From Trichocoleus desertorum NBK24 (GTDB lineage: Bacteria; Cyanobacteriota; Cyanobacteriia; FACHB-46), in NCBI RefSeq assembly GCF_030409055.1, contig NZ_CP116619.1, positions 1,087,628-1,151,627 on the forward strand: a DNA stretch of 64,000 bases. The letters are read 5' to 3'. The notes under the pieces are model-generated. The model worked only from the letters and a program-made list of their open reading frames with translations. It was not told the origin of the DNA and searched no databases. This document shows, one piece after another, positions 1 through 64,000 of this stretch. The position numbers were made by a program, and so were the translations under genes. Positions within the stretch are counted from its first letter, which is position 1, and each line of letters opens with the position of its first letter.

Positions 1-812
1 GTAAGCCTGCACCGATCCAGGTGACTTACTTGGGCTATCCCAATACAACAGGCATGTCAGCGATCGATTACCGATTCACCGATACCTGGGCCGATCCGGT
101 CGGAGTCGCCGATACCCGCCACACCGAAACATTAGTCCGTCTACCCCGTGGCTTTGTCTGTTACCAAGCGGCCCAAAACGCTCCAGCAGTCAGCCCCCTA
201 CCTGCTCTGACGAAGGGATACGTTACCTTTGGCTCCTTTAATAACTTGGCAAAGGTGACACCAGAAGTGATTGCTACTTGGGCCAAGATTCTCAAGGCAG
301 TCCCTCAATCTCAGATGATTTTGAAATACAAAGCGTTGACTGATGCTGCGACTCGTCAGCACTTCCATGATTTGTTCGCCCAACATGGCGTGACTAGCGA
401 TCGCGTCCAGCTACTAGGGCACGTCTCCTCTTTTGCCGAGCACTTAGCTCTTTATCACCAAATCGACATTGGTCTCGACAGCTTCCCCTACAACGGCACC
501 ACCACCACCTGCGAAGCTTTGTGGATGGGAATTCCGGTGGTTACGGTTGCAGGTCAGAGTCATGCAGCCAGGGTGGGGATGAGTTTACTCGCCAATCTCG
601 GTCTCACAGATTTGATTGCTGTTTCTTTGGCAGAGTACGTAAATCTAGCCCAACACTTAGCTCAAGACCGCGATCGCCTGCGCTATCTCCGGAGCAATTT
701 GCGCTATTTAATGTCGCGATCGCCCTTGACGAATGGACGCGGCTTTACCCAGACCTTGGAAAGTGTGTATCGCCAAATGTGGTATCGCTGGTGTGACGCT
801 CAGAGCCAATAG
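1..812 (+). CDS. O-linked GlcNAc transferase-like (SPINDLY family) glycosyltransferase, 3' part
   Basis: The gene enters from the left edge: the reading frame is open from base 3 (K-P-A-P-I-Q-V-T-Y-L-G-Y-P) and continues to a stop at 812, so the GTG at 21 is not the start. The visible part is the C-terminal catalytic lobe of glycosyltransferase family 41. Family hallmarks are APIQVTYLGYPNTTGM, a 'YVTFGSFNN' strand opening the second Rossmann half, and the donor-site segment DSFPYNGTTTTCEALWMG followed by GIPVVT. In cyanobacteria such proteins usually carry N-terminal TPR repeats, which would lie outside the window. The likely role is transfer of a sugar from a UDP-sugar to protein in the cytoplasm; the substrate is unknown. 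Confidence 0.85.
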   Translation, partial: KPAPIQVTYLGYPNTTGMSAIDYRFTDTWADPVGVADTRHTETLVRLPRGFVCYQAAQNAPAVSPLPALTKGYVTFGSFNNLAKVTPEVIATWAKILKAVPQSQMILKYKALTDAATRQHFHDLFAQHGVTSDRVQLLGHVSSFAEHLALYHQIDIGLDSFPYNGTTTTCEALWMGIPVVTVAGQSHAARVGMSLLANLGLTDLIAVSLAEYVNLAQHLAQDRDRLRYLRSNLRYLMSRSPLTNGRGFTQTLESVYRQMWYRWCDAQSQ

Positions 813-966
813 CAGTTCCTTGGTAAAGCCACATTTATCTACAACTCATGGGCGGTTGAAGCTTCATGGAAGATTTTATTTGCTCGGTAGAAATACGGTT
901 GTAGCTCAGGGCAATTCTTCCGATAAATGAGTGAAGTTGACTGTACAGCTATACACCTGCCTTTCT

Positions 967-1311
967 ATGACTGCAAATTCTGGATCACCCTCAGAACCCC
1001 CTAAAGGACAAGGATTCAAAGTAACCTTAGCTCAGGGCATTATCGGTGCTGTCTCGCTGGCTGGTACAACTGCCATTCCCCTACTAGTCAATCGGTATCT
1101 AGCGCCTCCAACTCCCGCAGAAAGCCCCGCTCCAGCAGCTCAAGTATCTCCTGCACCTGCTACAACTCAAGCATCCCCCCTAGCTGCTCCTGCTGTGGCT
1201 CCAGGTCAAGTGGTACCTGGGCAGACAGTACAGATGCAGACGGGGAGCGTCACTCAACTACAAGTAGAGCCTGTAGAAGGTAAAAGAGGCAAAAAGAAAA
1301 AGCAAGATTAG
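967..1311 (+). CDS. Small single-pass membrane protein with Pro/Ala-rich tail, unknown function
   Basis: This 114-residue protein has one hydrophobic segment (about residues 17-40, GIIGAVSLAGTTAIPLLVNR). A Pro/Ala-rich, low-complexity linker follows (about 45-85), then a polar tail ending in a basic cluster (GKRGKKKKQD). An in-frame GTG lies 36 bases upstream at 931, but the ATG at 967 gives a more natural short polar N-terminus ahead of the membrane segment. I do not recognise a family. It stands alone between the glycosyltransferase end and the convergent ABC genes and is followed by a hairpin terminator. The topology suggests an inner-membrane anchor with a flexible periplasmic or cytoplasmic tail. 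Confidence 0.6.
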   Translation: MTANSGSPSEPPKGQGFKVTLAQGIIGAVSLAGTTAIPLLVNRYLAPPTPAESPAPAAQVSPAPATTQASPLAAPAVAPGQVVPGQTVQMQTGSVTQLQVEPVEGKRGKKKKQD

Positions 1312-1395
1312 GCTCAGGCAACTAGGGTTAGAGATTGCTACAAGGCTTCTATCAAAGGGTGCATCAAGATTCGTTTGCAGAGAATTTGAGCGTTG

Positions 1396-1430
1396 GAGGT
1401 GGGTGTCAAAACTCACCTCTTTGTGTTTTT
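1396..1430 (+). terminator. Rho-independent terminator between convergent genes
   Basis: GAGGTGGGT (1396-1404) pairs with ACTCACCTC (1411-1419) with one mismatch and a six-base loop, and is followed by the T-rich run CTTTGTGTTTTT. It lies between the small membrane protein and the convergent natA-type gene and is oriented to end the plus-strand transcript. Confidence 0.6.
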
Positions 1431-1475
1431 GAGCCAAGTGTTTTAAGCCAACTCTAGGACAATTACCTGTTAACC

Positions 1476-2339
1476 TCACTGCCCCAAATAAGCTTCTAAA
1501 ACTTCGGCGTTCGTTTGGATTTCGCTAGGATTGCCCACTGCCAAATTGCGGCCCTCTGCCAAAACCCAAACGCGATCGCACAGCGACATAATCACGTCCA
1601 TGTTGTGCTCAATAATTAGGAACGTCATCCCTTCCCGATTCCAGGTGGTAATGTGTTCGCAGATTTGGTTAATCAGGGTGGGGTTTACGCCAGCCGCAGG
1701 TTCATCTAGCAAAATTAGCTTGGGCTGCACCATCAGGGCACGCGCCATCTCTAGCAACTTACGTTGACCGCCAGACAAAGCACCCGCATATTCGTGAGTC
1801 ATGTGAGTTAGGCCGACCGACTCTAAAATGGCGTAGGCCCGCTCTTTCAACTGCTTCTCTTCTTTCGCCACTTGACGAAACTGTAGGCAGGCGCTCCAGA
1901 AATTTTCCCCAGTTTGATGTTGAGCCGCGAGCAGCATGTTTTCCAGCACCGACAACCGCGACAGCACCCGCGCCACCTGGAAGGTACGAACCATGCCCTG
2001 CTGAGCAATCTGGTGGGGTTGCAGTTGTTGAATCGGTTCGCCATCAAAAATCACTCGTCCTTGATCGGGTCGAATGAAGTTAGACAGCAAATTGAATAAA
2101 GTGGTTTTGCCCGCTCCATTAGGGCCAATTAGCCCAGTGATACTGCCCTGAGCCACCTCGATCGCGGCATTATCGACGGCTTTAATGCCACCAAAGCTTT
2201 TGGAGAGTCCACTCGCCGCCAAAAGGGGAATCTGGATAGATTGGGGTCTACGGTCTTCCACCTCGGTCAAAATTTCTTCTAAGCCCTGCTGCGGCACTGC
2301 TTCCGGCAAAACATCGGGGAACTTGGGATCATCGACCAA
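1476..2339 (-). CDS. natA: Branched-chain/neutral amino-acid ABC transporter ATPase (LivG/NatA type)
   Basis: This 287-residue ABC ATPase belongs to the LivG family. It shows Walker A GPNGAGKTT, a Q-loop region MVRTFQVARVLSRLSVLENM, the signature LSGGQRKLLEMARAL, Walker B LILLDEP followed by AAGVNP, and the H-loop histidine in LIIEHNMD. About 40 extra residues precede the ABC domain, an acidic/Gln-rich extension not typical of LivG. The start overlaps the end of the upstream permease gene by 11 bases, so the two are translationally coupled. In cyanobacteria the closest functional match is the N-I neutral amino-acid uptake system (NatA ATPase with NatD permease). No second permease, second ATPase or binding protein is adjacent, so the transporter must be completed by genes elsewhere, as is common for Nat systems. 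Confidence 0.85.
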   Translation of the reverse strand: MVDDPKFPDVLPEAVPQQGLEEILTEVEDRRPQSIQIPLLAASGLSKSFGGIKAVDNAAIEVAQGSITGLIGPNGAGKTTLFNLLSNFIRPDQGRVIFDGEPIQQLQPHQIAQQGMVRTFQVARVLSRLSVLENMLLAAQHQTGENFWSACLQFRQVAKEEKQLKERAYAILESVGLTHMTHEYAGALSGGQRKLLEMARALMVQPKLILLDEPAAGVNPTLINQICEHITTWNREGMTFLIIEHNMDVIMSLCDRVWVLAEGRNLAVGNPSEIQTNAEVLEAYLGQ

Positions 2340-3633
2340 GGGTTAATTCCTCCTTCTTACCTAGAATGCCTTGGGGTCGCCACATCATGACTACAATCAA
2401 GATTAAACCAATAATCATGATGCGAAATGCGCCTAGTCGAGCATCATCGAGCGGCACAATGTCTTTCAAGACAAACCGCGTCAAGGTGTTGTAAGCCCAG
2501 AAAATGGTTCCACCCAGCAAAGTGCCGACGTTGTTGCCAGCGCCACCCAAAACCACAATCGTCCAGGCTTGGAAGGTGATTAGGGGAATAAAACCGTCCG
2601 GGTTGATAAAGGTAAGCTGCCAAGCGTAAAAGGCTCCGGCAATTCCAGCGATCGCGCCCCCTAACATCAGCGATTGCAACTTGTACCAAAACACATTTTT
2701 GCCCAGAGCCTTAGCGACTTCCTCATCCTCTCGAATTGCCTTCAATACACGGCCCCAAGGCGATCGCACCAGCCACTCCAACAAGCTAAATAGAATCGCC
2801 AGCACCACCACTAGCAGCAACATCAGCCCTGCCTTGTAGGAGTAGTTGTAGAGGGCATTCGCGCCAATGCTGTACATCCATAAGCCTAAAATCGAGCACA
2901 AGGAGACGCTCAATAAAGCCAAACCTGCTGCCCATTCTGACAAACGGGCCACTAGTTTTTTAGCGATCGCGATGTAAAGCCAGCCTACCCCAACCAAGGC
3001 GACTAAGAGGCCCAGCCCTAAAAACTCTGGCGAAAGCACCCGACTCAGTTTGAGTTGTTGCATCACCACTCCAACTCCTCCCAGAAGTAGGACGAGTGAG
3101 CCTGCATAGCCGCCCCAAACCAAAGAATTTTTAATCGCAGCGGGGCGAGATACTTGCTTGAGTCGTTGTTGCACCCACTGCCAGAGCTTCCAGTAAGCCA
3201 GACCCACCACCACCGTTAGCAGGGCAATCATGCCGCCTCTAGTGAAGGCGTTGGGATTGAATTTGTCTAAGGGGAGAGGATAACCATAAACGCCCCGCGC
3301 TCCTCGCGTCAGCCACTCTTCATTCAGGGCCACAAGACGCACCACTTCAGATACGCCGATTGTGACGATCGCTAGGTAGTCTTCCCGCAAACGCAAGGTA
3401 GAAAAGCCAATTAACAAGCCGAGCAAAGCAGCTAGAGCAGCGCCCGCCAAAACGCCAATCACCAGAGGCACCCCCGCTAGGGTTAGCAACACAGTGGTGT
3501 AAGCCCCGACTGTCATGAAGGCAACATGCCCAAAGTTGATCAAGCCTGTAAAGCCCCACTGCAAATTCAAGCCCAAGCTAAAGAGGGCATAGGTTGCAGT
3601 GAAAATAATTAACTGAACAATGTAGCCTTCCAT
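2329..3633 (-). CDS. natD: Branched-chain/neutral amino-acid ABC transporter permease (LivM/NatD type)
   Basis: This 434-residue, strongly hydrophobic permease has the LivM-family segments LNLQWGFTGLINFGHVAFM near the N-terminus, LREDYLAIVTIGVSEVVRLVA (about 100-125), and the cytoplasmic EAA-like loop SPWGRVLKAIREDEEVAKALGKN (about 290). FQAWTIVVLGGAGNNVGTLLGG follows near residue 355. It is longer than a typical LivM because of extra membrane segments around residues 150-270. The gene starts with ATG and its last 11 bases overlap the ATPase start, indicating a two-gene operon. It should form half of the membrane channel for amino-acid import; the partner LivH/NatC-type permease is not in the window. 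Confidence 0.85.
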   Translation of the reverse strand: MEGYIVQLIIFTATYALFSLGLNLQWGFTGLINFGHVAFMTVGAYTTVLLTLAGVPLVIGVLAGAALAALLGLLIGFSTLRLREDYLAIVTIGVSEVVRLVALNEEWLTRGARGVYGYPLPLDKFNPNAFTRGGMIALLTVVVGLAYWKLWQWVQQRLKQVSRPAAIKNSLVWGGYAGSLVLLLGGVGVVMQQLKLSRVLSPEFLGLGLLVALVGVGWLYIAIAKKLVARLSEWAAGLALLSVSLCSILGLWMYSIGANALYNYSYKAGLMLLLVVVLAILFSLLEWLVRSPWGRVLKAIREDEEVAKALGKNVFWYKLQSLMLGGAIAGIAGAFYAWQLTFINPDGFIPLITFQAWTIVVLGGAGNNVGTLLGGTIFWAYNTLTRFVLKDIVPLDDARLGAFRIMIIGLILIVVMMWRPQGILGKKEELTLGR

Positions 3634-3844
3634 GCCAAGAGTGACAGCAATAGTAGTGAACTGAACAGGAAGTGAACAGGAATAGCGGAGTAGGCGAGCT
3701 GAGATCTGCGCGATCGCTCTAAACTCACCCAGAGATGCTCTAAGTCACTACCGATACAAGGGTGGGCAGAGCAATCGGATTGTACCGCAGTCCGAGAGCA
3801 GACAAGTACGATTTTACCTAGAGCACCGATATGGGAACAGACGC

Positions 3845-4606
3845 TTAGGAATTGAAACCATCAGACTTAGCAGTATCAGACTTAGCAGTATCAAACGGAG
3901 GCACTTCAGCGTTTCCTGCTTGAGCCTTCAGCCACTTTTCATACAAATCAGGACGGCGATCGCGAGTGCGTTGAATTTGCTGCTCCCACCGCCAGCGATC
4001 GATTTCAGCATGATTTCCAGAGCGCAAAACGGTTGGCACCTCCCACTCCCGAAAAACGGCGGGTCTTGTGTAGTGTGGGTAATCTAACAGGCCCGCTTCA
4101 AAGCTTTCTGCCTTCAGAGATTCCTCTTTGCCCACTGTTCCAGGCAGCAAGCGCACCGTCCCATTCAGCAGCGTGAGCGCCGGGATTTCACCACAGGTCA
4201 GCACAAAATCCCCTAACGACACTTCACGGGTCACAAGGTTCAAGACTCGCTCATCCACTCCTTCGTAATGACCGCAGATCACCACCAGTTGGTCATAATG
4301 AGTGCCTAACTCCTGAAACATGGCTTGGTTCATCGTTTGGCCCTGAGGTGTCATTAAGATCACCTCTCGCCTCGGCAAAACGGGCAGAGACTCCACCGCC
4401 GCAAAAATCGGCTCTGGCTTCATCAACATGCCAACCCCGCCTCCATAAGGCTCGTCATCTACGCGCCGATGTTTGTCAGTCGCAAAATCACGCGGATTTG
4501 TGAGATAAACCGTAGCAATCTCTTTCGCTAAAGCCTTGCCCAACAAACCTGAACTCAGCGGTGACGCAAAGAAGTCAGGAAACAAAGTAACAATGTCAAA
4601 TCTCAC
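3845..4606 (-). CDS. trmD: tRNA (guanine-37-N1)-methyltransferase
   Basis: This 253-residue SPOUT-family enzyme methylates N1 of G37 beside the anticodon using S-adenosylmethionine, preventing +1 frameshifts. It starts with GTG giving the usual MRFDIVTLFPDFF. Diagnostic segments are DEPYGGGVGMLMKPEP (about 51-66), VVICGHYEGVDERV (about 107-120), and the knot region LTCGEIPALTLLNGTVRLLPG with GKEES. The C-terminal part (about 165-235) has the family's RxWE..HxxIxRWR pattern. The last residues contain a tandem DTAKS duplication from a perfect 15-bp repeat, beyond the normal end of the enzyme. It is transcribed away from cphB with a 311-bp shared upstream region. Confidence 0.95.
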   Translation of the reverse strand: MRFDIVTLFPDFFASPLSSGLLGKALAKEIATVYLTNPRDFATDKHRRVDDEPYGGGVGMLMKPEPIFAAVESLPVLPRREVILMTPQGQTMNQAMFQELGTHYDQLVVICGHYEGVDERVLNLVTREVSLGDFVLTCGEIPALTLLNGTVRLLPGTVGKEESLKAESFEAGLLDYPHYTRPAVFREWEVPTVLRSGNHAEIDRWRWEQQIQRTRDRRPDLYEKWLKAQAGNAEVPPFDTAKSDTAKSDGFNS

Positions 4607-4917
4607 AAAACCCTAACTTTCGAGAGTGCAAATCTTACTGAGACTGCCGACTATACCTTGAAACTGGCACATAATTTCTAAACTAGAAAGCCTTGGCATT
4701 GCTCTTTGCTAAGGCTGACGCTCCAACAGCAACCGAAAAAAATCAAAAAGACATTTCTGATTTTCTTAAATTATGTTTAAATAAACTGACATTATGCCTA
4801 TATTAGTTAAGCTCCAGGGTTAAAACTGCATGGCACTGGATGAACAGAAGCGGCATTCCTATTTCAATCAATCGGTTACTGGAACGTCTGGTTCATTTTA
4901 TGTCCAGGAGTAGCGTT

Positions 4918-5769
4918 GTGCCGCAGCTAGAATCTCAACCCCTCAAAGAACAGATGCCTCAGTCTACCAAAACTGCCGTGATGATTATTGGGGGAGCGGA
5001 AGACAAAGTCCACGGCAAGGAAATTTTGACTTCCTTTTTTCATCGGGCGGGCGGCACAGATGCTCGCATTGCCATTATTCCCTGCGCCTCACGAGAGCCA
5101 GCCACGATCGGCGAACGGTACCGCACTATTTTTGAAGAGATGGGTGCTAAAGCGATCGAAGTCTTAGACATCCGAGAAAGAGAGCAGTGTGAGGACCCGC
5201 TTTGGCACACCTTTCTAGAGAGCTGTACGGGTGTGTTTATGACGGGGGGCGATCAACTGCGGCTCTGTGCTCTACTGGCAGACACGGAGTTGATGGTGGA
5301 GGTGCGACGGCGCGCGGTCAAAGGCGAAATCACGCTGGCAGGTACGAGTGCTGGGGCAGCGGTCATGGGTCATCACATGATTGCAGGCGGCGGTAGTGGT
5401 GAGCATCCCAATCGATCGCTGGTAGACATGGCTACTGGGCTGGGCATTATTCCAGAAATTATCGTGGATCAGCATTTCCACAATCGCAATCGTATGGCCC
5501 GACTGATGAGTGCGATCGCGGCCTACCCGGCTAAGCTGGGCATTGGTATTGACGAGGACACTTGCGCCCTGTTTGAGGGAGATGGCTTACTGCACGTCCT
5601 GGGCAAAGGCTCTGTTACTGTCGTCGATCCCGCCGATCTAAGCTACACCAACCAACCCGATGCCGAGGCTACAGATCCGCTGAGTATCCACAACTTGCGA
5701 GTCCATATTCTCAGCTATGGCGATCGCTACCATCTTCATCAGCGTCGGATCATGGCCCGTGAGCCATAG
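4918..5769 (+). CDS. cphB: Cyanophycinase
   Basis: This serine exopeptidase of family S51 cleaves cyanophycin (multi-L-arginyl-poly-L-aspartate) to beta-Asp-Arg dipeptides. The body starts with the family block AVMIIGGAEDKVHGKEIL. The nucleophile serine sits in LAGTSAGAAVMG (Ser144 here; position 132 if counted from the internal ATG at 4954, the number I recall for the well-studied enzyme). DQHFHNRNRMARL and GIGIDEDTCALFEG contain other conserved residues. I chose GTG 4918 because AGGAG lies seven bases upstream and the peptide then begins MPQLES, like other filamentous-cyanobacterial homologues as I remember them. ATG starts at 4840 and 4900 are open but lack a ribosome-binding site. It precedes cphA on the same strand, so degradation and synthesis of the polymer are encoded side by side. 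Confidence 0.93.
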   Translation: MPQLESQPLKEQMPQSTKTAVMIIGGAEDKVHGKEILTSFFHRAGGTDARIAIIPCASREPATIGERYRTIFEEMGAKAIEVLDIREREQCEDPLWHTFLESCTGVFMTGGDQLRLCALLADTELMVEVRRRAVKGEITLAGTSAGAAVMGHHMIAGGGSGEHPNRSLVDMATGLGIIPEIIVDQHFHNRNRMARLMSAIAAYPAKLGIGIDEDTCALFEGDGLLHVLGKGSVTVVDPADLSYTNQPDAEATDPLSIHNLRVHILSYGDRYHLHQRRIMAREP

Positions 5770-6364
5770 AAGGCGCTCTAGAGAGCCTCTGACTTAATGC
5801 TGATTTTAGAGAAACTTTAGCCTCGATTTGTCATACCCGAAGGTAGTCTCAGCTCCCCTACACTTCCCTTAGTATTGATTTAATGCCAACCAGCAGCGCT
5901 AAGACCTTTTATCTGAAACTGTTTATTTTGAACAGTCTCGCAAGATCTCAAAGTTCGAAACTGCAAAACAACAACCACAAAGTCAGAGACTAATCTTTGG
6001 CTCATCTCGTTGTGTTGATTGTTTTTTGTAAGTGTTGATATGCTGATTTTATTGAGTAAACCCCAGAAGTGTTGCCCACACAGCAGTTCCTCTGTTTCCA
6101 CCTCCAAAGATCAAGCCCAAAACGATCAAGGTGGTTTAGGCGATCGCTGCTACGCTGTTTTTGAAACTTGCCTCTAACCTGCTGATCTTTAATTTTTTGT
6201 CATTCATGCTAGCAGGGATTGTAGTTTGTCGAGCACCAAACTGTTCCTGGTAAACAATTTGAGGTTTATTGAAGCGAGAAACTGGATAGTTGCTTCTCAA
6301 AAATCACCTCAGCTCGTGATTGCATCTGCGTCCTTCCCACTCCCGAACACCCTCGGATAGCTTT
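5770..6364 (+). other. Intergenic region between cphB and cphA, no gene seen
   Basis: Just after the cphB stop is an imperfect palindrome (5771-5788, AGGCGCTCTAGAGAGCCT) that may end or stabilise the cphB transcript, but it has no T-run. The rest is AT-rich without a convincing reading frame. A GTA-N8-TAT sequence at 6028-6041 is one base from the NtcA consensus, but I see no convincing -10 box at the right distance. The length suggests cphA has its own promoter here. Confidence 0.4.
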
Positions 6365-9121
6365 ATGAAAATACTCAAGATCCAGACATTACGCGGCCCT
6401 AACTACTGGAGCATTCGTCGTCATAAGCTGGTCGTGATGCGTTTAGATTTGGAGGAGCTGGCAGACAAGCCTTCCAACCAAATCTCCGGGTTTTATGAGG
6501 GGTTAGTGGCGGCGTTACCTAGCTTAGACGAGCATTTCTGCTCACCGGGGTGTCGGGGCGGATTCCTCAGCCGAGTCCGGGAAGGCACCATGATGGGACA
6601 TATCGTGGAACATGTAGCTCTGGAACTGCAAGTGCTAGCGGGTATGACAGTAGGCTTTGGCCGTACTCGTGAAACTGCCATTCCTGGGACTTACCAAGTT
6701 GTAATCGAGTATTTAGATGAGCAAGCAGGTCGGTATGCCGCCAGAGCAGCGGTGCGCCTGTGCCAAAGCCTAGTTGAAACGGGTAGCTACCCTCAAGCTG
6801 AGCTAGAGCAAGACCTGCAAGATTTGCGAACTTATTGGGCTGATGCTTCGTTAGGCCCCAGCACCGAGTCTTTGGTGCATGAAGCAGAAGCTAGAGGTAT
6901 TCCTTGGCTCCCGATCGCCGCTCGTTCCATGATTCAACTAGGGTATGGAGCGCATCAGAAACGTATCCAGGCGACCTTGAGCGATCGCACTGGCATTCTA
7001 GGGGTAGAACTGGCTTGCGATAAAGAAAGTACCAAGCAAATTCTCCACGAATCCGGCGTGCCTGTGCCACGAGGCATTGTCATTAACTATCTAGATGAGC
7101 TAGAAGAAGCTATTGAGCAAGTCGGGGGCTATCCGATCGTGATTAAGCCTCTAGATGGCAATCATGGGCGCGGTATTACTCTCAATATCGACTCTTGGAA
7201 GATGGCGGAAGAAGCCTACGACGCAGCTAAAGAAGTATCGCGATCGCTGATTATAGAGCGCTACTACACAGGGCAAGATCACCGCGTGTTGGTAGTGAAT
7301 GGCAAGCTAGTCGCCGTGGCCGAACGAGTCCCTGCCCATGTGATTGGAGATGGCCGCTCCACCATCGAAGAATTAATTGAGTGGACGAACCAAGATCCCC
7401 AACGGGGTGAAGGTCATGACAACGTTCTGACTAAAATTACGGTCGATCGCACCACTTGGAAGCTCCTAGATCACCAAGGCTACACCCTGCAAACTATCCT
7501 ACCCCTGGGAGAAATTTGCTATCTCAGGGCCACCGCCAACCTCAGCACAGGCGGGATCGCGATCGATCGCACCGATGATATTCACCCAGAAAACATTTGG
7601 TTGGCGCAACGAGTTGCCAAAATCATCAACCTCGATATCGCTGGCATCGATATTGTCACCTCTGACATTTCTCGCCCGCTCCGCGAAACGGGGGGTGTTG
7701 TAGTTGAAGTCAATGCCGCTCCTGGCTTCCGGATGCACGTTTCTCCTAGCCAAGGCATTCCCCGGAACGTGTCGGAGTCGGTGATCAATATGCTGTTCCC
7801 CTCCGGAACCCCCAGCCGCATTCCCATCATTGCGATCACGGGCACCAATGGCAAAACTACCACTACACGCCTGATTGCTCACATCTTCAGGCAAACTCAG
7901 CGCGTTGTCGGTTACACCACCACCGATGGCATCTATATTGGTGACTACATGGTAGAAAAAGGAGACACCACTGGACCGCAGAGCGCCCAGCTAATTCTCC
8001 GTGATCCCACCGTAGAAGTAGCAGTCCTAGAATCGGCGCGTGGTGGTATCTTGCGCTCTGGTTTAGGGTTTGATGCCTGCGATATTGGGGTGGTTCTGAA
8101 TGTTGCGGCTGACCACATGGGCCTGGGAGACATCAACACCCTGGACGATATGGCGCGAGTAAAAAGCGTGGTAGCAGAATCCGCCATGCCCAACGGCTAT
8201 GCGGTGCTAAATGCAGATGACCCGTTGGTGGCAGCAATGGCCCGCAATGTGAGAGCCCAAGTGGCTTACTTTGCCATGAATCCTGACAACGAAATTGTCC
8301 GGGCTCACGCGCAACAAGGAGGATTGGCAGCCGTTTATGAAAATGGCTATCTATCGATTCTCAAGGGGGATTGGACACTGCGGATCGAGCAAGCCATCCA
8401 TGTGCCGCTGACAATGGGTGGACGGGCTCCCTTTATGATTGCCAATGCCCTCGCTGGGAGTTTGGCTGCTTTCGCGCATGGCGTCAGAATTGAAGACATT
8501 CGCGCTGCCTTGATGAGCTTCCAAGCCTCAGCCGACCAGACTCCTGGACGCATGAACTTGTTCGACTTGGGCCACTACCACGCCTTAGTGGACTATGCTC
8601 ACAATCCTGCTAGCTACGAAGCATTGGGTGGCTTTGTGAAAAATTGGACAGGCGAGCGGATTGGCGTCGTGGGAGGACCGGGCGATCGCCGCAACGAGGA
8701 TTTTGTTACCCTTGGCAGACTAGCGGCGGATATCTTCGATCGCGTCATTGTCAAGGAAGACGACGACACCAGAGGGCGAGCGAGAGGCGAAGCTGCGGAA
8801 TGGATTTGCCGGGGTCTAGAAGCAGCCAACCAAAGATGCCCCCACGAAATCATTCTGGACGAAACCAAAGCCATTAACTCGGCTCTCGATCGCGCTACGC
8901 CGGGTAGCTTAGTGGTGATTTTGCCGGAAAGTGTCACTCGTGCCATTCAATTGATTGAAGCGCGTAATCCTGTCGGCCACACGACAGCCACTCAAACAGC
9001 AACCCAGAATGGAGCAAGCACATCCACCAATGGGCAAACGGTCAATTCAGCTCCAGTTGAGGTCAGTCAATCTAACTCAGGCCCAACTCAAACAGAATCG
9101 CAGTCTGCCTACACGTTCTAG
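6365..9121 (+). CDS. cphA: Cyanophycin synthetase
   Basis: This 918-residue enzyme builds cyanophycin by ATP-dependent, alternating addition of Asp to the backbone and Arg to the side chain. The start at ATG 6365 gives the standard MKILKIQTLRGPNYWSIRRH; an upstream in-frame GTG (6320) would add 15 unrelated residues. Three regions are visible. An N-terminal domain spans about 1-160. An ATP-grasp domain (about 210-470) contains GGYPIVIKPLDGNHGRGITLN and VVEVNAAPGFRMH. A Mur-ligase-like domain (about 485-880) carries the P-loop GTNGKTTTTR (Lys497) and VLESARGGILRSGL. The last 40 or so residues are Thr/Gln/Ser-rich and not conserved. Both ATP sites look intact. It is followed by a strong terminator. 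Confidence 0.97.
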   Translation: MKILKIQTLRGPNYWSIRRHKLVVMRLDLEELADKPSNQISGFYEGLVAALPSLDEHFCSPGCRGGFLSRVREGTMMGHIVEHVALELQVLAGMTVGFGRTRETAIPGTYQVVIEYLDEQAGRYAARAAVRLCQSLVETGSYPQAELEQDLQDLRTYWADASLGPSTESLVHEAEARGIPWLPIAARSMIQLGYGAHQKRIQATLSDRTGILGVELACDKESTKQILHESGVPVPRGIVINYLDELEEAIEQVGGYPIVIKPLDGNHGRGITLNIDSWKMAEEAYDAAKEVSRSLIIERYYTGQDHRVLVVNGKLVAVAERVPAHVIGDGRSTIEELIEWTNQDPQRGEGHDNVLTKITVDRTTWKLLDHQGYTLQTILPLGEICYLRATANLSTGGIAIDRTDDIHPENIWLAQRVAKIINLDIAGIDIVTSDISRPLRETGGVVVEVNAAPGFRMHVSPSQGIPRNVSESVINMLFPSGTPSRIPIIAITGTNGKTTTTRLIAHIFRQTQRVVGYTTTDGIYIGDYMVEKGDTTGPQSAQLILRDPTVEVAVLESARGGILRSGLGFDACDIGVVLNVAADHMGLGDINTLDDMARVKSVVAESAMPNGYAVLNADDPLVAAMARNVRAQVAYFAMNPDNEIVRAHAQQGGLAAVYENGYLSILKGDWTLRIEQAIHVPLTMGGRAPFMIANALAGSLAAFAHGVRIEDIRAALMSFQASADQTPGRMNLFDLGHYHALVDYAHNPASYEALGGFVKNWTGERIGVVGGPGDRRNEDFVTLGRLAADIFDRVIVKEDDDTRGRARGEAAEWICRGLEAANQRCPHEIILDETKAINSALDRATPGSLVVILPESVTRAIQLIEARNPVGHTTATQTATQNGASTSTNGQTVNSAPVEVSQSNSGPTQTESQSAYTF

Positions 9122-9148
9122 AGCTTCTAGTTTCCCCTGAGAGAGGTT

Positions 9149-9198
9149 AAACGCATTTAGACAGTTTTAGATGAGCTGCCTAAATGCGTTTTGTTTTT
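9149..9198 (+). terminator. Strong rho-independent terminator after cphA
   Basis: A perfect 12-bp stem, AAACGCATTTAG (9149-9160) with CTAAATGCGTTT (9180-9191), is followed by TGTTTTTG. It ends the cphA transcript and, being nearly symmetrical, may also act on the convergent tatA transcript. Confidence 0.85.
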
Positions 9199-9238
9199 GC
9201 TTTGAGATATTAAGTTTGGCTTGGACAATTCGGGCTGC

Positions 9239-9415
9239 TTATTCCTGGTCTAGTTCAGCGGCATCCCTATCCGCGTCTGGTTTCTGGACTTCTTCCTTAA
9301 ACCCTCGCAGCGTTTTACCTAACGCGCTACCCAACTCAGGAATTTTCTTGGGACCAAAAATTACAATCGCCGCGATCGCAATGATCGCTACTTCCGGCCA
9401 TCCCAAACCAAACAT
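9239..9415 (-). CDS. tatA: Sec-independent protein translocase subunit TatA/TatE
   Basis: This 58-residue protein is a clear TatA-family member. The N-terminal membrane helix is MFGLGWPEVAIIAIAAIVIF, then the conserved hinge FGPKKIPELGSALGK, the amphipathic helix TLRGFKEEV, and a short acidic tail (PDADRDAAELDQE). TatA oligomers form the pore for folded, twin-arginine-tagged proteins in the cytoplasmic or thylakoid membrane. The ATG at 9415 is preceded by TAGGAGAGGGCT. The tail is short compared with many TatA proteins. A 92-codon open frame on the opposite strand covers the same bases and is a shadow. A likely Tat substrate, the solute-binding lipoprotein at 60941-62146, is encoded in the same window. 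Confidence 0.93.
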   Translation of the reverse strand: MFGLGWPEVAIIAIAAIVIFGPKKIPELGSALGKTLRGFKEEVQKPDADRDAAELDQE

Positions 9416-9501
9416 AGCCCTCTCCTATCAACCATGCTTCACTCCCTAACTATAGACGGGATGGAAACCCCAGTTTCGCAGAAGTCAGCGATTTGAGCGG
9501 A

Positions 9502-10677
9502 TCAAGCTTTAGTGAGCGGAATTTTGAGCCAAGTGCTCAATTCATAGGCCAACCAATCCAGTTCTGCGACTGTGAGGGACTGTGGTTCGCCCAATTCATA
9601 CTGCTGAGACCCCACTGCAATCACTAGCTTGGGGGTATCACCTGATTTTGTGTAGGTCACGTTACGGATCTCTTGCCTGCGTCCCACTTGAGGCCGTCCC
9701 TTTGCTAGCCCCAACCGCTTTTGGGTCAGCGTGATTTCTTGGGTATCGATCCGTAAGCGAATTTGGCCGAATAAAGCTGGGATGACAACTTCTAACAAAT
9801 CAGCATTTTTGTTGAGCATTACTTTGCTATCAGCAGGTTGAGTGACCACTGCCGCCGTTGCGTTTCGAGTTTGGCCTTGTTCCAGAGCTTGTAAAGCAGC
9901 CTGAGCCGAACCAAGCCGCCGCTCTAAACTAGATTCGGTCATCCAACTCAGCCAATCTGCGAAGGCTGGGCTTAAATCAGCCACTTGGCTAAAATCAATC
10001 CGAGACCCCCGACGGGGCAGGCTAGAAGGATGAGTACCAGACACCAAAGTGATTAAGGTTGCACCCAAACTGTACAGGTCAGAAGCCGCGATCGCTCTGC
10101 CACTAAACTGTTCTGGTGGCATGTAGCCATAAGTGCCCACCACCGTAAACGTAGTATTCTCCTCTGCTGCGGCAGTCCTGACCGAGCCAAAATCCACTAA
10201 ATATACTTGGATGGGGCGATCGCCAGAGGTATCAGTGAGCAGAATATTTTTCGGCTTGATGTCCCTGTGGATCACGGGTGGCTGCTGACCATGCAGATAA
10301 ACCAAAATTTCTAGCAGCGCCTTGGCAATTTGTTTCGCTTGCCCTTCAGTAAAAGTTTTGCCACCTTGGAGCAATGCTTCTAAAGATTTGCCACCCACAT
10401 AGGTTTGGATCAAAGCAAAGCCTTTGCCATTGCGGAGGTTTAGCTCAAAAGAATTGAGGTATTGCGGAATTGCTGGATGGGAGAGGTTCTTCAGCGTGTC
10501 AGCTTCGCGCTCAAATAGCTTCAGGTCGTCCCATTCTGTCTCATTGTCAAAGGACAGCAGCTTGATCACTACAAAGCCCTGGGTTTGCAAGTCCTTCGCC
10601 AAGAGGGTTCGTCGCCCTGAGTTCTTGCCCAGTTGCTTTTGGATCTCGTAGCGATCGCCTAAAACTGGATTTGGCAT
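9502..10677 (-). CDS. Eukaryotic-type Ser/Thr protein kinase
   Basis: This 391-residue Hanks-type kinase has domain residues about 8-265. The catalytic lysine is in FVVIKLL (Lys39), the catalytic loop is HRDIKPKN (Asp139), the metal-binding motif is VDFGSV (Asp162), and the activation segment runs through VGTYGYMPPEQFSG. The glycine loop is degenerate (LGKNSGRRTLL) but all catalytic residues are present. After the kinase domain, residues about 285-391 form a separate beta-rich globular region (EVVIPALFGQIRLRID ... ELDWLAYELSTWL) that I do not recognise by name. No transmembrane segment is seen, so the kinase is probably cytoplasmic. It is divergent from pcyA with a 113-bp gap. Confidence 0.92.
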   Translation of the reverse strand: MPNPVLGDRYEIQKQLGKNSGRRTLLAKDLQTQGFVVIKLLSFDNETEWDDLKLFEREADTLKNLSHPAIPQYLNSFELNLRNGKGFALIQTYVGGKSLEALLQGGKTFTEGQAKQIAKALLEILVYLHGQQPPVIHRDIKPKNILLTDTSGDRPIQVYLVDFGSVRTAAAEENTTFTVVGTYGYMPPEQFSGRAIAASDLYSLGATLITLVSGTHPSSLPRRGSRIDFSQVADLSPAFADWLSWMTESSLERRLGSAQAALQALEQGQTRNATAAVVTQPADSKVMLNKNADLLEVVIPALFGQIRLRIDTQEITLTQKRLGLAKGRPQVGRRQEIRNVTYTKSGDTPKLVIAVGSQQYELGEPQSLTVAELDWLAYELSTWLKIPLTKA

Positions 10678-10790
10678 TTTCTTCCGCTGTTACTGCCCCT
10701 TAGAACTTCTTATAGCTTTGAATTCATGCCCAAAGCAAGCTGATATTCTGAACTTACAACAGCATTCTTTAATAACTTCCAGTTTTCATT

Positions 10791-11525
10791 ATGTCAGCGA
10801 CTTCAACTCCCTCCCTCCGCGAGCAGCAACACCCCCTAATTCGTCAGCTAGCTGATGCGATCGAATCTGTTTGGCAGCAACATTTAGACTTGTCTCCCTA
10901 CCCTTTCCCGGCTGAGTTGGGGTATGTCGAAGGGCGGCTAGAAGGAGAAAAGCTGGTAATTGAAAACCGCTGCTACCAAACCCCTCAGTTTCGCAAGTTA
11001 CACCTAGAATTAGCGCGGGTGGGCAGCAATCTCGATATTTTGCATTGCGTTATGTTTCCTCGTACCAACTACGCTCTGCCCATGTTCGGCACCGACTTGG
11101 TAGGGGGTCGGGGGCAAATTAGTGCCGCGATCGCAGATCTCTCACCACTCAACGCTGATCGAACTCTCTCCGAATCGTACCGTACCGCCTTGTCAGCCCT
11201 ACCCAATCCTGAGTTTTCCCAAGCCCGCGCCTTACCAGACTGGGGCGATATTTTTTCTGATTTTTGTCTATTTATTCGTCCGGGCAACGTCGAAGAAGAA
11301 CAGCAATTTCTGCAACGAGTTGAAGGCTTTTTAACCGTTCACTGCCAACAGGCGATCGCAGCTACCCCGGTTACTTCAGAGCAAGAAACCGAAATTCTTC
11401 AAGCTCAGCGCTACTATTGCACCAAGCAACAGCAGAACGACAAAACTCGCCGCGTCCTCGAAAAAGCTTTTGGCGTAGATTGGGCAGACTATTACATGAC
11501 CACTGTCTTGTTTGACTGCGCCTAA
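10791..11525 (+). CDS. pcyA: Phycocyanobilin:ferredoxin oxidoreductase
   Basis: This 244-residue ferredoxin-dependent bilin reductase performs the four-electron reduction of biliverdin IXalpha to phycocyanobilin, the chromophore of phycobilisomes and cyanobacteriochromes. The family's catalytic residues are visible: Glu58 in [12 protein letters not shown], His71 in KLHLELA and Asp102 in MFGTDLVGG. The length is normal and the ATG at 10791 matches the family start. Together with the CpcS-type lyase near the right end, it shows that the organism makes and attaches phycobilins. It seems to be transcribed alone. Confidence 0.96.
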
Positions 11526-11554
11526 GACCTTAGTTTTTGCAATTTTCAAACTTA

Positions 11555-11655
11555 TATAGCAATCCTAAATGGATTGAGAACAGGGGGTGGGGGCTTCGCC
11601 CCACGCAAGGGTTTTCCCCCTGCACCCCATTCAAGAGTCAAAAAGGATTGCTATA
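11555..11655. repeat. 101-bp inverted-repeat (MITE-like) element
   Basis: The element is bounded by perfect 11-bp inverted termini, TATAGCAATCC (11555-11565) and GGATTGCTATA (11645-11655). Inside are GC-rich foldback segments (GGGGGCTTCGCCCC and a GGGTTTTCCCC-like arm). It encodes nothing credible and resembles the short dispersed foldback elements of cyanobacterial intergenic DNA. It lies immediately upstream of the next gene, so a start codon at 11587 inside the element is not a real start. Confidence 0.75.
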
Positions 11656-11706
11656 GATAGGCACAGAAGGGCAGTGGAGGTGCGATCGCTAAAAGGAGAT
11701 ACTGCT

Positions 11707-12198
11707 GTGCTACCAGGCAACCAACCGCATGCTTGGCAATTTGATGCCAATGATACCTATGTGTCTATCGCCCATGACGGAGCCGTAGTTGGATTTTGTA
11801 AACCTGGCTATGCAGCTCAAATTGCCATAGCCATGAATCGGGAGGAGCGCGTACGTCAAGCTTTGTATCTAGCTTGTTACGACCTAGTGAGCCGCGCCGG
11901 GGGGCATAACAGCCAGATTGATGATTTGGTGCAGAAATACCTGAATAAAACTGAGCCACCCAAACGTGGAACCGCTTTAATTGCAGTTCTCCTAAAACAT
12001 CGGCAAGCCGAACTGGATCTAAATGACGATGAATTTACGCGCTTTTGTGACTCCTATCGACTTTCACCCAAAGAGTTAAAGCAGATTTGGCTGGATAAGG
12101 ACATTGAGCAAAAGCAACTAGGGCCTCTAGCGCGAATTCTCGGTCAGTCGATTGATCAGGTGATCGAAGCTTGGAAGGGGCCAGATGGGGAGTTGTAA
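11707..12198 (+). CDS. Conserved-looking hypothetical protein, 163 aa
   Basis: I do not recognise a family. The protein is soluble, without signal or membrane segments. Residues about 1-30 include WQFDANDTYVSIAHDG, and the C-terminal half is helical and charged (EFTRFCDSYRLSPKELKQIWLDKDIE). The sequence resembles a small regulatory or adaptor protein, but no function can be assigned. The start was set at GTG 11707 because AAGGAG lies eight bases upstream. The open frame extends back to 11587, but those 40 codons run through the inverted-repeat element. The gene converges with devC, with only 16 bases between stops. Confidence 0.65.
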   Translation: MLPGNQPHAWQFDANDTYVSIAHDGAVVGFCKPGYAAQIAIAMNREERVRQALYLACYDLVSRAGGHNSQIDDLVQKYLNKTEPPKRGTALIAVLLKHRQAELDLNDDEFTRFCDSYRLSPKELKQIWLDKDIEQKQLGPLARILGQSIDQVIEAWKGPDGEL

Positions 12199-12214
12199 GT
12201 GATTTAGACAGGCA

Positions 12215-13369
12215 TCAAAAGATATCTGCTGGATCAGCCGCTTGCACTTTGCGAACAGCGATCGCGCCAGACAGAGTACACATAATAATAGCCAAACACA
12301 AGACCGTCAAAGCGCGATCGAATGTCATTATTAGGGGTAATGAAGTGGCATTTCGAGTTAAATCATAGAGTCCTAAACACAAGGCAAAACCAGGAATGTA
12401 GCCTAGGATTGACAAAATCAAAGCTTGTTGAAAGACCACCGATAAAAGGTAAGAATTTTTATAGCCCATTGCTTTCAGCGTGGCGTACTCAGGCAAGTGA
12501 TCAGAAACATCCGTGTAGAGAATCTGATACACAATCACGATGCCAACAATAAACCCCATTGCTGTACCCAGAGTAAAAATAAACCCAATAGCTGTACTAC
12601 TTTGCCAGTAACTTTTTTCGAACTCAATAAACTCTTGTTTTGAGAAAATCTTGATATCTTCAGGCAGGCTTTGTCTTAAATTTGTGACGGTTTGCTCTGC
12701 ATTAGCTCCCGGTTTCAATTTAATAATGCCAACATCAATTAAACCTTTGCGTCGTCGCTCAAAAATTCGCAGAAAGTTGAGGTCGCTAGTAATTAAGTTG
12801 CCATCTGCCCCAAAAGAAGCACCCAATTTAAACAAACCGCCCACTTTAATTCGCCGTCCTGCAACTTCCGTGGTTACAGTTTTACCCTGACGGAGATCAG
12901 CCGCAACAGGCCCAAATTCTGGGCGAGAATCTTCATCAAATAAAACGACCTCTGGCAATTGGATTTGAGGTAAGGCAGCTTGCAATCCAGGTACATCAAA
13001 CACAGTATCTGCCGGATCAATACCAATCACCAAAATGCCGCGAGTCCGACGGTTTTCTGGATTTTTCCACAGCGCAAAGTCTAAATAAACTGGGCTAATC
13101 GAGGCTACATCCTCAAACCCCAAAGTTTGATAGAGACGACGCTGGGAAAAGCTCCGCATGGCAATTAAGGCCGTGGACTGCGGGCTAATTAAAAAAATAT
13201 CTCCCTGGAAGCTTTGATGCAACCGAATCGCACTGTCGAACAAGGCATCCCGAAACCCAAGTTGCATAAACATGAGAATGACGGCAAAACCAATGCCAGC
13301 CAAAGCGATGAGTAGCCGCACTTTTTCTCGAACCAGTTGTAGCCAAGCGAGAGGAATTGCCAAGATCAT
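12215..13369 (-). CDS. devC: DevC-type ABC exporter permease (MacB/FtsX superfamily)
   Basis: This 384-residue membrane protein has an N-terminal helix (LLIALAGIGFAVILMFMQLGF), a large extracytoplasmic domain (about 45-250), and three C-terminal helices (about 260-375), ending in VRKVQAADPADIF. This is the layout of DevC, the permease of the DevBCA exporter. In heterocyst-forming cyanobacteria that system moves envelope glycolipids together with TolC; in other cyanobacteria DevBCA paralogues export different envelope lipids or compounds. It lies 97 bp downstream of devB on the same strand. The ATPase devA that normally follows is absent: the next gene is convergent and unrelated. Confidence 0.88.
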   Translation of the reverse strand: MILAIPLAWLQLVREKVRLLIALAGIGFAVILMFMQLGFRDALFDSAIRLHQSFQGDIFLISPQSTALIAMRSFSQRRLYQTLGFEDVASISPVYLDFALWKNPENRRTRGILVIGIDPADTVFDVPGLQAALPQIQLPEVVLFDEDSRPEFGPVAADLRQGKTVTTEVAGRRIKVGGLFKLGASFGADGNLITSDLNFLRIFERRRKGLIDVGIIKLKPGANAEQTVTNLRQSLPEDIKIFSKQEFIEFEKSYWQSSTAIGFIFTLGTAMGFIVGIVIVYQILYTDVSDHLPEYATLKAMGYKNSYLLSVVFQQALILSILGYIPGFALCLGLYDLTRNATSLPLIMTFDRALTVLCLAIIMCTLSGAIAVRKVQAADPADIF

Positions 13370-13466
13370 CAGTGGTTCAACAGTTCAAAAATATTCAAAA
13401 ATAGAAGTTTGCTGCGATCGCCGCTAGAATTTCTCTCGACCAATTGGGAGTTTAGAGGTCGGGAGT

Positions 13467-14540
13467 TTAGGGGGTAATCGCAACGTTGACTTGCAGATTG
13501 GTGAGTCCCGCCACCTTGGGACTGTCTGCGAGCTTAATTTTTACCTCTATGACCCTGGCATCTGTATCTGCGGCAGGATCTGTGTTGAGGACGTCATTTT
13601 TGCGAATTTGCAGACCAACATGGTCTACCGTTCCAGTAATTTCGCCCGGAAAAGCATTGCTGGTAATAGTGGCAGTTTGACCGACTCGCACCTTGGCAAT
13701 ATCGGTTTCATAAATTTCGGCAACTGCATACATCTGCTTGGTATTGCCAAGCTCTAAAAGGCCATCCTCACCTACCTTCTCACCAGGATCGGCATAGATC
13801 GCAATGACCCGACCGCTCATGGGTGAGCGAATGACAGCAGTTTCTAATTCGGCTTTAGCCCGTTGCAAATTCGCCATCGCCACAGTGACTTGAGACTCAG
13901 CCTGACGAATATCGGTAGGGCGCACCTCTGCGACGCTGCGTAAAACTTGATTGGATTGCTCTAGCTCTTTGCTGAGCGTTTCTAGAGTTAAGCGGCGACC
14001 ATCCAGATCTGCGGCTGATATGGCCCCATTTTGATAGAGCAGCCGATAGCGCTCATAGTCGCGCTGAGCATTTTGTAGTTGTGCAGCGACGCGCGCTACA
14101 TTGGCTTCCGCCGCAGCAATATCACCCGTCTTTGCTCCAGCTTGCACCTGGGCTAAGCGACTTTGAGCTTCTCGAACCTCAGCTTCTGCTTGAATTGCTG
14201 TTGCGAGTAAGCGATCGCTCGTATCCAGAACCGCGAGTGGTTGGCCCGATTGCACCATCGACCCTTCTTGCACCAACAATTTGTTAACTCGCACCGTTCC
14301 CATCGAGGAAGGCGCAGCGATGCGAACAAGTCCACCCTCTGGCTCTAATCGACCCAAACCTGTGATCGCTCGGACGGGAGCCTCGGCAGATGAGTCGGCT
14401 ATAGCCTGCTCGGTTGCGACTGAGTTTCGCATGGATGAAACGTAGGCAAAAAGACCCAGGCCAGCAGTCCCTAATGCTACAGCGATCGCCAGGGCAATCA
14501 TCCACTTCCCTGACGGCTGTAATAAAGGCTTATCGCTCAA
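13467..14540 (-). CDS. devB: DevB-type periplasmic adaptor (HlyD/MFP family)
   Basis: This 357-residue membrane fusion protein has an N-terminal signal anchor (MIALAIAVALGTAGLGLFAYV). A barrel/lipoyl half (VRVNKLLVQEGSMVQSGQPL) is followed by a long alpha-hairpin coiled coil (about 120-225, rich in Ala/Gln/Glu heptads). The second lipoyl half is SPMSGRVIAIYADPGEKV, and a C-terminal barrel contains the TITSNAFPGEITGTVDHV segment. It should link the inner-membrane permease DevC to an outer-membrane TolC channel. It is the first gene of the devB-devC pair. Confidence 0.9.
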   Translation of the reverse strand: MSDKPLLQPSGKWMIALAIAVALGTAGLGLFAYVSSMRNSVATEQAIADSSAEAPVRAITGLGRLEPEGGLVRIAAPSSMGTVRVNKLLVQEGSMVQSGQPLAVLDTSDRLLATAIQAEAEVREAQSRLAQVQAGAKTGDIAAAEANVARVAAQLQNAQRDYERYRLLYQNGAISAADLDGRRLTLETLSKELEQSNQVLRSVAEVRPTDIRQAESQVTVAMANLQRAKAELETAVIRSPMSGRVIAIYADPGEKVGEDGLLELGNTKQMYAVAEIYETDIAKVRVGQTATITSNAFPGEITGTVDHVGLQIRKNDVLNTDPAADTDARVIEVKIKLADSPKVAGLTNLQVNVAITP

Positions 14541-14665
14541 AGGTTGTGTTTGAATTGTGTCCGCATCTCATGGTAGCTAAATTTCTGGAAATTTTTACGG
14601 GTTCAGGTTTGGTAATTTCCAGGGCGCGATCGCCGACTGACTATCTATAACTCTCTAGCAGCTAT

Positions 14666-15484
14666 CTAACGGTGGGCTAAAGTGCGGTTAGTCCGGAATG
14701 TAACATTTGTACCATCAGTGGTCTGCTCTAGCACCAGCATCGGCGTTGGCTTCGCTTTCTGATCCCAGTGAATTTGAGCAATGCGACCCTGGATGGTAGG
14801 TTGCCAGGTGTCGTTCTCCTCGTGAGCAGGGCTGAGGTAGGTTTCTAGGCAATCAATAATTTGGCTAATGGTGACAGAGGTGGGCTGAGTTGGCAGCTTA
14901 GTGAGCTTGATTTGAATGCGGAACAATACTCGCTTGGTGCCCTTCGGTAGATCACCGGGTTCATATTCCACATCAAATACTTCATCAACCGCACGACCCG
15001 CGCTAGCAATGCCTACAGAACCTTGATTGGCTTGGCTAGGCCGGAGGGCCAGAGAAATTTTTTCTTTAACTTTAATTTTAATTTGATTGACAATGGCAAA
15101 GTGGAAGACTTCTTCCGCCATCCGCATTCGGAGATAGTCTAAGTTAAATTCTCTAGAGTGAATCAGGTCGGGGTTCTTCTCCATCTTACCGATGGTTTCC
15201 AGAGCCATTTTCAGCTTCTTTTGCATCTCCTTGTTCTTCAAGTCCGCAAACCGTACCTGCTTTTGCAACTTGCTCGCCTGGAGGTGTGAATACACTCCTA
15301 AGCCTACTAAAAGGAGAAACAGACCGCCTGTCGTCATCATCCAAGGCTGAGCGGCCCCATCATCGGGTTGCACAGGCTGAGGGGGCGGAACTGCAGCTTT
15401 AGTTCTGACAGTTTTGGCAGGTTTGACAGGTTTGACAGGAGCTTGAGCCAACCAAGGTTCTATGAGAAAAAGCGGGGTTGACAT
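14666..15484 (-). CDS. Membrane-anchored coiled-coil protein of unknown function
   Basis: From ATG 15484 the protein is 272 residues. A longer frame begins at 15619, but its extra 45 residues overlap the end of the upstream gene and look non-coding. Residues about 10-45 form a Pro/Lys/Val-rich stretch (APVKPVKPAKTVRTK). A membrane helix follows (MMTTGGLFLLLVGLGVY), then a charged coiled coil (KLQKQVRFADLKNKEMQKK), then a globular alpha/beta domain from about 130 to the end. I cannot name the family. It lies 97 bases downstream of the M15 peptidase on the same strand, so the two may be cotranscribed and the protein may work at the envelope. Confidence 0.65.
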   Translation of the reverse strand: MSTPLFLIEPWLAQAPVKPVKPAKTVRTKAAVPPPQPVQPDDGAAQPWMMTTGGLFLLLVGLGVYSHLQASKLQKQVRFADLKNKEMQKKLKMALETIGKMEKNPDLIHSREFNLDYLRMRMAEEVFHFAIVNQIKIKVKEKISLALRPSQANQGSVGIASAGRAVDEVFDVEYEPGDLPKGTKRVLFRIQIKLTKLPTQPTSVTISQIIDCLETYLSPAHEENDTWQPTIQGRIAQIHWDQKAKPTPMLVLEQTTDGTNVTFRTNRTLAHR

Positions 15485-15581
15485 AATAAATCCAGGCCCA
15501 ACGGTGACTTCTATTTTCAGAATGCCCCGAAGTGGGGCGGTTGCATCACTGCTGTATCGAAAATACAGGTATCCAAAAGTA

Positions 15582-17249
15582 CTAGCGCAGCCAACGCGCT
15601 CGGTAACCCCGGGCATCAATGTGGCTGAGATAAGGAAAGCTGGCGTATCGGCCTAAGCCACCTGGCCACCAGGAGTCCAAGAACCAGTAGAGCTGATCGC
15701 CTGTAAGACCATCGCAATAAAAGTCGATGGCATCTCCAACAATATGACGGCTATTAGAAACACCACCGACTCTGGCATTGATTTCGGAAGGACGGTACCA
15801 ACTGGTGATATAAAAAGGCCGACCAATCCGCTCGCGGGCTTGTTGGGCCAGACGTGCAATGCGAACAATGGCATCAACGGTGCTTTGGTCGGGAGGCATG
15901 CGAGTGCCGCCGTGGGTGGCCTCAGCCCAACTAAAAGTACCGTTGGGGATGATCGAGGCGTAAATCTGAATGTTGGTAGGAGTCCAGCGGGCTGGACGTT
16001 TCGGCAGAATTAGCGGTTCTGGCTTGGGAGCCGATTCCAAAGCATCCCGACGAGCTTGCTGCATCCGTTTAACATCTTCAAACAGCGATCGGATGGTTTG
16101 ATCACGAGTGCTCAGGCCACGCCAAAGCTGCACCAGCCGAATCAGAGCTTCTCGCTGATCTTCGGTTTCTCGATACTCGGCAGGGATGCGACGGATAAAT
16201 TCAAGCAATTCACGATCGAGTTGCGTGGCGGCATCGGTGAGGGCTGTTTTGTTGGTGGTACTGGTGGCAAGGGTGTTGGGGTTAATTCCCAAAGCGGCGA
16301 TCGCAGTAGAACGAGAATCCAGCCCCCGCCATAACCGAAAGGCTTCTGTGAGGGCGTTTCGTTGCTCTCCTTTGCCCTGGTAGTACTGCGGGATGCGTTG
16401 AGCAAAGGCAATGAGAGCAGGATCAACAATTTTTAATCCAGGCTCTGGAGAGGTACCTTTTTCCAAAGAGGCGATCGCGGCTTCACGGGAATCCAATTGC
16501 CGCCAAAGTTGAGTCAGGCGAACGAGGGCTTCTCGTTGATGGGGGTAGCCCGAATAGTTACGAGACAGGCTTTGGATGAACTGACCCAGCGCTTGATCGA
16601 GATAGGATTCATCGACTGTTTCAGGGTCAGTATCGGCAGGAGTTTTGAGATTTAAGGAGGCGATCGCGGCTTCGCGGGAATCTAATTTGCGCCAGATCCG
16701 CAAAGCTTCCAAAAAAGCGTCTCGTTGGTAAGGTAGACCTCGGTAATAGCTAGGCAGGCGATCAGCCAAGGTGAGAAGCGCTCTATCCAGATAAGCCAGG
16801 TTTTGCGGTAACTTTTCGGCCTTGAAGTCAATGGTTAGATCGTCTAAATAAGCTTGCAGCAGGGCTTGAGGATTCGATGCTTCTAGACGGGCTGCGGCCA
16901 AGTTACTAGCAGGGGGCGTGTAACCTGCGGCTACAGCTTGAATGAACTTGTTACTGTAACGGCCTGTTTCATTGCTCCAGAGATCGGTTGCTTGCCAGCC
17001 TTGGGCAATTAAGCTATCCGTGATGCTGCGAATTGTATTAGCGGCGTATTGGACTTGCCCTGTAAAGGTATTGACTTGGCCCAAGGGAATTCGGTTGGCA
17101 GGCGCAATCCCTAACCCAGTTTCGCCATCCTCCAAGGCTGGCTTGCCTTGAACCTGGTACAGTGCTGCCAGGATGGGTTTATGAATTCCGGCTCGTTCTG
17201 CTTCCAACAGGTAAAGGTAGTTGCGCTGGTCTGGTGTCAGTTTTCCCAT
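15582..17249 (-). CDS. M15-family peptidase with four internal helical repeats
   Basis: This is a 555-residue protein. The C-terminal domain (about 420-555) is an M15A/VanY-like zinc D-Ala-D-Ala peptidase fold: TSWYRPSEINARVGG, SRHIVGDAIDF with His502 and Asp506, and LSHIDAR with His543 as the third ligand. Upstream are four related repeats (about 153-200, 217-263, 277-322, 345-392), each of the form ..YY.G...QR.AL..LWR.LDSR..AIASL. The N-terminal 110 residues (YLYLLEAERAGIHKPILAAL) look like a lysozyme-like or peptidoglycan-associating region. No signal peptide is evident, so export is unexplained. The start codon lies only 46 bp from that of the divergent HAD gene. Confidence 0.85.
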   Translation of the reverse strand: MGKLTPDQRNYLYLLEAERAGIHKPILAALYQVQGKPALEDGETGLGIAPANRIPLGQVNTFTGQVQYAANTIRSITDSLIAQGWQATDLWSNETGRYSNKFIQAVAAGYTPPASNLAAARLEASNPQALLQAYLDDLTIDFKAEKLPQNLAYLDRALLTLADRLPSYYRGLPYQRDAFLEALRIWRKLDSREAAIASLNLKTPADTDPETVDESYLDQALGQFIQSLSRNYSGYPHQREALVRLTQLWRQLDSREAAIASLEKGTSPEPGLKIVDPALIAFAQRIPQYYQGKGEQRNALTEAFRLWRGLDSRSTAIAALGINPNTLATSTTNKTALTDAATQLDRELLEFIRRIPAEYRETEDQREALIRLVQLWRGLSTRDQTIRSLFEDVKRMQQARRDALESAPKPEPLILPKRPARWTPTNIQIYASIIPNGTFSWAEATHGGTRMPPDQSTVDAIVRIARLAQQARERIGRPFYITSWYRPSEINARVGGVSNSRHIVGDAIDFYCDGLTGDQLYWFLDSWWPGGLGRYASFPYLSHIDARGYRARWLR

Positions 17250-17295
17250 AAGCTACAGCACTCAATTGCCCTAATCGTTACAGTTACTAACCAAG

Positions 17296-18084
17296 ATGCC
17301 TTTAACGCTGCTGTCTCAGGATTTAGTCGCTAATTCCTTTAAGAATGTTCGCCTAGTCGCTACCGATATGGATGGCACACTCACGCAAAGCGGCAAGTTT
17401 ACGCCCACTTTACTACAGGCATTGGTGCAATTAGCGGGGGCTGGCATCCAAGTTTTGATTGTCACCGGGCGATCGGCAGGTTGGGTCGGAGGCTTGGTCA
17501 ACTATTTGCCTGTTTGGGGAGCGATCGCGGAAAACGGCGGCCTATTTTACTCTGGTCAAATTGAAACCCCAACTGCGCTGGTTGCCATTCCTGACTTAGC
17601 CTTACACCGCCAAAAGCTAGCCCAAACTTTTCAACGGTTGCAAGCGGATTTCCCGCAGTTACAGGAGTCTGCTGACAATCGTTTTCGGCTCACAGACTGG
17701 ACATTTGATATTGAGGGACTCAGCTTAACAGAGATTCAAGCGATTAATGCCTATTGTCAGGACCAAGGCTGGGGCTTCACTTACAGCAATGTCCAATGCC
17801 ACATTAAGCCGATGGAGCAAGACAAAGCCACTGGGTTACGCCGAGTCTTAGATCAATACTTTCCAGACTACACACCGCAACAAGTTGTGACGGTCGGGGA
17901 TAGCCCTAATGATGAAAGCTTGTTTGATACCGACCCGTTTCCCCTGTCAGTTGGGGTCGCCAATGTGAGAGATTACGCCGACCAATTAATCCATCAGCCT
18001 ACTTATATCACCCCCGAAGCTGAAGGCGCAGGATTTTGTCAGTTAGCAGAATGGTTGTGTGCTCTTTATAAAAGCGAAGAATAA
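17296..18084 (+). CDS. HAD-superfamily (type IIB) phosphatase
   Basis: This 262-residue HAD hydrolase has motif I DMDGTLT (nucleophile Asp24, acid/base Asp26), motif II VTGRSAG, motif III Lys in EQDKATGLRRVL, and motif IV GDSPNDESLF. The Cof/sucrose-phosphatase-like cap lies between motifs II and III. It should dephosphorylate a small sugar or organic phosphate; candidates include phosphoglycolate- and mannosyl-phosphoglycerate-type substrates, but the sequence does not settle which. It is divergent from the M15 peptidase and ends at a palindromic terminator. Confidence 0.88.
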   Translation: MPLTLLSQDLVANSFKNVRLVATDMDGTLTQSGKFTPTLLQALVQLAGAGIQVLIVTGRSAGWVGGLVNYLPVWGAIAENGGLFYSGQIETPTALVAIPDLALHRQKLAQTFQRLQADFPQLQESADNRFRLTDWTFDIEGLSLTEIQAINAYCQDQGWGFTYSNVQCHIKPMEQDKATGLRRVLDQYFPDYTPQQVVTVGDSPNDESLFDTDPFPLSVGVANVRDYADQLIHQPTYITPEAEGAGFCQLAEWLCALYKSEE

Positions 18085-18088
18085 AAAC

Positions 18089-18130
18089 AAAAGCGATCGC
18101 TCGTTATATTCAAGAACGGCGATCGCTTTT
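18089..18130. terminator. Palindromic terminator built from two HIP1 sites
   Basis: AAAAGCGATCGC (18089-18100) and GCGATCGCTTTT (18119-18130) form a perfect 12-bp stem, with a few further pairs toward the loop. Each arm contains a complete HIP1 octamer. A-runs and T-runs on both sides make it work on either strand, between the HAD gene and the convergent CorC/HlyC gene. Confidence 0.8.
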
Positions 18131-18199
18131 AACTAAAGTTAGGTTTTACTGAGTTTTCTGGCTCACGAAACAACCTAATCCTCCAATTGAAACATCTAA

Positions 18200-19552
18200 T
18201 CAAGCAGAGCTTCTGGGGTGAAAAGGCTCATCACTGGAGTCAGCGCGATCGCTAGAAGGAAGGGGCATGACTAACACTTTGTCAACTCGGTTGCCATCCA
18301 TATCCATCACTTCAAAGCGCAGCCCTTGCCATTGGAAGTGATCTGCGGCGGTGGGAATGTGGCCTAGGTGCATCACCACAAAACCGCCCAGCGTATGATA
18401 GTTGCCCTTTTCTTCACCAGGAATTTTATTAATTCCTAAAATATCTTTGAACTCATCTACTGTCAGCATTCCGTCTAGCAGCCAAGAGCCATCCTCGCGT
18501 TGAACTGCATAGGGTTCTTCCAAGTCTTCGACTGAAGGAATATCACCGACGATCGCCTCCAAAATGTCATTCAAGGTAACGATCCCCTGAATCACACCAT
18601 ACTCATCTACTACGAGCGCGATGTGAGTACTAGATTTTTTGAACATCTCTAGGACTGACAAAGCGCGGGTACTCTCTGGAATAAACAGGGGTTGCCGCAA
18701 GTTTGTGGTTAAGTCTATTGCTTCTCCTACTAGACTCCGCACCAACAAATCATTCACATGCAGAACCCCCAAAACATTATCGATCCCACCCTGACAGATA
18801 GGGAATCGGGAATGCACCCCCTCGGTAATTTTCTGACGGTTTTCCTCTAAGGAATCCTCTAGGTCAAGCCAGACAATATCGGGGCGAGGAGTCATCAAAG
18901 AGTTGGCGCGGCGATCGCCTAAGCGAAATACCCGCTCCACCATGTCCTGCTCGGCTTCCTCAAAGGTTCCTGCCTCTGTTCCCTGTTGCAGTAAAACCCT
19001 AATTTCTTCTTCAGTCACCATCGGCTCATCCGAGGGCTTAATGCCCAAGAGCCGCATCACCATGTCTGTAGAAGTGCTCAAGAGATGTACTACGGGCGCA
19101 GCGAACATCGCTAACATCCGCATTGGGCCAGCAACCGAGGAAGCAACCCGTTCTGGATTGTTTAGCGCCAATTGCTTAGGTACTAGTTCACCAATAATCA
19201 GGGTTAGGTAGGTGACGACCATAATGGCAAGGCCCGAAGCGATCGCGTCTCGGTAAGCAGCCAATCCAGGAACCATGCCTAAGACAGGGCCAATTCTTCT
19301 AGCCAGAGTGGACTCACCCACAGCACCAGACAAAATGACAATGAGTGTGATGCCAATCTGAACAGTAGCCAAAAACTGATTTGGAGCGTTTGCTAGGTCG
19401 AGGGCTGTGCGAGCTTTGGCATTTCCCTCATTCGCCATCTGCTGGAGTCGCACCTTGCGTACCGAGACGATCGCCATCTCCGAGAGCACAAAGACACCGT
19501 TGGCAAAGGTCAGCAAGAGAAGGATGAGGAAATCAAAAAGAAAAGAGGACAT
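18200..19552 (-). CDS. CNNM/CorC-HlyC family membrane protein with CBS pair
   Basis: This 450-residue protein has three parts. An N-terminal DUF21/CNNM domain (about 1-190) has four membrane segments and the NGVFVLSEMAIVSVRKVRL and GELVPKQLALNNPERVA motifs. A CBS pair (about 205-335) follows, with SLMTPRPDIVWLDLEDS and HIALVVDEYGVIQGIVTLND. A CorC_HlyC domain occupies about 350-430 (DGMLTVDEFKDILGI). Members of this family are implicated in magnesium/cobalt or sodium transport; the older name hemolysin is misleading. It faces the HAD gene convergently and carries no other obvious operon partner. Confidence 0.9.
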   Translation of the reverse strand: MSSFLFDFLILLLLTFANGVFVLSEMAIVSVRKVRLQQMANEGNAKARTALDLANAPNQFLATVQIGITLIVILSGAVGESTLARRIGPVLGMVPGLAAYRDAIASGLAIMVVTYLTLIIGELVPKQLALNNPERVASSVAGPMRMLAMFAAPVVHLLSTSTDMVMRLLGIKPSDEPMVTEEEIRVLLQQGTEAGTFEEAEQDMVERVFRLGDRRANSLMTPRPDIVWLDLEDSLEENRQKITEGVHSRFPICQGGIDNVLGVLHVNDLLVRSLVGEAIDLTTNLRQPLFIPESTRALSVLEMFKKSSTHIALVVDEYGVIQGIVTLNDILEAIVGDIPSVEDLEEPYAVQREDGSWLLDGMLTVDEFKDILGINKIPGEEKGNYHTLGGFVVMHLGHIPTAADHFQWQGLRFEVMDMDGNRVDKVLVMPLPSSDRADSSDEPFHPRSSA

Positions 19553-19758
19553 TCCTGAATTGCCTGTGATTGTGGCGAATCGCGCCTAATGTTTTAAGTA
19601 TCTTAATATTCAGAATCAAAGGTTATAAATATTCCAAGACCCTAAAGATGCAATTTTTGTCCAAACCTAACAAGTATTAGCCAACACAAGCAAAGCAAAT
19701 ACTGTAGCGATCGCTTCACCTCCCACCTAGCCTTCTACAGCTACCACTAACAGTTAAA

Positions 19759-19788
19759 GCCTCCGATCGCTTTACAGAGACCGGAGGC
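19759..19788 (-). terminator. Hairpin downstream of the repeat protein gene
   Basis: GCCTCCG (19759-19765) pairs with CGGAGGC (19782-19788). On the minus strand it follows the glycine-zipper repeat gene and is followed by only a short T-run (TTTAACTG). On the plus strand it is followed by AGTTTGTTTTCT. It is a plausible terminator for the minus-strand gene. Confidence 0.45.
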
Positions 19789-19849
19789 AGTTTGTTTTCT
19801 AGTGTTCTAGCAGGTTAGGGCAAGAACTTGAGGGAACTAGATTAGGTGA

Positions 19850-21013
19850 TTAGGATTGGTAGCGCTTCTTGGTTTCTTCGTCAGTGGTGATGGAATCAAT
19901 GGGGCGATCACTGGTCAGCTTGGGATCTGTTCCAGACACAGGCTTAGTTACGGGCTTGGTTACAGGAGTGGGGTTTGTACCAAGTAGTGGATCTACACCC
20001 AGCAGGGGATCTCTATATAAATCGCGGTTAGCTGAGGTAGATGAGGTTAAAGTTGGGCTAGTCAAGGTTGGGCTGGTTAAGGGCTGACTGCCTAGGCTTG
20101 GCTTAGTTTTGTCAGCGATCGCACCTTTAGCCTTGTCTGCGGTTCCTTTAACGGAATCTTTCACAGAGTCAGTAACACCCCGCACATCGGCTTCATTGAC
20201 TTTGTTCTTCACAGAATCAGTCACACCGCGAACGTTGGCTTCATCGATTTTGCCCTTCACAGAGTTGCTCACGCCACGCACGTCAGCTTCCTCAATCTTG
20301 TGCTGCACAGAGTCAGTAACACCCCGCACGTTCGCTTCATCGATTTTCTGTTTCACGGAGTTGCTTACGCCGCGAAGATCCGCTTCCTCAATTTTGTGCT
20401 GTACAGAGTTGCTTACACCCCGAACATTGGCTTCATCGATCTTCTGTTTTACAGAAGCACTTACGCCCTGGACATCCGCTTCTTCAATCTTGTGCTGCAC
20501 GGAGTCAGTTACGCCCCGCACATTCGCTTCATCGATCTTATGCTTCACAGAGTCGGTAATGCCATGAACGTCAGCTTCCTCAATTTTCTGCTGTACAGAA
20601 CTAACCGCACCTTTGAGGTCAACTTCATTCACTTTTCCTTTGACGGTTTCAACCACACCCTCTACTTGGTGGGTGACTCCTTCAACGGCATCCTTCATCG
20701 TGTGGACTGCACTATCCACTTTCTGGTCAATCCCTTCTGCAGCTTGGTTGCCAATCGCTGCACCTGCGATCGCACCACCTACAGCACCGACGGCTGCACC
20801 TAAGCGCCCACCAACCATTTTACCGATTGTGGCTCCAGCGATCCCACCGCCAGCGGCACCAATGGCTTCCGCAACGATGTGGTTAGCAGATTTATCCTGG
20901 TCAGAAGCATTCTCTTGGGGCTGGATTTCTGCACTAGTCTCTATGATTTCAACATCGATAGGAGCTAGGTTGTCTTCGTTGCCCATGTATGGGGAGTTAT
21001 TGATGTTAGTCAT
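19850..21013 (-). CDS. Glycine-zipper protein with LEA-like 16-residue repeats
   Basis: From ATG 21013, with AGGA upstream, this is a 387-residue protein. A TTG two codons earlier is less likely. Residues about 1-45 are acidic. Residues about 50-92 form a glycine zipper (GAAGGGIAGATIGKMVGGRL, then GAAVGAVGGAIAGAAIGNQA) that could sit in or on a membrane. From about 120 to 290 runs an array of 16-residue units of the form V(K/Q).KI(D/E)EA(N/D)VRGV(T/S)(D/N)S. The units alternate between a KIDEAN and a KIEEAD version, giving a 32-residue higher-order period. The tail is Pro/Thr-rich. The amphipathic, Lys/Glu/Ala-rich repeats resemble late-embryogenesis-abundant or apolipoprotein-like helices, so a desiccation or membrane-protecting role is possible but is inference. 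Confidence 0.75.
   Translation of the reverse strand: MTNINNSPYMGNEDNLAPIDVEIIETSAEIQPQENASDQDKSANHIVAEAIGAAGGGIAGATIGKMVGGRLGAAVGAVGGAIAGAAIGNQAAEGIDQKVDSAVHTMKDAVEGVTHQVEGVVETVKGKVNEVDLKGAVSSVQQKIEEADVHGITDSVKHKIDEANVRGVTDSVQHKIEEADVQGVSASVKQKIDEANVRGVSNSVQHKIEEADLRGVSNSVKQKIDEANVRGVTDSVQHKIEEADVRGVSNSVKGKIDEANVRGVTDSVKNKVNEADVRGVTDSVKDSVKGTADKAKGAIADKTKPSLGSQPLTSPTLTSPTLTSSTSANRDLYRDPLLGVDPLLGTNPTPVTKPVTKPVSGTDPKLTSDRPIDSITTDEETKKRYQS
20160..20600 (-). repeat. 48-bp coding tandem repeats (96-bp higher-order period)
   Basis: Within the glycine-zipper gene about nine 48-bp units lie in tandem, each encoding a 16-residue unit. Alternate units are the more similar, so the effective period is 96 bp. 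Boundaries are approximate. The array encodes protein on the minus strand and is not a CRISPR: units are in frame, degenerate at third positions and have no unique spacers. Confidence 0.8.
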
Positions 21014-21313
21014 AGCCAAATTTCCTGCGAGTTTATAACTTTTGCTTATTTGTTCTTAGCTTATCGATTAATAAAGGGGCTGACCTCCCCTGTCGGGAGA
21101 GATCCAGAAGCTTTAGGTTCATCTGATAGAGGTATCCCTTAAGTAGAAAGAGCTGCTACTGAACAGGCTGGTTTGTGTGCAGGTTAGGGGCAAAACTGGG
21201 CCAACTAATCGCATCAACAAGAAGACAATTCAACCAACGGCTTTCGCTGGGGCTTCTACAATACAAAGATAGGTAAACATTCTTGACTGCCCGCTGCCCC
21301 GGTTCCAGAATCT
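21014..21313. other. Divergent promoter region between the repeat protein and mfd
   Basis: This 300-bp stretch separates divergent genes. It holds a weak GC foldback near 21077-21103 (GGGGCTGACCTCCCC). I see no reading frame and no promoter box that I would assign with confidence. Confidence 0.35.
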
Positions 21314-24300
21314 ATGGCTTTTTCGTCAATTATTCGCGCCCTGGGGCGATCGCCCCTCACTACCGAGCTGTTAACCAAACTAAAACAGCAACAAGTCCTG
21401 AGGCTCAACGGTGTGTCTCGCATTCCCAAGGGCTTGGTAGCCTCTGCTTTGGCCCAAACTGGCCCCCGTAACTTGTTGGTGATCACTGCCACCCTAGAAG
21501 AAGCAGGACGCTGGACTGCCCAACTGGAAGCGATGGGGTGGCAAACGGTGCATTTCTACCCCACCTCCGAAGGGTCTCCCTACGAACCCTTTGATTTAGA
21601 GTCGGAGATGGCTTGGGGCCAGCTACAAGTCCTAGCGGATCTAGTGGGTAGTCAAACAGCTACTAGTAATGGCAATGGCAGTGGCAACGGTAATGGTAAT
21701 GGAGATAGCCCAGGCAGCGAGACGAGTCGAACGGCGATCGTTGCTACAGAACGAGCCTTACAACCTCATTTACCTCCGGTTGAAGCCTTCCGCCCCTACT
21801 GCATCACGCTCCAAAGAGGCGCAGAAGTTGACCTCAACGCCTTTAGTAATGAACTAACTCGCTTAGGATACGAGCGCGTTTCCCTGGTAGAAACTGAAGG
21901 TCAGTGGAGCCGTCGGGGAGACATTGTGGATGTGTTTCCTGTCGCCGCCGAACTTCCAGTGCGTCTGGAATGGTTTGGCGACGAACTCGACAAGATGCGC
22001 GAATTTGATCCTGCGACTCAGCGATCGCTCGACTCAATCAACCGCCTCGTTCTCACGCCTACCAGTTTCAGCCCGATTGTCAGATCTGCGTTCACAGGCG
22101 AGAAAGCAACAGCGCTAACAACCTATCTCAACCCCGCCGAACAAGAAAAATTTGAGCAAGACCAACCTTTAGCAGGTCTGCGTCGATTTCTAGGATTAGC
22201 CTTCGACCAACCCGCCTCTCTCCTCGATTACTTACCCGAAAATACCTTGATCGCTCTAGATGAACCAGAGCAGTGTCAAGCTCATGGCGATCGCTGGTTT
22301 GAGCATGTAGAGGAAAACTGGAGGGATGAGGGAGGAAGGATGAGGGAGGAAGGGACAACCTCTCTTTTGCCTAAGATCCATCGTTCCTTTCAAGAGTCAC
22401 TGGCTGAAGTCGAATGTTTCGATCGCCTCTATCTCTCAGAACTGGTAGAAGAAGTTGCAGGGGCTGCTCCATCTCTCAATCTTGCCAGCCGTCCGGTTAA
22501 TGCGACTCCGCACCAGTTTGGTAAGTTGGCGGAGACGATTCGAGGGGAGCGCGATCGCGGGTTTTCGGTGTGGTTAGTGTCAGCACAACCGTCGCGATCG
22601 GTGTCGTTGTTACAGGAGCACGATTGTCCGGCGCAGTTTGTCCCGAATCCTAAAGATTTTCCGGCGATCGAGAAACTTCAGATTCAGCGGGTGCCTGTAG
22701 CAGTAAAGTATTCGGGCCTCGCGGAGATCGAAGGGTTTGTTTTACCGACCTTCCGCTTGGTAGTCGTTACAGACCGAGAATTTTTTGGTCAGCACACCTT
22801 AACCACTCCTAGCTATGTCCGCAAACGGCGACGGGCTGCCTCTAAGCAGGTTGACCCGAATAAGCTGCAACCAGGGGATTTTGTCGTCCATAAAAGTCAT
22901 GGGGTTGGCAAGTTCCTGAAATTAGAGAGCTTGACAATCAACCATGAAACCCGTGAGTACTTGGTGTTGCAGTATGCCGATGGTTTGTTGCGGGTAGCGG
23001 CAGACCAAGTGGGGTCCCTATCTCGGTTCCGAGGGGCTGGGGATGCGGTGCCAGAGCTGAACAAGATGTCCAGCAAGGCTTGGGAGAAGACCAAGAGCAA
23101 AGTCCGCAAGTCGATCAAAAAATTGGCGGTGGATCTGCTGCAACTGTACGCCCAGCGATCGCAGCAACAAGGCTTCACCTATCCTGCCGATATGCCTTGG
23201 CAGCAGGAAATGGAGGATTCTTTCCCCTACCAACCTACCCCTGATCAGCTCAAGGCGACGCAGGATGTCAAACGGGATATGGAAAACTCCCGCCCGATGG
23301 ATCGCCTAGTTTGTGGAGATGTGGGCTTCGGCAAAACGGAAGTGGCAATCAGAGCCATCTTCAAGGCAGTCACAGCGGGCAAGCAAGTTGCGTTACTGGC
23401 TCCTACAACGATCTTGACGCAGCAGCACTATCACACTCTAAAGGAACGATTTGCCCCTTACCCCATCCAAGTGGGTCTGCTCAATCGCTTCCGTACCGCC
23501 GAGGAACGCCGCCAAATTCAGCAGCGCTTAGCTACTGGAGAGCTAGATATTGTCGTGGGCACCCATCAACTTTTAGGTAAAGGGGTGGCCTTCCGAGATT
23601 TGGGCTTGTTGGTGGTGGATGAGGAACAACGGTTTGGGGTGAACCAAAAGGAGAAAATCAAGAGCCTCCGCACCCAAGTCGATGTGCTGACGCTCAGTGC
23701 TACTCCAATTCCCCGGACGCTCTATATGGCCCTGTCTGGCGTGCGAGAAATGAGCTTAATCACAACTCCACCTCCTTCTCGGCGTCCCATCAAAACTCAC
23801 CTGTCTCCTTTTGACTCCGAAACGGTGCGATCGGCAATTCGCCAAGAACTCGATCGCGGGGGGCAAATCTTTTATGTAGTGCCCAGGGTAGAGGGGATTG
23901 AGGAAACTTCAACTAAAATTCGGGAGATGGTGCCAGGAGCAAGGCTAGCGATTGCCCACGGCCAAATGCCAGAAGCAGAGCTAGAATCCACCATGCTTAC
24001 CTTCAGCAATGGCGATGCGGATATTCTCCTCTGCACCACAATTATTGAGTCGGGTTTGGACATTCCGCGAGTCAACACCATCCTGATTGAGGATGCTCAG
24101 CGCTTTGGCTTGTCGCAGCTATATCAGTTGCGGGGTCGGGTGGGTCGAGCGGGGATTCAAGCCCATGCCTGGTTGCTCTATCCCAAGCAAAGCCAACTCT
24201 CGGATACTGCTCGTCAACGCTTACGTGCGATTCAGGAGTTTACGCAGCTCGGTTCTGGCTATCAACTCGCCATGCGAGATATGGAGATTCGCGGAGTAGG

Positions 24301-24880
24301 TAATCTACTGGGCGCAGAACAATCGGGACAAATGGATGCGATCGGGTTTGACCTCTACATGGAGATGCTGGAGGAATCGATTCGGGAGATTCGCGGCCAA
24401 GAGATTCCTAAGGTGGACGATACCCAGATCGATCTCAGTGTGACTGCCTTTATTCCGGCTGATTACATTCCCGATCTAGATCAGAAGATGAGTGCCTACC
24501 GAGCGGTGGCTTCAGCAAACACCAAGGCTGAGTTGATGCAAACGGCGGCAGAATGGAGCGATCGCTATGGCGCAATTCCACCTGCGGCTCTGCAACTGAT
24601 CCGGATTGTGGAACTGAAGCAAACTGCTAAGAAGCTAGGTTTCTCTCGCATCAAGCCAGAGGGCAATCAACATGTGGTGCTGGAAACGCCGATGGAGGAG
24701 CCTGCTTGGAACTTACTTAAGGCTAACTTGCCAGATCATTTGCAATCTCGGTTTGTCTATACGCCGGGTAAGGTGACGATAAGAGGGTTGGCAGTGTTGG
24801 GTGTGGAGCAGCAGTTGGCGAATTTGATTGATTGGTTGGGGAGAATGCAAGGGGCTTTACCGGAGCCTGCCTTGGTTTAG
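21314..24880 (+). CDS. mfd: Transcription-repair coupling factor
   Basis: This 1188-residue ATP-dependent translocase displaces RNA polymerase stalled at DNA lesions and recruits UvrA. Domains in order are a UvrB-like N-terminal module (about 1-330), the RNA-polymerase-interacting domain (about 500-590, [17 protein letters not shown]), and a RecG-like helicase core. The core has Walker [12 protein letters not shown], the DEEQ box [24 protein letters not shown] and the arginine-finger region [10 protein letters not shown]. The TRCF C-terminal domain follows (about 1020-1150). Two low-complexity insertions interrupt the N-terminal part: an Asn/Gly run at about 118-135 and a peptide at about 336-347 encoded by a 14-bp tandem repeat. 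Both are in frame. Confidence 0.96.
22324..22351 (+). repeat. 14-bp tandem repeat inside mfd
   Basis: GGATGAGGGAGGAA occurs twice in perfect tandem (22324-22337 and 22338-22351), in frame within mfd. Similar GATGAGGGATGA-type strings appear at the 3' ends of the genes at 25084-25650 and 45843-46700. This resembles the short tandemly repeated repetitive (STRR) sequences of cyanobacteria. Confidence 0.7.
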
Positions 24881-24892
24881 TTTTTGGGCTTG

Positions 24893-24979
24893 GTTAAACC
24901 CAGAGGTTGGGGGCGCTTGCCCCCAAACCCCCGCTGAGGGACGCAACCGTCCCTCAGACTCCCTCCAAACGAGTTTAAC
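24893..24979. repeat. 87-bp foldback element after mfd
   Basis: The element begins with GTTAAAC (24893-24899) and ends with its complement GTTTAAC (24973-24979). It contains two hairpins: GGGGGCGCTTGCCCCC, and CTGAGGGAC with GTCCCTCAG around CGCAAC. It may act as a terminator for mfd, but its symmetric ends suggest a dispersed, MITE-like repeat. Confidence 0.65.
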
Positions 24980-25083
24980 TGTAGGTATTTCGAGTTTTTG
25001 GTTTGCTAATTCTAGCTGTTAGCTCTTGAGTCTTGGCTTCTACCTCTCAACTTCTAGCCCCTGACTCCTGTCTACTGTCTCCC

Positions 25084-25650
25084 TCATCTTTCATCCCTCA
25101 TCCCTCCTCTTTCATCCTTCTTCTCACATCGCGGTTCGTAATAAAGCTGAATGAAGTCGGCGAATTGTTTGTAGCCCATGCGGGTGAAGCTGGTGGCGAT
25201 GCCGTCTCCTAAGCAGTATTGGTAGTCGTAGATAGTGGTGTTGCCTGTGAACTGGGTCGATAGTTCTTGCCAGGTGGGGGGTTGGTAGCCAAAAACAAAT
25301 TGGAAAAATTTGGCGGCTTCTGCTTGGTCGTAGGTGAAGTCGTCAGCGTTGGAATTAGCGGCTACGTTCAGGTTAATGTATTTAGCGCGGTCGTTGACGA
25401 AGGTAATTGACCACTCGGTTTGAGGAAATTTGGGAAACAGTTGGCGCAACTGAGTAGCGGAGTAAGTATAAGTAACGCCATCTGGAGTGGTAAGGCGAGT
25501 CTGGTAGCGACCAAAAGTGCGCTCAATGGTTTGAGGGGTTTGATTTAGCACGGGTTGGCCTGCTTTAGCCGAGCCGACACAGAGACTTGCTAGGGCTAGC
25601 CCGCTCAGAGCTAAGCCACAAAAAAAGGTACGAGTTACAGCGATCGCCAT
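25084..25650 (-). CDS. Secreted protein of unknown function, 188 aa
   Basis: A clear signal peptide (RTFFCGLALSGLALASLC, cleavage probably after SAKA, about residue 30) is followed by a 150-residue mature protein. It contains TFGRYQTRLTTPDGVTYTYS and a region with two cysteines (YCLGDGIATSF, PRCEKK) that could form a disulphide. I do not recognise the family. The last dozen residues (CEKKDERGGMRDER) are encoded by GATGAGG-type repeat DNA and are probably a later addition. The gene is divergent from miaB. A periplasmic or surface location is inferred. Confidence 0.7.
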   Translation of the reverse strand: MAIAVTRTFFCGLALSGLALASLCVGSAKAGQPVLNQTPQTIERTFGRYQTRLTTPDGVTYTYSATQLRQLFPKFPQTEWSITFVNDRAKYINLNVAANSNADDFTYDQAEAAKFFQFVFGYQPPTWQELSTQFTGNTTIYDYQYCLGDGIATSFTRMGYKQFADFIQLYYEPRCEKKDERGGMRDER

Positions 25651-25977
25651 AGTAAATTAAAACCTGATAACTATAGAAATTTAATTAAGGTCTCATTACA
25701 GAAATCAAGACTAAACACAAGTTCAAAAAGTTTCTATCGTGTCATTTTTCATACATTCAACTGGAGGAAAACTCCCTAAGTTTATTGAACTTAAAGTCAT
25801 ATTTCTATCGATCAGCCATTATCAAAAAACTCAACTAGCTAACAAATGGGCTTGAGTCGCTATAAAGCTGGGTACGGCTCGGCGATCGCTCCAAATTAAT
25901 TTCTATCTCCAGGCAGAGCGCCAACAAAAATTTATAATGAAGGTTTGACACTTGTTATCCTTGGCCTGTAGCTTCCT
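25651..25977. other. Divergent intergenic region before miaB
   Basis: This is an AT-rich 327-bp stretch. A perfect TATAAT lies at 25933-25938, about 40 bp before the miaB start, but no matching -35 box is found at normal spacing. No reading frame or RNA structure stands out. Confidence 0.35.
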
Positions 25978-27354
25978 ATGACCACCTCTTCTCGCCGCTA
26001 TCACATCACTACTTTTGGTTGTCAGATGAACAAAGCTGACTCCGAGCGCATGGCTGGCATCTTAGAAGACATGGGCTTTCAGTGGTCAGAGGACCCAAAT
26101 GACGCCAATCTCATTCTTTACAACACCTGTACGATTCGGGACAACGCGGAACAAAAAGTTTATTCATACTTAGGTCGGCAAGCGCGAAGGAAACATGAGC
26201 AGCCTGACTTGACCTTAGTGGTCGCGGGTTGTGTGGCTCAGCAAGAAGGCGAATCCCTGTTACGACGGGTGCCAGAACTGGATCTAGTCATGGGACCCCA
26301 GCATGCCAACCGCTTAGAAGATCTCCTAGAGCAAGTCTTCAGTGGCAATCAGGTGGTAGCGACAGAAGCGGTTCATATTTCTGAGGACATTACTAAACCC
26401 CGACGCGACAGTAAAGTGACTGCTTGGGTGAATGTCATCTATGGCTGCAACGAACGCTGTACCTACTGTGTGGTTCCTGGAGTCCGAGGCATTGAACAGT
26501 CTCGCACCCCCGAAGCAATCCGAGCTGAAATTGAGGAACTAGGGCGACAAGGATACAAGGAAATTACGCTTTTAGGCCAGAACATTGATGCTTATGGGCG
26601 CGATCTGCCTGGAGCCACTCCCGAAGGTCGGCATCAACATACCCTCACCGATCTCCTCTACTATGTGCATGATGTCCCTGGCATTGAGCGGATTCGCTTT
26701 GCCACAAGTCATCCCCGCTACTTTACGGAGCGCTTAATCAAGGCTTGTGCCGAGCTACCGAAAGTTTGTGAGCACTTCCATATCCCCTTCCAGTCTGGAG
26801 ATAACGAAGTTCTCAAGGCCATGTCTCGCGGCTACACCCAAGAAAAGTACCGTCGCATCATCGACACCGTTCGCAGCTACATGCCAGATGCTTCCATTAG
26901 TGCCGATGCGATCGTAGGCTTTCCCGGTGAGAGCGAAGCGCAATTTGAGAACACCCTGAAGCTGGTCGATGAGATTGGCTTTGACTTACTCAACACAGCC
27001 GCTTACTCCCCGCGCCCTGGCACTCCTGCAGCCATTTGGGACAACCAACTCAGCGAGGAAGTCAAGAGCGATCGCCTGCAACGCCTAAATCATCTAGTCA
27101 ACACCAAAGCCGCCGAGCGATCGCAGCGCTACCTAGGCCGCACCGAAGAAGTCTTGGTAGAAGACCAAAATAGCAAAGATCCCACGCAAATCATGGGTCG
27201 CACCCGTGGCAACCGTCTCACCTTCTTCCCCGGCGACATTAATAAACTCAAAGGCCAACTAGTTCAAGTTTATATTTCAGAAGTGAGAGCCTTTAGCTTA
27301 ACGGGAGTACCAATTAGTTCAAACACGCAGTACCAACCTAGCTTAGTAGTTTAG
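25978..27354 (+). CDS. miaB: tRNA-2-methylthio-N6-dimethylallyladenosine synthase
   Basis: This 458-residue radical-SAM methylthiotransferase converts i6A37 to ms2i6A37 in tRNAs reading UNN codons. The N-terminal UPF0004 domain has the three auxiliary-cluster cysteines in [24 protein letters not shown] and AGCVAQQEG. The radical-SAM CxxxCxxC is [12 protein letters not shown], followed by GVRGIEQSR. The C-terminal TRAM domain runs from about 375 to 440. Length and motifs are normal and all six cysteines are present. It is followed 56 bases later by the FkbM-like gene on the same strand. Confidence 0.96.
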
Positions 27355-27410
27355 TAGTCTCAGCTCTTGACTACAACTAGTTTTCCATCTTGTTTCAATA
27401 GAGGCTAATT

Positions 27411-28220
27411 ATGGGCACTAAGGTTGTTTTAGATATCGAGGCCGATCTGAATAGTGAGCAGTTTTCCTATTTAAATGAAACCAATATTATTGCCCATTAT
27501 CTCAGCCAACTGGATATTAAATATCCCTACTGCGTAGATATTGGTGCAGCGGATGGCATTGCGATGTCTAATACCTTTTCTTTGTTCAAAAGCGGCTGGC
27601 GGGGTTTAGCGGTAGAAGCTGACGCTGAAAGGTTTGCCAAACTAGCAGTTGTTTACTACTCCATGCAGTTTTCAGGGGTTAATCTTTGTAGAACGATTGC
27701 TACCCCAAACAATATTGTTGATCTACTAAAGGCAAATCAAATTCCCAAAGAATTTGGCTGTTTAAGTCTTGACATTGATGGGTATGACTACTTCGTGCTT
27801 GAGAAAGTTTTACAGCAATATCGGCCTACTTTAGTTTGCACAGAAATCAACGAGGTAATCCCGCCACCTCTGAAGTTCACAATTCAATACAGCCAAGATT
27901 ATGGAGGTCCTCAAGGTAACTTTTATGGTCAAAGCATCTCCCAGTTATATACATTGTGCGAACAATATCAATATTCACTAGTCCAGCTAGAGTACAACAA
28001 TGCGTTTTTGATTCCTAATGAAATCAGCCCAAAACCATCTCTTACTCCCGAAGAAGCTTATATCCAAGGATATCTACACCGACCAGATAGATTAGAGAAA
28101 TTTCCTTGGCATCAAGACTCAGAGATGGAGCAAGTTCTTAACTTATCACCAAGTGATGCTTTAGAATTTCTCACTCAGCGCTTCGCCCCTCAAAGCAGTA
28201 AGTTCATACTTTCACTTTAG
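27411..28220 (+). CDS. FkbM-like SAM-dependent methyltransferase
   Basis: This 269-residue protein has a Rossmann SAM-binding motif YCVDIGAADGIAMSN, GLAVEADAERF as the acidic ribose-binding strand, and LSLDIDGYDYFVLEKVL. The last resembles the conserved Asp-Glu-Gly-type block of FkbM methyltransferases. The likely reaction is O-methylation of a sugar or other small acceptor, often in surface-polysaccharide pathways; the acceptor is unknown. Base composition and codon use (many AAT, ATT, TTA) are AT-richer than in neighbouring miaB and ddl, which may reflect transfer or weak selection. A good ribosome-binding site, AGAGG, precedes the ATG. Confidence 0.7.
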   Translation: MGTKVVLDIEADLNSEQFSYLNETNIIAHYLSQLDIKYPYCVDIGAADGIAMSNTFSLFKSGWRGLAVEADAERFAKLAVVYYSMQFSGVNLCRTIATPNNIVDLLKANQIPKEFGCLSLDIDGYDYFVLEKVLQQYRPTLVCTEINEVIPPPLKFTIQYSQDYGGPQGNFYGQSISQLYTLCEQYQYSLVQLEYNNAFLIPNEISPKPSLTPEEAYIQGYLHRPDRLEKFPWHQDSEMEQVLNLSPSDALEFLTQRFAPQSSKFILSL

Positions 28221-28633
28221 TAACCTTTTTCACTGCGAATAACTGATCTACCAGGATGCTTTGTTTTTTCAACTCATATCTAGATCAATATGCAGCTCAA
28301 GCAGATTAATCATCATTAGCAAGCTTAAGGAACACGATAGAAACCTGAGCATGTATCCAAGCCTTTGACTCATTTTTACGCTTGCCTCAATCAAAACTCT
28401 GAGTTTTCTTTTTAGAGTCAATATATTTAAATTTTAATTTCTTCTCATGGTCACTCTCAGTACTTGAACACTTGATTTCAAGGTTGGAATCGCAACTTTT
28501 GCGAGTTAATTCAGCCAAATACCTAGTGAATATCTCAGCTTAAACCACAGTAAGTATTCACTGAAGCAGCCATTGAGAGTATGGTAGTTAGGCTAGAAAA
28601 AATTGCCTAAAAAATTCCCTGGAGGACGCCAGA
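28221..28633. other. AT-rich intergenic region before ddl
   Basis: This 413-bp region is AT-rich, like the methyltransferase gene before it. I find no reading frame, strong hairpin or clear promoter, apart from the GGAGG site just ahead of ddl. Confidence 0.35.
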
Positions 28634-29701
28634 ATGACGAAGCTGCGGGTGGGGTTGCTGTTTGGAGGTTGCTCAGGGGAGCATGAAGTTTCAATTCGTT
28701 CTGCCCGTGCGATCGCCAATGCCTTAAACACAGATCCGAATCCTAGCAAGTACGAAGTGCTGCCTTTCTACATCCAAAAAGATGGCCGTTGGCAAGCTCC
28801 AGAAGTTGCTCAGTCAGTACTAGACTCTGGTGTGCCGCTGCCTTCCGAAGAAGCGTCCTCAACAGCTGTTCGCACTCATCTTTGGCAATTCCCACCCCTA
28901 GCTGCCGAAATTGATGTGTGGTTCCCCATCCTCCACGGGCCTAACGGGGAAGATGGCACGATTCAAGGTTTGTTGCAGTTGATGCAAGTACCCTATGTTG
29001 GGTCAGGGGTGCTGGCTTCCTCGGTGGGCATGGACAAGATTGCCATGAAGAGCGCTTTTGCTCAGGCTGGCTTGGCGCAAGTCAAGTACATGACGGTCAA
29101 TCGTTCACAGGTTTGGTCGAATCCTTGTATTTACCCGAAACTATGCGACGAAATTGAAGCAGCATTAGGTTATCCCTGTTTTGTCAAGCCTGCTAACTTA
29201 GGCTCCTCAGTGGGTATTGCTAAGGTGCGATCGCGGGCTCAACTCGAAGCAGCGTTAGATAGTGCCGCTAGTTACGATCGCCGCTTGATTGTGGAAGCTG
29301 GAGTCGTAGCCAGAGAAGTGGAATGTGCGGTTTTAGGTAACGATCAAGCGCAAGCCTCTATCGTAGGGGAGATCACTTACACCAGTGATTTCTACGACTA
29401 TGAAACGAAATACACCGAAGGGCGAGCCGATTTACATATTCCTGCTCCCCTAACGGAGGCGATCGCCGCTCAGGTGCAAGCAATGGCCTTACAAGCATTT
29501 GCGGCAGTTGATGCAGCGGGATTAGCGCGAGTTGACTTCTTCTATGTGGAAGCTACGGGGGAAGTGTTGATTAACGAAATCAATACATTACCTGGCTTTA
29601 CCGCGACTAGCATGTATCCTCAATTGTGGGCCGCTAGTGGGGTTAACTTCCCGACCTTGGTCGATCAACTGATTCAGTTCGCCTTGGAGCGACATTCTTA
29701 A
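28634..29701 (+). CDS. ddl: D-alanine--D-alanine ligase
   Basis: This 355-residue ATP-grasp enzyme makes the D-Ala-D-Ala dipeptide for peptidoglycan. It shows [17 protein letters not shown] at the N-terminus, [15 protein letters not shown], the serine-rich loop [27 protein letters not shown] for ATP binding, and [18 protein letters not shown] with the metal and substrate ligands. GGAGG lies upstream of the ATG. Other envelope enzymes in the window (M15 and M23 peptidases, PgeF) act on the same polymer. Confidence 0.97.
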
Positions 29702-29864
29702 AGCCAACTGCCAAATTTTTGGTTTTAATCTTTGGCTCCAAAATTTTTGGCGAGAAAGCGATCGCTTCAGTACAATTCAGTACAATCAGAGGCAAATGGG
29801 CATTCTAGCCAAGAGCCTTATTCCCAATCCACTTTGGACTCCCTAGCCAAGAAGTAAAGTAGCT

Positions 29865-30545
29865 ATGGTTAACCAGACTCAGCCTCATCGGACTCAGCCA
29901 GCGCTTTTGGACACCACGACACAAGTTATCCAAAAGTATCCTTTTATCCTTTGGGGAATTTCCTTAGTTCTGGTACTACTTCTAGGAGGAATGGCGCTCA
30001 AGAAGCTGATTTATCCTGGCCCCATTGACGGCCCCGTTGAGCCAGAACTAGCTGCCGTTCCAGCGAAGCCAGAATCACCTGAGTTGGCGGAGAAGGATCT
30101 TAATCTATTGCTATTTGGAGCTGTAGCTCTTGGTTGTGCAGCAGGTTCTATCCTCATTTCTCGACGAATTGAGCAGGGAGAATCGCGGCCCAAATCACAA
30201 CCCAATTTATCCGAGCCTAAGTCGCAACAGCGAGTGATGCTGTCGCGTTCACCTGCCCCTGAGAAACGCCCATCTGCTAAAGCGACCCGCCGTTCTAGCT
30301 CACCAACGCGGCGCAAAAAAGTGGGGACAGTGACAGGGCAGCGATCGCAGGGTGCCACTGCTACGGTTATTTCCGCCGAACCTGTGAGGATGCGTCAAGC
30401 AGAATATGCCACAGCTTCAGTGGTCATAGAACCAGTCGTCACCGTGGTTCCAGAGAACGAAAGCCACCCGCTCGATTGGGGCGAAGCTAACCTGGCTGAC
30501 ATGATGGATATTCGTAAGCAGAAACCGCTTTCTTCTTTGCTCTAG
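29865..30545 (+). CDS. Two-pass membrane protein with basic/Ser-rich tail, unknown
   Basis: This 226-residue protein has two hydrophobic helices (FILWGISLVLVLLLGGMALK, about 28-47; LLLFGAVALGCAAGSILI, about 78-95), separated by a Pro/Glu-rich loop. A long positively charged Ser/Arg/Pro-rich segment follows (about 100-165), then a shorter tail ending MMDIRKQKPLSSLL. I do not recognise the family. The basic region could contact nucleic acid, lipid headgroups or protein partners. It lies between ddl and the Tab2-type gene on the same strand, but gaps of over 150 bp argue against a tight operon. Confidence 0.6.
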   Translation: MVNQTQPHRTQPALLDTTTQVIQKYPFILWGISLVLVLLLGGMALKKLIYPGPIDGPVEPELAAVPAKPESPELAEKDLNLLLFGAVALGCAAGSILISRRIEQGESRPKSQPNLSEPKSQQRVMLSRSPAPEKRPSAKATRRSSSPTRRKKVGTVTGQRSQGATATVISAEPVRMRQAEYATASVVIEPVVTVVPENESHPLDWGEANLADMMDIRKQKPLSSLL

Positions 30546-30718
30546 CATCATCCATAGCCCTATGGGTATCTGTGGGTGTCAGCTTTTGACAGACTTGTGC
30601 CTAACAGAGCGATCGCCTTGCCCGCAAGTTGCCGTACCTCTGAGAACCAGTGTCACCGATACTGGTAATGGAGCAGATCGTTGTTTCTGCTCTGGCTCAT
30701 TGATTTGCGGATTGCTGT

Positions 30719-31585
30719 ATGGGTACCGTTTGGGAATTAGATTTTTATTCACGTCCGATCTTGGACGAAAGCGGCAAGAAGCTGTGGGAAATATTGGTAT
30801 GTGAAAGCCCCTCAGAGGCCAACCACCAAGCCGAAACCCTTTTTCGTTATGCCCAGTACTGCCCTAGCACTCAGGTAAACTCTTTGTGGTTGCAGGAAGC
30901 TTTGCAAAATGCGATCGCCCAAGCTCCCCAGCCCCCCGATGAGATTCGCTTCTTTCGTCGTCAGATGACGAACATGATCAACAAAGCCTGCGAAGACTTA
31001 GGCATTGCTTGTGAAGTGAGCCGTCGGACATTTGCACTCAATCATTGGCTGCAACAGCGCGAACAATTGGTTTATCCCGATCATCCCAATTTTCAACCAG
31101 GGGCAAATCCGTCCGTTAGTTACGAAACCACAACCCCTCAACCCCTGCCTGATGCGCTGATAGGCCAGCAGTGGGCTTTCGTCACCTTGGAAGCTAGTGC
31201 CTTCGCCGAGATGGCAGAGTGGGAAATTGCCTTTACCAGAGCCTTTCCGCTAGAAATACTCCAATTAGCTCCCGATACCAAGATTCCAGGGCTGATCATT
31301 TTCTCGTATAGAGCTTTGGCCCTAGCTGGCTGGATGTCTGGGTTAGAGTTGGCGTTTCTCAAAATGGATACCAGCGCGGCCAAATCAAGATTGTTGCTAG
31401 AAACGGGGATGAGCGATCGCTGGATTTTAGCCAATCTCACCACGCCGCAACTGCAAGCGGAAGCTCAAGGATTCGAGCAAGCCAAACAAGCGGCACAACA
31501 AGTGCATTTTGTGGCGGTGCAGTCTGATCCGGAAGCAGAATCTTTTGCAGGCTTTTGGTTATTACAGGAACTGAATCTCGCTTAA
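30719..31585 (+). CDS. Tab2/Atab2-family RNA-binding protein
   Basis: This 288-residue protein starts MGTVWELDFYSRPILDESGKKLWE, the hallmark of the Tab2 (DUF1092) family found in cyanobacteria and plastids. Other family segments are FFRRQMTNMINKACEDLGI (about 80) and LEASAFAEMAEWEIAF. In algae and plants the homologue binds the psaB or psaA/psbA-type messenger leader and is needed for photosystem assembly; the cyanobacterial role is assumed to be related. It is soluble. Confidence 0.85.
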   Translation: MGTVWELDFYSRPILDESGKKLWEILVCESPSEANHQAETLFRYAQYCPSTQVNSLWLQEALQNAIAQAPQPPDEIRFFRRQMTNMINKACEDLGIACEVSRRTFALNHWLQQREQLVYPDHPNFQPGANPSVSYETTTPQPLPDALIGQQWAFVTLEASAFAEMAEWEIAFTRAFPLEILQLAPDTKIPGLIIFSYRALALAGWMSGLELAFLKMDTSAAKSRLLLETGMSDRWILANLTTPQLQAEAQGFEQAKQAAQQVHFVAVQSDPEAESFAGFWLLQELNLA

Positions 31586-31695
31586 ATTGGGTTCCAATCT
31601 AGCGTAAAGTGATCCCAGGTGGAAGAAGTGACGCGATTAATCAGTCACGTAAACTCTGCCTGCTTCCCAGTTAGCTTCACTCGTCCACAGATTTT

Positions 31696-33030
31696 ATGGG
31701 TCTTGACGAACTACAGCCAGAGATGCCAGCAGAACAACTGTTGGAGCTAGCCGCCCGCGCAGGTGCAGAAGCAGCGGAAGTGTTTCAATCGCGATCGCTT
31801 TCCCGTCCTGTTTTCTTTGAAGCCAATCGCCTCAAGCAGCTAGAGAGTACCCAGGCCGAGGGCACAGCCTTACGCCTTTGGCAGAATGGCCGTCCCGGTT
31901 TAGCCGTAGCCTACGGTCCTGTAGAGCCACAGGCATTGATAGAGCGGGCCTTAGCCCTCAGTCAACTCAATGAGCCAGAAACAATCGAGCTGACGGCAGG
32001 CTCCAAAGTGTTTTACCCCGATGTGGGAGAAGCGATCGCAATTGAGCAACTCGTCGGTTGGGGCAAAGAAGCGATCGCCCTCGTCCGGGAAGCTTATCCA
32101 GAAAGCCTCTGTACCGCTGAATGGGAGTGCGAAGCGGAGAGTACCCGCTTGATCAACTCAGAGGGATTAGATTTTAGCTACACCGATACTACGCTCAGCT
32201 GTTTTCTCTCAGCGGAGTGGATTCGGGGGGATGATTTTCTCAGCGTCTCAGATGGACAAATTCAGCGCGGCAATTTAGACCCCGTGGCTCTGGCTCAAGA
32301 AGTGTTGCAACGCTTGGATTGGGCCAAAGAAAACGTGCCATCCCCGAATGGTCGAGTCCCCATTTTGTTTACCTCCAAAGCAGCCGATATGCTCTGGGGC
32401 ACCGTACAAGCAGCCCTCAGCGGCAAGCAGGTGATCGAGCGTGCCTCGCCCTGGAGCGATCGCCTAGGAGAACAAGTCGTCTCCGATGCACTAACAATCT
32501 CTCAGCATCCCAATCGCGGCCCCTTTAGCTGCCCCTTCGATGATGAAGGCACACCCACTCGTCCCCTCGTTTTCATCCAAGATGGGATTCTGCAACTGTT
32601 CTATACCGATCGCACCAGTGGGCGGCTTCTAGGAAGTGGCACCACAGGCAACGGCTTCCGTCCAGGTCTAGGCAGCTATCCCACTCCAGGTTTATTTAAT
32701 TTGTTGATTGAGCCGAGTGCAATGATGACTAGCACAACTGCCGACAAGTCCCTTCTAGGCTTGATCGCCAGCTTAGATGAAGGCTTGGTGCTTGATCAGA
32801 TGCTGGGGGGCGGCGCAGGCATTTCGGGAGATTTCTCGGTGAATGTGGATTTAGGCTACCGAGTCAAGCAAGGTCAGATTGTAGGCCGCGTCAAAGACAC
32901 CATGATTTCAGGCAATGTCTACACAGCCCTCAAGCAACTCGTAGAGATTGGTGGAGATGCTGATTGGAACGGCTCTTGCTACACCCCTTCTCTGATTGTG
33001 GAAGGGTTGTCTGTCACAGGTCGGCAGTAA
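31696..33030 (+). CDS. TldE/PmbA-like protein (TldD/PmbA family)
   Basis: This 444-residue member of the PmbA/TldD family of metallopeptidase-related proteins shows AAEVFQSRSLSRPVFFEANRLKQ at the N-terminus, WGKEAIALVREAYPES, and a C-terminal GSGTTGNGFRPGLGSYPTPG / LGGGAGISGDFSVNVDLGY region. I see no HExxxH zinc motif, so it is the TldE/PmbA-type subunit rather than the catalytic TldD. TldD/E pairs process peptides such as antitoxins or modified-peptide precursors. No TldD partner is in the window. It lies 110 bp downstream of the Tab2 gene. Confidence 0.88.
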   Translation: MGLDELQPEMPAEQLLELAARAGAEAAEVFQSRSLSRPVFFEANRLKQLESTQAEGTALRLWQNGRPGLAVAYGPVEPQALIERALALSQLNEPETIELTAGSKVFYPDVGEAIAIEQLVGWGKEAIALVREAYPESLCTAEWECEAESTRLINSEGLDFSYTDTTLSCFLSAEWIRGDDFLSVSDGQIQRGNLDPVALAQEVLQRLDWAKENVPSPNGRVPILFTSKAADMLWGTVQAALSGKQVIERASPWSDRLGEQVVSDALTISQHPNRGPFSCPFDDEGTPTRPLVFIQDGILQLFYTDRTSGRLLGSGTTGNGFRPGLGSYPTPGLFNLLIEPSAMMTSTTADKSLLGLIASLDEGLVLDQMLGGGAGISGDFSVNVDLGYRVKQGQIVGRVKDTMISGNVYTALKQLVEIGGDADWNGSCYTPSLIVEGLSVTGRQ

Positions 33031-33424
33031 GGGGCGACAGTAAAGATCGACACCATACGATATGGGAGGGGGCGATGGAAGGGAGCGATCGCTTAGCTTG
33101 ATTGTTAGTTCATTATTAGTTCCCTCCCAGGGCTTGGCACCTTTAATGCAGGTTGAGTCAATTTCCAATGCAGATTGCTCAAAGGTGAACCTCTATGCAG
33201 CAATTTTTCGTCCGATACTAAAACTAGTACTTCACCACATGGTTTTGATCGGTGATTGGGGGTAAGTTTTGCTTGCCTCCACCACCTGCTAAATCTTCCA
33301 TCGACTGTGGCAGAGTCCTAGAAGTTTATGCAGCCAATCTAAGCGAGGGGCTGCTTGCTGCTGAGTTGGCTCTTGGCAAAGTCATCCAGGCTTAATCTGC
33401 CACCTACTACTGAGCTGCGGCCTG
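33031..33424. other. Intergenic region, no supported gene
   Basis: This is a 394-bp gap between the TldE-like gene and the ClC gene. Short open frames exist, but none has a ribosome-binding site or recognisable product. No repeat or hairpin stands out. Confidence 0.35.
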
Positions 33425-36043
33425 ATGTGGTATCTCTCTCTTCCCCAGCATCTCCGTCAATTTCTGCGGCCCAAACGTCTCGCGATTTTTGAGGCTTGTG
33501 CCATTGGTTTAGTCTCTGCCCTAGCAGCCGTTTTACTCAAGCAAGGAGCAGGTTGGGTAGGAGGCTGGCGCATTGCTGCCGCTCATGAGTTTCCAGCTTG
33601 GATAGTGTTGCCCTGCATTGGCTTGGTGGGCGGTGGCTTGACGGGATGGTTGATTCAGCGCTTAGCACCGGAAGCATCAGGCAGTGGCATTCCCCAAGTC
33701 AAAGCAGCCTTGGCCTATGTGCCGATCGCCCTCAATCTGCGAGTGGCACTGGTCAAGCTAGCGAGCACTATGTTGTCGTTAGGGTCTGGATTAACCTTAG
33801 GGCGGCAAGGGCCAACGGTGCAAGTAGGGGCAGCGTTAGCCGCACAGTTTAGCCGTTGGGTGCCCACGTCTCCGGAGTACCAGCGCCAGTTACTAGCGGC
33901 TGGGGCAGCGGCGGGCTTAGCGGCTGGGTTTAATGCCCCGATCGCGGGTGTGATCTTTGTCGTTGAAGAGCTATTGCAGGATGTCTCTAACCTGACCCTT
34001 GGCACCGCGATTCTGGCTTCTTTCGTGGGTGGGGTGGTTTCCCGGCTACTGGGAGGGCATGGCCTGAATATGAACTTGACGACCTCCCATGCCAAGTTCT
34101 CTCTACAAGAAATCCCGCTCTTTTTGCTGTTAGGAGTTTTGGCGGGATTGTTGGGGGCTTTATTTTGCAAAGGCATTTTCGTCAGCTTGGCCTTGAACCG
34201 CAAGTTGCCACGGGTGGGGGGGTTGCCAATGCGGATTGGCTTGGCTGGGCTGCTGTCGGGCCTGGTTGTGGCCTTTCTACCTGTGACCCTGCGCGACAAT
34301 ACTGGACTCCAAGAAATGTTGGTGACAGGGGGGACGGGCTGGAAAATTACGGCCCTAGCCTTTGTAAGCAAATTTCTGCTGACTTTGGTGGCCTATGGTT
34401 CGGGAGCACCAGGCGGCTTATTCGCGCCGTCTCTGATTCTCGGTTCAGCTTTAGGGTATTTAGTCAGTTTCTTTGCCGAAATGCTACAAGCGGGGTTGGG
34501 AGTGCCGCCTGATTTGGCGATCGCCATTGGTTCTCCAACCACCTATGCACTGACGGGCATGGGCGCTTTCTTCAGCGCTGTGACTCGTGGCCCCATTACC
34601 GCGATCGTGATTGTGTTTGAGATGACCACCGACTTCAACCTAGTGTTGCCGTTGATGATGAGTTCGGTGGTTGCTTACTTGGTGGCAGAAGCGATCGCCA
34701 GTGGCTCGATTTACAAGCGGCTCCTGGCTTGGAATGGCATTAATTTGGAGCAGGAAGCCCCGATCGAAGGCCGTTTATCTGGCTTAACCGCAGCCGACAT
34801 CATGCAAAGGCGGGTGGAAACGCTTTCAAGTCAGATGAGTTTAGAAGAAGTGGTACAGGCATTTTCGCGATCGCATCATCGGGGCTTTCCGGTGGTGGAT
34901 CAAGGCAAATTGGTCGGCATTGTCACCCAAACCGATCTGGGCAACCAAGGACAGCTACAACTCTCCGAAACCGCGCCGCTACAAGCCTTAATGACACCGC
35001 AGCCTGTCACCGTCACCCCAAAAGATCCTCTATCTCATGTGCTGTATTTGCTCAATCGCTACAAAATCAGCCGTCTGCCCGTCACCGAAGGTCGCAAGCT
35101 TGTAGGCATTATTACGCGAGCCGATATTATTCGGGCGCAATCGGATCAACTCAGCGGCAAGACTGAGCAAGTAGGACCACAGCCCGCAGCGTCTTATGTG
35201 GTGTACCAAACGCGATCGCCCGCTTTGGGTCGGGGTCGCTTATTGTTGCCCTTGAGCAATCCCCAGACCGCAGCTTCTCTAATTCGCCTCGCCACTGCTA
35301 TTGCCCGCGATCGCAACCTAGAGATTGAATGCCTGCAAGTGGTGCTAATTCCACGCAGCAATTCTCCTGAAGAAACTGCGGTTAGCACCGCAAAGAGTCG
35401 GAGGTTGTTGCGACAGGCAGAAAACTTGGGCCGAGCTTGGCAGATTCCGGTCCATACCCAAATTCGTGTCGGCCACGACGTGTCGCAAGCAATTCTGGAA
35501 ACCATTAAGGAGCGCCATATCGACCTGATCTTGATGGGCTGGAAAGGCAACACCGCCACACCGGGACGAGTATTTGGGGGAGCCGTGGATACCGTCATTC
35601 GGCAGGCCGCTTGCGATGTAGTTCTGGCTAGATTACAGGGTGCCGAAACTTTCAATCGCTGGTTAGTGCCGATCGCAGGGGGGCCAAATGCTCAGTACGC
35701 TGTGCAACTGCTACCCGGACTCACTTCATTGGGAGAAACACCGCTGATTCAACTCTGTCAGGTGTTTGAACCTAGCGAACAAAAGCCGAATACAGCCGTA
35801 CTTGACCAAGCCGCGCGATCGCTGGATCGTCGTCTGGCAACTCCCGTGGTCGTAACGCCTGTCTGGGGGCCTTCCGTGTCGGAGGCGGTGGTGAAGTTGG
35901 CCCAAACCGAACGGTGTGATGTGATCGCCCTAGGAGCCAGTCGGGAAGGGATGCTGCAACAAGCGATCAAAGGCAATATTCCCGAAGCGATCGCCCGGAA
36001 CAGTCAATGCACCGTGATCTTAGTGCGCCGCGCGATCGCCTAA
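33425..36043 (+). CDS. ClC-type chloride channel/transporter with CBS pair and tandem Usp domains
   Basis: This is an 872-residue fusion. Residues about 15-440 are a ClC membrane domain with GSGIP (86-90), GRQGP (126-130), the VVEELLQD glutamates (181-182) and the GAPGGLFAPSL selectivity-filter segment. In coupled Cl-/H+ exchangers the third motif residue is the gating Glu; here it is Gln128 (codon CAA at 33806-33808), so proton coupling may be altered or lost. A CBS pair follows (about 455-580: ADIMQRRVETLSSQM, LMTPQPVTVTPKD). Two universal-stress-protein-like domains come last (about 600-735 and 743-872: LILMGWKGNTATPGRVFGG, VIALGASREGMLQQ). The cytoplasmic part should sense adenine nucleotides. 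Confidence 0.93.
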   Translation: MWYLSLPQHLRQFLRPKRLAIFEACAIGLVSALAAVLLKQGAGWVGGWRIAAAHEFPAWIVLPCIGLVGGGLTGWLIQRLAPEASGSGIPQVKAALAYVPIALNLRVALVKLASTMLSLGSGLTLGRQGPTVQVGAALAAQFSRWVPTSPEYQRQLLAAGAAAGLAAGFNAPIAGVIFVVEELLQDVSNLTLGTAILASFVGGVVSRLLGGHGLNMNLTTSHAKFSLQEIPLFLLLGVLAGLLGALFCKGIFVSLALNRKLPRVGGLPMRIGLAGLLSGLVVAFLPVTLRDNTGLQEMLVTGGTGWKITALAFVSKFLLTLVAYGSGAPGGLFAPSLILGSALGYLVSFFAEMLQAGLGVPPDLAIAIGSPTTYALTGMGAFFSAVTRGPITAIVIVFEMTTDFNLVLPLMMSSVVAYLVAEAIASGSIYKRLLAWNGINLEQEAPIEGRLSGLTAADIMQRRVETLSSQMSLEEVVQAFSRSHHRGFPVVDQGKLVGIVTQTDLGNQGQLQLSETAPLQALMTPQPVTVTPKDPLSHVLYLLNRYKISRLPVTEGRKLVGIITRADIIRAQSDQLSGKTEQVGPQPAASYVVYQTRSPALGRGRLLLPLSNPQTAASLIRLATAIARDRNLEIECLQVVLIPRSNSPEETAVSTAKSRRLLRQAENLGRAWQIPVHTQIRVGHDVSQAILETIKERHIDLILMGWKGNTATPGRVFGGAVDTVIRQAACDVVLARLQGAETFNRWLVPIAGGPNAQYAVQLLPGLTSLGETPLIQLCQVFEPSEQKPNTAVLDQAARSLDRRLATPVVVTPVWGPSVSEAVVKLAQTERCDVIALGASREGMLQQAIKGNIPEAIARNSQCTVILVRRAIA

Positions 36044-36300
36044 GTTTGCCTGTTAGGTTCATACGGATGGGTGAAGCTCAGCAGTGAGAAAAGCGACTTA
36101 CCATATTAAGTACATTCTCTAATCAAAATTAGAGAGTCAAAATTAGGGAGATTTGAATTCTGGGTCTAGCTGATTCAGGTCTGGAAGCATGGTTAACTCC
36201 AGCGGGCTCTGGGTTTACTAAGACCAGGAATACAGAGATGGGTGCAATTCATCGAGTCTGTGTCAGTACGAATGAATTGATTAACTAGCCGAGAACTTCA

Positions 36301-38322
36301 GTGATCCTCAAATTTCCTCGTGCGCCTCGGATTGAGTGGTCAGAGTTGACGGGTGTGCCCGTAGTAGCGATCGCCAGCCTTGTCATTACTGGTTTGGTGC
36401 TGGGAGTACGCCACCTGGGAGGGCTACAAGCTCTAGAACTAGCAGCCTTTGATCGCATGGTGCAGCTCCGCCCCCAAGCTGAACCTGATTCACGACTTCT
36501 AGTCGTTGCCATTACCGAAGCTGACCTAAAAACGCAGCAACGTTGGCCCATTACCGATCAAGTCCTGGCGCGAGCTTTAGCCAATTTACAAAAAGCCCAA
36601 CCGCGACTGATTGGCTTAGATATCTATCGGAATTTACCCCAACCCCCCGGACAGAAGGCGCTCACTCAGCAGTTCCAAGCGCCCAACGTCATTGCCATTA
36701 CTAATCTAGGCGACGCAGATGGCATTGCCCCTCCCGCAGCAGTACCGAGCGATCGCGTGGGCTTTAATGATGTGGTGACGGATGCCGATGGAGTAATCCG
36801 GCGCAACTTTATGTTTGGCAGCACAGATACTACAGAGTTTACTTCTCTGTCTCTCCTGCTAGCACAGCGTTACTTAGCCGCTCAGCAACTATTACCGCAG
36901 CAACCTTGGAACAATTACGGCTTAGTTGAGTGGGGGCAAGCCACTTTTGCACCCTTGCAACCCGATGCTGGCGCGTATCAGAATGCAGATGCTGGTGCTT
37001 ACCAAATCTTGTTGAATTACCGGGCAGGGCAGAATGTGGTGCCACAGGTAACCTTGACCCAAGTCTTAAATCAGCAGGTTGATCCAGCCTTGATTAAAGA
37101 CAAAATTGTGCTGATTGGTACCACTGCATCGAGCCTGAAAGACCAGTTTTTCACGCCCTACAGTTCGGCGGCCTGGGTGAATAACCCCAACATGCCGGGA
37201 GTGTTGATTCATGCTCAGATGGTAAGCCAAATTCTGGATGCGGTTTCTGGCGATCGCCCTTTGTTTTGGTTTTGGTCAGAGTGGGCAGAAGTTCTTTGGA
37301 TTTCCAGTTGGGCCGTAGTAGGGGGTAGCATTGCTTGGATCATGCGCCAGCCGTTTGCTCTAGGATTGAGTGGCATCCTGCTGCTGGGGGTTCTCTCTGG
37401 CACTTCCTTTGGCATCTTTCTGCACCAAGGCTGGGTGCCTCTAATTACCCCAGCGATCGCAGCGGTCGCGACGGGTGGTCTAGTGGTCAGTTATCGGGCT
37501 CAGCAAGCCCAGCGCCAACAGCAAACGGTGATGACCTTGCTCGGACAAAATACTTCCCCAGAAATTGCCGCTGCCTTATGGCGGGGTCGCGATCGCCTAC
37601 TCAAGTCAGGCAAGCTCCCCGGACAAAGGCTGACCGCAACTGTGTTGTTCACCGATATTAAAGACTTTAGTACTGTCTCTGAGCAAATGTCTCCTGAGGC
37701 TTTATTAAACTGGCTAAACGAATACTTATCGGTCATGGCGCAGGAGGTACAAACCCAGCATGGCATCATCAACAAGTTCACCGGGGATGGCCTCATGGCA
37801 GTCTTTGGCGTTCCTGTGCCACGGACTAACTCAGCCGAAATTGCGGAAGATGCCAGACGAGCGGTAGCTTGTGCCTTGGCCTTTGGCGATCGCCTCCGGG
37901 AACTAAATCCTGGCTGGCAAGCACGGGGGCTACCCATTGTGCAAATGCGCGCTGGCATCTTTACGGGTCCGGTTGTCGTTGGCAGTCTAGGCGGCAAAGA
38001 GCGCCTGGAATACGGCGTGATTGGCGACAGCGTCAATATTGCCTCTCGCTTAGAGAGCTGCGAAAAAGACCGCCAAGTAGATATTTGTCGCGTCTTGATT
38101 GCCCAGGAAACCTTAGACCATTTGAACCAACAATTTGCCGTTGAGTCTTGGGGGCCACTTGCCCTTAAAGGCAAACAACAACAGGTCGATGTCTACCGGG
38201 TTATTGGCTGGCAGGTTTCACATCCCCCAGCGATCGCGCCGCCTCTATCCAGCATGGAGCTAAATCAGGAACCTTTTGTAACCAAAGTAGACATAGAAAC
38301 CAAAACGGTAGATTCTCACTAG
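36301..38322 (+). CDS. CHASE2-domain adenylate/guanylate cyclase
   Basis: This is a 673-residue class III nucleotide cyclase. An N-terminal helix precedes a CHASE2 extracytoplasmic sensor domain (about 35-320: LAAFDRMVQLRP, GLDIYRNLPQPPGQ, KIVLIGTTASSLKDQFFTPY). Three membrane helices follow (about 325-400), then the cyclase domain (about 445-615). Metal ligands Asp452 (VLFTDIKDFS) and Asp496 (NKFTGDGLMAVFG), purine-site Lys492, and Asn579 and Arg583 in GDSVNIASRLE are present, so it should be active. The second purine-selectivity position, Asp or Thr in typical adenylate cyclases, is Gly572, leaving ATP versus GTP preference open. It begins with GTG and precedes the DUF928/TPS block. Confidence 0.93.
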   Translation: MILKFPRAPRIEWSELTGVPVVAIASLVITGLVLGVRHLGGLQALELAAFDRMVQLRPQAEPDSRLLVVAITEADLKTQQRWPITDQVLARALANLQKAQPRLIGLDIYRNLPQPPGQKALTQQFQAPNVIAITNLGDADGIAPPAAVPSDRVGFNDVVTDADGVIRRNFMFGSTDTTEFTSLSLLLAQRYLAAQQLLPQQPWNNYGLVEWGQATFAPLQPDAGAYQNADAGAYQILLNYRAGQNVVPQVTLTQVLNQQVDPALIKDKIVLIGTTASSLKDQFFTPYSSAAWVNNPNMPGVLIHAQMVSQILDAVSGDRPLFWFWSEWAEVLWISSWAVVGGSIAWIMRQPFALGLSGILLLGVLSGTSFGIFLHQGWVPLITPAIAAVATGGLVVSYRAQQAQRQQQTVMTLLGQNTSPEIAAALWRGRDRLLKSGKLPGQRLTATVLFTDIKDFSTVSEQMSPEALLNWLNEYLSVMAQEVQTQHGIINKFTGDGLMAVFGVPVPRTNSAEIAEDARRAVACALAFGDRLRELNPGWQARGLPIVQMRAGIFTGPVVVGSLGGKERLEYGVIGDSVNIASRLESCEKDRQVDICRVLIAQETLDHLNQQFAVESWGPLALKGKQQQVDVYRVIGWQVSHPPAIAPPLSSMELNQEPFVTKVDIETKTVDSH

Positions 38323-38604
38323 TAGATTCTCATTGAGGGAGCAAATTAAGGCACACTACTTTGCGGATGCGATCGCCTTACCGCTGAATCTTCAGTTATA
38401 AATACTTCAGTTACGGGTCTTCAGTTATAGGGCATTATTTACACCGTTACTCAGTGTAACGAGTCGAGCCAGCCGACCAAGCATTGCTAGGACTAGCATT
38501 TATGTCCTTATCTAGCAAATACTTATCTAGCAAATATTTTTCTTTTCTCCTCACTCTCACAATTGGCTCTTGCGATGTTTAACATCCCCATACGGGTGAT
38601 CAGT

Positions 38605-39414
38605 ATGCGTCAGAAACAATCCCGGACAACTTTGCTAAAAACTTGTCTAGCCCTCTCTCTAGGGTTATTTGTCTGTAGCTGGCCTACAATCACTCTCGCT
38701 CAAAACCAGCAGCCATCCAGCACCGTCAAACGCCGTCTGCCAGGTCGTCGGGTAGGGGCTGGCACTCGTGGGCCTTGCACGAATCCTAAGCAACCCTTGG
38801 TAGCCTTGATCCCTGATACCAATCTAGGGCTGACTGCCGAAAAGTATCCGACCTTCTTTTGGTTCATTCCGTCTACACCAGCACGCACCGCTGAATTTGT
38901 GCTGAACAATGAGAAGAAACAGGAGATCTACAAAACAACTTTTGCGATTACTGGGTCGCCAGGAGTCATCAACCTCACCCTGCCCGCAAATGCGACCTTA
39001 CCGCCGCTAGAAGTGAACAAGAATTACTCTTGGACGTTTTCTTTAATCTGCAATCCGTCCGATCCTTCCGCCGTTGATTTTGTCCAAGGATGGGTGCAAC
39101 GGGTGGCCCTCAGCCGCAATGTAGGAAATCAACTGACCAAAGCCGCCCCACGCGATCGCCCCGCTATCTATGCAGGAGCAGGCATCTGGAACGATACTCT
39201 CAAGAGTCTGAGCGAGTTACGCCGAGCCAACCCTCGCGATCGCGCCTTAAATACAGATTGGGAAACTGTGCTGAAGTCGGTGGGGCTAGAGACTGTCGCC
39301 AAGGCTCCTTTGGTGCAGTGTTGCTCTCAAACCAATTCTCCAGCAACCGATTCTCGTTCTACCAGCCCCACTCCTCGTTCCCGAAGTTCTGCCTCTCCCA
39401 ACAACACGCGCTAG
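38605..39414 (+). CDS. DUF928 secreted protein (first copy)
   Basis: This is a 269-residue protein. From ATG 38605 a signal peptide is evident (LLKTCLALSLGLFVCSWPTI, cleavage near TLAQ). Earlier in-frame starts would only lengthen the n-region. The mature protein opens with KRRLPGRRVGAGTRGPC, the basic DUF928 signature, then LVALIPDTNLGLTAEKYPTF, FWFIPSTPA, YSWTFSLICNP and WVQRVALS. The C-terminus is Ser/Thr/Arg-rich and variable. DUF928 has no established function; the fold is probably beta-rich and extracytoplasmic. A second DUF928 gene lies beyond the TPS pair at 45843-46700, and the two share the whole core. Regular occurrence beside CHASE2, CHAT and TPS genes is my recollection of other cyanobacteria. 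Confidence 0.85.
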   Translation: MRQKQSRTTLLKTCLALSLGLFVCSWPTITLAQNQQPSSTVKRRLPGRRVGAGTRGPCTNPKQPLVALIPDTNLGLTAEKYPTFFWFIPSTPARTAEFVLNNEKKQEIYKTTFAITGSPGVINLTLPANATLPPLEVNKNYSWTFSLICNPSDPSAVDFVQGWVQRVALSRNVGNQLTKAAPRDRPAIYAGAGIWNDTLKSLSELRRANPRDRALNTDWETVLKSVGLETVAKAPLVQCCSQTNSPATDSRSTSPTPRSRSSASPNNTR

Positions 39415-39697
39415 GATTCTAGCTGCCCAATCTCTCACTCAGGTATGAAGCTGGTTGTAGATGTTGCTGGTGCGTAGATACCCAGCGCCTCGATCAGCTT
39501 CTTTATTATTTTTGATACAAACTTAACTATCAATACATAGAAGCGCGATAATTTAGTTCTATGCAAGTTATCCGCTACAACCAAAACAATCAGGGGATTT
39601 CAGCGACACCTGAGCAATATTCATGGTGACTTGATGGCGCTGAATTTTAGGTTTATCTCTTCGAATTGTTCTTTTATTACAAATTGGTAGGACGCTG

Positions 39698-42600
39698 ATG
39701 CTTCAGTCAGCTCTAAAAAGCGGTCATTGGCCGCTGCTAGTTGCTCTTTTGCTAAATTTGCTGCTCCCTGATGCGGTTCCAGCCCAATTGTTGCCTGCGA
39801 CCGATGGCAACAATACCCAGGTGATACAGAACGGCAATCAGTTGAACATTACAGGTGGGCAGCTATCTGGCGATCGCAGCAATCTCTTCCATAGCTTTAC
39901 CCAGTTCAACCTAGATGTTAATCAGATTGCCAACTTTCTATCTAGCCCCAATCTTCAGAATATTCTGGCTCGGATTAATGGCAGTGACGCTTCAGTCATT
40001 AATGGAGTGTTGCAGGTCAGTGGAGGCAACTCTAACCTGTTTCTGCTCAATCCCTCTGGCATTATTTTTGGCCCCAATGCTAGCTTAAATTTACCTGCCT
40101 CCTTTACCGCAACTACAGCCAGTAGCATTGGGTTCGGTAACGATTGGTTTAATGCAGTTGGGGCTAGCGACTATGCAGCGCTCAACGGTAGCCCTAACAC
40201 GTTTGCCTTTACGCAGAGCCAGCCAGGAGCGATCGCCAATGCTGGCAACTTAGCAGTGGCTCCGGGCAGCAATCTCACGCTTCTCGGTGGAACGGTGCTC
40301 AGTACGGGGCAACTCGCAGCTCCAAATGGACAAATTGCGATCGCTGCTGTACCCGGTCAGAACTTAGTGCGGCTCAGCCAACCGGGGAGTCCTCTGAGCT
40401 TAGAAATCCAGCCTCTCACGCCTAGCACCTCCGCCTCCAGCGACACTCAACCAACGGCCCCAAACTTACCAACTGCGATTTCGCTACCAGAACTCCTAAC
40501 CGGAGGCGAATGGAGTAGCGCGACTGGAGTCAGCGTGAACGAGCAAGGTCAAGTAGCGCTAACAGGCTCAGGACTGGGAGCCGAGCCAGGAGATGTTGTG
40601 GTTCAAGGTGGTGTCACGGCCCAAGCAACATCCTTGTCCGCTACTAACAATCTCACCCTCGTAGAAAGCGAACTACGAACTACAGCAGACTTGCACCTAC
40701 TAGCCCAAAATACAGTCCGGATGAGGGATAGTGCGACTACACCGTTTTTGGCTCAAGCGAGTGGCAACCTATTGATTCGAGGCAACCAAGGGATTGATAT
40801 TTTGGCCTTGCAGCATCCAGGCGTACCGTTCCAAAGTGGTCAAGATTTGACTTTAGCTAGTAACGGTGTGATTTCGGCAGATGCTCGCTTTGCTAGTCAA
40901 GGGCAGTTCTCGATCTTGACTTTAGACAATACCCCAGGAAACTTTGTCAGCTTATACGACCCCATTATTAGTGCTGATGGTGATGTGGTTTTAGGGGACT
41001 ATACAGGAGCTGCGCTCAAGATTGAGGCGACTGGCAGTATTACAGCAGGTAATATCACCATTACGTCACCCGACTTTACCTTTGGTTTGGCCCCTGCCAA
41101 TGCAGACCAAGCTTTGCTAGCATCCTCCCTAGCTTTAATTCTGCGGGCTGGCGTCACAACTCTGGAAGAAACAACCTCTGCTACACCCCCTCCCTTTGTC
41201 CTGAGTGCTGCTTCATCTCCAGCAACGATTACGGTTGGTAACATTGCAACCTTTAGTCCGCCTATTGCAACCTTTTCCCAGGATAGTGGGCCTGTAGTTC
41301 TAAGTGCTCCAGGAGATATTACGACGGGTAATATCGACACCTACTCACTGAACTCGACACAGGTAGGTAATGGGGGTGATGTGCAAATCACTTCGACGGC
41401 TGGTAGCGTAGCCACCGAGCTGATTAATACTTTCGTGCAGAAGTTGGGTGGAGGAGGTTTTGTTGGTACAGCAGGAGATGTCAACATCAGTGCTGCAACA
41501 GGTATAGATACAAATGCCATCAATGCCTCGGCGAGTGCAACAGGGGTCGATGGATCGGCGATCGCAGCGGGAGGGCAAGTAACTCTCCAAACCCTAAACC
41601 CTGAAAGCAACATCCGTTTTACCAGCATTGATACCCAAGGGATCATAGATGCTTTTGATGGCAATGTGGGTCAAGGGGGAGAGGTGCAGGTGTTAGCGAA
41701 GGGAGTCGTGCAAGGAATCGGCACCTTAGCGAGTACAGGAGATACAATTAACAGCCAAGGTAGTACGGGTGCTGGTTTGATTACGATTCAGCACAATGGA
41801 GGGCCAGATAATGTGCCCTTTGTGGTGGGCGATCCAGGACTCAACGGTACCGCTGGAGCGATCAGTGCTGGAGCCATTACAGCAATCCCGCTCGGTACTA
41901 GCTTGCCTGTGCTACCTGAAGATGGGGTCGCTAGTGAAACCCCTAGTGAGATTCAAATTATTTCTATTAATACTGCACCGACGATCGCAGTTGCTCCAGT
42001 GCTGTCGGGAGCGCAGCAAGATCAGCCTTTTGAGTTCATTTTCAATCCAACCACGGAAGACGTGAACAGCGACGGGACTAGCGACAATACAACCGTTTTG
42101 CTTGATTCAGTTTTGGTTGGAACGCTGCAAAGAGGTGAAACAGTCTTGAACCCTGGGGATCTCCTGGTACCTGGGGAAACTTTGGTTTATACTCCTCCCG
42201 CTGGTTCTAGCGGCTCCTTGGATGCGCTGAGGGTGAGGAGTAGCGATCGCGTCTCCTCTTCACCCTTGGCTGCGATCGGGATCGACGTACAAGCGACAAT
42301 ACCCGAACCTGACCCTGAACCCGAACCTGACCCTGAACCTGACCCTGAACCTGACCCTGAACCCGAACCTGAGCCAGAACCTGAACCTGAGCCACAGCCT
42401 TTGCCAGATCCCACCTGTGCTTTTCAGTGTCGGCCTACCGCTAGTATTCCAACGATTCAGGCTGCTGCGGAAACCGTGCTGATCAATACGCCAGAAGCTG
42501 GCTTTACTCGGCAGTTTCAGGAATATTTTGGCTGGTCAGCCATTACCCTGCGTACTGTAAATGAGGAACGAGAGTTAGCGCGCGAAATTGAACGAGCGAC

Positions 42601-43729
42601 GGGGGCAAAACCTGCTTTTATCTATGTCAGTTTTGTGCCTGCTCAGCTAGGACTGAGTGAACAATTGGGGGCTGAGGCACAAGACGGAGATCAACTGGAA
42701 TTATTCGTTATTACGGCTCAGGGCAACCCAATTCGGCACCGCATTCCCACCGCTACGCGATCGCAAGTTCTAGCCATTGCTAAAGCCTTTCGGGGTGCAG
42801 TAGCCGATCCACGCCAAATGGATAACACCAACTATCTAGAGCCTGCCCAGCAATTGTATCGCTGGTTGGTGGCACCTCTCGAAACAGAGCTGAAAGCGAG
42901 GGGCATTAATAATTTGGTGTTTCTGATGGATACGGGGTTGCGATCGCTGCCAGTCGCCGCATTGCATGACGGTCAACAGTTCCTGGTGGAGCAATATAGT
43001 GTGGGTTTAATGCCAAGCTTGAGCTTGACGGATACTCGCTATACCAACATTCGAGACTCCCAAGTTTTAGCGATGGGAGTGTCGGAAAGTACCCAAGATC
43101 AATCTCCATTACCTGCGGTGCCAGTTGAGCTAACGACGCTGGTGCTGAAATTGTGGCCGGGAAGATTGCTCCTCAACGCCCAAGCCACGCTCAACAATCT
43201 CAAGGTGAGCGAACAGCAACCGTTTGGCATTGTGCATCTGGCGACCCATGCCAGCTTTAACGCGGGGACTCCCAGCAATTCCTATATTCAGTTGTGGAAT
43301 GACAAGCTGCGGCTGGATCAAATGCGGCAACTGGGTTTTAATGCGCCACAGGTGGAAATGCTGGTACTGAGTGCCTGTCAAACTGCTTTGGGTGATGCAG
43401 AAGCAGAACTAGGGTTTGCTGGCTTGGCTGTGCAGGCGGGTGTAAAAACTTCGCTAGCTAGCCTCTGGTATGTCAGCGATGCCGCCACGACTGGATTAAT
43501 GACCGAGTTTTATCAAGCCTTGCGAACTGCGCCGATTAAGGCAGAAGCTCTACGGCAAGCTCAGGTGGCAATGGCTAAAGGCCAAATCTACCTAGAAGAC
43601 GACCAGCTCAGAGGATTGAGCGGTGTGAATAGTTTAGTGCTACCACCCGAAAGTGCAGGTCTGGGCGATCGCGAACTTTCCCATCCTTACTATTGGGCTG
43701 CCTTCACGATGGTTGGCAATCCTTGGTAA
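39698..43729 (+). CDS. TpsA-like exoprotein with C-terminal CHAT protease domain
   Basis: This is a 1343-residue protein. A signal peptide (WPLLVALLLNLLLPDAVPAQ) leads into a filamentous-haemagglutinin N-terminal TPS secretion domain (about 30-260: NGNQLNITGG, SNLFHSFTQFNLD, NLFLLNPSGIIFGPNASL). A beta-helix-like repetitive region (about 260-800) is followed by a cadherin-like stretch and a (Pro-Glu/Asp-Pro) linker (about 868-905). The C-terminal CHAT domain (about 930-1343) is a caspase-like peptidase with intact His1184 (VHLATHASF) and Cys1227 (LSACQTALGD). It is thus predicted to be exported by a TpsB porin and to display a protease at the surface or outside. The TpsB gene is convergent, 28 bp from this stop. 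Confidence 0.92.
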   Translation: MLQSALKSGHWPLLVALLLNLLLPDAVPAQLLPATDGNNTQVIQNGNQLNITGGQLSGDRSNLFHSFTQFNLDVNQIANFLSSPNLQNILARINGSDASVINGVLQVSGGNSNLFLLNPSGIIFGPNASLNLPASFTATTASSIGFGNDWFNAVGASDYAALNGSPNTFAFTQSQPGAIANAGNLAVAPGSNLTLLGGTVLSTGQLAAPNGQIAIAAVPGQNLVRLSQPGSPLSLEIQPLTPSTSASSDTQPTAPNLPTAISLPELLTGGEWSSATGVSVNEQGQVALTGSGLGAEPGDVVVQGGVTAQATSLSATNNLTLVESELRTTADLHLLAQNTVRMRDSATTPFLAQASGNLLIRGNQGIDILALQHPGVPFQSGQDLTLASNGVISADARFASQGQFSILTLDNTPGNFVSLYDPIISADGDVVLGDYTGAALKIEATGSITAGNITITSPDFTFGLAPANADQALLASSLALILRAGVTTLEETTSATPPPFVLSAASSPATITVGNIATFSPPIATFSQDSGPVVLSAPGDITTGNIDTYSLNSTQVGNGGDVQITSTAGSVATELINTFVQKLGGGGFVGTAGDVNISAATGIDTNAINASASATGVDGSAIAAGGQVTLQTLNPESNIRFTSIDTQGIIDAFDGNVGQGGEVQVLAKGVVQGIGTLASTGDTINSQGSTGAGLITIQHNGGPDNVPFVVGDPGLNGTAGAISAGAITAIPLGTSLPVLPEDGVASETPSEIQIISINTAPTIAVAPVLSGAQQDQPFEFIFNPTTEDVNSDGTSDNTTVLLDSVLVGTLQRGETVLNPGDLLVPGETLVYTPPAGSSGSLDALRVRSSDRVSSSPLAAIGIDVQATIPEPDPEPEPDPEPDPEPDPEPEPEPEPEPEPQPLPDPTCAFQCRPTASIPTIQAAAETVLINTPEAGFTRQFQEYFGWSAITLRTVNEERELAREIERATGAKPAFIYVSFVPAQLGLSEQLGAEAQDGDQLELFVITAQGNPIRHRIPTATRSQVLAIAKAFRGAVADPRQMDNTNYLEPAQQLYRWLVAPLETELKARGINNLVFLMDTGLRSLPVAALHDGQQFLVEQYSVGLMPSLSLTDTRYTNIRDSQVLAMGVSESTQDQSPLPAVPVELTTLVLKLWPGRLLLNAQATLNNLKVSEQQPFGIVHLATHASFNAGTPSNSYIQLWNDKLRLDQMRQLGFNAPQVEMLVLSACQTALGDAEAELGFAGLAVQAGVKTSLASLWYVSDAATTGLMTEFYQALRTAPIKAEALRQAQVAMAKGQIYLEDDQLRGLSGVNSLVLPPESAGLGDRELSHPYYWAAFTMVGNPW
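42301..42402 (+). repeat. Pro-Glu/Pro-Asp coding repeat linker
   Basis: Tandem hexanucleotide-based repeats (GAACCT, GACCCT and variants) encode an acidic PEPDPEP-type linker of about 34 residues between the beta-rich exoprotein body and the CHAT domain. A rigid extended spacer is the expected structure. Its near-perfect DNA repeats should make it variable in length between strains. Confidence 0.85.
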
Positions 43730-43757
43730 AGCTGCTTAGTTCTAGTAAAGCCATGAG

Positions 43758-45608
43758 TTAAGGTCGGATGACCACACTAAAATAGACTGCTTCGTCTTGG
43801 GCATTCTGGCCGCGATCGCTCAAGTCCACCAAGGGAAAGGCATAATCTAAGCGAATGTTGAGACCTGCCACGGGTCGCCACAGTAGCCCAACGCCTGCGC
43901 CCGCTAGAAATCGTTCATCGTTAAGCTCGTTGGGGTTTCTTGGATTGTTCCACACCGCTCCTAAATCGAAAAAAGGAGCAAGTTGGAGGATAGGTAGCCC
44001 TGCTTCATTACGCTGCAAAGCAATCCGATCTTCGAGCGAAAAGCGGACACCGTTATCTCCAGAGCGGGCATTTTGCCTAAACCCACGTACTGACTGGCCC
44101 CCACCAATCACAAACTGCTGTGAGGGCAAGAGACTGTCGGGTGTGAGTTGTAAGTCTAACTGAGCAATCAGTAAGTTATCTGTACCCAGTACCTGAACCC
44201 GCTGAGCCTGTCCTAACCAACTAAAGAACCGCCCATCAGGAATTGGATCAGGATTGGTAGTGGCATCAAAGACATCCACCCCAACATTAAACTGCGATCG
44301 CAAAGCCCAAGCTCCGCCCGGATCACGCTTGACATAATCTTGACCAAACTTGATCACGCTGGTGCGGCTAATGCCATTCGGCCCCGTACCGAGCACAAAG
44401 GGGTTAGGAATGTCGTTAAACAGGAAAGTCTGCCCATCTTGGAAGGTAAAGCCCAGAGAGAGCGCTAATTCTTCTCGGGGCGATCGCACCAAAGGCTGAC
44501 GATAGCTAATCTCATACAACTCAGAACTGCCGCGAATCCCTAAATCTGCAAATTCAGGGTCAGTAATTTTGTAATCATTGGGGGCAGCGCGTAATTGAAT
44601 CGTCCCGTTCATGGCATTAACAGGGACTCGGTAGCTAAAGTCATACAACTCCGCACCACCCGTTGTAGAAACGTAGTAAGCACCTGCGAGTTGATCGCCC
44701 ACTCCGGTTAAGTTGCGATGCACAGCACTCACCCCTAGGCGCTCAGAGCCAACACTGGGCGGTGAATAGTTGTCAGCACTCAAGTAAAAGTCAAACGGAT
44801 TCGCTTCTGTCACCCGAACGGTCAAAATACTTTGGCCGAGTTGCTCTCCCGCGCGTAGATTGGCTTCGACGTTCTTAAATAGAGGGTCAGTTTTCAGCAG
44901 GCGCAGTTGATCTTCCAAATCGTCTTTCTTCAGCGGCGTTTTTGCCCCCAACTGAATGCGATCGCGAATGTAACTCGTGTTAACCCGACGATTGCCTTCG
45001 ACTTCAATGCGTTCCAGACTGCCTTCAATCACGCGAATCCTAACGACACCATCCGTAATCGTTTGATCCACCAAGACAGCGCGAGAAGTGATATAGCCTT
45101 GGTTGAGATAGAGCTGCGTAATGGCATCGGCCACAGTCCGTAGTTGCTCCAAGGTCAAAGAACGACCTTCGTAGGGCTGCACGATGGGGTCTAGTTCTCT
45201 TGGCCCCAAAATCGTACTACCAATCACTTCAATGTTTTTAACCGGAATCGTCACATCAGGCTGAACTGGGCGGGTTTCTGGGCTAGGCGTGGGTAAGATC
45301 GGCTGTTCTTCTTCCTCCGGAGTGGGCGTTGGCAACGTCGGTTGGGGTTGCAGGAAGCGGTCTTGGTTGGGATCGAGTTGCGGATTAGCAACAGGCGGAG
45401 TGGGCACACTCTGAGCGACCAAGTTGCCTAGCTCTCCGGCTCCAGTACTATGAGAGCTAGGATTAGCCCAAGCAGAAGTGCTGTTGAGCGGCATCGGTAT
45501 TAAGGTCGTGGCTAACAGCCCCACAGCTTTTGCTCTGAGTCCTCCCTGGAGCCAGAGAAACTGCCAAAAATCTGTTCTCACACTCCATCCCACTTGCTGC
45601 TTCCGCAC
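43758..45608 (-). CDS. ShlB/FhaC/HecB-family outer-membrane TpsB transporter
   Basis: This is a 616-residue two-partner-secretion porin of the Omp85 superfamily. A signal-like N-terminus is followed by a Pro/Thr/Glu-rich linker (about 70-115). Two POTRA domains follow (about 118-270: VKNIEVIGSTILGPRELDPI; LERIEVEGNRRVNTSYIRDR). The 16-strand barrel spans about 275-616, ending in YFSVVIRP. The conserved lid-loop motif VRGF (SVRGFRQNARSGDNG) is present. It should export the adjacent TpsA-CHAT protein. TpsA and TpsB are usually co-oriented; here they converge. The start is GTG, with further in-frame GTGs nearby, so the N-terminus is uncertain. Confidence 0.92.
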   Translation of the reverse strand: MRKQQVGWSVRTDFWQFLWLQGGLRAKAVGLLATTLIPMPLNSTSAWANPSSHSTGAGELGNLVAQSVPTPPVANPQLDPNQDRFLQPQPTLPTPTPEEEEQPILPTPSPETRPVQPDVTIPVKNIEVIGSTILGPRELDPIVQPYEGRSLTLEQLRTVADAITQLYLNQGYITSRAVLVDQTITDGVVRIRVIEGSLERIEVEGNRRVNTSYIRDRIQLGAKTPLKKDDLEDQLRLLKTDPLFKNVEANLRAGEQLGQSILTVRVTEANPFDFYLSADNYSPPSVGSERLGVSAVHRNLTGVGDQLAGAYYVSTTGGAELYDFSYRVPVNAMNGTIQLRAAPNDYKITDPEFADLGIRGSSELYEISYRQPLVRSPREELALSLGFTFQDGQTFLFNDIPNPFVLGTGPNGISRTSVIKFGQDYVKRDPGGAWALRSQFNVGVDVFDATTNPDPIPDGRFFSWLGQAQRVQVLGTDNLLIAQLDLQLTPDSLLPSQQFVIGGGQSVRGFRQNARSGDNGVRFSLEDRIALQRNEAGLPILQLAPFFDLGAVWNNPRNPNELNDERFLAGAGVGLLWRPVAGLNIRLDYAFPLVDLSDRGQNAQDEAVYFSVVIRP

Positions 45609-45842
45609 AATTTGTTGCTCTCTATAAACTACGGCTCAAGTTTCAGCGCTAGGCATAAGCAGGACTAGCTAGAAGATTGTACGTCAAGTATCTCCGGTCT
45701 TAAATTCTGAACCAGAGATTTGCAAGTAAGCGTCTACAATTGTGGCAACCCTAGCTCCTTATGGGCCCTTCCTGCTGTGTTTCCTAGCGTAGCTCTGAGC
45801 CTACAGGATGCTGCTGCTGAATTGATCCACAAGAGTTTTTTT

Positions 45843-46700
45843 ATGCCTCAGGTTAATATTTACAAAACTTTTATCGCTGTTGGGTTGACGATAGGTTTGT
45901 CATGGGGGGTGGACAGTTTTCAGCCAGCCTCAGCAATGCAGTTTCGAGCGACAAATCGTAAACTACCAGGTCGGCGGGTCGGGGCAGGAACCAGAGCTTT
46001 TGTGCGACCTAAGGTGGGTGCTCCTAGGACGCGAGGACCCGTACAAGTGGCACCACCACCCAGTCCTAGAATCCCAGGACGGCGGCAGGGAGCAGGTTCA
46101 CGAGGTCCAGGTTTAGTTGAGTGTTTACCCGCTAACTCTGGCTCGTTAGTGGCTTTGTTACCCGATACCAATTTAGGGCTAACAACCGCAGCTTACCCAC
46201 GATTTTTCTGGTCTGTGCCGTCAACCAATGCACCTCTCATGGAATTCACGCTCCACGAGGTAGATGCCAAGCAAGCTAACCGTAACTTGATTTACAAAAC
46301 CACCTTCAGCACCACAGGCGAAGCAGGAATTGCCAGCCTCAGCTTACCGACGGATGTCAATCTGCCTCCGTTGAAACTGGGCCAAGACTACCGTTGGTCT
46401 GTGGCCCTCATTTGCAATCCTGGCGATCGCTCTCAAGACGTAACAGTTGATGGTTGGGTGCAACGAGTCGTCCCTAGTTCAACCGTTGCTCAACAGTTAA
46501 AACAGGCCACTCCTCGCGATCGCTCTTTTATCTACGCCCAAAATAGCCTTTGGTTCAACACGATTGAAACGCTGGTAGACCAACGCTGTGCCCGCCCCCA
46601 GGATGCAGACTTAGCAGCTAGTTGGGCCGAGTTGATGAAGTCGGTGAATTTAGAGGCGATCGCCAATCAACCTCCTGTTTGCTTAAAAGATGAGGGATGA
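45843..46700 (+). CDS. DUF928 secreted protein (second copy)
   Basis: This is a 285-residue protein from ATG 45843, with a signal peptide (YKTFIAVGLTIGLSWGVDSF, cleavage after PASA); the open frame extends back to 45720. The basic signature is duplicated: RKLPGRRVGAGTR and RIPGRRQGAGSRGPG, separated by an Arg/Pro-rich spacer. The DUF928 core follows: LVALLPDTNLGLTTAAYPRF, FWSVPSTNAP, YRWSVALICNPGDRS and WVQRVVPS. It matches the first copy at 38605-39414 across the core, so they are paralogues flanking the TpsA/TpsB pair. The 3' end (KDEG) is encoded by GATGAGG repeat DNA. The gene is divergent from the tpsB gene. Confidence 0.85.
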   Translation: MPQVNIYKTFIAVGLTIGLSWGVDSFQPASAMQFRATNRKLPGRRVGAGTRAFVRPKVGAPRTRGPVQVAPPPSPRIPGRRQGAGSRGPGLVECLPANSGSLVALLPDTNLGLTTAAYPRFFWSVPSTNAPLMEFTLHEVDAKQANRNLIYKTTFSTTGEAGIASLSLPTDVNLPPLKLGQDYRWSVALICNPGDRSQDVTVDGWVQRVVPSSTVAQQLKQATPRDRSFIYAQNSLWFNTIETLVDQRCARPQDADLAASWAELMKSVNLEAIANQPPVCLKDEG

Positions 46701-46767
46701 GGGTAGTTGAAGATCCTAGGTTGAGATTAGATACAGAGGCTAGAGACTCAACATATTCGATACGTAT

Positions 46768-47679
46768 CTAGCTCTGTGCGGTTAGCGGTGCCAATTCCAT
46801 TTCCCGGAAAAGTTGTAGGGCCGATCGCCAGACTAAGTAGCCTTGAGCGCTCAGATGCAAACCATCAGTCGTGAAGTCAGCCCGTAAATTGCCTTGAGCA
46901 TCTGTAAATAGGGGGTGTAAGTCGAGAAAATGTACTCCCGTTTCCTCGGCGATCGCTTTGAGTTCCTGATTGAGCTGACGAATACGGTCGTTAGGAATTG
47001 CATTCAAGCGGTCTCTGCCTTGCCAAGTGGCGCGATCGCCTGCGTGCGGCAATATGGACTGCAAGACAATCTGAGCTTGGGGATGTACCTGCTGCAAATC
47101 TCGGATAATCCGATACTGATTTTCTAGCAATTCCACATCTCCTACCCCTCGAATTAAGTCGTTGATACCAATCAGGACAAAAATTGTCTCTGGCTGGGTC
47201 TCGTCAAACAACTCTAGACGGCGGAGTAGCCCAGCCGAAGTTTCTCCAGAAATACCTTGGTTCAACCAGCTTTGCTGCGTTGGCAACAACTCAGGTGGAA
47301 ACCAAAGGCTCAGAGAATCTCCCACCAGTATATTCAGGCGCTTGGGGCGGTCTGTCGCTGCGGCCTTAGCTTCTTGCTGCAAGAGAGTCAACCATTGCTC
47401 ATAGGTGAGCTGATGGCGCGGCCCCAACTCTGGCGTTGCAGAGACAGGAAGGCGCGGTTGATGATTTTGGTTTGCAGCCGCACTAGCCTTGGCAAGCCAC
47501 GGTAAACTGGCAAGCCACGGTAAACTATGCGCTCGCAGCAATAACAACACGGTCAATAGCAAGAAGCCATTGGCTACAACTGACAACAAGGCCCAAGCAG
47601 GAACAATTTTTCGAGAGCGAGTAGGCACTGAACCGCACTCAACGTCATTTTGAATCAGATTGTAGTCGCAATCTGGCAT
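46768..47679 (-). CDS. Membrane-anchored SGNH/GDSL hydrolase
   Basis: This is a 303-residue protein. A single N-terminal membrane helix (WALLSVVANGFLLLTVLLLL, about 29-48) is followed by a Ser/Ala/Pro linker and an SGNH hydrolase domain (about 112-295). Catalytic blocks are VGDSLS (Ser122), NQGISGET, IGINDLIRG (Asn173) and DGLHLSAQGY (Asp/His pair near the end). It should act outside the cytoplasmic membrane as an esterase or deacetylase on lipids, polysaccharide or peptidoglycan acyl groups. A short tandem repeat duplicates SLPWLA just after the membrane helix. Confidence 0.88.
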   Translation of the reverse strand: MPDCDYNLIQNDVECGSVPTRSRKIVPAWALLSVVANGFLLLTVLLLLRAHSLPWLASLPWLAKASAAANQNHQPRLPVSATPELGPRHQLTYEQWLTLLQQEAKAAATDRPKRLNILVGDSLSLWFPPELLPTQQSWLNQGISGETSAGLLRRLELFDETQPETIFVLIGINDLIRGVGDVELLENQYRIIRDLQQVHPQAQIVLQSILPHAGDRATWQGRDRLNAIPNDRIRQLNQELKAIAEETGVHFLDLHPLFTDAQGNLRADFTTDGLHLSAQGYLVWRSALQLFREMELAPLTAQS

Positions 47680-47759
47680 TCGTCCAAAAAATTAGTCGCA
47701 ACTAGGGTTCGCTGATAAAGCTGGCGATCGATTTGCACCTCATTAGTCCAGCAAGAACC

Positions 47760-47795
47760 AAAAAACTGCCAGAACCTTAAGCTCTAGCAGTTTTT
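47760..47795 (-). terminator. Rho-independent terminator after amt
   Basis: AAAAAACTGC (47760-47769) pairs with GCAGTTTTT (47787-47795), with further pairing in the loop flanks. On the minus strand it follows the amt stop and ends in a T-run. Confidence 0.75.
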
Positions 47796-47886
47796 CGAAT
47801 TGCAAATACTAATTCAATCAGGTTTTACTAGGTGCCCAACTTCACTGCAATAGCACCATAAAAACCTTAGCGAATGGTACTACACC

Positions 47887-49443
47887 TTAGCGAATAGTAC
47901 TACCAGACATGCCACTAGCATCCTTGAGGAAGCCGCTGTAAGCTTCCATACCATGCTCGCCAATGTCCAAACCCTTCAGCTCTTCTTCGGCTGATACCCG
48001 AATACCCAAGGTTGCTTTTAGAGCCAGCCAGAAGATGGCAGAGAGAATTGCTATAGTCAAGGCAACAGAAATAGTGCCTAAGAGTTGAGCACCAAGTTGA
48101 CCAAAGCCACCGCCTAGCAAGAAACCTCTAGCAGGACCAGCAGTGTACAAAACATCTTGGCCGACTTTGATATCGGGGCCAACAGCGAACAGACCCAACG
48201 CGATCGTGCCCCAAACACCATTGACTAAGTGAACTGAGATTGCGCCTACAGGGTCATCCACTTTCAGGCGGTCAATCCAGAGAACCGCAAACACTACAAG
48301 TACACCACCCACGGCACCAATGATGGCGGCTGCCCAAACTGTAATGAACGCACAAGGCGCTGTGACTGCAACTAAGCCTGCCAAGATACCGTTGATTACC
48401 ATCGAGAGGTCAGGCTTGCCTAACAGACCCCAAGCGGTAAAAGTGGCAGCCAAACCGCCAAAAGCTGCTGCAATGTTGGTGGTCATGGCAATGTGAGCGA
48501 TTAACCAGCTAATGCTCATGGTGGAACCTGGGTTAAAACCAAACCAACCCAGCCATAGAATCAGACAGCCTAAGGTTGCGATCGCCATGTTATGACCGGG
48601 CATCGCATTGGAGCTGCCATCTTCGTTGTACTTACCAATGCGAGGGCCAAGAATAATCGCTCCCATTAATGCAGCCCAGCCTCCAACGGCGTGAACCACA
48701 GTTGAACCCGCGAAGTCAAAGAAACCAGCTTTTGCAAGCCAGCCACCACCCCAAATCCAGTGCCCTGTGAGGGGGTAAGCAATCCCAACCAATAACAAGC
48801 TAAAGATTAGGAAGTCAACGAATTTAATTCGCTCAGCCACCGCCCCAGAGACGATCGTGGCAGCAGTCCCGGCAAAGGCAAGTTGGAAAAAGAATTTTGC
48901 CAGCAAAGGTACGCCTGCCCAATTGAGCGAACCATAGGCTCCCTGATAGGCATCTAGAGTTGCGGGGCTATTGTCAATTCCAGAGAGGAAAAAGATGCCA
49001 TCGGTACCAATAAAGTCATTGCCACCGCCAAACATCAATCCAAAGCCAGCTACCCAAAAAGCGATGGTAGACATGGCAAAGACGATCAAGTTTTTAGCTA
49101 AGACATTGACCGCATTTTTCTGACGGCAAAGGCCAGTCTCTAGCATGCAGAATCCAGCATTCATAAAGAACACCAGCATTGCTGCCACCATGACCCACAT
49201 CGTATCTAAGCCAACTCTTAGATCTGCTGTGCTCTGAGCAACAGTGGCTAGATCAGGAGCTGTCTGAGCAACAGCGGCATAACCCCAAGCCAGCACAATG
49301 ATGAGCGCTAAAGGGATGCAAGCTTGCCAACTCGGAGAAAGCATCTTGGCGTACCAAGCGGGAGAAAACCATTTCGCTGCTCGTGGCAAGGACAGCTGTT
49401 TACGTCTGCCTCGCGACTTTTGGGTGAGCATTAGTTTTGACAT
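47887..49443 (-). CDS. amt: Ammonium transporter (Amt family)
   Basis: From ATG 49443 this is 518 residues; a TTG at 49494 is less likely because AGGAA lies before the ATG. An N-terminal basic region and a signal-like helix (CIPLALIIVLAWGYAAVAQT) precede eleven membrane helices. Family motifs are FFMNAGFCMLETGLCRQKNA, STVVHAVGGWAALMGA with a conserved pore His, GFNPGSTMS, and the C-terminal regulatory segment DIGEHGMEAYSGF, which contacts the PII protein GlnB in this family. It conducts ammonium into the cell under nitrogen limitation. A perfect NtcA-type box lies upstream and a terminator downstream, so it appears to be transcribed singly. Confidence 0.96.
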   Translation of the reverse strand: MSKLMLTQKSRGRRKQLSLPRAAKWFSPAWYAKMLSPSWQACIPLALIIVLAWGYAAVAQTAPDLATVAQSTADLRVGLDTMWVMVAAMLVFFMNAGFCMLETGLCRQKNAVNVLAKNLIVFAMSTIAFWVAGFGLMFGGGNDFIGTDGIFFLSGIDNSPATLDAYQGAYGSLNWAGVPLLAKFFFQLAFAGTAATIVSGAVAERIKFVDFLIFSLLLVGIAYPLTGHWIWGGGWLAKAGFFDFAGSTVVHAVGGWAALMGAIILGPRIGKYNEDGSSNAMPGHNMAIATLGCLILWLGWFGFNPGSTMSISWLIAHIAMTTNIAAAFGGLAATFTAWGLLGKPDLSMVINGILAGLVAVTAPCAFITVWAAAIIGAVGGVLVVFAVLWIDRLKVDDPVGAISVHLVNGVWGTIALGLFAVGPDIKVGQDVLYTAGPARGFLLGGGFGQLGAQLLGTISVALTIAILSAIFWLALKATLGIRVSAEEELKGLDIGEHGMEAYSGFLKDASGMSGSTIR

Positions 49444-49717
49444 TGCGACTGAACGTTCCTTAATAAACGAATCGATGAATGGCTCAGGAGACAACTTGGT
49501 TAAGCAAGCCGCTACTTAGGCATGGAGTCAAGAAATGAACTTGTACCAAACAATGCAGCCCTACGTACGGTAGAGCGCCCCCTTAACTTCGCAATTGCAG
49601 GCTGCTGACTAGGAGGGGAACTGCATAGTTTTGAAACCAGACGGTTGCCTGTCTAAAAAACCCTGAGGATATTGAGGAAGTAAAAATGATTGCACCAATT
49701 TCGGGGCAGTTCGTTCT

Positions 49718-49731
49718 GTATTTACCGATAC
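49718..49731 (-). promoter_or_regulatory. NtcA-type binding site upstream of amt
   Basis: GTATTTACCGATAC matches the NtcA consensus GTA-N8-TAC exactly and extends to TGTA...TACA symmetry. A TGCAAT hexamer (minus strand, 49689-49694) lies 23 nt downstream, the spacing of class-II NtcA-activated promoters. It is about 275 bp before the amt start, implying a long leader. Confidence 0.65.
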
Positions 49732-49865
49732 AATTTCCTATGCAACTCAGCTCTTGATGGACTAATTCAGTATTTAATTTGTCAAAACTGCGATCGCGCC
49801 TGTCTCTTCCATCCCAACCCACTCCACTGAGGCCATACCGCAGCGATTAATCCTCGAACAGAGAC

Positions 49866-49890
49866 TTGACAAATCACTCAACCTTATAAT
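49866..49890 (+). promoter_or_regulatory. Putative promoter for the short RNA before the MarR gene
   Basis: TTGACA (49866-49871) and TATAAT (49885-49890) are both perfect hexamers, but only 13 nt apart, shorter than the usual 16-18. The -10 box alone, or a shifted one (TAATAC), may be used. Confidence 0.4.
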
Positions 49891-49896
49891 ACATTT

Positions 49897-49962
49897 GTAC
49901 CAATGTTACCTCATCACTCCTTTAGGAGCTGGCCCCCAAAGACGTCTGGGGGCTATTTTTTA
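49897..49962 (+). ncRNA. Putative small RNA or transcription attenuator upstream of MarR gene
   Basis: A region of about 65 nt after the TATAAT box contains a small stem (CTCC-TTTA-GGAG, 49917-49928). A strong GC-rich terminator hairpin, GCCCCCA (49932-49938) with TGGGGGC (49947-49953), is followed by TATTTTTTAG. No plus-strand gene lies upstream that would need this terminator. The string TTTAGGAGCTG (49921-49931) recurs at the MarR ribosome-binding site (50045-50055). It may be a free small RNA or a premature-termination leader of the MarR gene. I cannot match it with certainty to a named RNA family. Confidence 0.5.
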
Positions 49963-50057
49963 GCCATTTTGGAAAAATCCGAGGCTAATCAATAGGCAAA
50001 ATCAGATACGCCACCCTAAAATACTAAGTATGCTAAGCAAGGCTTTTAGGAGCTGCG

Positions 50058-50525
50058 ATGACCTCTTCTCCTGTCCAGCCAAAATTACCTAAAGAATGGC
50101 AGGAAGTACTGGCTCCAAAAGGAATTGGGTATCGAATTAAGTTGCTATCCCAACTTCTCAGTCGTAAGTTTCAAGAACGTCTAGAACCTCTCGGCCTAAC
50201 TCCCTTTCATTGGGTAGTTTTGTGTTGCTTGTGGGAGGAAGACGGCTTAGCAACCTCTAGCATCAGCGAGAAACTACAACAAGTAGGCGGCACTCTAACC
50301 GGAGTGCTAGACCGCATGGAAGAGCGAGGACTAATCCGGCGGGAACGGGACTCCGAAGATAGACGAATCTGGCGAATTTGGTTGACAGATGCAGGGGAAC
50401 AGCTACGTGAAGTTTTGCCCCCCATCGCAGTCGAAATCCGTGACAACGCCTTAACCGGAATCTCACCATCAGAACGACAGCATTTTTCGGACTTGCTGGA
50501 TCAGATGATTGCCAATATTTCTTAG
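50058..50525 (+). CDS. MarR-family transcriptional regulator
   Basis: This 155-residue winged-helix protein has helices about 20-45 (YRIKLLSQLLSRKFQERLEP), then GLTPFHWVVLCCLW, the recognition helix region in TSSISEKLQQVGGTLTGVLDRMEERGLI, and the wing RRERDSEDRRIWRIWLTDAG. The C-terminal helices give dimerisation. It binds DNA as a dimer and usually responds to a small phenolic or oxidant; the ligand is unknown. The AGGAG ribosome-binding site lies five bases before the ATG. The upstream terminator and duplicated ribosome-binding sequence suggest control in the leader. No adjacent target gene is obvious. Confidence 0.93.
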   Translation: MTSSPVQPKLPKEWQEVLAPKGIGYRIKLLSQLLSRKFQERLEPLGLTPFHWVVLCCLWEEDGLATSSISEKLQQVGGTLTGVLDRMEERGLIRRERDSEDRRIWRIWLTDAGEQLREVLPPIAVEIRDNALTGISPSERQHFSDLLDQMIANIS

Positions 50526-51756
50526 GACCAAACTACAGATAACGTTACTATAGGCGGCACTTCCAGCCCCCAGGGTTAGAAACGAAAGCACTCAAGCCAA
50601 TGCTCTCGGCTTTGATGTCGAACAATTACCGTCTATATGTTGTGGAAATTGCTGGGAAGAAAGAAAACTTAGGCAACGCGATCGCTCTGAACTCTTCTGT
50701 AATTTAGTGGGCATGATTCATTAGCTCTGCGATCGCGGATTTTCCGTAGAGATCTCGTGCAACAATCTATATTAATTGCGTGTGTTCACGGTAGTATTCG
50801 CCATATCAATCAACCAAACGCATCAACTCAAGCATTTTTACAATTCAGTACTTGCGTATAGTTTTGTCATCAGTAACAAAGCGCTACACCATCAGTATGA
50901 GCATACGTCAGTACCGTATTAACTATTAACTTTGCAGGTGACGCTACTTAGGAAAAGGCACATTACACCGAGTCCTAATGACTAAAAAACAGCGAAAAAC
51001 CTAAAACTGTAAATATCTTTAATTGCTTGGAGATATTGCTAAATCAGCTATTTGGCGCTCAATCAATGACCTGATTGGCTCTTGAATCGCAATTGGTAAT
51101 CAGGCTTCAGTCATCAGTGATATTAGGATGAGCCTGTAAACTATCAACCTAGAGCTTACAGGTAGGTACAAAGTTTTAATAAAGATGCAAAAACTCTGAT
51201 TACACTTGCTAACTCTGTGAGTACTCTAGAACTGGAATTGAAGCTGTGTATATCACCCAGATGAGTGGTAGAACTAAGTCTCTAGAATTATTCTCAAATC
51301 GAGGTAGCAAAGATACAGGCGATCGCATTCTTAGGGGAGGCATCTACCCCGACTCTGGAGTTAATCAGAGACTAGGGCTGCTGAATGCAAGTGAGTGATG
51401 GCTACACTTACTTCTCTGAATACAAATTTGCCACTCAAAAAATAAACAGCTCAAGCCGGGAACTTCTACTCTCAAGTAGCGTTCTAAACACATACGGGTA
51501 TCCTTGCAGACCAGTAACTCTGAAAGCGTTTAACTTTTGCAATCAGCATAGGCGAAGCGTTTCCAGAAAGCTGTAATTGCTAATGCCCTCTAAATCTTGT
51601 TTTCTTTTAGACATCTACTGATTTTATTACTTACTCTCTAGCAAGACTCAGCTCAGGACTATCTAGACTAAAAATTTTGATACTTGGTTGAATTGCCTGC
51701 TGCTAGAGTCGCGTTTTCTGTTTGTTGTTTATTCACCGTTCAGTGAGGATTCTTCT
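50526..51756. other. Long intergenic region, no supported gene
   Basis: This 1.23-kb stretch is the largest gap in the window. It is AT-rich with scattered HIP1 sites (for example near 50678). The longest open frame (51385-51576) has no ribosome-binding site and a composition unlike the neighbouring genes. I see no RNA gene, repeat family or degenerate coding remnant that I could name. The last 100 bases carry the leader of the surface protein gene, including GTGAGG just before its start. Confidence 0.4.
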
Positions 51757-53964
51757 GTGATTAATCAATCAACCCGGTATGTTGTTTGTTTGGGTCTTTT
51801 GGCTGGAAGCTTGGCGATCTCAACGACCGCTCGGGCTGAGATTGCGGTAACTGGCGGTCGAACAAGCGGTGATGCTGCCTTCTTCGTTCCTGGTGTCACC
51901 AACACAGCTACCACCACGAGCACCACAAGTGGATGCGGCTGTGATTCAACCAGTACTACTTCTGCCACCACTACCTCTACTTCAGGTGGCGACACAGTTC
52001 TATTTGATGCCAAAATCCGTCAACTGAGACTGGAAACAGCAGCTGGTGTAACAGTTAATTCTCGCTTTACTCCGACTGCTGGCAGACTAGATGCCACCAC
52101 TGGTGTACCCAAGGGGGGTGAAACTGGACAGCTACAAGGCTTGCTCTCTGGTCGTGCCTTTACAGCAACTGGCAACCCAGTATTTTTCCAGAATGTAAAA
52201 ACAACTCTGGATTTCAAACTCAACTCTTTTGCACCTGACACTTTGATCGGCGGTACATTGATCACCCCCGTAACAAGTGCGAGTGGCTCCAGCAACACCT
52301 CAAATAACACCTCAAATAACACCTCAACCAATACTTCCACTAATACTTCAACCAACACTTCCACTAATACTTCCACTAACACTTCGACCAACACCTCCAG
52401 CAATAGCTCCACAGACAGTTCTGCTCCCCCAATCTTCTTGCCCATCACCGGGGTGACTCTGTCGCAAGAATCCGCTAGCTCATTCCAGGCGCAAGATGGT
52501 CAGCTATATAGCGGTAAATTCGAAGCTAACTTGCCCGGTGGCGCGATCGCTCTACCTTCTGACTATCGCTTTACTGCTGGTAGCACAACACCAAACTTGC
52601 CTCCTAGCACTCCCATTGGTAGCGGCAACACCAAGTTTAAGTTTGAAGGTCAAGGCCAAGGTACGACTACCTTTGCGAGCACCACTGGCACCAACAGCAC
52701 AGTTGATTTTGATAGTGCTAGCAGCAAGACAGAGTTCAAAGTTGAAGGTGCAAACTTCAAGGTTGAAGGTAGAAGCGATGGTCCTACCGACTTCAAACTC
52801 AGCGGCATCAACAGCACTGGCGTAACTGGAAACATCGCCTTCAAAGGTGACACCAAGTTCAAGCTAGAAGGTCAAGGCGTTGGTACGACTCAACTCGATA
52901 CCTCCACTGGTGAAGTGGGCTATAAGAGCACCGAAGCTAACACCAAATTCAAGATTGAAGTAGGTGCTAACAAACTAGAAGGCAATAGTGTTGGCGAAGC
53001 AGAAATCAATGTAGGTGGTATTGGTATCAGTTCCACTGGCAGCACCACAACCACTGGCGGCACAACCACAGGTAGCACCACAGGTAGCACCACAGGCAGT
53101 ACGACTGGTGGTACAACTACAGGCGGTACAACTGGCGGCACAACTACAGGTGGTACAACTGGCACAACCACAGGTAGCACGACTACTACAACGGGTGGTG
53201 CGTCTAGCGGTACGGTTAGCGGCAGCTTTACAGCCCAAACCACTTATATTCAACTCTTCACGGTTGATTCGCTCTCAACTAGCCAAGTTGCATACGTCGT
53301 CTCTCCCTCTAACAGCGATGACGACGACAACGACGATGACGATGATGATAACGAACTTGAGGTACGCCGCAATGGTAACGAAGGTCGCGGTCGTGGTCGT
53401 CGGGTAGCACGTGGTCGCCAAAGCCAGACATCTTATGTCCTCGTTGGTCCTTCTAGCCGCGTCTTCCCCGGTTTGGTTGGTTTGAGACAGCTACCTCCCG
53501 CCTCCAGCACCACTAGCACGACTGAGTCTGAGTCCACCACTGAGTCTACTGGCACAACTGGTACTAGCACCACCGAGTCTGGTGCTACAACTGAGTCCAC
53601 AGGCACTACCAGCACTGATGGCACCACCAGCACAACAACCAGCCCTAGCACTGATACTACAACTGAGTCCACCACTGAGTCTACTGGTACCACTGGTACT
53701 ACAACTGAGTCCACCACTGAGTCTACCGGTACAACTGGTACTACAACTGAGTCCACCACTGAGTCTACTGGTACCACAGACACTACCACCACCGAGTCTG
53801 GTGCTACAACTGAGTCCACAGGCACCACCAGCACTGATGGCACCACCAGCACAACAACCAGCCCTAGCACTGGTACCTCTGATGATTCCACAACGATTAA
53901 CTTCTCTAGCCCAGCGGGTACTGGAACAGTCCAGTTCACTCCTGCTCCTAGCACCAACCCATAG
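51757..53964 (+). CDS. Thr/Ser/Gly-rich repetitive secreted surface protein
   Basis: This is a 735-residue protein. I chose GTG 51757, with GAGG eight bases upstream, which yields a signal peptide (YVVCLGLLAGSLAISTTARA). The open frame reaches back to 51688. The mature part alternates ordered and low-complexity regions: a Thr/Ser segment, a (TNTS)n run at about 190-210, and a beta-rich middle (about 285-430) with repeated F.(F/L)EG.G or FKVEG elements. A Thr-Gly run (about 430-485), an acidic patch of mostly Asp (about 510-525), an Arg/Gly patch, and a Thr/Glu/Ser-rich tail of TESTGTTGTT-type repeats follow. It looks like an exported matrix, sheath or calcium-binding surface protein. No known family was recognised. 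Confidence 0.75.
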   Translation: MINQSTRYVVCLGLLAGSLAISTTARAEIAVTGGRTSGDAAFFVPGVTNTATTTSTTSGCGCDSTSTTSATTTSTSGGDTVLFDAKIRQLRLETAAGVTVNSRFTPTAGRLDATTGVPKGGETGQLQGLLSGRAFTATGNPVFFQNVKTTLDFKLNSFAPDTLIGGTLITPVTSASGSSNTSNNTSNNTSTNTSTNTSTNTSTNTSTNTSTNTSSNSSTDSSAPPIFLPITGVTLSQESASSFQAQDGQLYSGKFEANLPGGAIALPSDYRFTAGSTTPNLPPSTPIGSGNTKFKFEGQGQGTTTFASTTGTNSTVDFDSASSKTEFKVEGANFKVEGRSDGPTDFKLSGINSTGVTGNIAFKGDTKFKLEGQGVGTTQLDTSTGEVGYKSTEANTKFKIEVGANKLEGNSVGEAEINVGGIGISSTGSTTTTGGTTTGSTTGSTTGSTTGGTTTGGTTGGTTTGGTTGTTTGSTTTTTGGASSGTVSGSFTAQTTYIQLFTVDSLSTSQVAYVVSPSNSDDDDNDDDDDDNELEVRRNGNEGRGRGRRVARGRQSQTSYVLVGPSSRVFPGLVGLRQLPPASSTTSTTESESTTESTGTTGTSTTESGATTESTGTTSTDGTTSTTTSPSTDTTTESTTESTGTTGTTTESTTESTGTTGTTTESTTESTGTTDTTTTESGATTESTGTTSTDGTTSTTTSPSTGTSDDSTTINFSSPAGTGTVQFTPAPSTNP
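53514..53880 (+). repeat. Coding tandem repeats, Thr/Glu/Ser-rich
   Basis: The 3' part of the surface protein gene is made of near-identical units encoding TTESTTESTGTTGT. A longer block (GATTESTGTTSTDGTTST) occurs twice, about 240 bp apart. Antisense open frames through it are an artefact of this composition. Confidence 0.85.
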
Positions 53965-54046
53965 TTGGAAACTGTCCTAGCTCAACGACCTTGGTTTGCC
54001 GTGTAACTAAGGTCAGGCTAGGAAAGGTCTAGAAAATTGTGAGGCG

Positions 54047-54078
54047 ATCGCCCTAGGTTAATTCCTGGGGCGATTTTT
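54047..54078 (+). terminator. Rho-independent terminator after the surface protein gene
   Basis: ATCGCCCTAGG (54047-54057) pairs with CCTGGGGCGAT (54064-54074) apart from one mismatch, followed by TTTTT. It closes the surface protein transcript and separates it from the convergent pgeF gene. Confidence 0.8.
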
Positions 54079-54134
54079 GCACTTGGAATCAAAAAAGCAA
54101 CAAAATGCGATCGCCTACTTAAAAAGACAAAAAA

Positions 54135-54932
54135 TTAGGCAGCGACTCGGCTGACAATGCCAGACCACTGTACCTTTTTCAGGCCATCGCGACGGTAGGA
54201 GAAAAAGTGCTCTGGTTGTTGATAAGTGCAGTGAGGGGCGATCGCAACTTGTTCGGGGCTGAGACCAAGCTGCTCTAACTGCAAAGCATTGAAGCGTCTC
54301 ACATCCACTCGGACGCGATCGGGTTCTAGATCAGCAAGTACAGGTGGCTGAGGTAGTTCGTAGAGCTGCTCAATAACAGCATTGGCCTCATTCGTAGCAG
54401 ATGGAGTAATCGTTGCGCCCAAAGCAGCCGCTACATCACTCGAAACTTGATAGACCTCTCCAGCGATCGCGGGTCCCATTGCCACCCGTAGATTTTGCAA
54501 TTGGCTGCCTTGAGCTTGCAGACGAGCGATCGCTTGCGGCACAATCTTAGCGGCAGTTCCACGCCAGCCCGCATGCACCGCTGCAACTTGTCCTGTAGCC
54601 GTGTCTGCAATCAGTACTGGGGTACAGTCAGCACTACAGACCCAAACGGCTTGCTTCGCTTGCTCAGTTAGTAAACCATCGGCAGGGGGCAAATCTGGCT
54701 CAGAAGCACTCGCAGAAATAAGACTGAGTTGGATTTCTGAGGGGGCTAAAACAACGTTGCCGTGGACTTGCTTGACGCGGTAAACCTGCGCCTCGGATTC
54801 TAAGGCGCTAACTAAGCTGCTTGGCGTTTGGGGCCAGAAGTGTTGAGTAAAAAAGCCGTGGGACCAAGCTTCTAAGAGACTACAAGTGAGGTAAGGCCGT
54901 TCACCCCAAGTTTGCCAGTGCCAAGTGTGCAT
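54135..54932 (-). CDS. pgeF: Peptidoglycan editing factor PgeF (multicopper polyphenol oxidase-type fold, YfiH)
   Basis: This is a 265-residue YfiH/DUF152 protein. Conserved metal and catalytic residues are in VKQVHGNVV (His), WVCSADCTPVLIAD (Cys), AAVHAGWRGTAAKI (His) and IAPHCTYQQPEHFFSYRRD. In E. coli the homologue removes L-Ser-containing muropeptide precursors; others show adenosine deaminase/phosphorylase or laccase activity. Length and motifs are normal. It is divergent from birA with an 81-bp gap. Confidence 0.92.
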   Translation of the reverse strand: MHTWHWQTWGERPYLTCSLLEAWSHGFFTQHFWPQTPSSLVSALESEAQVYRVKQVHGNVVLAPSEIQLSLISASASEPDLPPADGLLTEQAKQAVWVCSADCTPVLIADTATGQVAAVHAGWRGTAAKIVPQAIARLQAQGSQLQNLRVAMGPAIAGEVYQVSSDVAAALGATITPSATNEANAVIEQLYELPQPPVLADLEPDRVRVDVRRFNALQLEQLGLSPEQVAIAPHCTYQQPEHFFSYRRDGLKKVQWSGIVSRVAA

Positions 54933-55013
54933 GAAAGTTCAAAGCTTTACAAAACGAAATCAGTCAAAATGCAATGAGTCCATGCTAGCCTAAGCGACGA
55001 TCTCTCTAGACTT

Positions 55014-55847
55014 TTGCCCGTGGGATTTGAGCAACAACGGTTTGAGTTAGCACTGCAGCAATCCAGGCAACATTTATCTGCCGTCTTTCAACTCCAACAT
55101 AATTTCCATTCCTTGCCGCTATCGTTGCAGGTTTTTGAGACTCTCGCTTCTACCAACCAAACACTATGGGAGTTGCTCAGTCAGGGCGCGATCGCGGGTA
55201 CATCTGTCTTAGCTTTGCAGCAAGAGTCAGGACGAGGGCAGTGGGGTCGCCAGTGGCAATCTCCCTTAGGAGGCTTGTACCTCTCGGTCGCACTGAATCC
55301 TCTATTGCCGATTGCGGATAGCGCTCAACTGACGTTGTGTAGTGCTTGGGGAATTGCCACGGCCCTCCGCAGCTATAACTTGCCTGTGCAATTGAAGTGG
55401 CCCAATGATTTAGTGATCGATGGGCGTAAACTGGGAGGGATTCTTACCGAAACCCGGATTCATCAAGGTCAGGTGACCAAAGCTGTCGTAGGGGTTGGAA
55501 TTAATTGGACTAATCCAGTCCCTGAAACGGGAATCAATCTAAAAACAGTTTTAGAACAACAAGCGGAATCCGCGATCGATTCCTTAGAAATGTTGAGCGC
55601 GATCGCCCTACAAGGAATTGCGTCCGGATATACAGCTTGGCAGCAAGAAGGGATAGACAACCTTTTGCCCTCCTATCTCAAGTTATTAACAAATTTAGGC
55701 CGCTCAGTAGCGGTGCATGACTTTCAGGGAACTGTTATAGGAGTCTCAGCTAAGGGAGAGTTACAAATTCGGGCTGGCTCAGAGGGATCTTCCTCTAGGG
55801 AAATTTTGCTAAAGCCCGGTACAATCAGTCTGGGTTACGATGTCTAG
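55014..55847 (+). CDS. birA: Biotin--[acetyl-CoA-carboxylase] ligase
   Basis: This is a 277-residue biotin protein ligase. The catalytic core has VFETLASTNQTLWELL, the biotinyl-AMP loop QQESGRGQWGRQWQSPLGGLYLS, LKWPNDLVIDGRKLGGILTE with the catalytic lysine, and VVGVGINW. The small C-terminal domain (GTVIGVSAKGELQIR) ends the protein. There is no N-terminal DNA-binding helix-turn-helix, so it is an enzyme only and not a repressor. The first 45 residues are poorly conserved and the start is uncertain: TTG 55014 or GTG 55020. It biotinylates the AccB carrier for fatty-acid synthesis. Confidence 0.93.
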   Translation: MPVGFEQQRFELALQQSRQHLSAVFQLQHNFHSLPLSLQVFETLASTNQTLWELLSQGAIAGTSVLALQQESGRGQWGRQWQSPLGGLYLSVALNPLLPIADSAQLTLCSAWGIATALRSYNLPVQLKWPNDLVIDGRKLGGILTETRIHQGQVTKAVVGVGINWTNPVPETGINLKTVLEQQAESAIDSLEMLSAIALQGIASGYTAWQQEGIDNLLPSYLKLLTNLGRSVAVHDFQGTVIGVSAKGELQIRAGSEGSSSREILLKPGTISLGYDV

Positions 55848-55994
55848 TTTGAGAAACAAAATCAAAGCACTATAAAAGCGCAATTAATCTACAGCTCATC
55901 CCCCCGCAGGATGACAGCTGGGGAACAAAATAAGTAAATAAAACGACTGAACCTGCTAGCTTGAGCGACTTAAATGCGTAATAAGGGGACTGAA

Positions 55995-57284
55995 ATGAAC
56001 CAGCAGACTCGTTCTGCCCAACCTACGCTCAAAACCTCCCGTCAGCGTCCGCTGTGGATGCGGAGTCTAGCTTGCCTAGGTGGGATTGGAATCTTGAGTG
56101 CGGGAACGCTGGGAGCCCAAACGGCTCCAGTAGATTCTGTAGTGGTACCTGCAATTCCTGAGCCTCAATCAGTGGTGGAAGCAACTCCTGTAGAAGTCGC
56201 TCCTAGTGATCCTGCGCCTTTGGCAGTCGCTGAGCCAGAACAATTTGCTCCAGAAGCATCCCCAGAATTTGCTCCAGAGCCATCTATGGCAGCTCCAGAA
56301 GAGACTGCTCCTAATTGGGAGGTTCCTATCCAAGAGGAGCCAATTGCTGCCCCTCCCACCACTGATTCACCTAATCCAGTGGCGGCAGGGTCTGAGCCAC
56401 CTAACTACAACAACGCCTACATTGACCCAACAAATTACAACCTTGGCGCAACGGATGCTTACGAGCAACCCAGCTCTGTAGTCTTGTCAGAACGCTCAAC
56501 GGGTTGCCAAGCAGTTCTAGCAGGTGGGCAAGGTTTGTCCGGTGGAATTTGCGGTACTGACTCCAATCCTGCTTCGGCTGAATCTGCTCCTTGGAGACCT
56601 GGCTCAGTTGAGACCAAGTGGGCTAGCACATCGGGTAGCACATCAGGTAGCACGCAGTGGGTTGCAGCTACAAACTCAGCAGCGGTGCAGCTAGGCCCTA
56701 TCAACATTAGTGCGAGAGGGATTGGCGTTGGTCAAACGACTGCCTCTGGACGCTCGTTCTACTACCAGACAGCTCGACCTACAGGTCGCTTGGGTAACGG
56801 CAATCTCAAATTGATCTTCCCACTTTCGCTGCCCGCTCCGATTACTTCGATCTTTGGGTGGCGCATCCACCCCATTAGTGGAGATAGCCGTTTCCACTCT
56901 GGAACCGACTTGGGTGCCCCGATGGGAACTCCAGTCTTAGCAGCTTATGCAGGTAAAGTGGCGATCGCAGATTTCCTGGGTGGCTATGGCCTCACAGTGA
57001 CGATTGATCACAACAAAGGCACCCAAGAGACATTGTACGCTCACCTTTCTGAAATTTTCGTCAAGCCTGGGGAGATGGTGAAGCAGGGAGCCGTGATTGG
57101 TCGAGTCGGCAGTACAGGTAACTCCACTGGCCCTCACTTGCACTTTGAGTTGCGCCAGCAAACGGCCAGTGGTTGGGTAACGCTAGACCCTGGTTCTCAG
57201 CTAGAACTCGCAGCCGCTGACCTTATTAAGTCCTTACAAACAGCTCAGACCGCAGCTAAACCAGTTCCTCAGCCTCAAGGTTAG
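55995..57284 (+). CDS. M23-family peptidoglycan endopeptidase
   Basis: This is a 429-residue protein from ATG 55995, preceded by AAGGGG; an in-frame ATG at 55974 is possible. The N-terminal signal/anchor is SLACLGGIGILSAGTLGAQ. A long Pro/Glu/Ala-rich linker covers about 40-150. The C-terminal LytM/M23 zinc peptidase (about 275-400) has FGWRIHPISG, FHSGTDLGAPMGTPV (His and Asp ligands), GKVAIADFLGGYGLTV and GPHLHFELR (second His pair). It should cut peptide cross-links of peptidoglycan in the periplasm. The linker would let it reach the wall from a membrane or protein anchor. All ligands are present. Confidence 0.93.
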   Translation: MNQQTRSAQPTLKTSRQRPLWMRSLACLGGIGILSAGTLGAQTAPVDSVVVPAIPEPQSVVEATPVEVAPSDPAPLAVAEPEQFAPEASPEFAPEPSMAAPEETAPNWEVPIQEEPIAAPPTTDSPNPVAAGSEPPNYNNAYIDPTNYNLGATDAYEQPSSVVLSERSTGCQAVLAGGQGLSGGICGTDSNPASAESAPWRPGSVETKWASTSGSTSGSTQWVAATNSAAVQLGPINISARGIGVGQTTASGRSFYYQTARPTGRLGNGNLKLIFPLSLPAPITSIFGWRIHPISGDSRFHSGTDLGAPMGTPVLAAYAGKVAIADFLGGYGLTVTIDHNKGTQETLYAHLSEIFVKPGEMVKQGAVIGRVGSTGNSTGPHLHFELRQQTASGWVTLDPGSQLELAAADLIKSLQTAQTAAKPVPQPQG

Positions 57285-57373
57285 GTGCTGTTGAGCGATC
57301 GCTGAGTTAGGGGGAATAATCATTCCCTCTGAAGTTCATGCAGTGAATCATCGCAGTGAGACCTAACCCCCAG

Positions 57374-57396
57374 CCCCTTCCCTAGTAGGGAAGGGG
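57374..57396. repeat. Short perfect foldback between convergent genes
   Basis: CCCCTTCCCTA and TAGGGAAGGGG (57374-57384 and 57386-57396) form a perfect 11-bp stem with one central base. The GC-rich stem lies between the M23 and ribE genes. It may act as a bidirectional terminator or be one of the dispersed cyanobacterial repeats ending in AGGGAAGGGG. Confidence 0.6.
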
Positions 57397-57410
57397 AGAA
57401 ATTCAAGAGC

Positions 57411-58139
57411 TTATAAGTAGCCGTGTTCTGCTAAGAAGTTCGGAGTAATCACTTCAGGAGCTGGATGGGCTGTATCAGAGACATTGAGCAGATCGTTGTA
57501 ACTAGCTGAATTTAGAGTGTGCTCTAGTGCTTGCCCAGAGCCGAAACGCAGAAACTTTTCTACATATTTGCCCAGAATGTCGCCCTCTAAGTTCACCCAG
57601 CTATCTGGTTGTAGATAATGCAGATTAGTTTCGGCGTAGGTATGAGGAATAACGGCGACCTTAAACCAAGTGCCATTAGCGTTGCATTCTGCAACAGTCA
57701 AGCTGATGCCATTGATGGCGATACTGCCTTTGGGCACGATGTAGCGGGCGATCGCGGGAGCAGCCACAGTAAAGCTCATTTCCCAAGAATTACCTGTCTC
57801 CTCTGCTGCTTGAAGGCAACCAATGCCATCCACGTGGCCTGTAACAAAGTGGCCGCCCAACTTACTGCCCACCCGCAGCGATGCTTCCAGATTGACATAG
57901 CCCGCTTCTAGCTGTTTTTCTAAAGTGCTACGGCGTAAGGTTTCGGGAGAAATAGCTGCCGTAAAGCCTTGCGGCAATATTTCTGTGACAGTGAGACAAA
58001 CTCCGTCCACCGCAACGCTGTCACCCAGCGCTAGATCCTGCAAAATGAAAGAGTATGTACCAGAGGTACAGGTGACCTGGAGCTGATCTTCTCCCAGCCG
58101 CCTGATTGTTCCGAGTGCTTGCACAAGTCCTGTAAACAC
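57411..58139 (-). CDS. ribE: Riboflavin synthase, alpha subunit
   Basis: This 242-residue enzyme dismutates two 6,7-dimethyl-8-ribityllumazine molecules to riboflavin. It has two lumazine-binding repeats: MFTGLVQALGTIRRL with GDSVAVDGVCLTV, then NLEASLRVGSKLGGHFVTGHVDG with GSIAINGISLTV. The start was placed at GTG 58139, giving the invariant MFTGL; a TTG six codons upstream has no ribosome-binding site. A C-terminal extension of about 30 residues (SDTAHPAPEVITPNFLAEHGYL) goes beyond the usual end. Confidence 0.95.
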   Translation of the reverse strand: MFTGLVQALGTIRRLGEDQLQVTCTSGTYSFILQDLALGDSVAVDGVCLTVTEILPQGFTAAISPETLRRSTLEKQLEAGYVNLEASLRVGSKLGGHFVTGHVDGIGCLQAAEETGNSWEMSFTVAAPAIARYIVPKGSIAINGISLTVAECNANGTWFKVAVIPHTYAETNLHYLQPDSWVNLEGDILGKYVEKFLRFGSGQALEHTLNSASYNDLLNVSDTAHPAPEVITPNFLAEHGYL

Positions 58140-58546
58140 GGTTTTTAGATCACTCAAAAATGCTTAACTAAACTCTGACAGAAGCAAACTCTAAGGTGGG
58201 GTGACTCCGCTCCTAGATAGCCAAATGCTTCGCTAGACTTGAAAGGACACCATCTATAGATTCGGGCCAGGGATCAGGGCATACTGGAGGTCAACAAATC
58301 AATTAAGCTTAATGACAACCCAGTTGAGCTGTGATTTTGCACTCCACATTTTATGGTAGAGATAGCCTGGTTAGATTACTGTAGTTTCATTTATCCTAGT
58401 CATTCTTTTGCCTGTCTGAATTGAATTAATGAAGCGTGTATAGAGAACCAGGTATATGGAGATAATACGAGCTTGCCTACCGATCCAACCAGTCCCAGTA
58501 TATTCTCGAATCACGACTCTCTTTGCCAAGGATTGAGGCCAAACTA
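58140..58546. other. Divergent intergenic region between ribE and the BFN-family gene
   Basis: This is a 407-bp gap between divergently transcribed genes. I find no reading frame or clear riboswitch. GAGG ahead of the bifunctional-nuclease-family start is the only assigned site. An FMN riboswitch would be a reasonable expectation ahead of ribE, but I see no matching conserved strings. Confidence 0.35.
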
Positions 58547-59047
58547 ATGATTGAGATGAAAGTTGCTGGAATTGCGCTGGATGCAGCAACGCGCCACCCA
58601 ATCGTACTCTTGAGGGATGCTGCTGAGCGTCGGGCTTTACCGATTTATATCGGCCAGGATCAGGCAAGAGCCATTATCAACGCCCTCGAAAATCAAGCCC
58701 CGCCTCGGCCTCTCACCCACGACTTGATGATCAACATCATGGAAGAGTGGGATATGGTTTTGGAGCGTATTATTATTCACTCTCTACAAGACAATACTTT
58801 TTACGCGATCCTAACCATTCGTCAAGGAGAGGTCAAAAAAGAAATTGACGCTCGTCCTAGTGATGCGATCGCGTTGGCTCTGCGGACTAACTGTTCGATT
58901 TGGGTGATGGAAGAAGTGGTCGCTGATGCTTCCATCCCGGTCGATCGAGATGCTGATGAGGCGGAGCGGCAAGCGTTCCGTAGCTTTTTAGAAAATCTCC
59001 GACCAGAAGATTTTACTCAACGGCGTGAGTTTGGCAACGACTCCTAG
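58547..59047 (+). CDS. Bifunctional nuclease family (DUF151) protein
   Basis: This is a 166-residue protein from ATG 58547, with GAGG eight bases upstream; the open frame reaches back to 58523. It has the DUF151/BFN pattern: GIALDAATRHPIVLLRDA, ALPIYIGQDQARAI, LTHDLMINIMEEW, and IDARPSDAIALALRTNCSIWV. Plant and bacterial homologues show DNase/RNase activity in some reports; in thermophiles the related fold occurs without nuclease activity. It is cytoplasmic and may form a two-gene unit with the aldo/keto reductase, which starts 18 bases after its stop. Confidence 0.9.
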   Translation: MIEMKVAGIALDAATRHPIVLLRDAAERRALPIYIGQDQARAIINALENQAPPRPLTHDLMINIMEEWDMVLERIIIHSLQDNTFYAILTIRQGEVKKEIDARPSDAIALALRTNCSIWVMEEVVADASIPVDRDADEAERQAFRSFLENLRPEDFTQRREFGNDS

Positions 59048-59064
59048 GAGCCTCACTGTAAAAC

Positions 59065-60192
59065 ATGCGCTATCGTCGGTTTGGTAAAACGAATCTGTCG
59101 CTGTCCGGTTTTTCTTTGGGAACCATGCGTTACCTAGCTTCAGAGGCAACGGCAGCCCAAACAGTAAACCGAGCGATTGCCTTAGGAATTAATCATTTAG
59201 AAACGGCCAATGGCTACGGCAAGAGCGAGCAGTATTTGGGTCAGGCACTCGCCCAACTAACCGTTCCTCGGTCTCAGCTATATATCACGACTAAGATTTC
59301 TCCCACGCCTGATGCTGCCTCGATGGCTCGACAGATTGATCAGTCGCTGGCTGATCTTGGCACCGATTATGTCGATTGCTTGGCCATTCATGGTCTCAAC
59401 ACAGAAGAGCATCTCCGTTGGGTTACAGCTAAACAGGGTTGTATGCAAGCTGTGCAGCAAGCTGTCGCCGATACTCGGGTTCGGCATGTTGGTTTTTCTA
59501 CCCACGGCTCTCTGGAGCTGATTTTGGCGGCGATCGCTACTGACTTATTCGAGTTCGTGAGTTTGCACTACTACTACTTTTTTCAGCGCAACGCTCCAGC
59601 AGTGGCAGCCGCAGCCGCAAAAGACATGGGTGTGTTTATTATTTCGCCTGCGGATAAAGGGGGGCAGCTTTATACTCCGCCTCAAAAACTCCAAGATTTG
59701 TGTGCGCCGTTATCGCCTTTAATTTTTAACTATCGATTCTTACTTAGCGACACCCGGGTCACGACGCTCAGTGTGGGAGCAGCCAATGAGACTGAGTTGG
59801 ATTGGCCTTTGAGCGTTGCCGATGCGGATGGGCCTTTAGATGTATCTGAAACAGAAGTTTTACAACGGTTACAAGCACATCAAGCAGCAGCTTTGAAGTC
59901 TGAGCATTGTAGCCAATGTTATGATTGCTTGCCTTGTCCAGAAGCGATTCAAATCCCAGAAGTGCTGCGGCTGCGGAATTTAGCGATCGCCTACGACATG
60001 ACCAGTTTTGGTCAGTACCGCTATCGCATGTTTGAAAATGCAGGGCATTGGTTTCCAGGAGCCAAAGCAAATCGCTGTACAGACTGTGGTGATTGCTTGC
60101 CCAAATGCCCAGAACAACTGAATATTCCAGCCCTGCTACAAGACGCGCATGAACGACTCAATGGTCCGTCTGGTCGTCGTCTCTGGGGCTAA
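59065..60192 (+). CDS. Aldo/keto reductase with C-terminal Fe-S domain
   Basis: This is a 375-residue fusion. An aldo/keto reductase barrel (about 1-260) has RFGKTNLSLSGFSLGTMRY, ETANGYGKSE with the catalytic Tyr, TTKISP with the Lys and DCLAIHGLN with the His. A ferredoxin-like C-terminal domain (about 285-360) has two cysteine clusters, CSQCYDCLPCPEAIQIP and CTDCGDCLPKCPEQLNIP. The combination suggests electron transfer between iron-sulfur clusters and the barrel, so it may be more than an NADPH reductase. The substrate is unknown. It follows the BFN-family gene by 17 bases. Confidence 0.9.
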   Translation: MRYRRFGKTNLSLSGFSLGTMRYLASEATAAQTVNRAIALGINHLETANGYGKSEQYLGQALAQLTVPRSQLYITTKISPTPDAASMARQIDQSLADLGTDYVDCLAIHGLNTEEHLRWVTAKQGCMQAVQQAVADTRVRHVGFSTHGSLELILAAIATDLFEFVSLHYYYFFQRNAPAVAAAAAKDMGVFIISPADKGGQLYTPPQKLQDLCAPLSPLIFNYRFLLSDTRVTTLSVGAANETELDWPLSVADADGPLDVSETEVLQRLQAHQAAALKSEHCSQCYDCLPCPEAIQIPEVLRLRNLAIAYDMTSFGQYRYRMFENAGHWFPGAKANRCTDCGDCLPKCPEQLNIPALLQDAHERLNGPSGRRLWG

Positions 60193-60331
60193 GCCAATAA
60201 TTTTGGCAGCAGTAGTTTTAGGTCAGTGGGATACTAACTCTATACGAGTTCGTCATTATTGGATGAAGCGCTTGGTTTGGGAGAGAGCTGTGCAAGTTCA
60301 GAAGCAGCGAGGTGCAGAATCAGCATCCGGT

Positions 60332-60952
60332 ATGACGAGAATGGCGCGATCGCTCAGACTGCTAGGAGTTGGAGGGGCGATCGCGCTGGGATTGAGTCAG
60401 CCCTTACAGGCTCAATCTGTAGGTCGATCCCCAGCTCAGACTGTCCAAGCTTCCTTAACACCTGTTACAGAACCTCTAGATCTGGAGCTGGTTGAGCAAG
60501 AGCAAGAAGATCTAGCGACACTGACCCCAGGAGCCTGTACGGTGAATGGTGTCATTACCTCAAAGACTATTTGCCAGAACAGCATTACCATTCCTAGCTT
60601 GTGGTGGCTCGAAGAGCAGTATAGACAGCTAAATGGCAAGCTCGTCAACACTTGGTTAGCCTACCCTGATGCGATTGGCACCTCACGTCGAGTTGATTTA
60701 GTCGTAAATCAACAAGTGTGGAGCTTACTAGATTATCTAGAGCGCTATAAATTTATTGATTGGTTTGGGACGACAGCTCGCGATTACGGTTTCAGCACCA
60801 GGGTATTTAACAACCAGGGGCGCATGTTAGCCGCCTACACCTGTGCTGACCAACTCTCCAGTTCCACGTCTGGTAGCCCGCCTAATTGTAGTCTCTTGGT
60901 AAACACGTTAGGACGGAGTGGCTTGGGTAGACCCGTACAATCAGCCCCGTGA
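60332..60952 (+). CDS. Secreted protein of unknown function
   Basis: From ATG 60332 this is 206 residues. The start was chosen because a signal peptide follows directly (MARSLRLLGVGGAIALGLSQ, cleavage after LQAQ). In-frame starts at 60149 and 60263 exist and would overlap, or nearly abut, the aldo/keto reductase gene. The mature protein opens with a polar Gln/Glu-rich segment, then CTVNGVITSKTICQNSITIP, WWLEEQYRQLNGKLV, and YLERYKFIDWFGTTARDYGF. Four cysteines could form two disulphides. I cannot name the family. Its stop overlaps the convergent solute-binding gene by 12 bases. Confidence 0.7.
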   Translation: MTRMARSLRLLGVGGAIALGLSQPLQAQSVGRSPAQTVQASLTPVTEPLDLELVEQEQEDLATLTPGACTVNGVITSKTICQNSITIPSLWWLEEQYRQLNGKLVNTWLAYPDAIGTSRRVDLVVNQQVWSLLDYLERYKFIDWFGTTARDYGFSTRVFNNQGRMLAAYTCADQLSSSTSGSPPNCSLLVNTLGRSGLGRPVQSAP

Positions 60953-62146
60953 TGCGGCCAATCGCACTGCTAACCATAAAGCTTGATATTGTTCGATCGC
61001 CTCTTGGGAGAGGGGATAAAGAAATTCACTCTGCTTAATCACTGAAGGGTCAGGCAGCAGCAGTGGCTCTTTCGTCAAAGCATTGGGTAAAGTAGCGCGA
61101 TCGAGACCCACTATGGTTGGGGAACTGGCTTCACTGAGAATCGAGAGCTGAATTGCCGTTTGGGGCTGCAAACAAAAATCTAGCCACTGATCTAATAAAC
61201 TGGGTTGTCCGGAGCTGCTATCTGCACTCAAGTTAGCCACAGCAGGACGAACCCAAACATCTGACCAGAGCCTAGTACCTGAGCGCGGTACCACAGCGGC
61301 AATCGGACGATTGTTATTTATTAGGGAAATAATGTCAGTAGACCAACCGACGGCCAGCCAGGTGTCTCCCAGAATCAGCGGCTGCAAATAGTTCGTAGAG
61401 CTGTAGAGCCTCACTTGCTGGTGTAGCGCTTGTAGCTCTGACTTGAGGGTAGGCACCTGAGCAAGATTGGCTGTATTGTAGGAGCGACCTAGCTTCTTTA
61501 ACGTCAGGCCAATTATTTCCCTCGGCTGATCGAGTAGAGAAATGCGATCGCGCAATTCAGGCCGCCACAAATCACTCCAATCGGTAGGTGGAGCCCAACC
61601 TTGCTCAGCAAATTTATCAGTGCGGTAAGCAATCACTGTGGTACCCCAGCGGTAAGGCATCCCCCAGACTTGTCCCTGAGAACTGGCCTGCCCCTGGCGA
61701 TCGCGAGTCACTAGCGTTTGCCAAGCCTCCGGTACCTGCGGCCAAGCCGCAACCCGTTGGGGATCAAGGGGCTGGAGCAAGTTTTGTTGAATCGCCTGCG
61801 CCAACCAGTAATCCCCCATCGTCACTAGATCAGGCACACCCGTTCTACCACGTCGGTCTTGACGAGCCTGGAACGGCAAGAGTGGATTGGCATTGGGCTG
61901 GGTCTGCTCTGCCTGACGCTTCCAGTTTTGCAGTAACTCAAACAACTGACCCAACTGAGGTTCTGGGGCAAAATCAAGCTGAGCAGGTTGCTGCAAGCTC
62001 CGACGAAACTTACCCAAAATCTGCGGCGGAATTGAGTTTTTCAGCAGCCGAACTTTGAGGGTTTCACGGTTTGAACCATTACACCCTGCGAGCGCTTGAC
62101 TCAGCCCTAAAATACCAACTCCTTGCAGAAAAGACCGTCGATCCAT
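60941..62146 (-). CDS. Tat-exported lipoprotein, extracellular solute-binding (PotD-like)
   Basis: This is a 401-residue protein from ATG 62146; an open frame extends to 62194. The N-terminus MDRRSFLQGVGILGLSQALAG followed by Cys combines a twin-arginine motif with a lipobox (LAGC). The mature part has the type-2 periplasmic-binding fold of polyamine and Fe3+ binding proteins: VPDLVTMGDYWLAQAI, VWGMPYRWGTTVIAYRTDKF, PTDWSDLWRPELRDRISLLD and GDTWLAVGWSTDI. The ligand is not evident and no ABC permease or ATPase is adjacent. It lies 16 bp downstream of the cpcS-type gene on the same strand, so the two are probably cotranscribed. Confidence 0.87.
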   Translation of the reverse strand: MDRRSFLQGVGILGLSQALAGCNGSNRETLKVRLLKNSIPPQILGKFRRSLQQPAQLDFAPEPQLGQLFELLQNWKRQAEQTQPNANPLLPFQARQDRRGRTGVPDLVTMGDYWLAQAIQQNLLQPLDPQRVAAWPQVPEAWQTLVTRDRQGQASSQGQVWGMPYRWGTTVIAYRTDKFAEQGWAPPTDWSDLWRPELRDRISLLDQPREIIGLTLKKLGRSYNTANLAQVPTLKSELQALHQQVRLYSSTNYLQPLILGDTWLAVGWSTDIISLINNNRPIAAVVPRSGTRLWSDVWVRPAVANLSADSSSGQPSLLDQWLDFCLQPQTAIQLSILSEASSPTIVGLDRATLPNALTKEPLLLPDPSVIKQSEFLYPLSQEAIEQYQALWLAVRLAASRG

Positions 62147-62162
62147 TGAACTGTTGTGACTC

Positions 62163-62819
62163 CTACGCCAATTTGTGCTCCACCCCAAAGCCAATTAAAT
62201 CAATCACACTAGGGGTTTCATGAGGTTGAGGCCGCTCATACGTCACGATCGTACGAAGACGGACGTCCGGTGCAATTAGACGCATTTGATCAACCGCTAC
62301 AGAACGATTGTAGAACGTTGTCATTTCTAGCGTTTGGCGGGTGGGCTGATAGGTAAAGCGACCTGCGATCGCCCCTGATTCTGAGTAGCCCTCATTCCTG
62401 AGATAAAATCCCTGAATCACTTCTCCGGCTGGTTCGCTAGGAACTTCAGCTGCGATCGGTAAACGCGGTGTACTGCTAGCAGTCTCAGGAGATACAACCA
62501 AGCTATCCGCCACAAATAAGGCTTGTAGACTCATCGCCACCGTTTCTCCAGTTTCAGAACGAGTGTTAAAAGCGATCGCAAATCCTGGCAAACTGTCCTG
62601 GTCTGAAATCAGGTCTGCAAAGTCGGCTGTTGTATTTTTTAACTGCAAACTTGCGGAATCAGAGAGAGCTAAAATTTGCTTTTTATCCGCCGGATTCAAA
62701 GGTTGAACTTGGTATTCGGTATAGGAACGCTCAATTCTTCCCTGAGTAACGAAATGGTAAGTTCTCTCAGTTTTCCACACCCCAGTACAGGCCACAAAAA
62801 AATCTTTAAAGCTCAGCAT
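62163..62819 (-). CDS. cpcS: CpcS/CpeS-family phycobiliprotein lyase
   Basis: This is a 218-residue lipocalin-like bilin lyase. Family features are DFFVACTGVWKTERTYH at the N-terminus, the RSYTEYQV strand, ALFVADSLVV, GFYLRNEGYSESGAIAGRF, and TTFYNRSVAVDQMRLIAPDVRLRTI near the C-terminus. Such lyases attach phycocyanobilin to Cys84 of phycocyanin or allophycocyanin beta/alpha subunits. It is first in a likely operon with the solute-binding lipoprotein. The paralogue class (CpcS, CpcU or CpeS) is not certain, so the symbol is provisional. Confidence 0.85.
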   Translation of the reverse strand: MLSFKDFFVACTGVWKTERTYHFVTQGRIERSYTEYQVQPLNPADKKQILALSDSASLQLKNTTADFADLISDQDSLPGFAIAFNTRSETGETVAMSLQALFVADSLVVSPETASSTPRLPIAAEVPSEPAGEVIQGFYLRNEGYSESGAIAGRFTYQPTRQTLEMTTFYNRSVAVDQMRLIAPDVRLRTIVTYERPQPHETPSVIDLIGFGVEHKLA

Positions 62820-63361
62820 TTCTCTTTACAATTACGATTGAGTTTCCCAAGTGATGATGAAGAGAATTCAGCAGTTAGTCTCGATAAGAATGACTAGTAC
62901 AAAGCTCTAATCAATTGTTTGCAATAACTCAATTCCAATAGACAGCAGCATGAGTATATATTCTGATCAGACTCAGAATGAACTGGGCAAATGAGAAGCA
63001 AGCTATTGCTGTCAAGGCCGGTTTTCAAGGCTAACAATAGTGTAACCATACTAAAATTGGCTGCTAAACACTCAACATTCTGTAGACCAAAGGGTAGAAA
63101 AATCAACCTAAAATCAGAAGAATGGCTGAAATCCAGCTAAAAATAATTCAAAATCCAAGCTCTGTTACAAACAAAATCTTGTGTTGAGTTTGATTAATTT
63201 TACTGAGAAACACAGTTTTTATTGTTCATTCAAATCTTATTGAAGAAGTACCCAATGTCATTTTGTCGAAACGTTAAATTATTCAGCAATAATGGTCATA
63301 CCAATGAATCCTTTTCTAGGATAAAGAGAATTCATTAGGCTAACTTAGGGAATCTCATCTC
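62820..63361. other. AT-rich intergenic region, no supported gene
   Basis: This is a 542-bp gap between the cpcS-type gene and the small coiled-coil gene, transcribed away from each other. It is AT-rich and contains only short frames without ribosome-binding sites. I did not find a clear promoter or structured RNA. Confidence 0.35.
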
Positions 63362-63739
63362 ATGGACCCAGTACAAGAACAAGTCATTGCCTTAAATACA
63401 AAAGTCGATGGCCTGCAAGAGCAAATCATTGAGCATTTCAATCATCGACTTTCAGAAGCTGTAGCGGAAATGAAGCTCTTGGTGATGCAGAATCCCCAAT
63501 CAACTCATCCTGAGGTTCATGGCAGACATTATCCCTATTCAACCCATAGCAGCCGTGAGATGGGAATGGATCATAAGGATGTATTGACGGATACTAGCTA
63601 TCCCAGCATGGAAGACCAAAGCAGCGAACGTGAGCTAGCTCCTGAAATTCAAATTCGTCGCCTGACCGTTCAACTAACAGCTGCCTATAATCGGATCGCC
63701 GCTTTAGAAGAACAACTCCTATCTCAAAGAGTCCATTAG
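63362..63739 (+). CDS. Small coiled-coil protein of unknown function
   Basis: This is a 125-residue soluble protein. Its N-terminal helix (VQEQVIALNTKVDGLQEQII) and C-terminal helix (IQIRRLTVQLTAAYNRIAAL) both show heptad spacing. They flank a polar, His/Ser/Asp-rich middle (about 50-95). No family is recognised. The paired helices suggest an oligomer or adaptor. The start ATG follows an A/T-rich leader with little ribosome-binding signal. Confidence 0.65.
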   Translation: MDPVQEQVIALNTKVDGLQEQIIEHFNHRLSEAVAEMKLLVMQNPQSTHPEVHGRHYPYSTHSSREMGMDHKDVLTDTSYPSMEDQSSERELAPEIQIRRLTVQLTAAYNRIAALEEQLLSQRVH

Positions 63740-63814
63740 CAGATTCAGAGCCTGAGTACAGCCTAGTGAAGACACGGCGAAGCCAATCAATTGTGGCTTT
63801 AGGTTCCTGTGGTT

Positions 63815-64000
63815 TTAGGAATGCTTAAGAAGCAAATTTTGACTGCAATCAGCTTGACAATGGCGTTCTGCTAATCTCTCGATCGCTTGCAATAACTGCC
63901 CTTGATCCCAGCCTTGATAAAGAGAAGCTGCGATCGCACATCCCCCTGCACCAACACCTTCTTTCACATATCCTTGCTCATAAGCTTGCAACTGAGGATA
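63815..64000 (-). CDS. C-terminal fragment of a CobT-like/UPF0284 family protein
   Basis: The frame is open from the right edge of the window to a stop at 63815, giving 61 residues. It begins YPQLQAYEQGYVKEGVGAGG, then CAIAASLYQGWDQGQLLQAIERL. The EGxVKEGVGAGG-type block is what I remember from the C-terminus of the nicotinate-nucleotide phosphoribosyltransferase-like family (TIGR00303/UPF0284), which acts in cobamide lower-ligand activation. The start lies outside the window. Assignment rests on this short block only. Confidence 0.55.
   Translation of the reverse strand, partial: YPQLQAYEQGYVKEGVGAGGCAIAASLYQGWDQGQLLQAIERLAERHCQADCSQNLLLKHS

What the first reader, a model, noticed from the sequence alone, without database searches (positions are those of the whole stretch)
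36301..46700. Block combining a CHASE2 cyclase, DUF928 pair and a secreted CHAT protease with its TpsB porin
Five consecutive genes form a coherent set: a membrane cyclase with an extracytoplasmic sensor, two paralogous DUF928 secreted proteins flanking the rest, a TpsA-type exoprotein ending in an intact caspase-like CHAT domain (His1184, Cys1227), and a TpsB transporter. The sequence shows all domains intact. CHAT proteases elsewhere act as effectors that cleave partner proteins (for example gasdermins or CRISPR-linked targets). Here one is fused to a TPS export signal, so it is predicted to act outside the cell or at its surface. I infer a surface-protease system with signal input through cyclic nucleotides and DUF928 as substrate, chaperone or anchor. 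Similar neighbourhoods exist in other cyanobacteria as far as I recall, but the function is, to my knowledge, undescribed.
Basis: partly seen in the sequence, partly recalled or inferred. Interest (0 to 1): 0.8.

Follow-up and report, generated by a model that had tools for sequence, protein, structure and literature searches.

The report
Cyanobacterial surface caspase-like protease and sensor module
Five neighbouring genes in a cyanobacterium form a real, recurring set that puts a caspase-like protease on an exported surface protein next to a membrane sensor and small secreted proteins that appear to be the sensor's missing outside partner, a system whose job has not been described in the papers I could search.

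Summary
Pfam confirms a CHASE2-class III cyclase, two exported DUF928 proteins, a TPS exoprotein ending in CHAT, and a TpsB porin. The dyad His1184/Cys1227 is exact and invariant in 59 TPS-CHAT fusions, and the modelled domain matches Csx29/TPR-CHAT, separase and gingipain.

The neighbourhood is not chance. Of 62 DUF928 loci, 43 hold CHASE2 (1 of 20 controls), 25 CHAT, 21 TPS and 13 TpsB. DUF928 and CHASE2 copy numbers track each other (rho 0.87 among carriers). Their sequence distances co-vary even when partners are permuted within genomes (p=4e-4). The CHASE2 output, however, is swapped freely: cyclase, CHAT-like, GGDEF-EAL or histidine kinase. By presence, DUF928 matches TPS in 64 of 67 genomes.

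I infer that DUF928 is the extracytoplasmic partner of CHASE2 sensors, in organisms that display TPS proteins with exported CHAT proteases. Cleavage of DUF928 is plausible (repeated GG[AG][ST]RG tails) but unproven.

Limits: only 10 of 43 TPS-CHAT fusions with long flanks lie near DUF928. Two congeners have deleted this TPS-CHAT yet keep both DUF928s and TpsB under purifying selection. cAMP is an output, not the input, and not general to the module.

The parts
36301..38322 (+). Membrane sensor: CHASE2 extracytoplasmic domain (aa 30-342) + class III nucleotide cyclase (aa 446-628), GTG start
   Evidence: Pfam; catalytic motifs; 82.5% identical copy in congener G146; degraded remnants in congener G147
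38605..39414 (+). DUF928-1: exported FN3/Ig-like + four-helix protein, probable ATG start at 38605, signal peptide MRQKQSRTTLLKTCLALSLGLFVCSWPTITLA, tail motif RRVGAGTRGPC
   Evidence: Pfam; AF2 pLDDT 83.7; Foldseek; dN/dS 0.13-0.14; tail motif
39698..43729 (+). TPS-CHAT exoprotein, 1343 aa: signal peptide, TPS secretion domain with NPSG118, divergent passenger, PEPDPEP linker (about aa 870-905), separase/Csx29-like pseudo + active CHAT (aa 905-1343), dyad His1184/Cys1227
   Evidence: Pfam; TIGR01901; HMW1-type adhesin 2odl hit; invariant dyad in 59 fusions; AF2 pLDDT 92; Foldseek Csx29/separase/gingipain
43247..43249 (+). Codon of catalytic His1184 (HLATH)
   Evidence: position computed as 39698 + 3 x 1183
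43376..43378 (+). Codon of catalytic Cys1227 (LSACQT)
   Evidence: position computed as 39698 + 3 x 1226
43758..45608 (-). TpsB outer-membrane transporter (POTRA_2 + ShlB barrel); the only PF03865 hit in this genome
   Evidence: Pfam; genome searches; dN/dS 0.07-0.08
45843..46700 (+). DUF928-2: second exported paralogue, probable ATG at 45843; tail with two GAG[TS]R motifs
   Evidence: Pfam

Best explanation
The block is one instance of a cyanobacterial envelope-sensing module. Shown: a CHASE2 sensor, DUF928 proteins with signal-peptide-like N-termini, a TPS exoprotein, its TpsB porin and a CHAT protease with an intact dyad are repeatedly encoded together. Inferred: DUF928 is the extracytoplasmic partner (co-receptor or protein ligand) of the CHASE2 domain. 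TpsB carries TPS proteins to the cell surface, with the CHAT protease fused to one of them (as here) or exported as a separate protein. The CHAT protease cuts a partner at the surface or in the periplasm, most likely the flexible tail of DUF928 or the TPS passenger itself. That event changes the DUF928-CHASE2 state, and the sensor reports it inward through whichever output the strain carries: cyclic nucleotide here, c-di-GMP or a phosphorelay elsewhere.
For: Neighbourhood enrichment. DUF928 and CHASE2 are immediate neighbours in 47 pairs, 39 on the same strand, about 20 with gaps or overlaps under 50 nt, in both gene orders. DUF928 vs CHASE2 copy number rho 0.87 among 49 carrier genomes, 0.79 after correcting for genome size. 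Distance matrices correlate at 0.70; within-genome partner shuffles average 0.41, P 4e-4. Outputs behind CHASE2 vary: 17 cyclase, 15 CHAT-like, 8 GGDEF, 6 histidine kinase, so the constant pair is the extracytoplasmic one. DUF928 is present with TPS in 48 genomes, both absent in 16, discordant in 3. CHAT dyad invariant. 81 of 82 DUF928 proteins and most standalone CHATs have a signal-peptide-like N-terminus. TPS and CHAT also occur as adjacent separate genes (8 cases) and all five components occur in six loci, including a one-strand five-gene run in L083. DUF928 tails carry [GA][GA]x[TS]R in 53 of 99 vs 1.6 expected, up to 4 tandem copies. Asp1261 is invariant in the fusions and starts the helix after the active-site Cys; a published separase model places a P1-Arg-contacting Asp at the corresponding helix start (PMC4626109).
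Against: Most TPS-CHAT fusions with long flanks are not near DUF928 (10/43) or CHASE2 (7/43). Two congeners lost this TPS-CHAT, and one also lost the cyclase, while keeping DUF928 and TpsB, so the parts are separable. Co-divergence could reflect cassette co-inheritance instead of binding. No interaction, export or cleavage was measured. Csx29, a CHAT protease, does not cut after Arg as far as I recall, so Arg specificity cannot be assumed. The DUF928 tail motif includes a conserved Cys and may be partly structural.
Confidence: 0.5

Rival explanations
1. CHAT is a maturation protease of TPS adhesins, in cis here and in trans elsewhere, like SphB1 on FHA or LapG on CdrA. DUF928 helps the exoprotein through the periplasm, and the CHASE2 enzymes only set second-messenger levels for adhesion or motility.
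For: TPS and CHAT are fused or adjacent. DUF928 presence matches TPS presence 64/67. LapG cleavage of the TPS adhesin CdrA is c-di-GMP controlled (PMC5422565). The TPS-CHAT paralogue L021 and its relative L266 lie beside CHASE2 proteins, GGDEF-EAL in L021. Congeners that lost TPS-CHAT keep TpsB and DUF928, as expected if these serve other exoproteins.
Against: DUF928 copy number follows CHASE2 more closely than TPS (partial rho 0.79 vs 0.44). DUF928 is adjacent to CHASE2 far more often than to TPS or TpsB (37 vs 6 vs 2).
Confidence: 0.3
2. TPS-CHAT is a contact-dependent or polymorphic-toxin-like effector whose C-terminal CHAT cuts targets in other cells.
For: Architecture resembles CdiA: TPS domain, long passenger, catalytic tip. 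Caspase-like tips are known in polymorphic toxins of other export routes (PMC3482391).
Against: The tip is as conserved as the export domain (54.7% vs 57.5% median identity) while the passenger varies, the reverse of polymorphic toxins. There is no immunity gene: 28 nt separate TPS-CHAT from TpsB.
Confidence: 0.07
3. The genes share neighbourhoods only because surface and signalling genes accumulate in the same variable regions; there is no shared pathway.
For: The locus is being eroded in congeners. Many TPS-CHAT fusions are isolated. 12 of 62 DUF928 loci have none of the partners.
Against: Tight same-strand spacing, partner-specific co-divergence and copy-number matching are not expected from loose clustering.
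Confidence: 0.1

Closest known systems
Two-partner secretion (type Vb), FhaB/FhaC, HMW1, CdrA-LapG
   Same: TPS domain, NPxG motif, signal peptide, POTRA-barrel TpsB next to the exoprotein; CdrA shows protease plus second-messenger control of a TPS adhesin
   Different: The exoprotein carries its own caspase-like protease. The TPS review states that maturation protease genes appear not to be part of TPS operons (PMC5422565). CHASE2 and DUF928 partners are absent from those systems as described there
CHAT peptidases: Csx29/TPR-CHAT (Craspase), SAVED-CHAT; separase; gingipain R
   Same: Same fold by Foldseek (E 1e-14 to 1e-9 for Csx29 and separase), same His-Cys spacing of 43 residues as Csx29 H615/C658
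   Different: Predicted extracytoplasmic and TPS-delivered; no CRISPR effector or cyclic oligoadenylate sensor domain in the protein
DdvA, transmembrane anti-sigma factor (8rot)
   Same: Structural match to the TPS-CHAT C-terminal region (E 2e-7): a membrane-signalling protein
   Different: Anti-sigma factor, not a TPS exoprotein; its paper was not in the library, so details were not checked
CHASE2 sensors such as Dgc2 of Leptolyngbya boryana
   Same: Extracytoplasmic CHASE2 with exchangeable output; Dgc2 controls motility and biofilm; ligand unknown (PMC10581220)
   Different: No DUF928 partner was proposed there
DUF928 (Pfam PF06051)
   Same: Two members here; a CHASE2-DUF928-WD40 cluster was noted once in one Nostoc genome (PMC5587647)
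   Different: That paper inferred signalling for the WD40 proteins; no phylum-wide link to CHASE2, TPS or CHAT was reported

Membership tests
Two-partner secretion system (TpsA/TpsB) | N-terminal signal peptide + TPS domain with NPxG motif on the exoprotein | tested here: met
   PF05860 E 3e-41, TIGR01901 adhes_NPXG 3e-23, NPSG at 118, 2odl hit
Two-partner secretion system (TpsA/TpsB) | Cognate POTRA-barrel transporter encoded nearby | tested here: met
   POTRA_2 + ShlB at 43758-45608(-); only PF03865 hit in the genome
Two-partner secretion system (TpsA/TpsB) | Exoprotein actually secreted through TpsB | not testable with these tools
   needs secretome or deletion experiment
CHAT cysteine peptidase | CHAT domain with His-Cys dyad | tested here: met
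   PF12770; dyad invariant in 59 fusions
CHAT cysteine peptidase | Caspase/separase-like fold | tested here: met
   AF2 pLDDT 92, Foldseek Csx29 1.8e-14, separase 6e-10, RgpB 3.5e-5
CHAT cysteine peptidase | Proteolytic activity on a partner | not testable with these tools
   needs enzyme assay
CdiA-type polymorphic toxin | Hypervariable C-terminal tip on conserved export part | tested here: not met
   CHAT tip 54.7% vs TPS 57.5% median identity over 85 fusions
CdiA-type polymorphic toxin | Immunity gene directly downstream | tested here: not met
   28 nt from TPS-CHAT stop to TpsB stop, no ORF between
CHASE2 class III cyclase | CHASE2 + catalytic cyclase domain with metal and transition-state residues | tested here: met
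CHASE2 class III cyclase | Adenylate vs guanylate specificity | tested here: inconclusive
   Lys present, the usual Asp/Thr position is Gly (EYGVIGDS)
Pycsar defence | Pycsar cyclase with a linked effector | tested here: not met
   only the generic cyclase domain hits PycC models; the other four proteins have no PADLOC hit

The most novel reading that the evidence does not exclude
DUF928 proteins are the unknown protein ligands or co-receptors of CHASE2 sensors, and surface CHAT proteases exported by two-partner secretion act as separase-like, Arg-directed switches that cut the repeated GG[AG][ST]RG tails of DUF928 to turn the sensors on or off: proteolytic outside-in signalling in cyanobacteria.
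Probability: 0.22. Interest if true: 0.88.

Novelty: new variant of a known kind. Interest (0 to 1): 0.66.

Why it matters
CHASE2 domains are widespread and their ligands are unknown (PMC10581220). The data point to a specific, testable partner, DUF928, encoded beside the sensor. The module also places a caspase/separase-like protease outside the cytoplasm on a type Vb exoprotein, where the reviews I read list no such protease, and links it to second-messenger signalling in a phylum that builds filaments, mats and biofilms. If right, it gives a function to DUF928, a ligand class to CHASE2 and an extracellular role to CHAT proteases.

Tried and rejected
Polymorphic-toxin reading: rejected because the CHAT tip is conserved and no immunity gene exists. 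Defence-system reading: PADLOC gives only generic cyclase hits. Operon promoters and terminators: no more sites than in shuffles. Sequence search of CHAT against the PDB: nothing relevant, even with a profile; only fold comparison worked. DUF928 against the PDB: no sequence match, only weak FN3-like fold matches. Literature: no paper joins CHAT domain with two-partner secretion or with filamentous hemagglutinin and cyanobacteria; one paper mentions DUF928. The library lacks most subscription journals, so absence there is weak evidence.

Full report
Observation. All five ORFs are intact at the stated coordinates, and Pfam confirms every domain claimed. Small corrections: the DUF928 genes most likely start at ATG 38605 and ATG 45843, TpsB is on the minus strand, and the two DUF928 genes bracket only TPS-CHAT and TpsB. 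The window lies in a complete 5.46 Mb cyanobacterial genome that holds 14 CHAT domains, 3 DUF928, 6 CHASE2 and one PF03865 TpsB. All three TPS proteins of this genome are TPS-CHAT fusions, so one canonical TpsB probably serves three exoproteins. Two other weak POTRA_2 hits lie in 730-816 aa frames that look BamA-like from their size (inference).

Is the neighbourhood real? I fetched 60 DUF928 regions of about 20 kb, roughly one to five per genome across some 36 genera, plus 20 regions elsewhere in the same kinds of genomes, and annotated them with profile HMMs seeded from the window proteins. With the window and L024, 62 loci hold CHASE2 in 43, CHAT in 25, TPS in 21 and TpsB in 13; the controls hold CHASE2 once and the others never. 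Six loci hold all five components. In L083 they form one run on one strand: TpsB, TPS, CHAT, DUF928, CHASE2-cyclase, with CHAT unfused. Window-like orders with the fusion occur in Elainella saxicola (L163), Coleofasciculus LEGE 07092 (L208) and G153 (L249). These tests treat loci as independent, which they are not fully, and the loci were drawn from the higher-scoring DUF928 hits.

Which links are tightest? DUF928 is next to CHASE2 in 47 pairs, 39 on the same strand, often overlapping or within 50 nt, in both gene orders. The outputs behind those CHASE2 domains vary: of 53 proteins, 17 have a cyclase, 15 an N-terminal CHAT-like region, 8 GGDEF (7 with EAL), 6 a histidine kinase with receiver, and single cases of other types. 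DUF928 and CHASE2 domain distances correlate at 0.70; shuffling partners only within the same genome gives 0.41 on average and P 4e-4. All 49 DUF928 genomes also hold CHASE2 and CHAT, but both are also found without DUF928 (7 and 13 of 18). The pattern says that DUF928 belongs to the outside face of CHASE2 sensors, in organisms that display TPS proteins.

The reverse view is weaker and must be stated. Of 80 loci fetched with TPS-CHAT as query, 69 are true single-ORF fusions from many genera, but among 43 with at least 20 kb, only 17 have TpsB, 10 DUF928 and 7 CHASE2 nearby. TPS-CHAT is therefore a widespread architecture that joins the block only sometimes.

The protease. In 59 fusions the His-Cys dyad is invariant, as are Trp and Asp of the SLWYVSD motif. 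The model of aa 905-1343 has pLDDT 92 and matches Csx29/TPR-CHAT, separase, SAVED-CHAT, gingipain R, caspases and the anti-sigma factor DdvA. The spacing of the dyad, 43 residues, equals Csx29 H615/C658 (PMC10028731). Asp1261 starts the helix after the active-site Cys; a published separase model has an Asp near the start of the corresponding helix contacting P1 arginine (PMC4626109). Arg preference is thus a reasonable guess, no more. Signal-peptide-like N-termini are present on the window fusion and on most standalone CHATs of the survey, so an extracytoplasmic CHAT is well supported by sequence but not shown.

DUF928. The model (pLDDT 84) is a seven-stranded FN3/Ig-like sandwich plus four helices, with only weak FN3-like matches in the PDB. 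81 of 82 members have a signal-peptide-like N-terminus. The flexible tail after it carries [GA][GA]x[TS]R in 53 of 99 proteins against 1.6 expected from shuffles, in up to four tandem copies such as GGASRG. This is the best candidate site for a cut by an Arg-directed CHAT, or a binding motif; the conserved Cys after it in many members suggests part of it may be structural.

A natural experiment in the genus. Two congeners lack this TPS-CHAT. In both, about 66 nt of its 3' end remain between DUF928-1 and TpsB, so the gene was deleted there and not newly inserted in the window's genome; G147 has also lost the cyclase, with two fragments left. Both DUF928 genes and TpsB stay intact with dN/dS 0.07-0.15. 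They therefore have work to do without the local TPS-CHAT, presumably with the TPS-CHAT paralogues elsewhere in those genomes and with other CHASE2 sensors.

Mechanism. My best reading is an envelope-sensing module with DUF928 as CHASE2 partner, TPS proteins on the surface and CHAT as the exported protease, reporting inward through an interchangeable output (overall 0.5). Sub-claims: recurring module 0.97; CHAT outside the cytoplasm 0.8; DUF928 as CHASE2 partner 0.65; DUF928 as CHAT substrate 0.25. The main rival is maturation of TPS adhesins by CHAT, with DUF928 as export helper (0.3).

Novelty. Parts are known families; the combination and the DUF928-CHASE2 pairing are not described in the literature I could search, apart from one remark on a CHASE2-DUF928-WD40 cluster in one Nostoc genome (PMC5587647). 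A survey of polymorphic toxins lists HINT but not caspase-like proteases for the TPS route (PMC3482391). I file it as a new variant of a known kind.

Noticed in passing
window 43665; L248 11453; L247 12008: In both congeners the right breakpoint of the TPS-CHAT deletion lies at a HIP1 palindrome GCGATCGC, which occurs 123 times in the window; either one shared event or HIP1-linked deletions.
   Followed up: partly
L074 6182-7156, L109 4058-6999, L057 12907-13875: CHASE2 proteins with an N-terminal degenerate CHAT-like region sit after a DUF1822 gene (Pfam-confirmed in L074 and L109, similar by sequence in L057), in L109 also a sigma-70 region 4 protein: a possible cytoplasmic arm of the same module.
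   Followed up: partly
L022 6232-17907: In the own genome two TPR-CHAT proteins, a TPS-TPR-CHAT fusion and a WD40 protein lie side by side.
   Followed up: no
window 38605-39414 vs L247 11175-11975: dS of DUF928-1 to congener G146 (0.42) is about half that of neighbouring genes (about 1.0), suggesting recombination across this gene.
   Followed up: no
L160 4057-6691, L210 4898-7475: Three DUF928 genes in tandem upstream of a TPS-CHAT fusion.
   Followed up: no
window 51688-53964: 758-aa Thr/Ser-rich low-complexity ORF with a probable signal peptide, partly conserved in congener G147.
   Followed up: no
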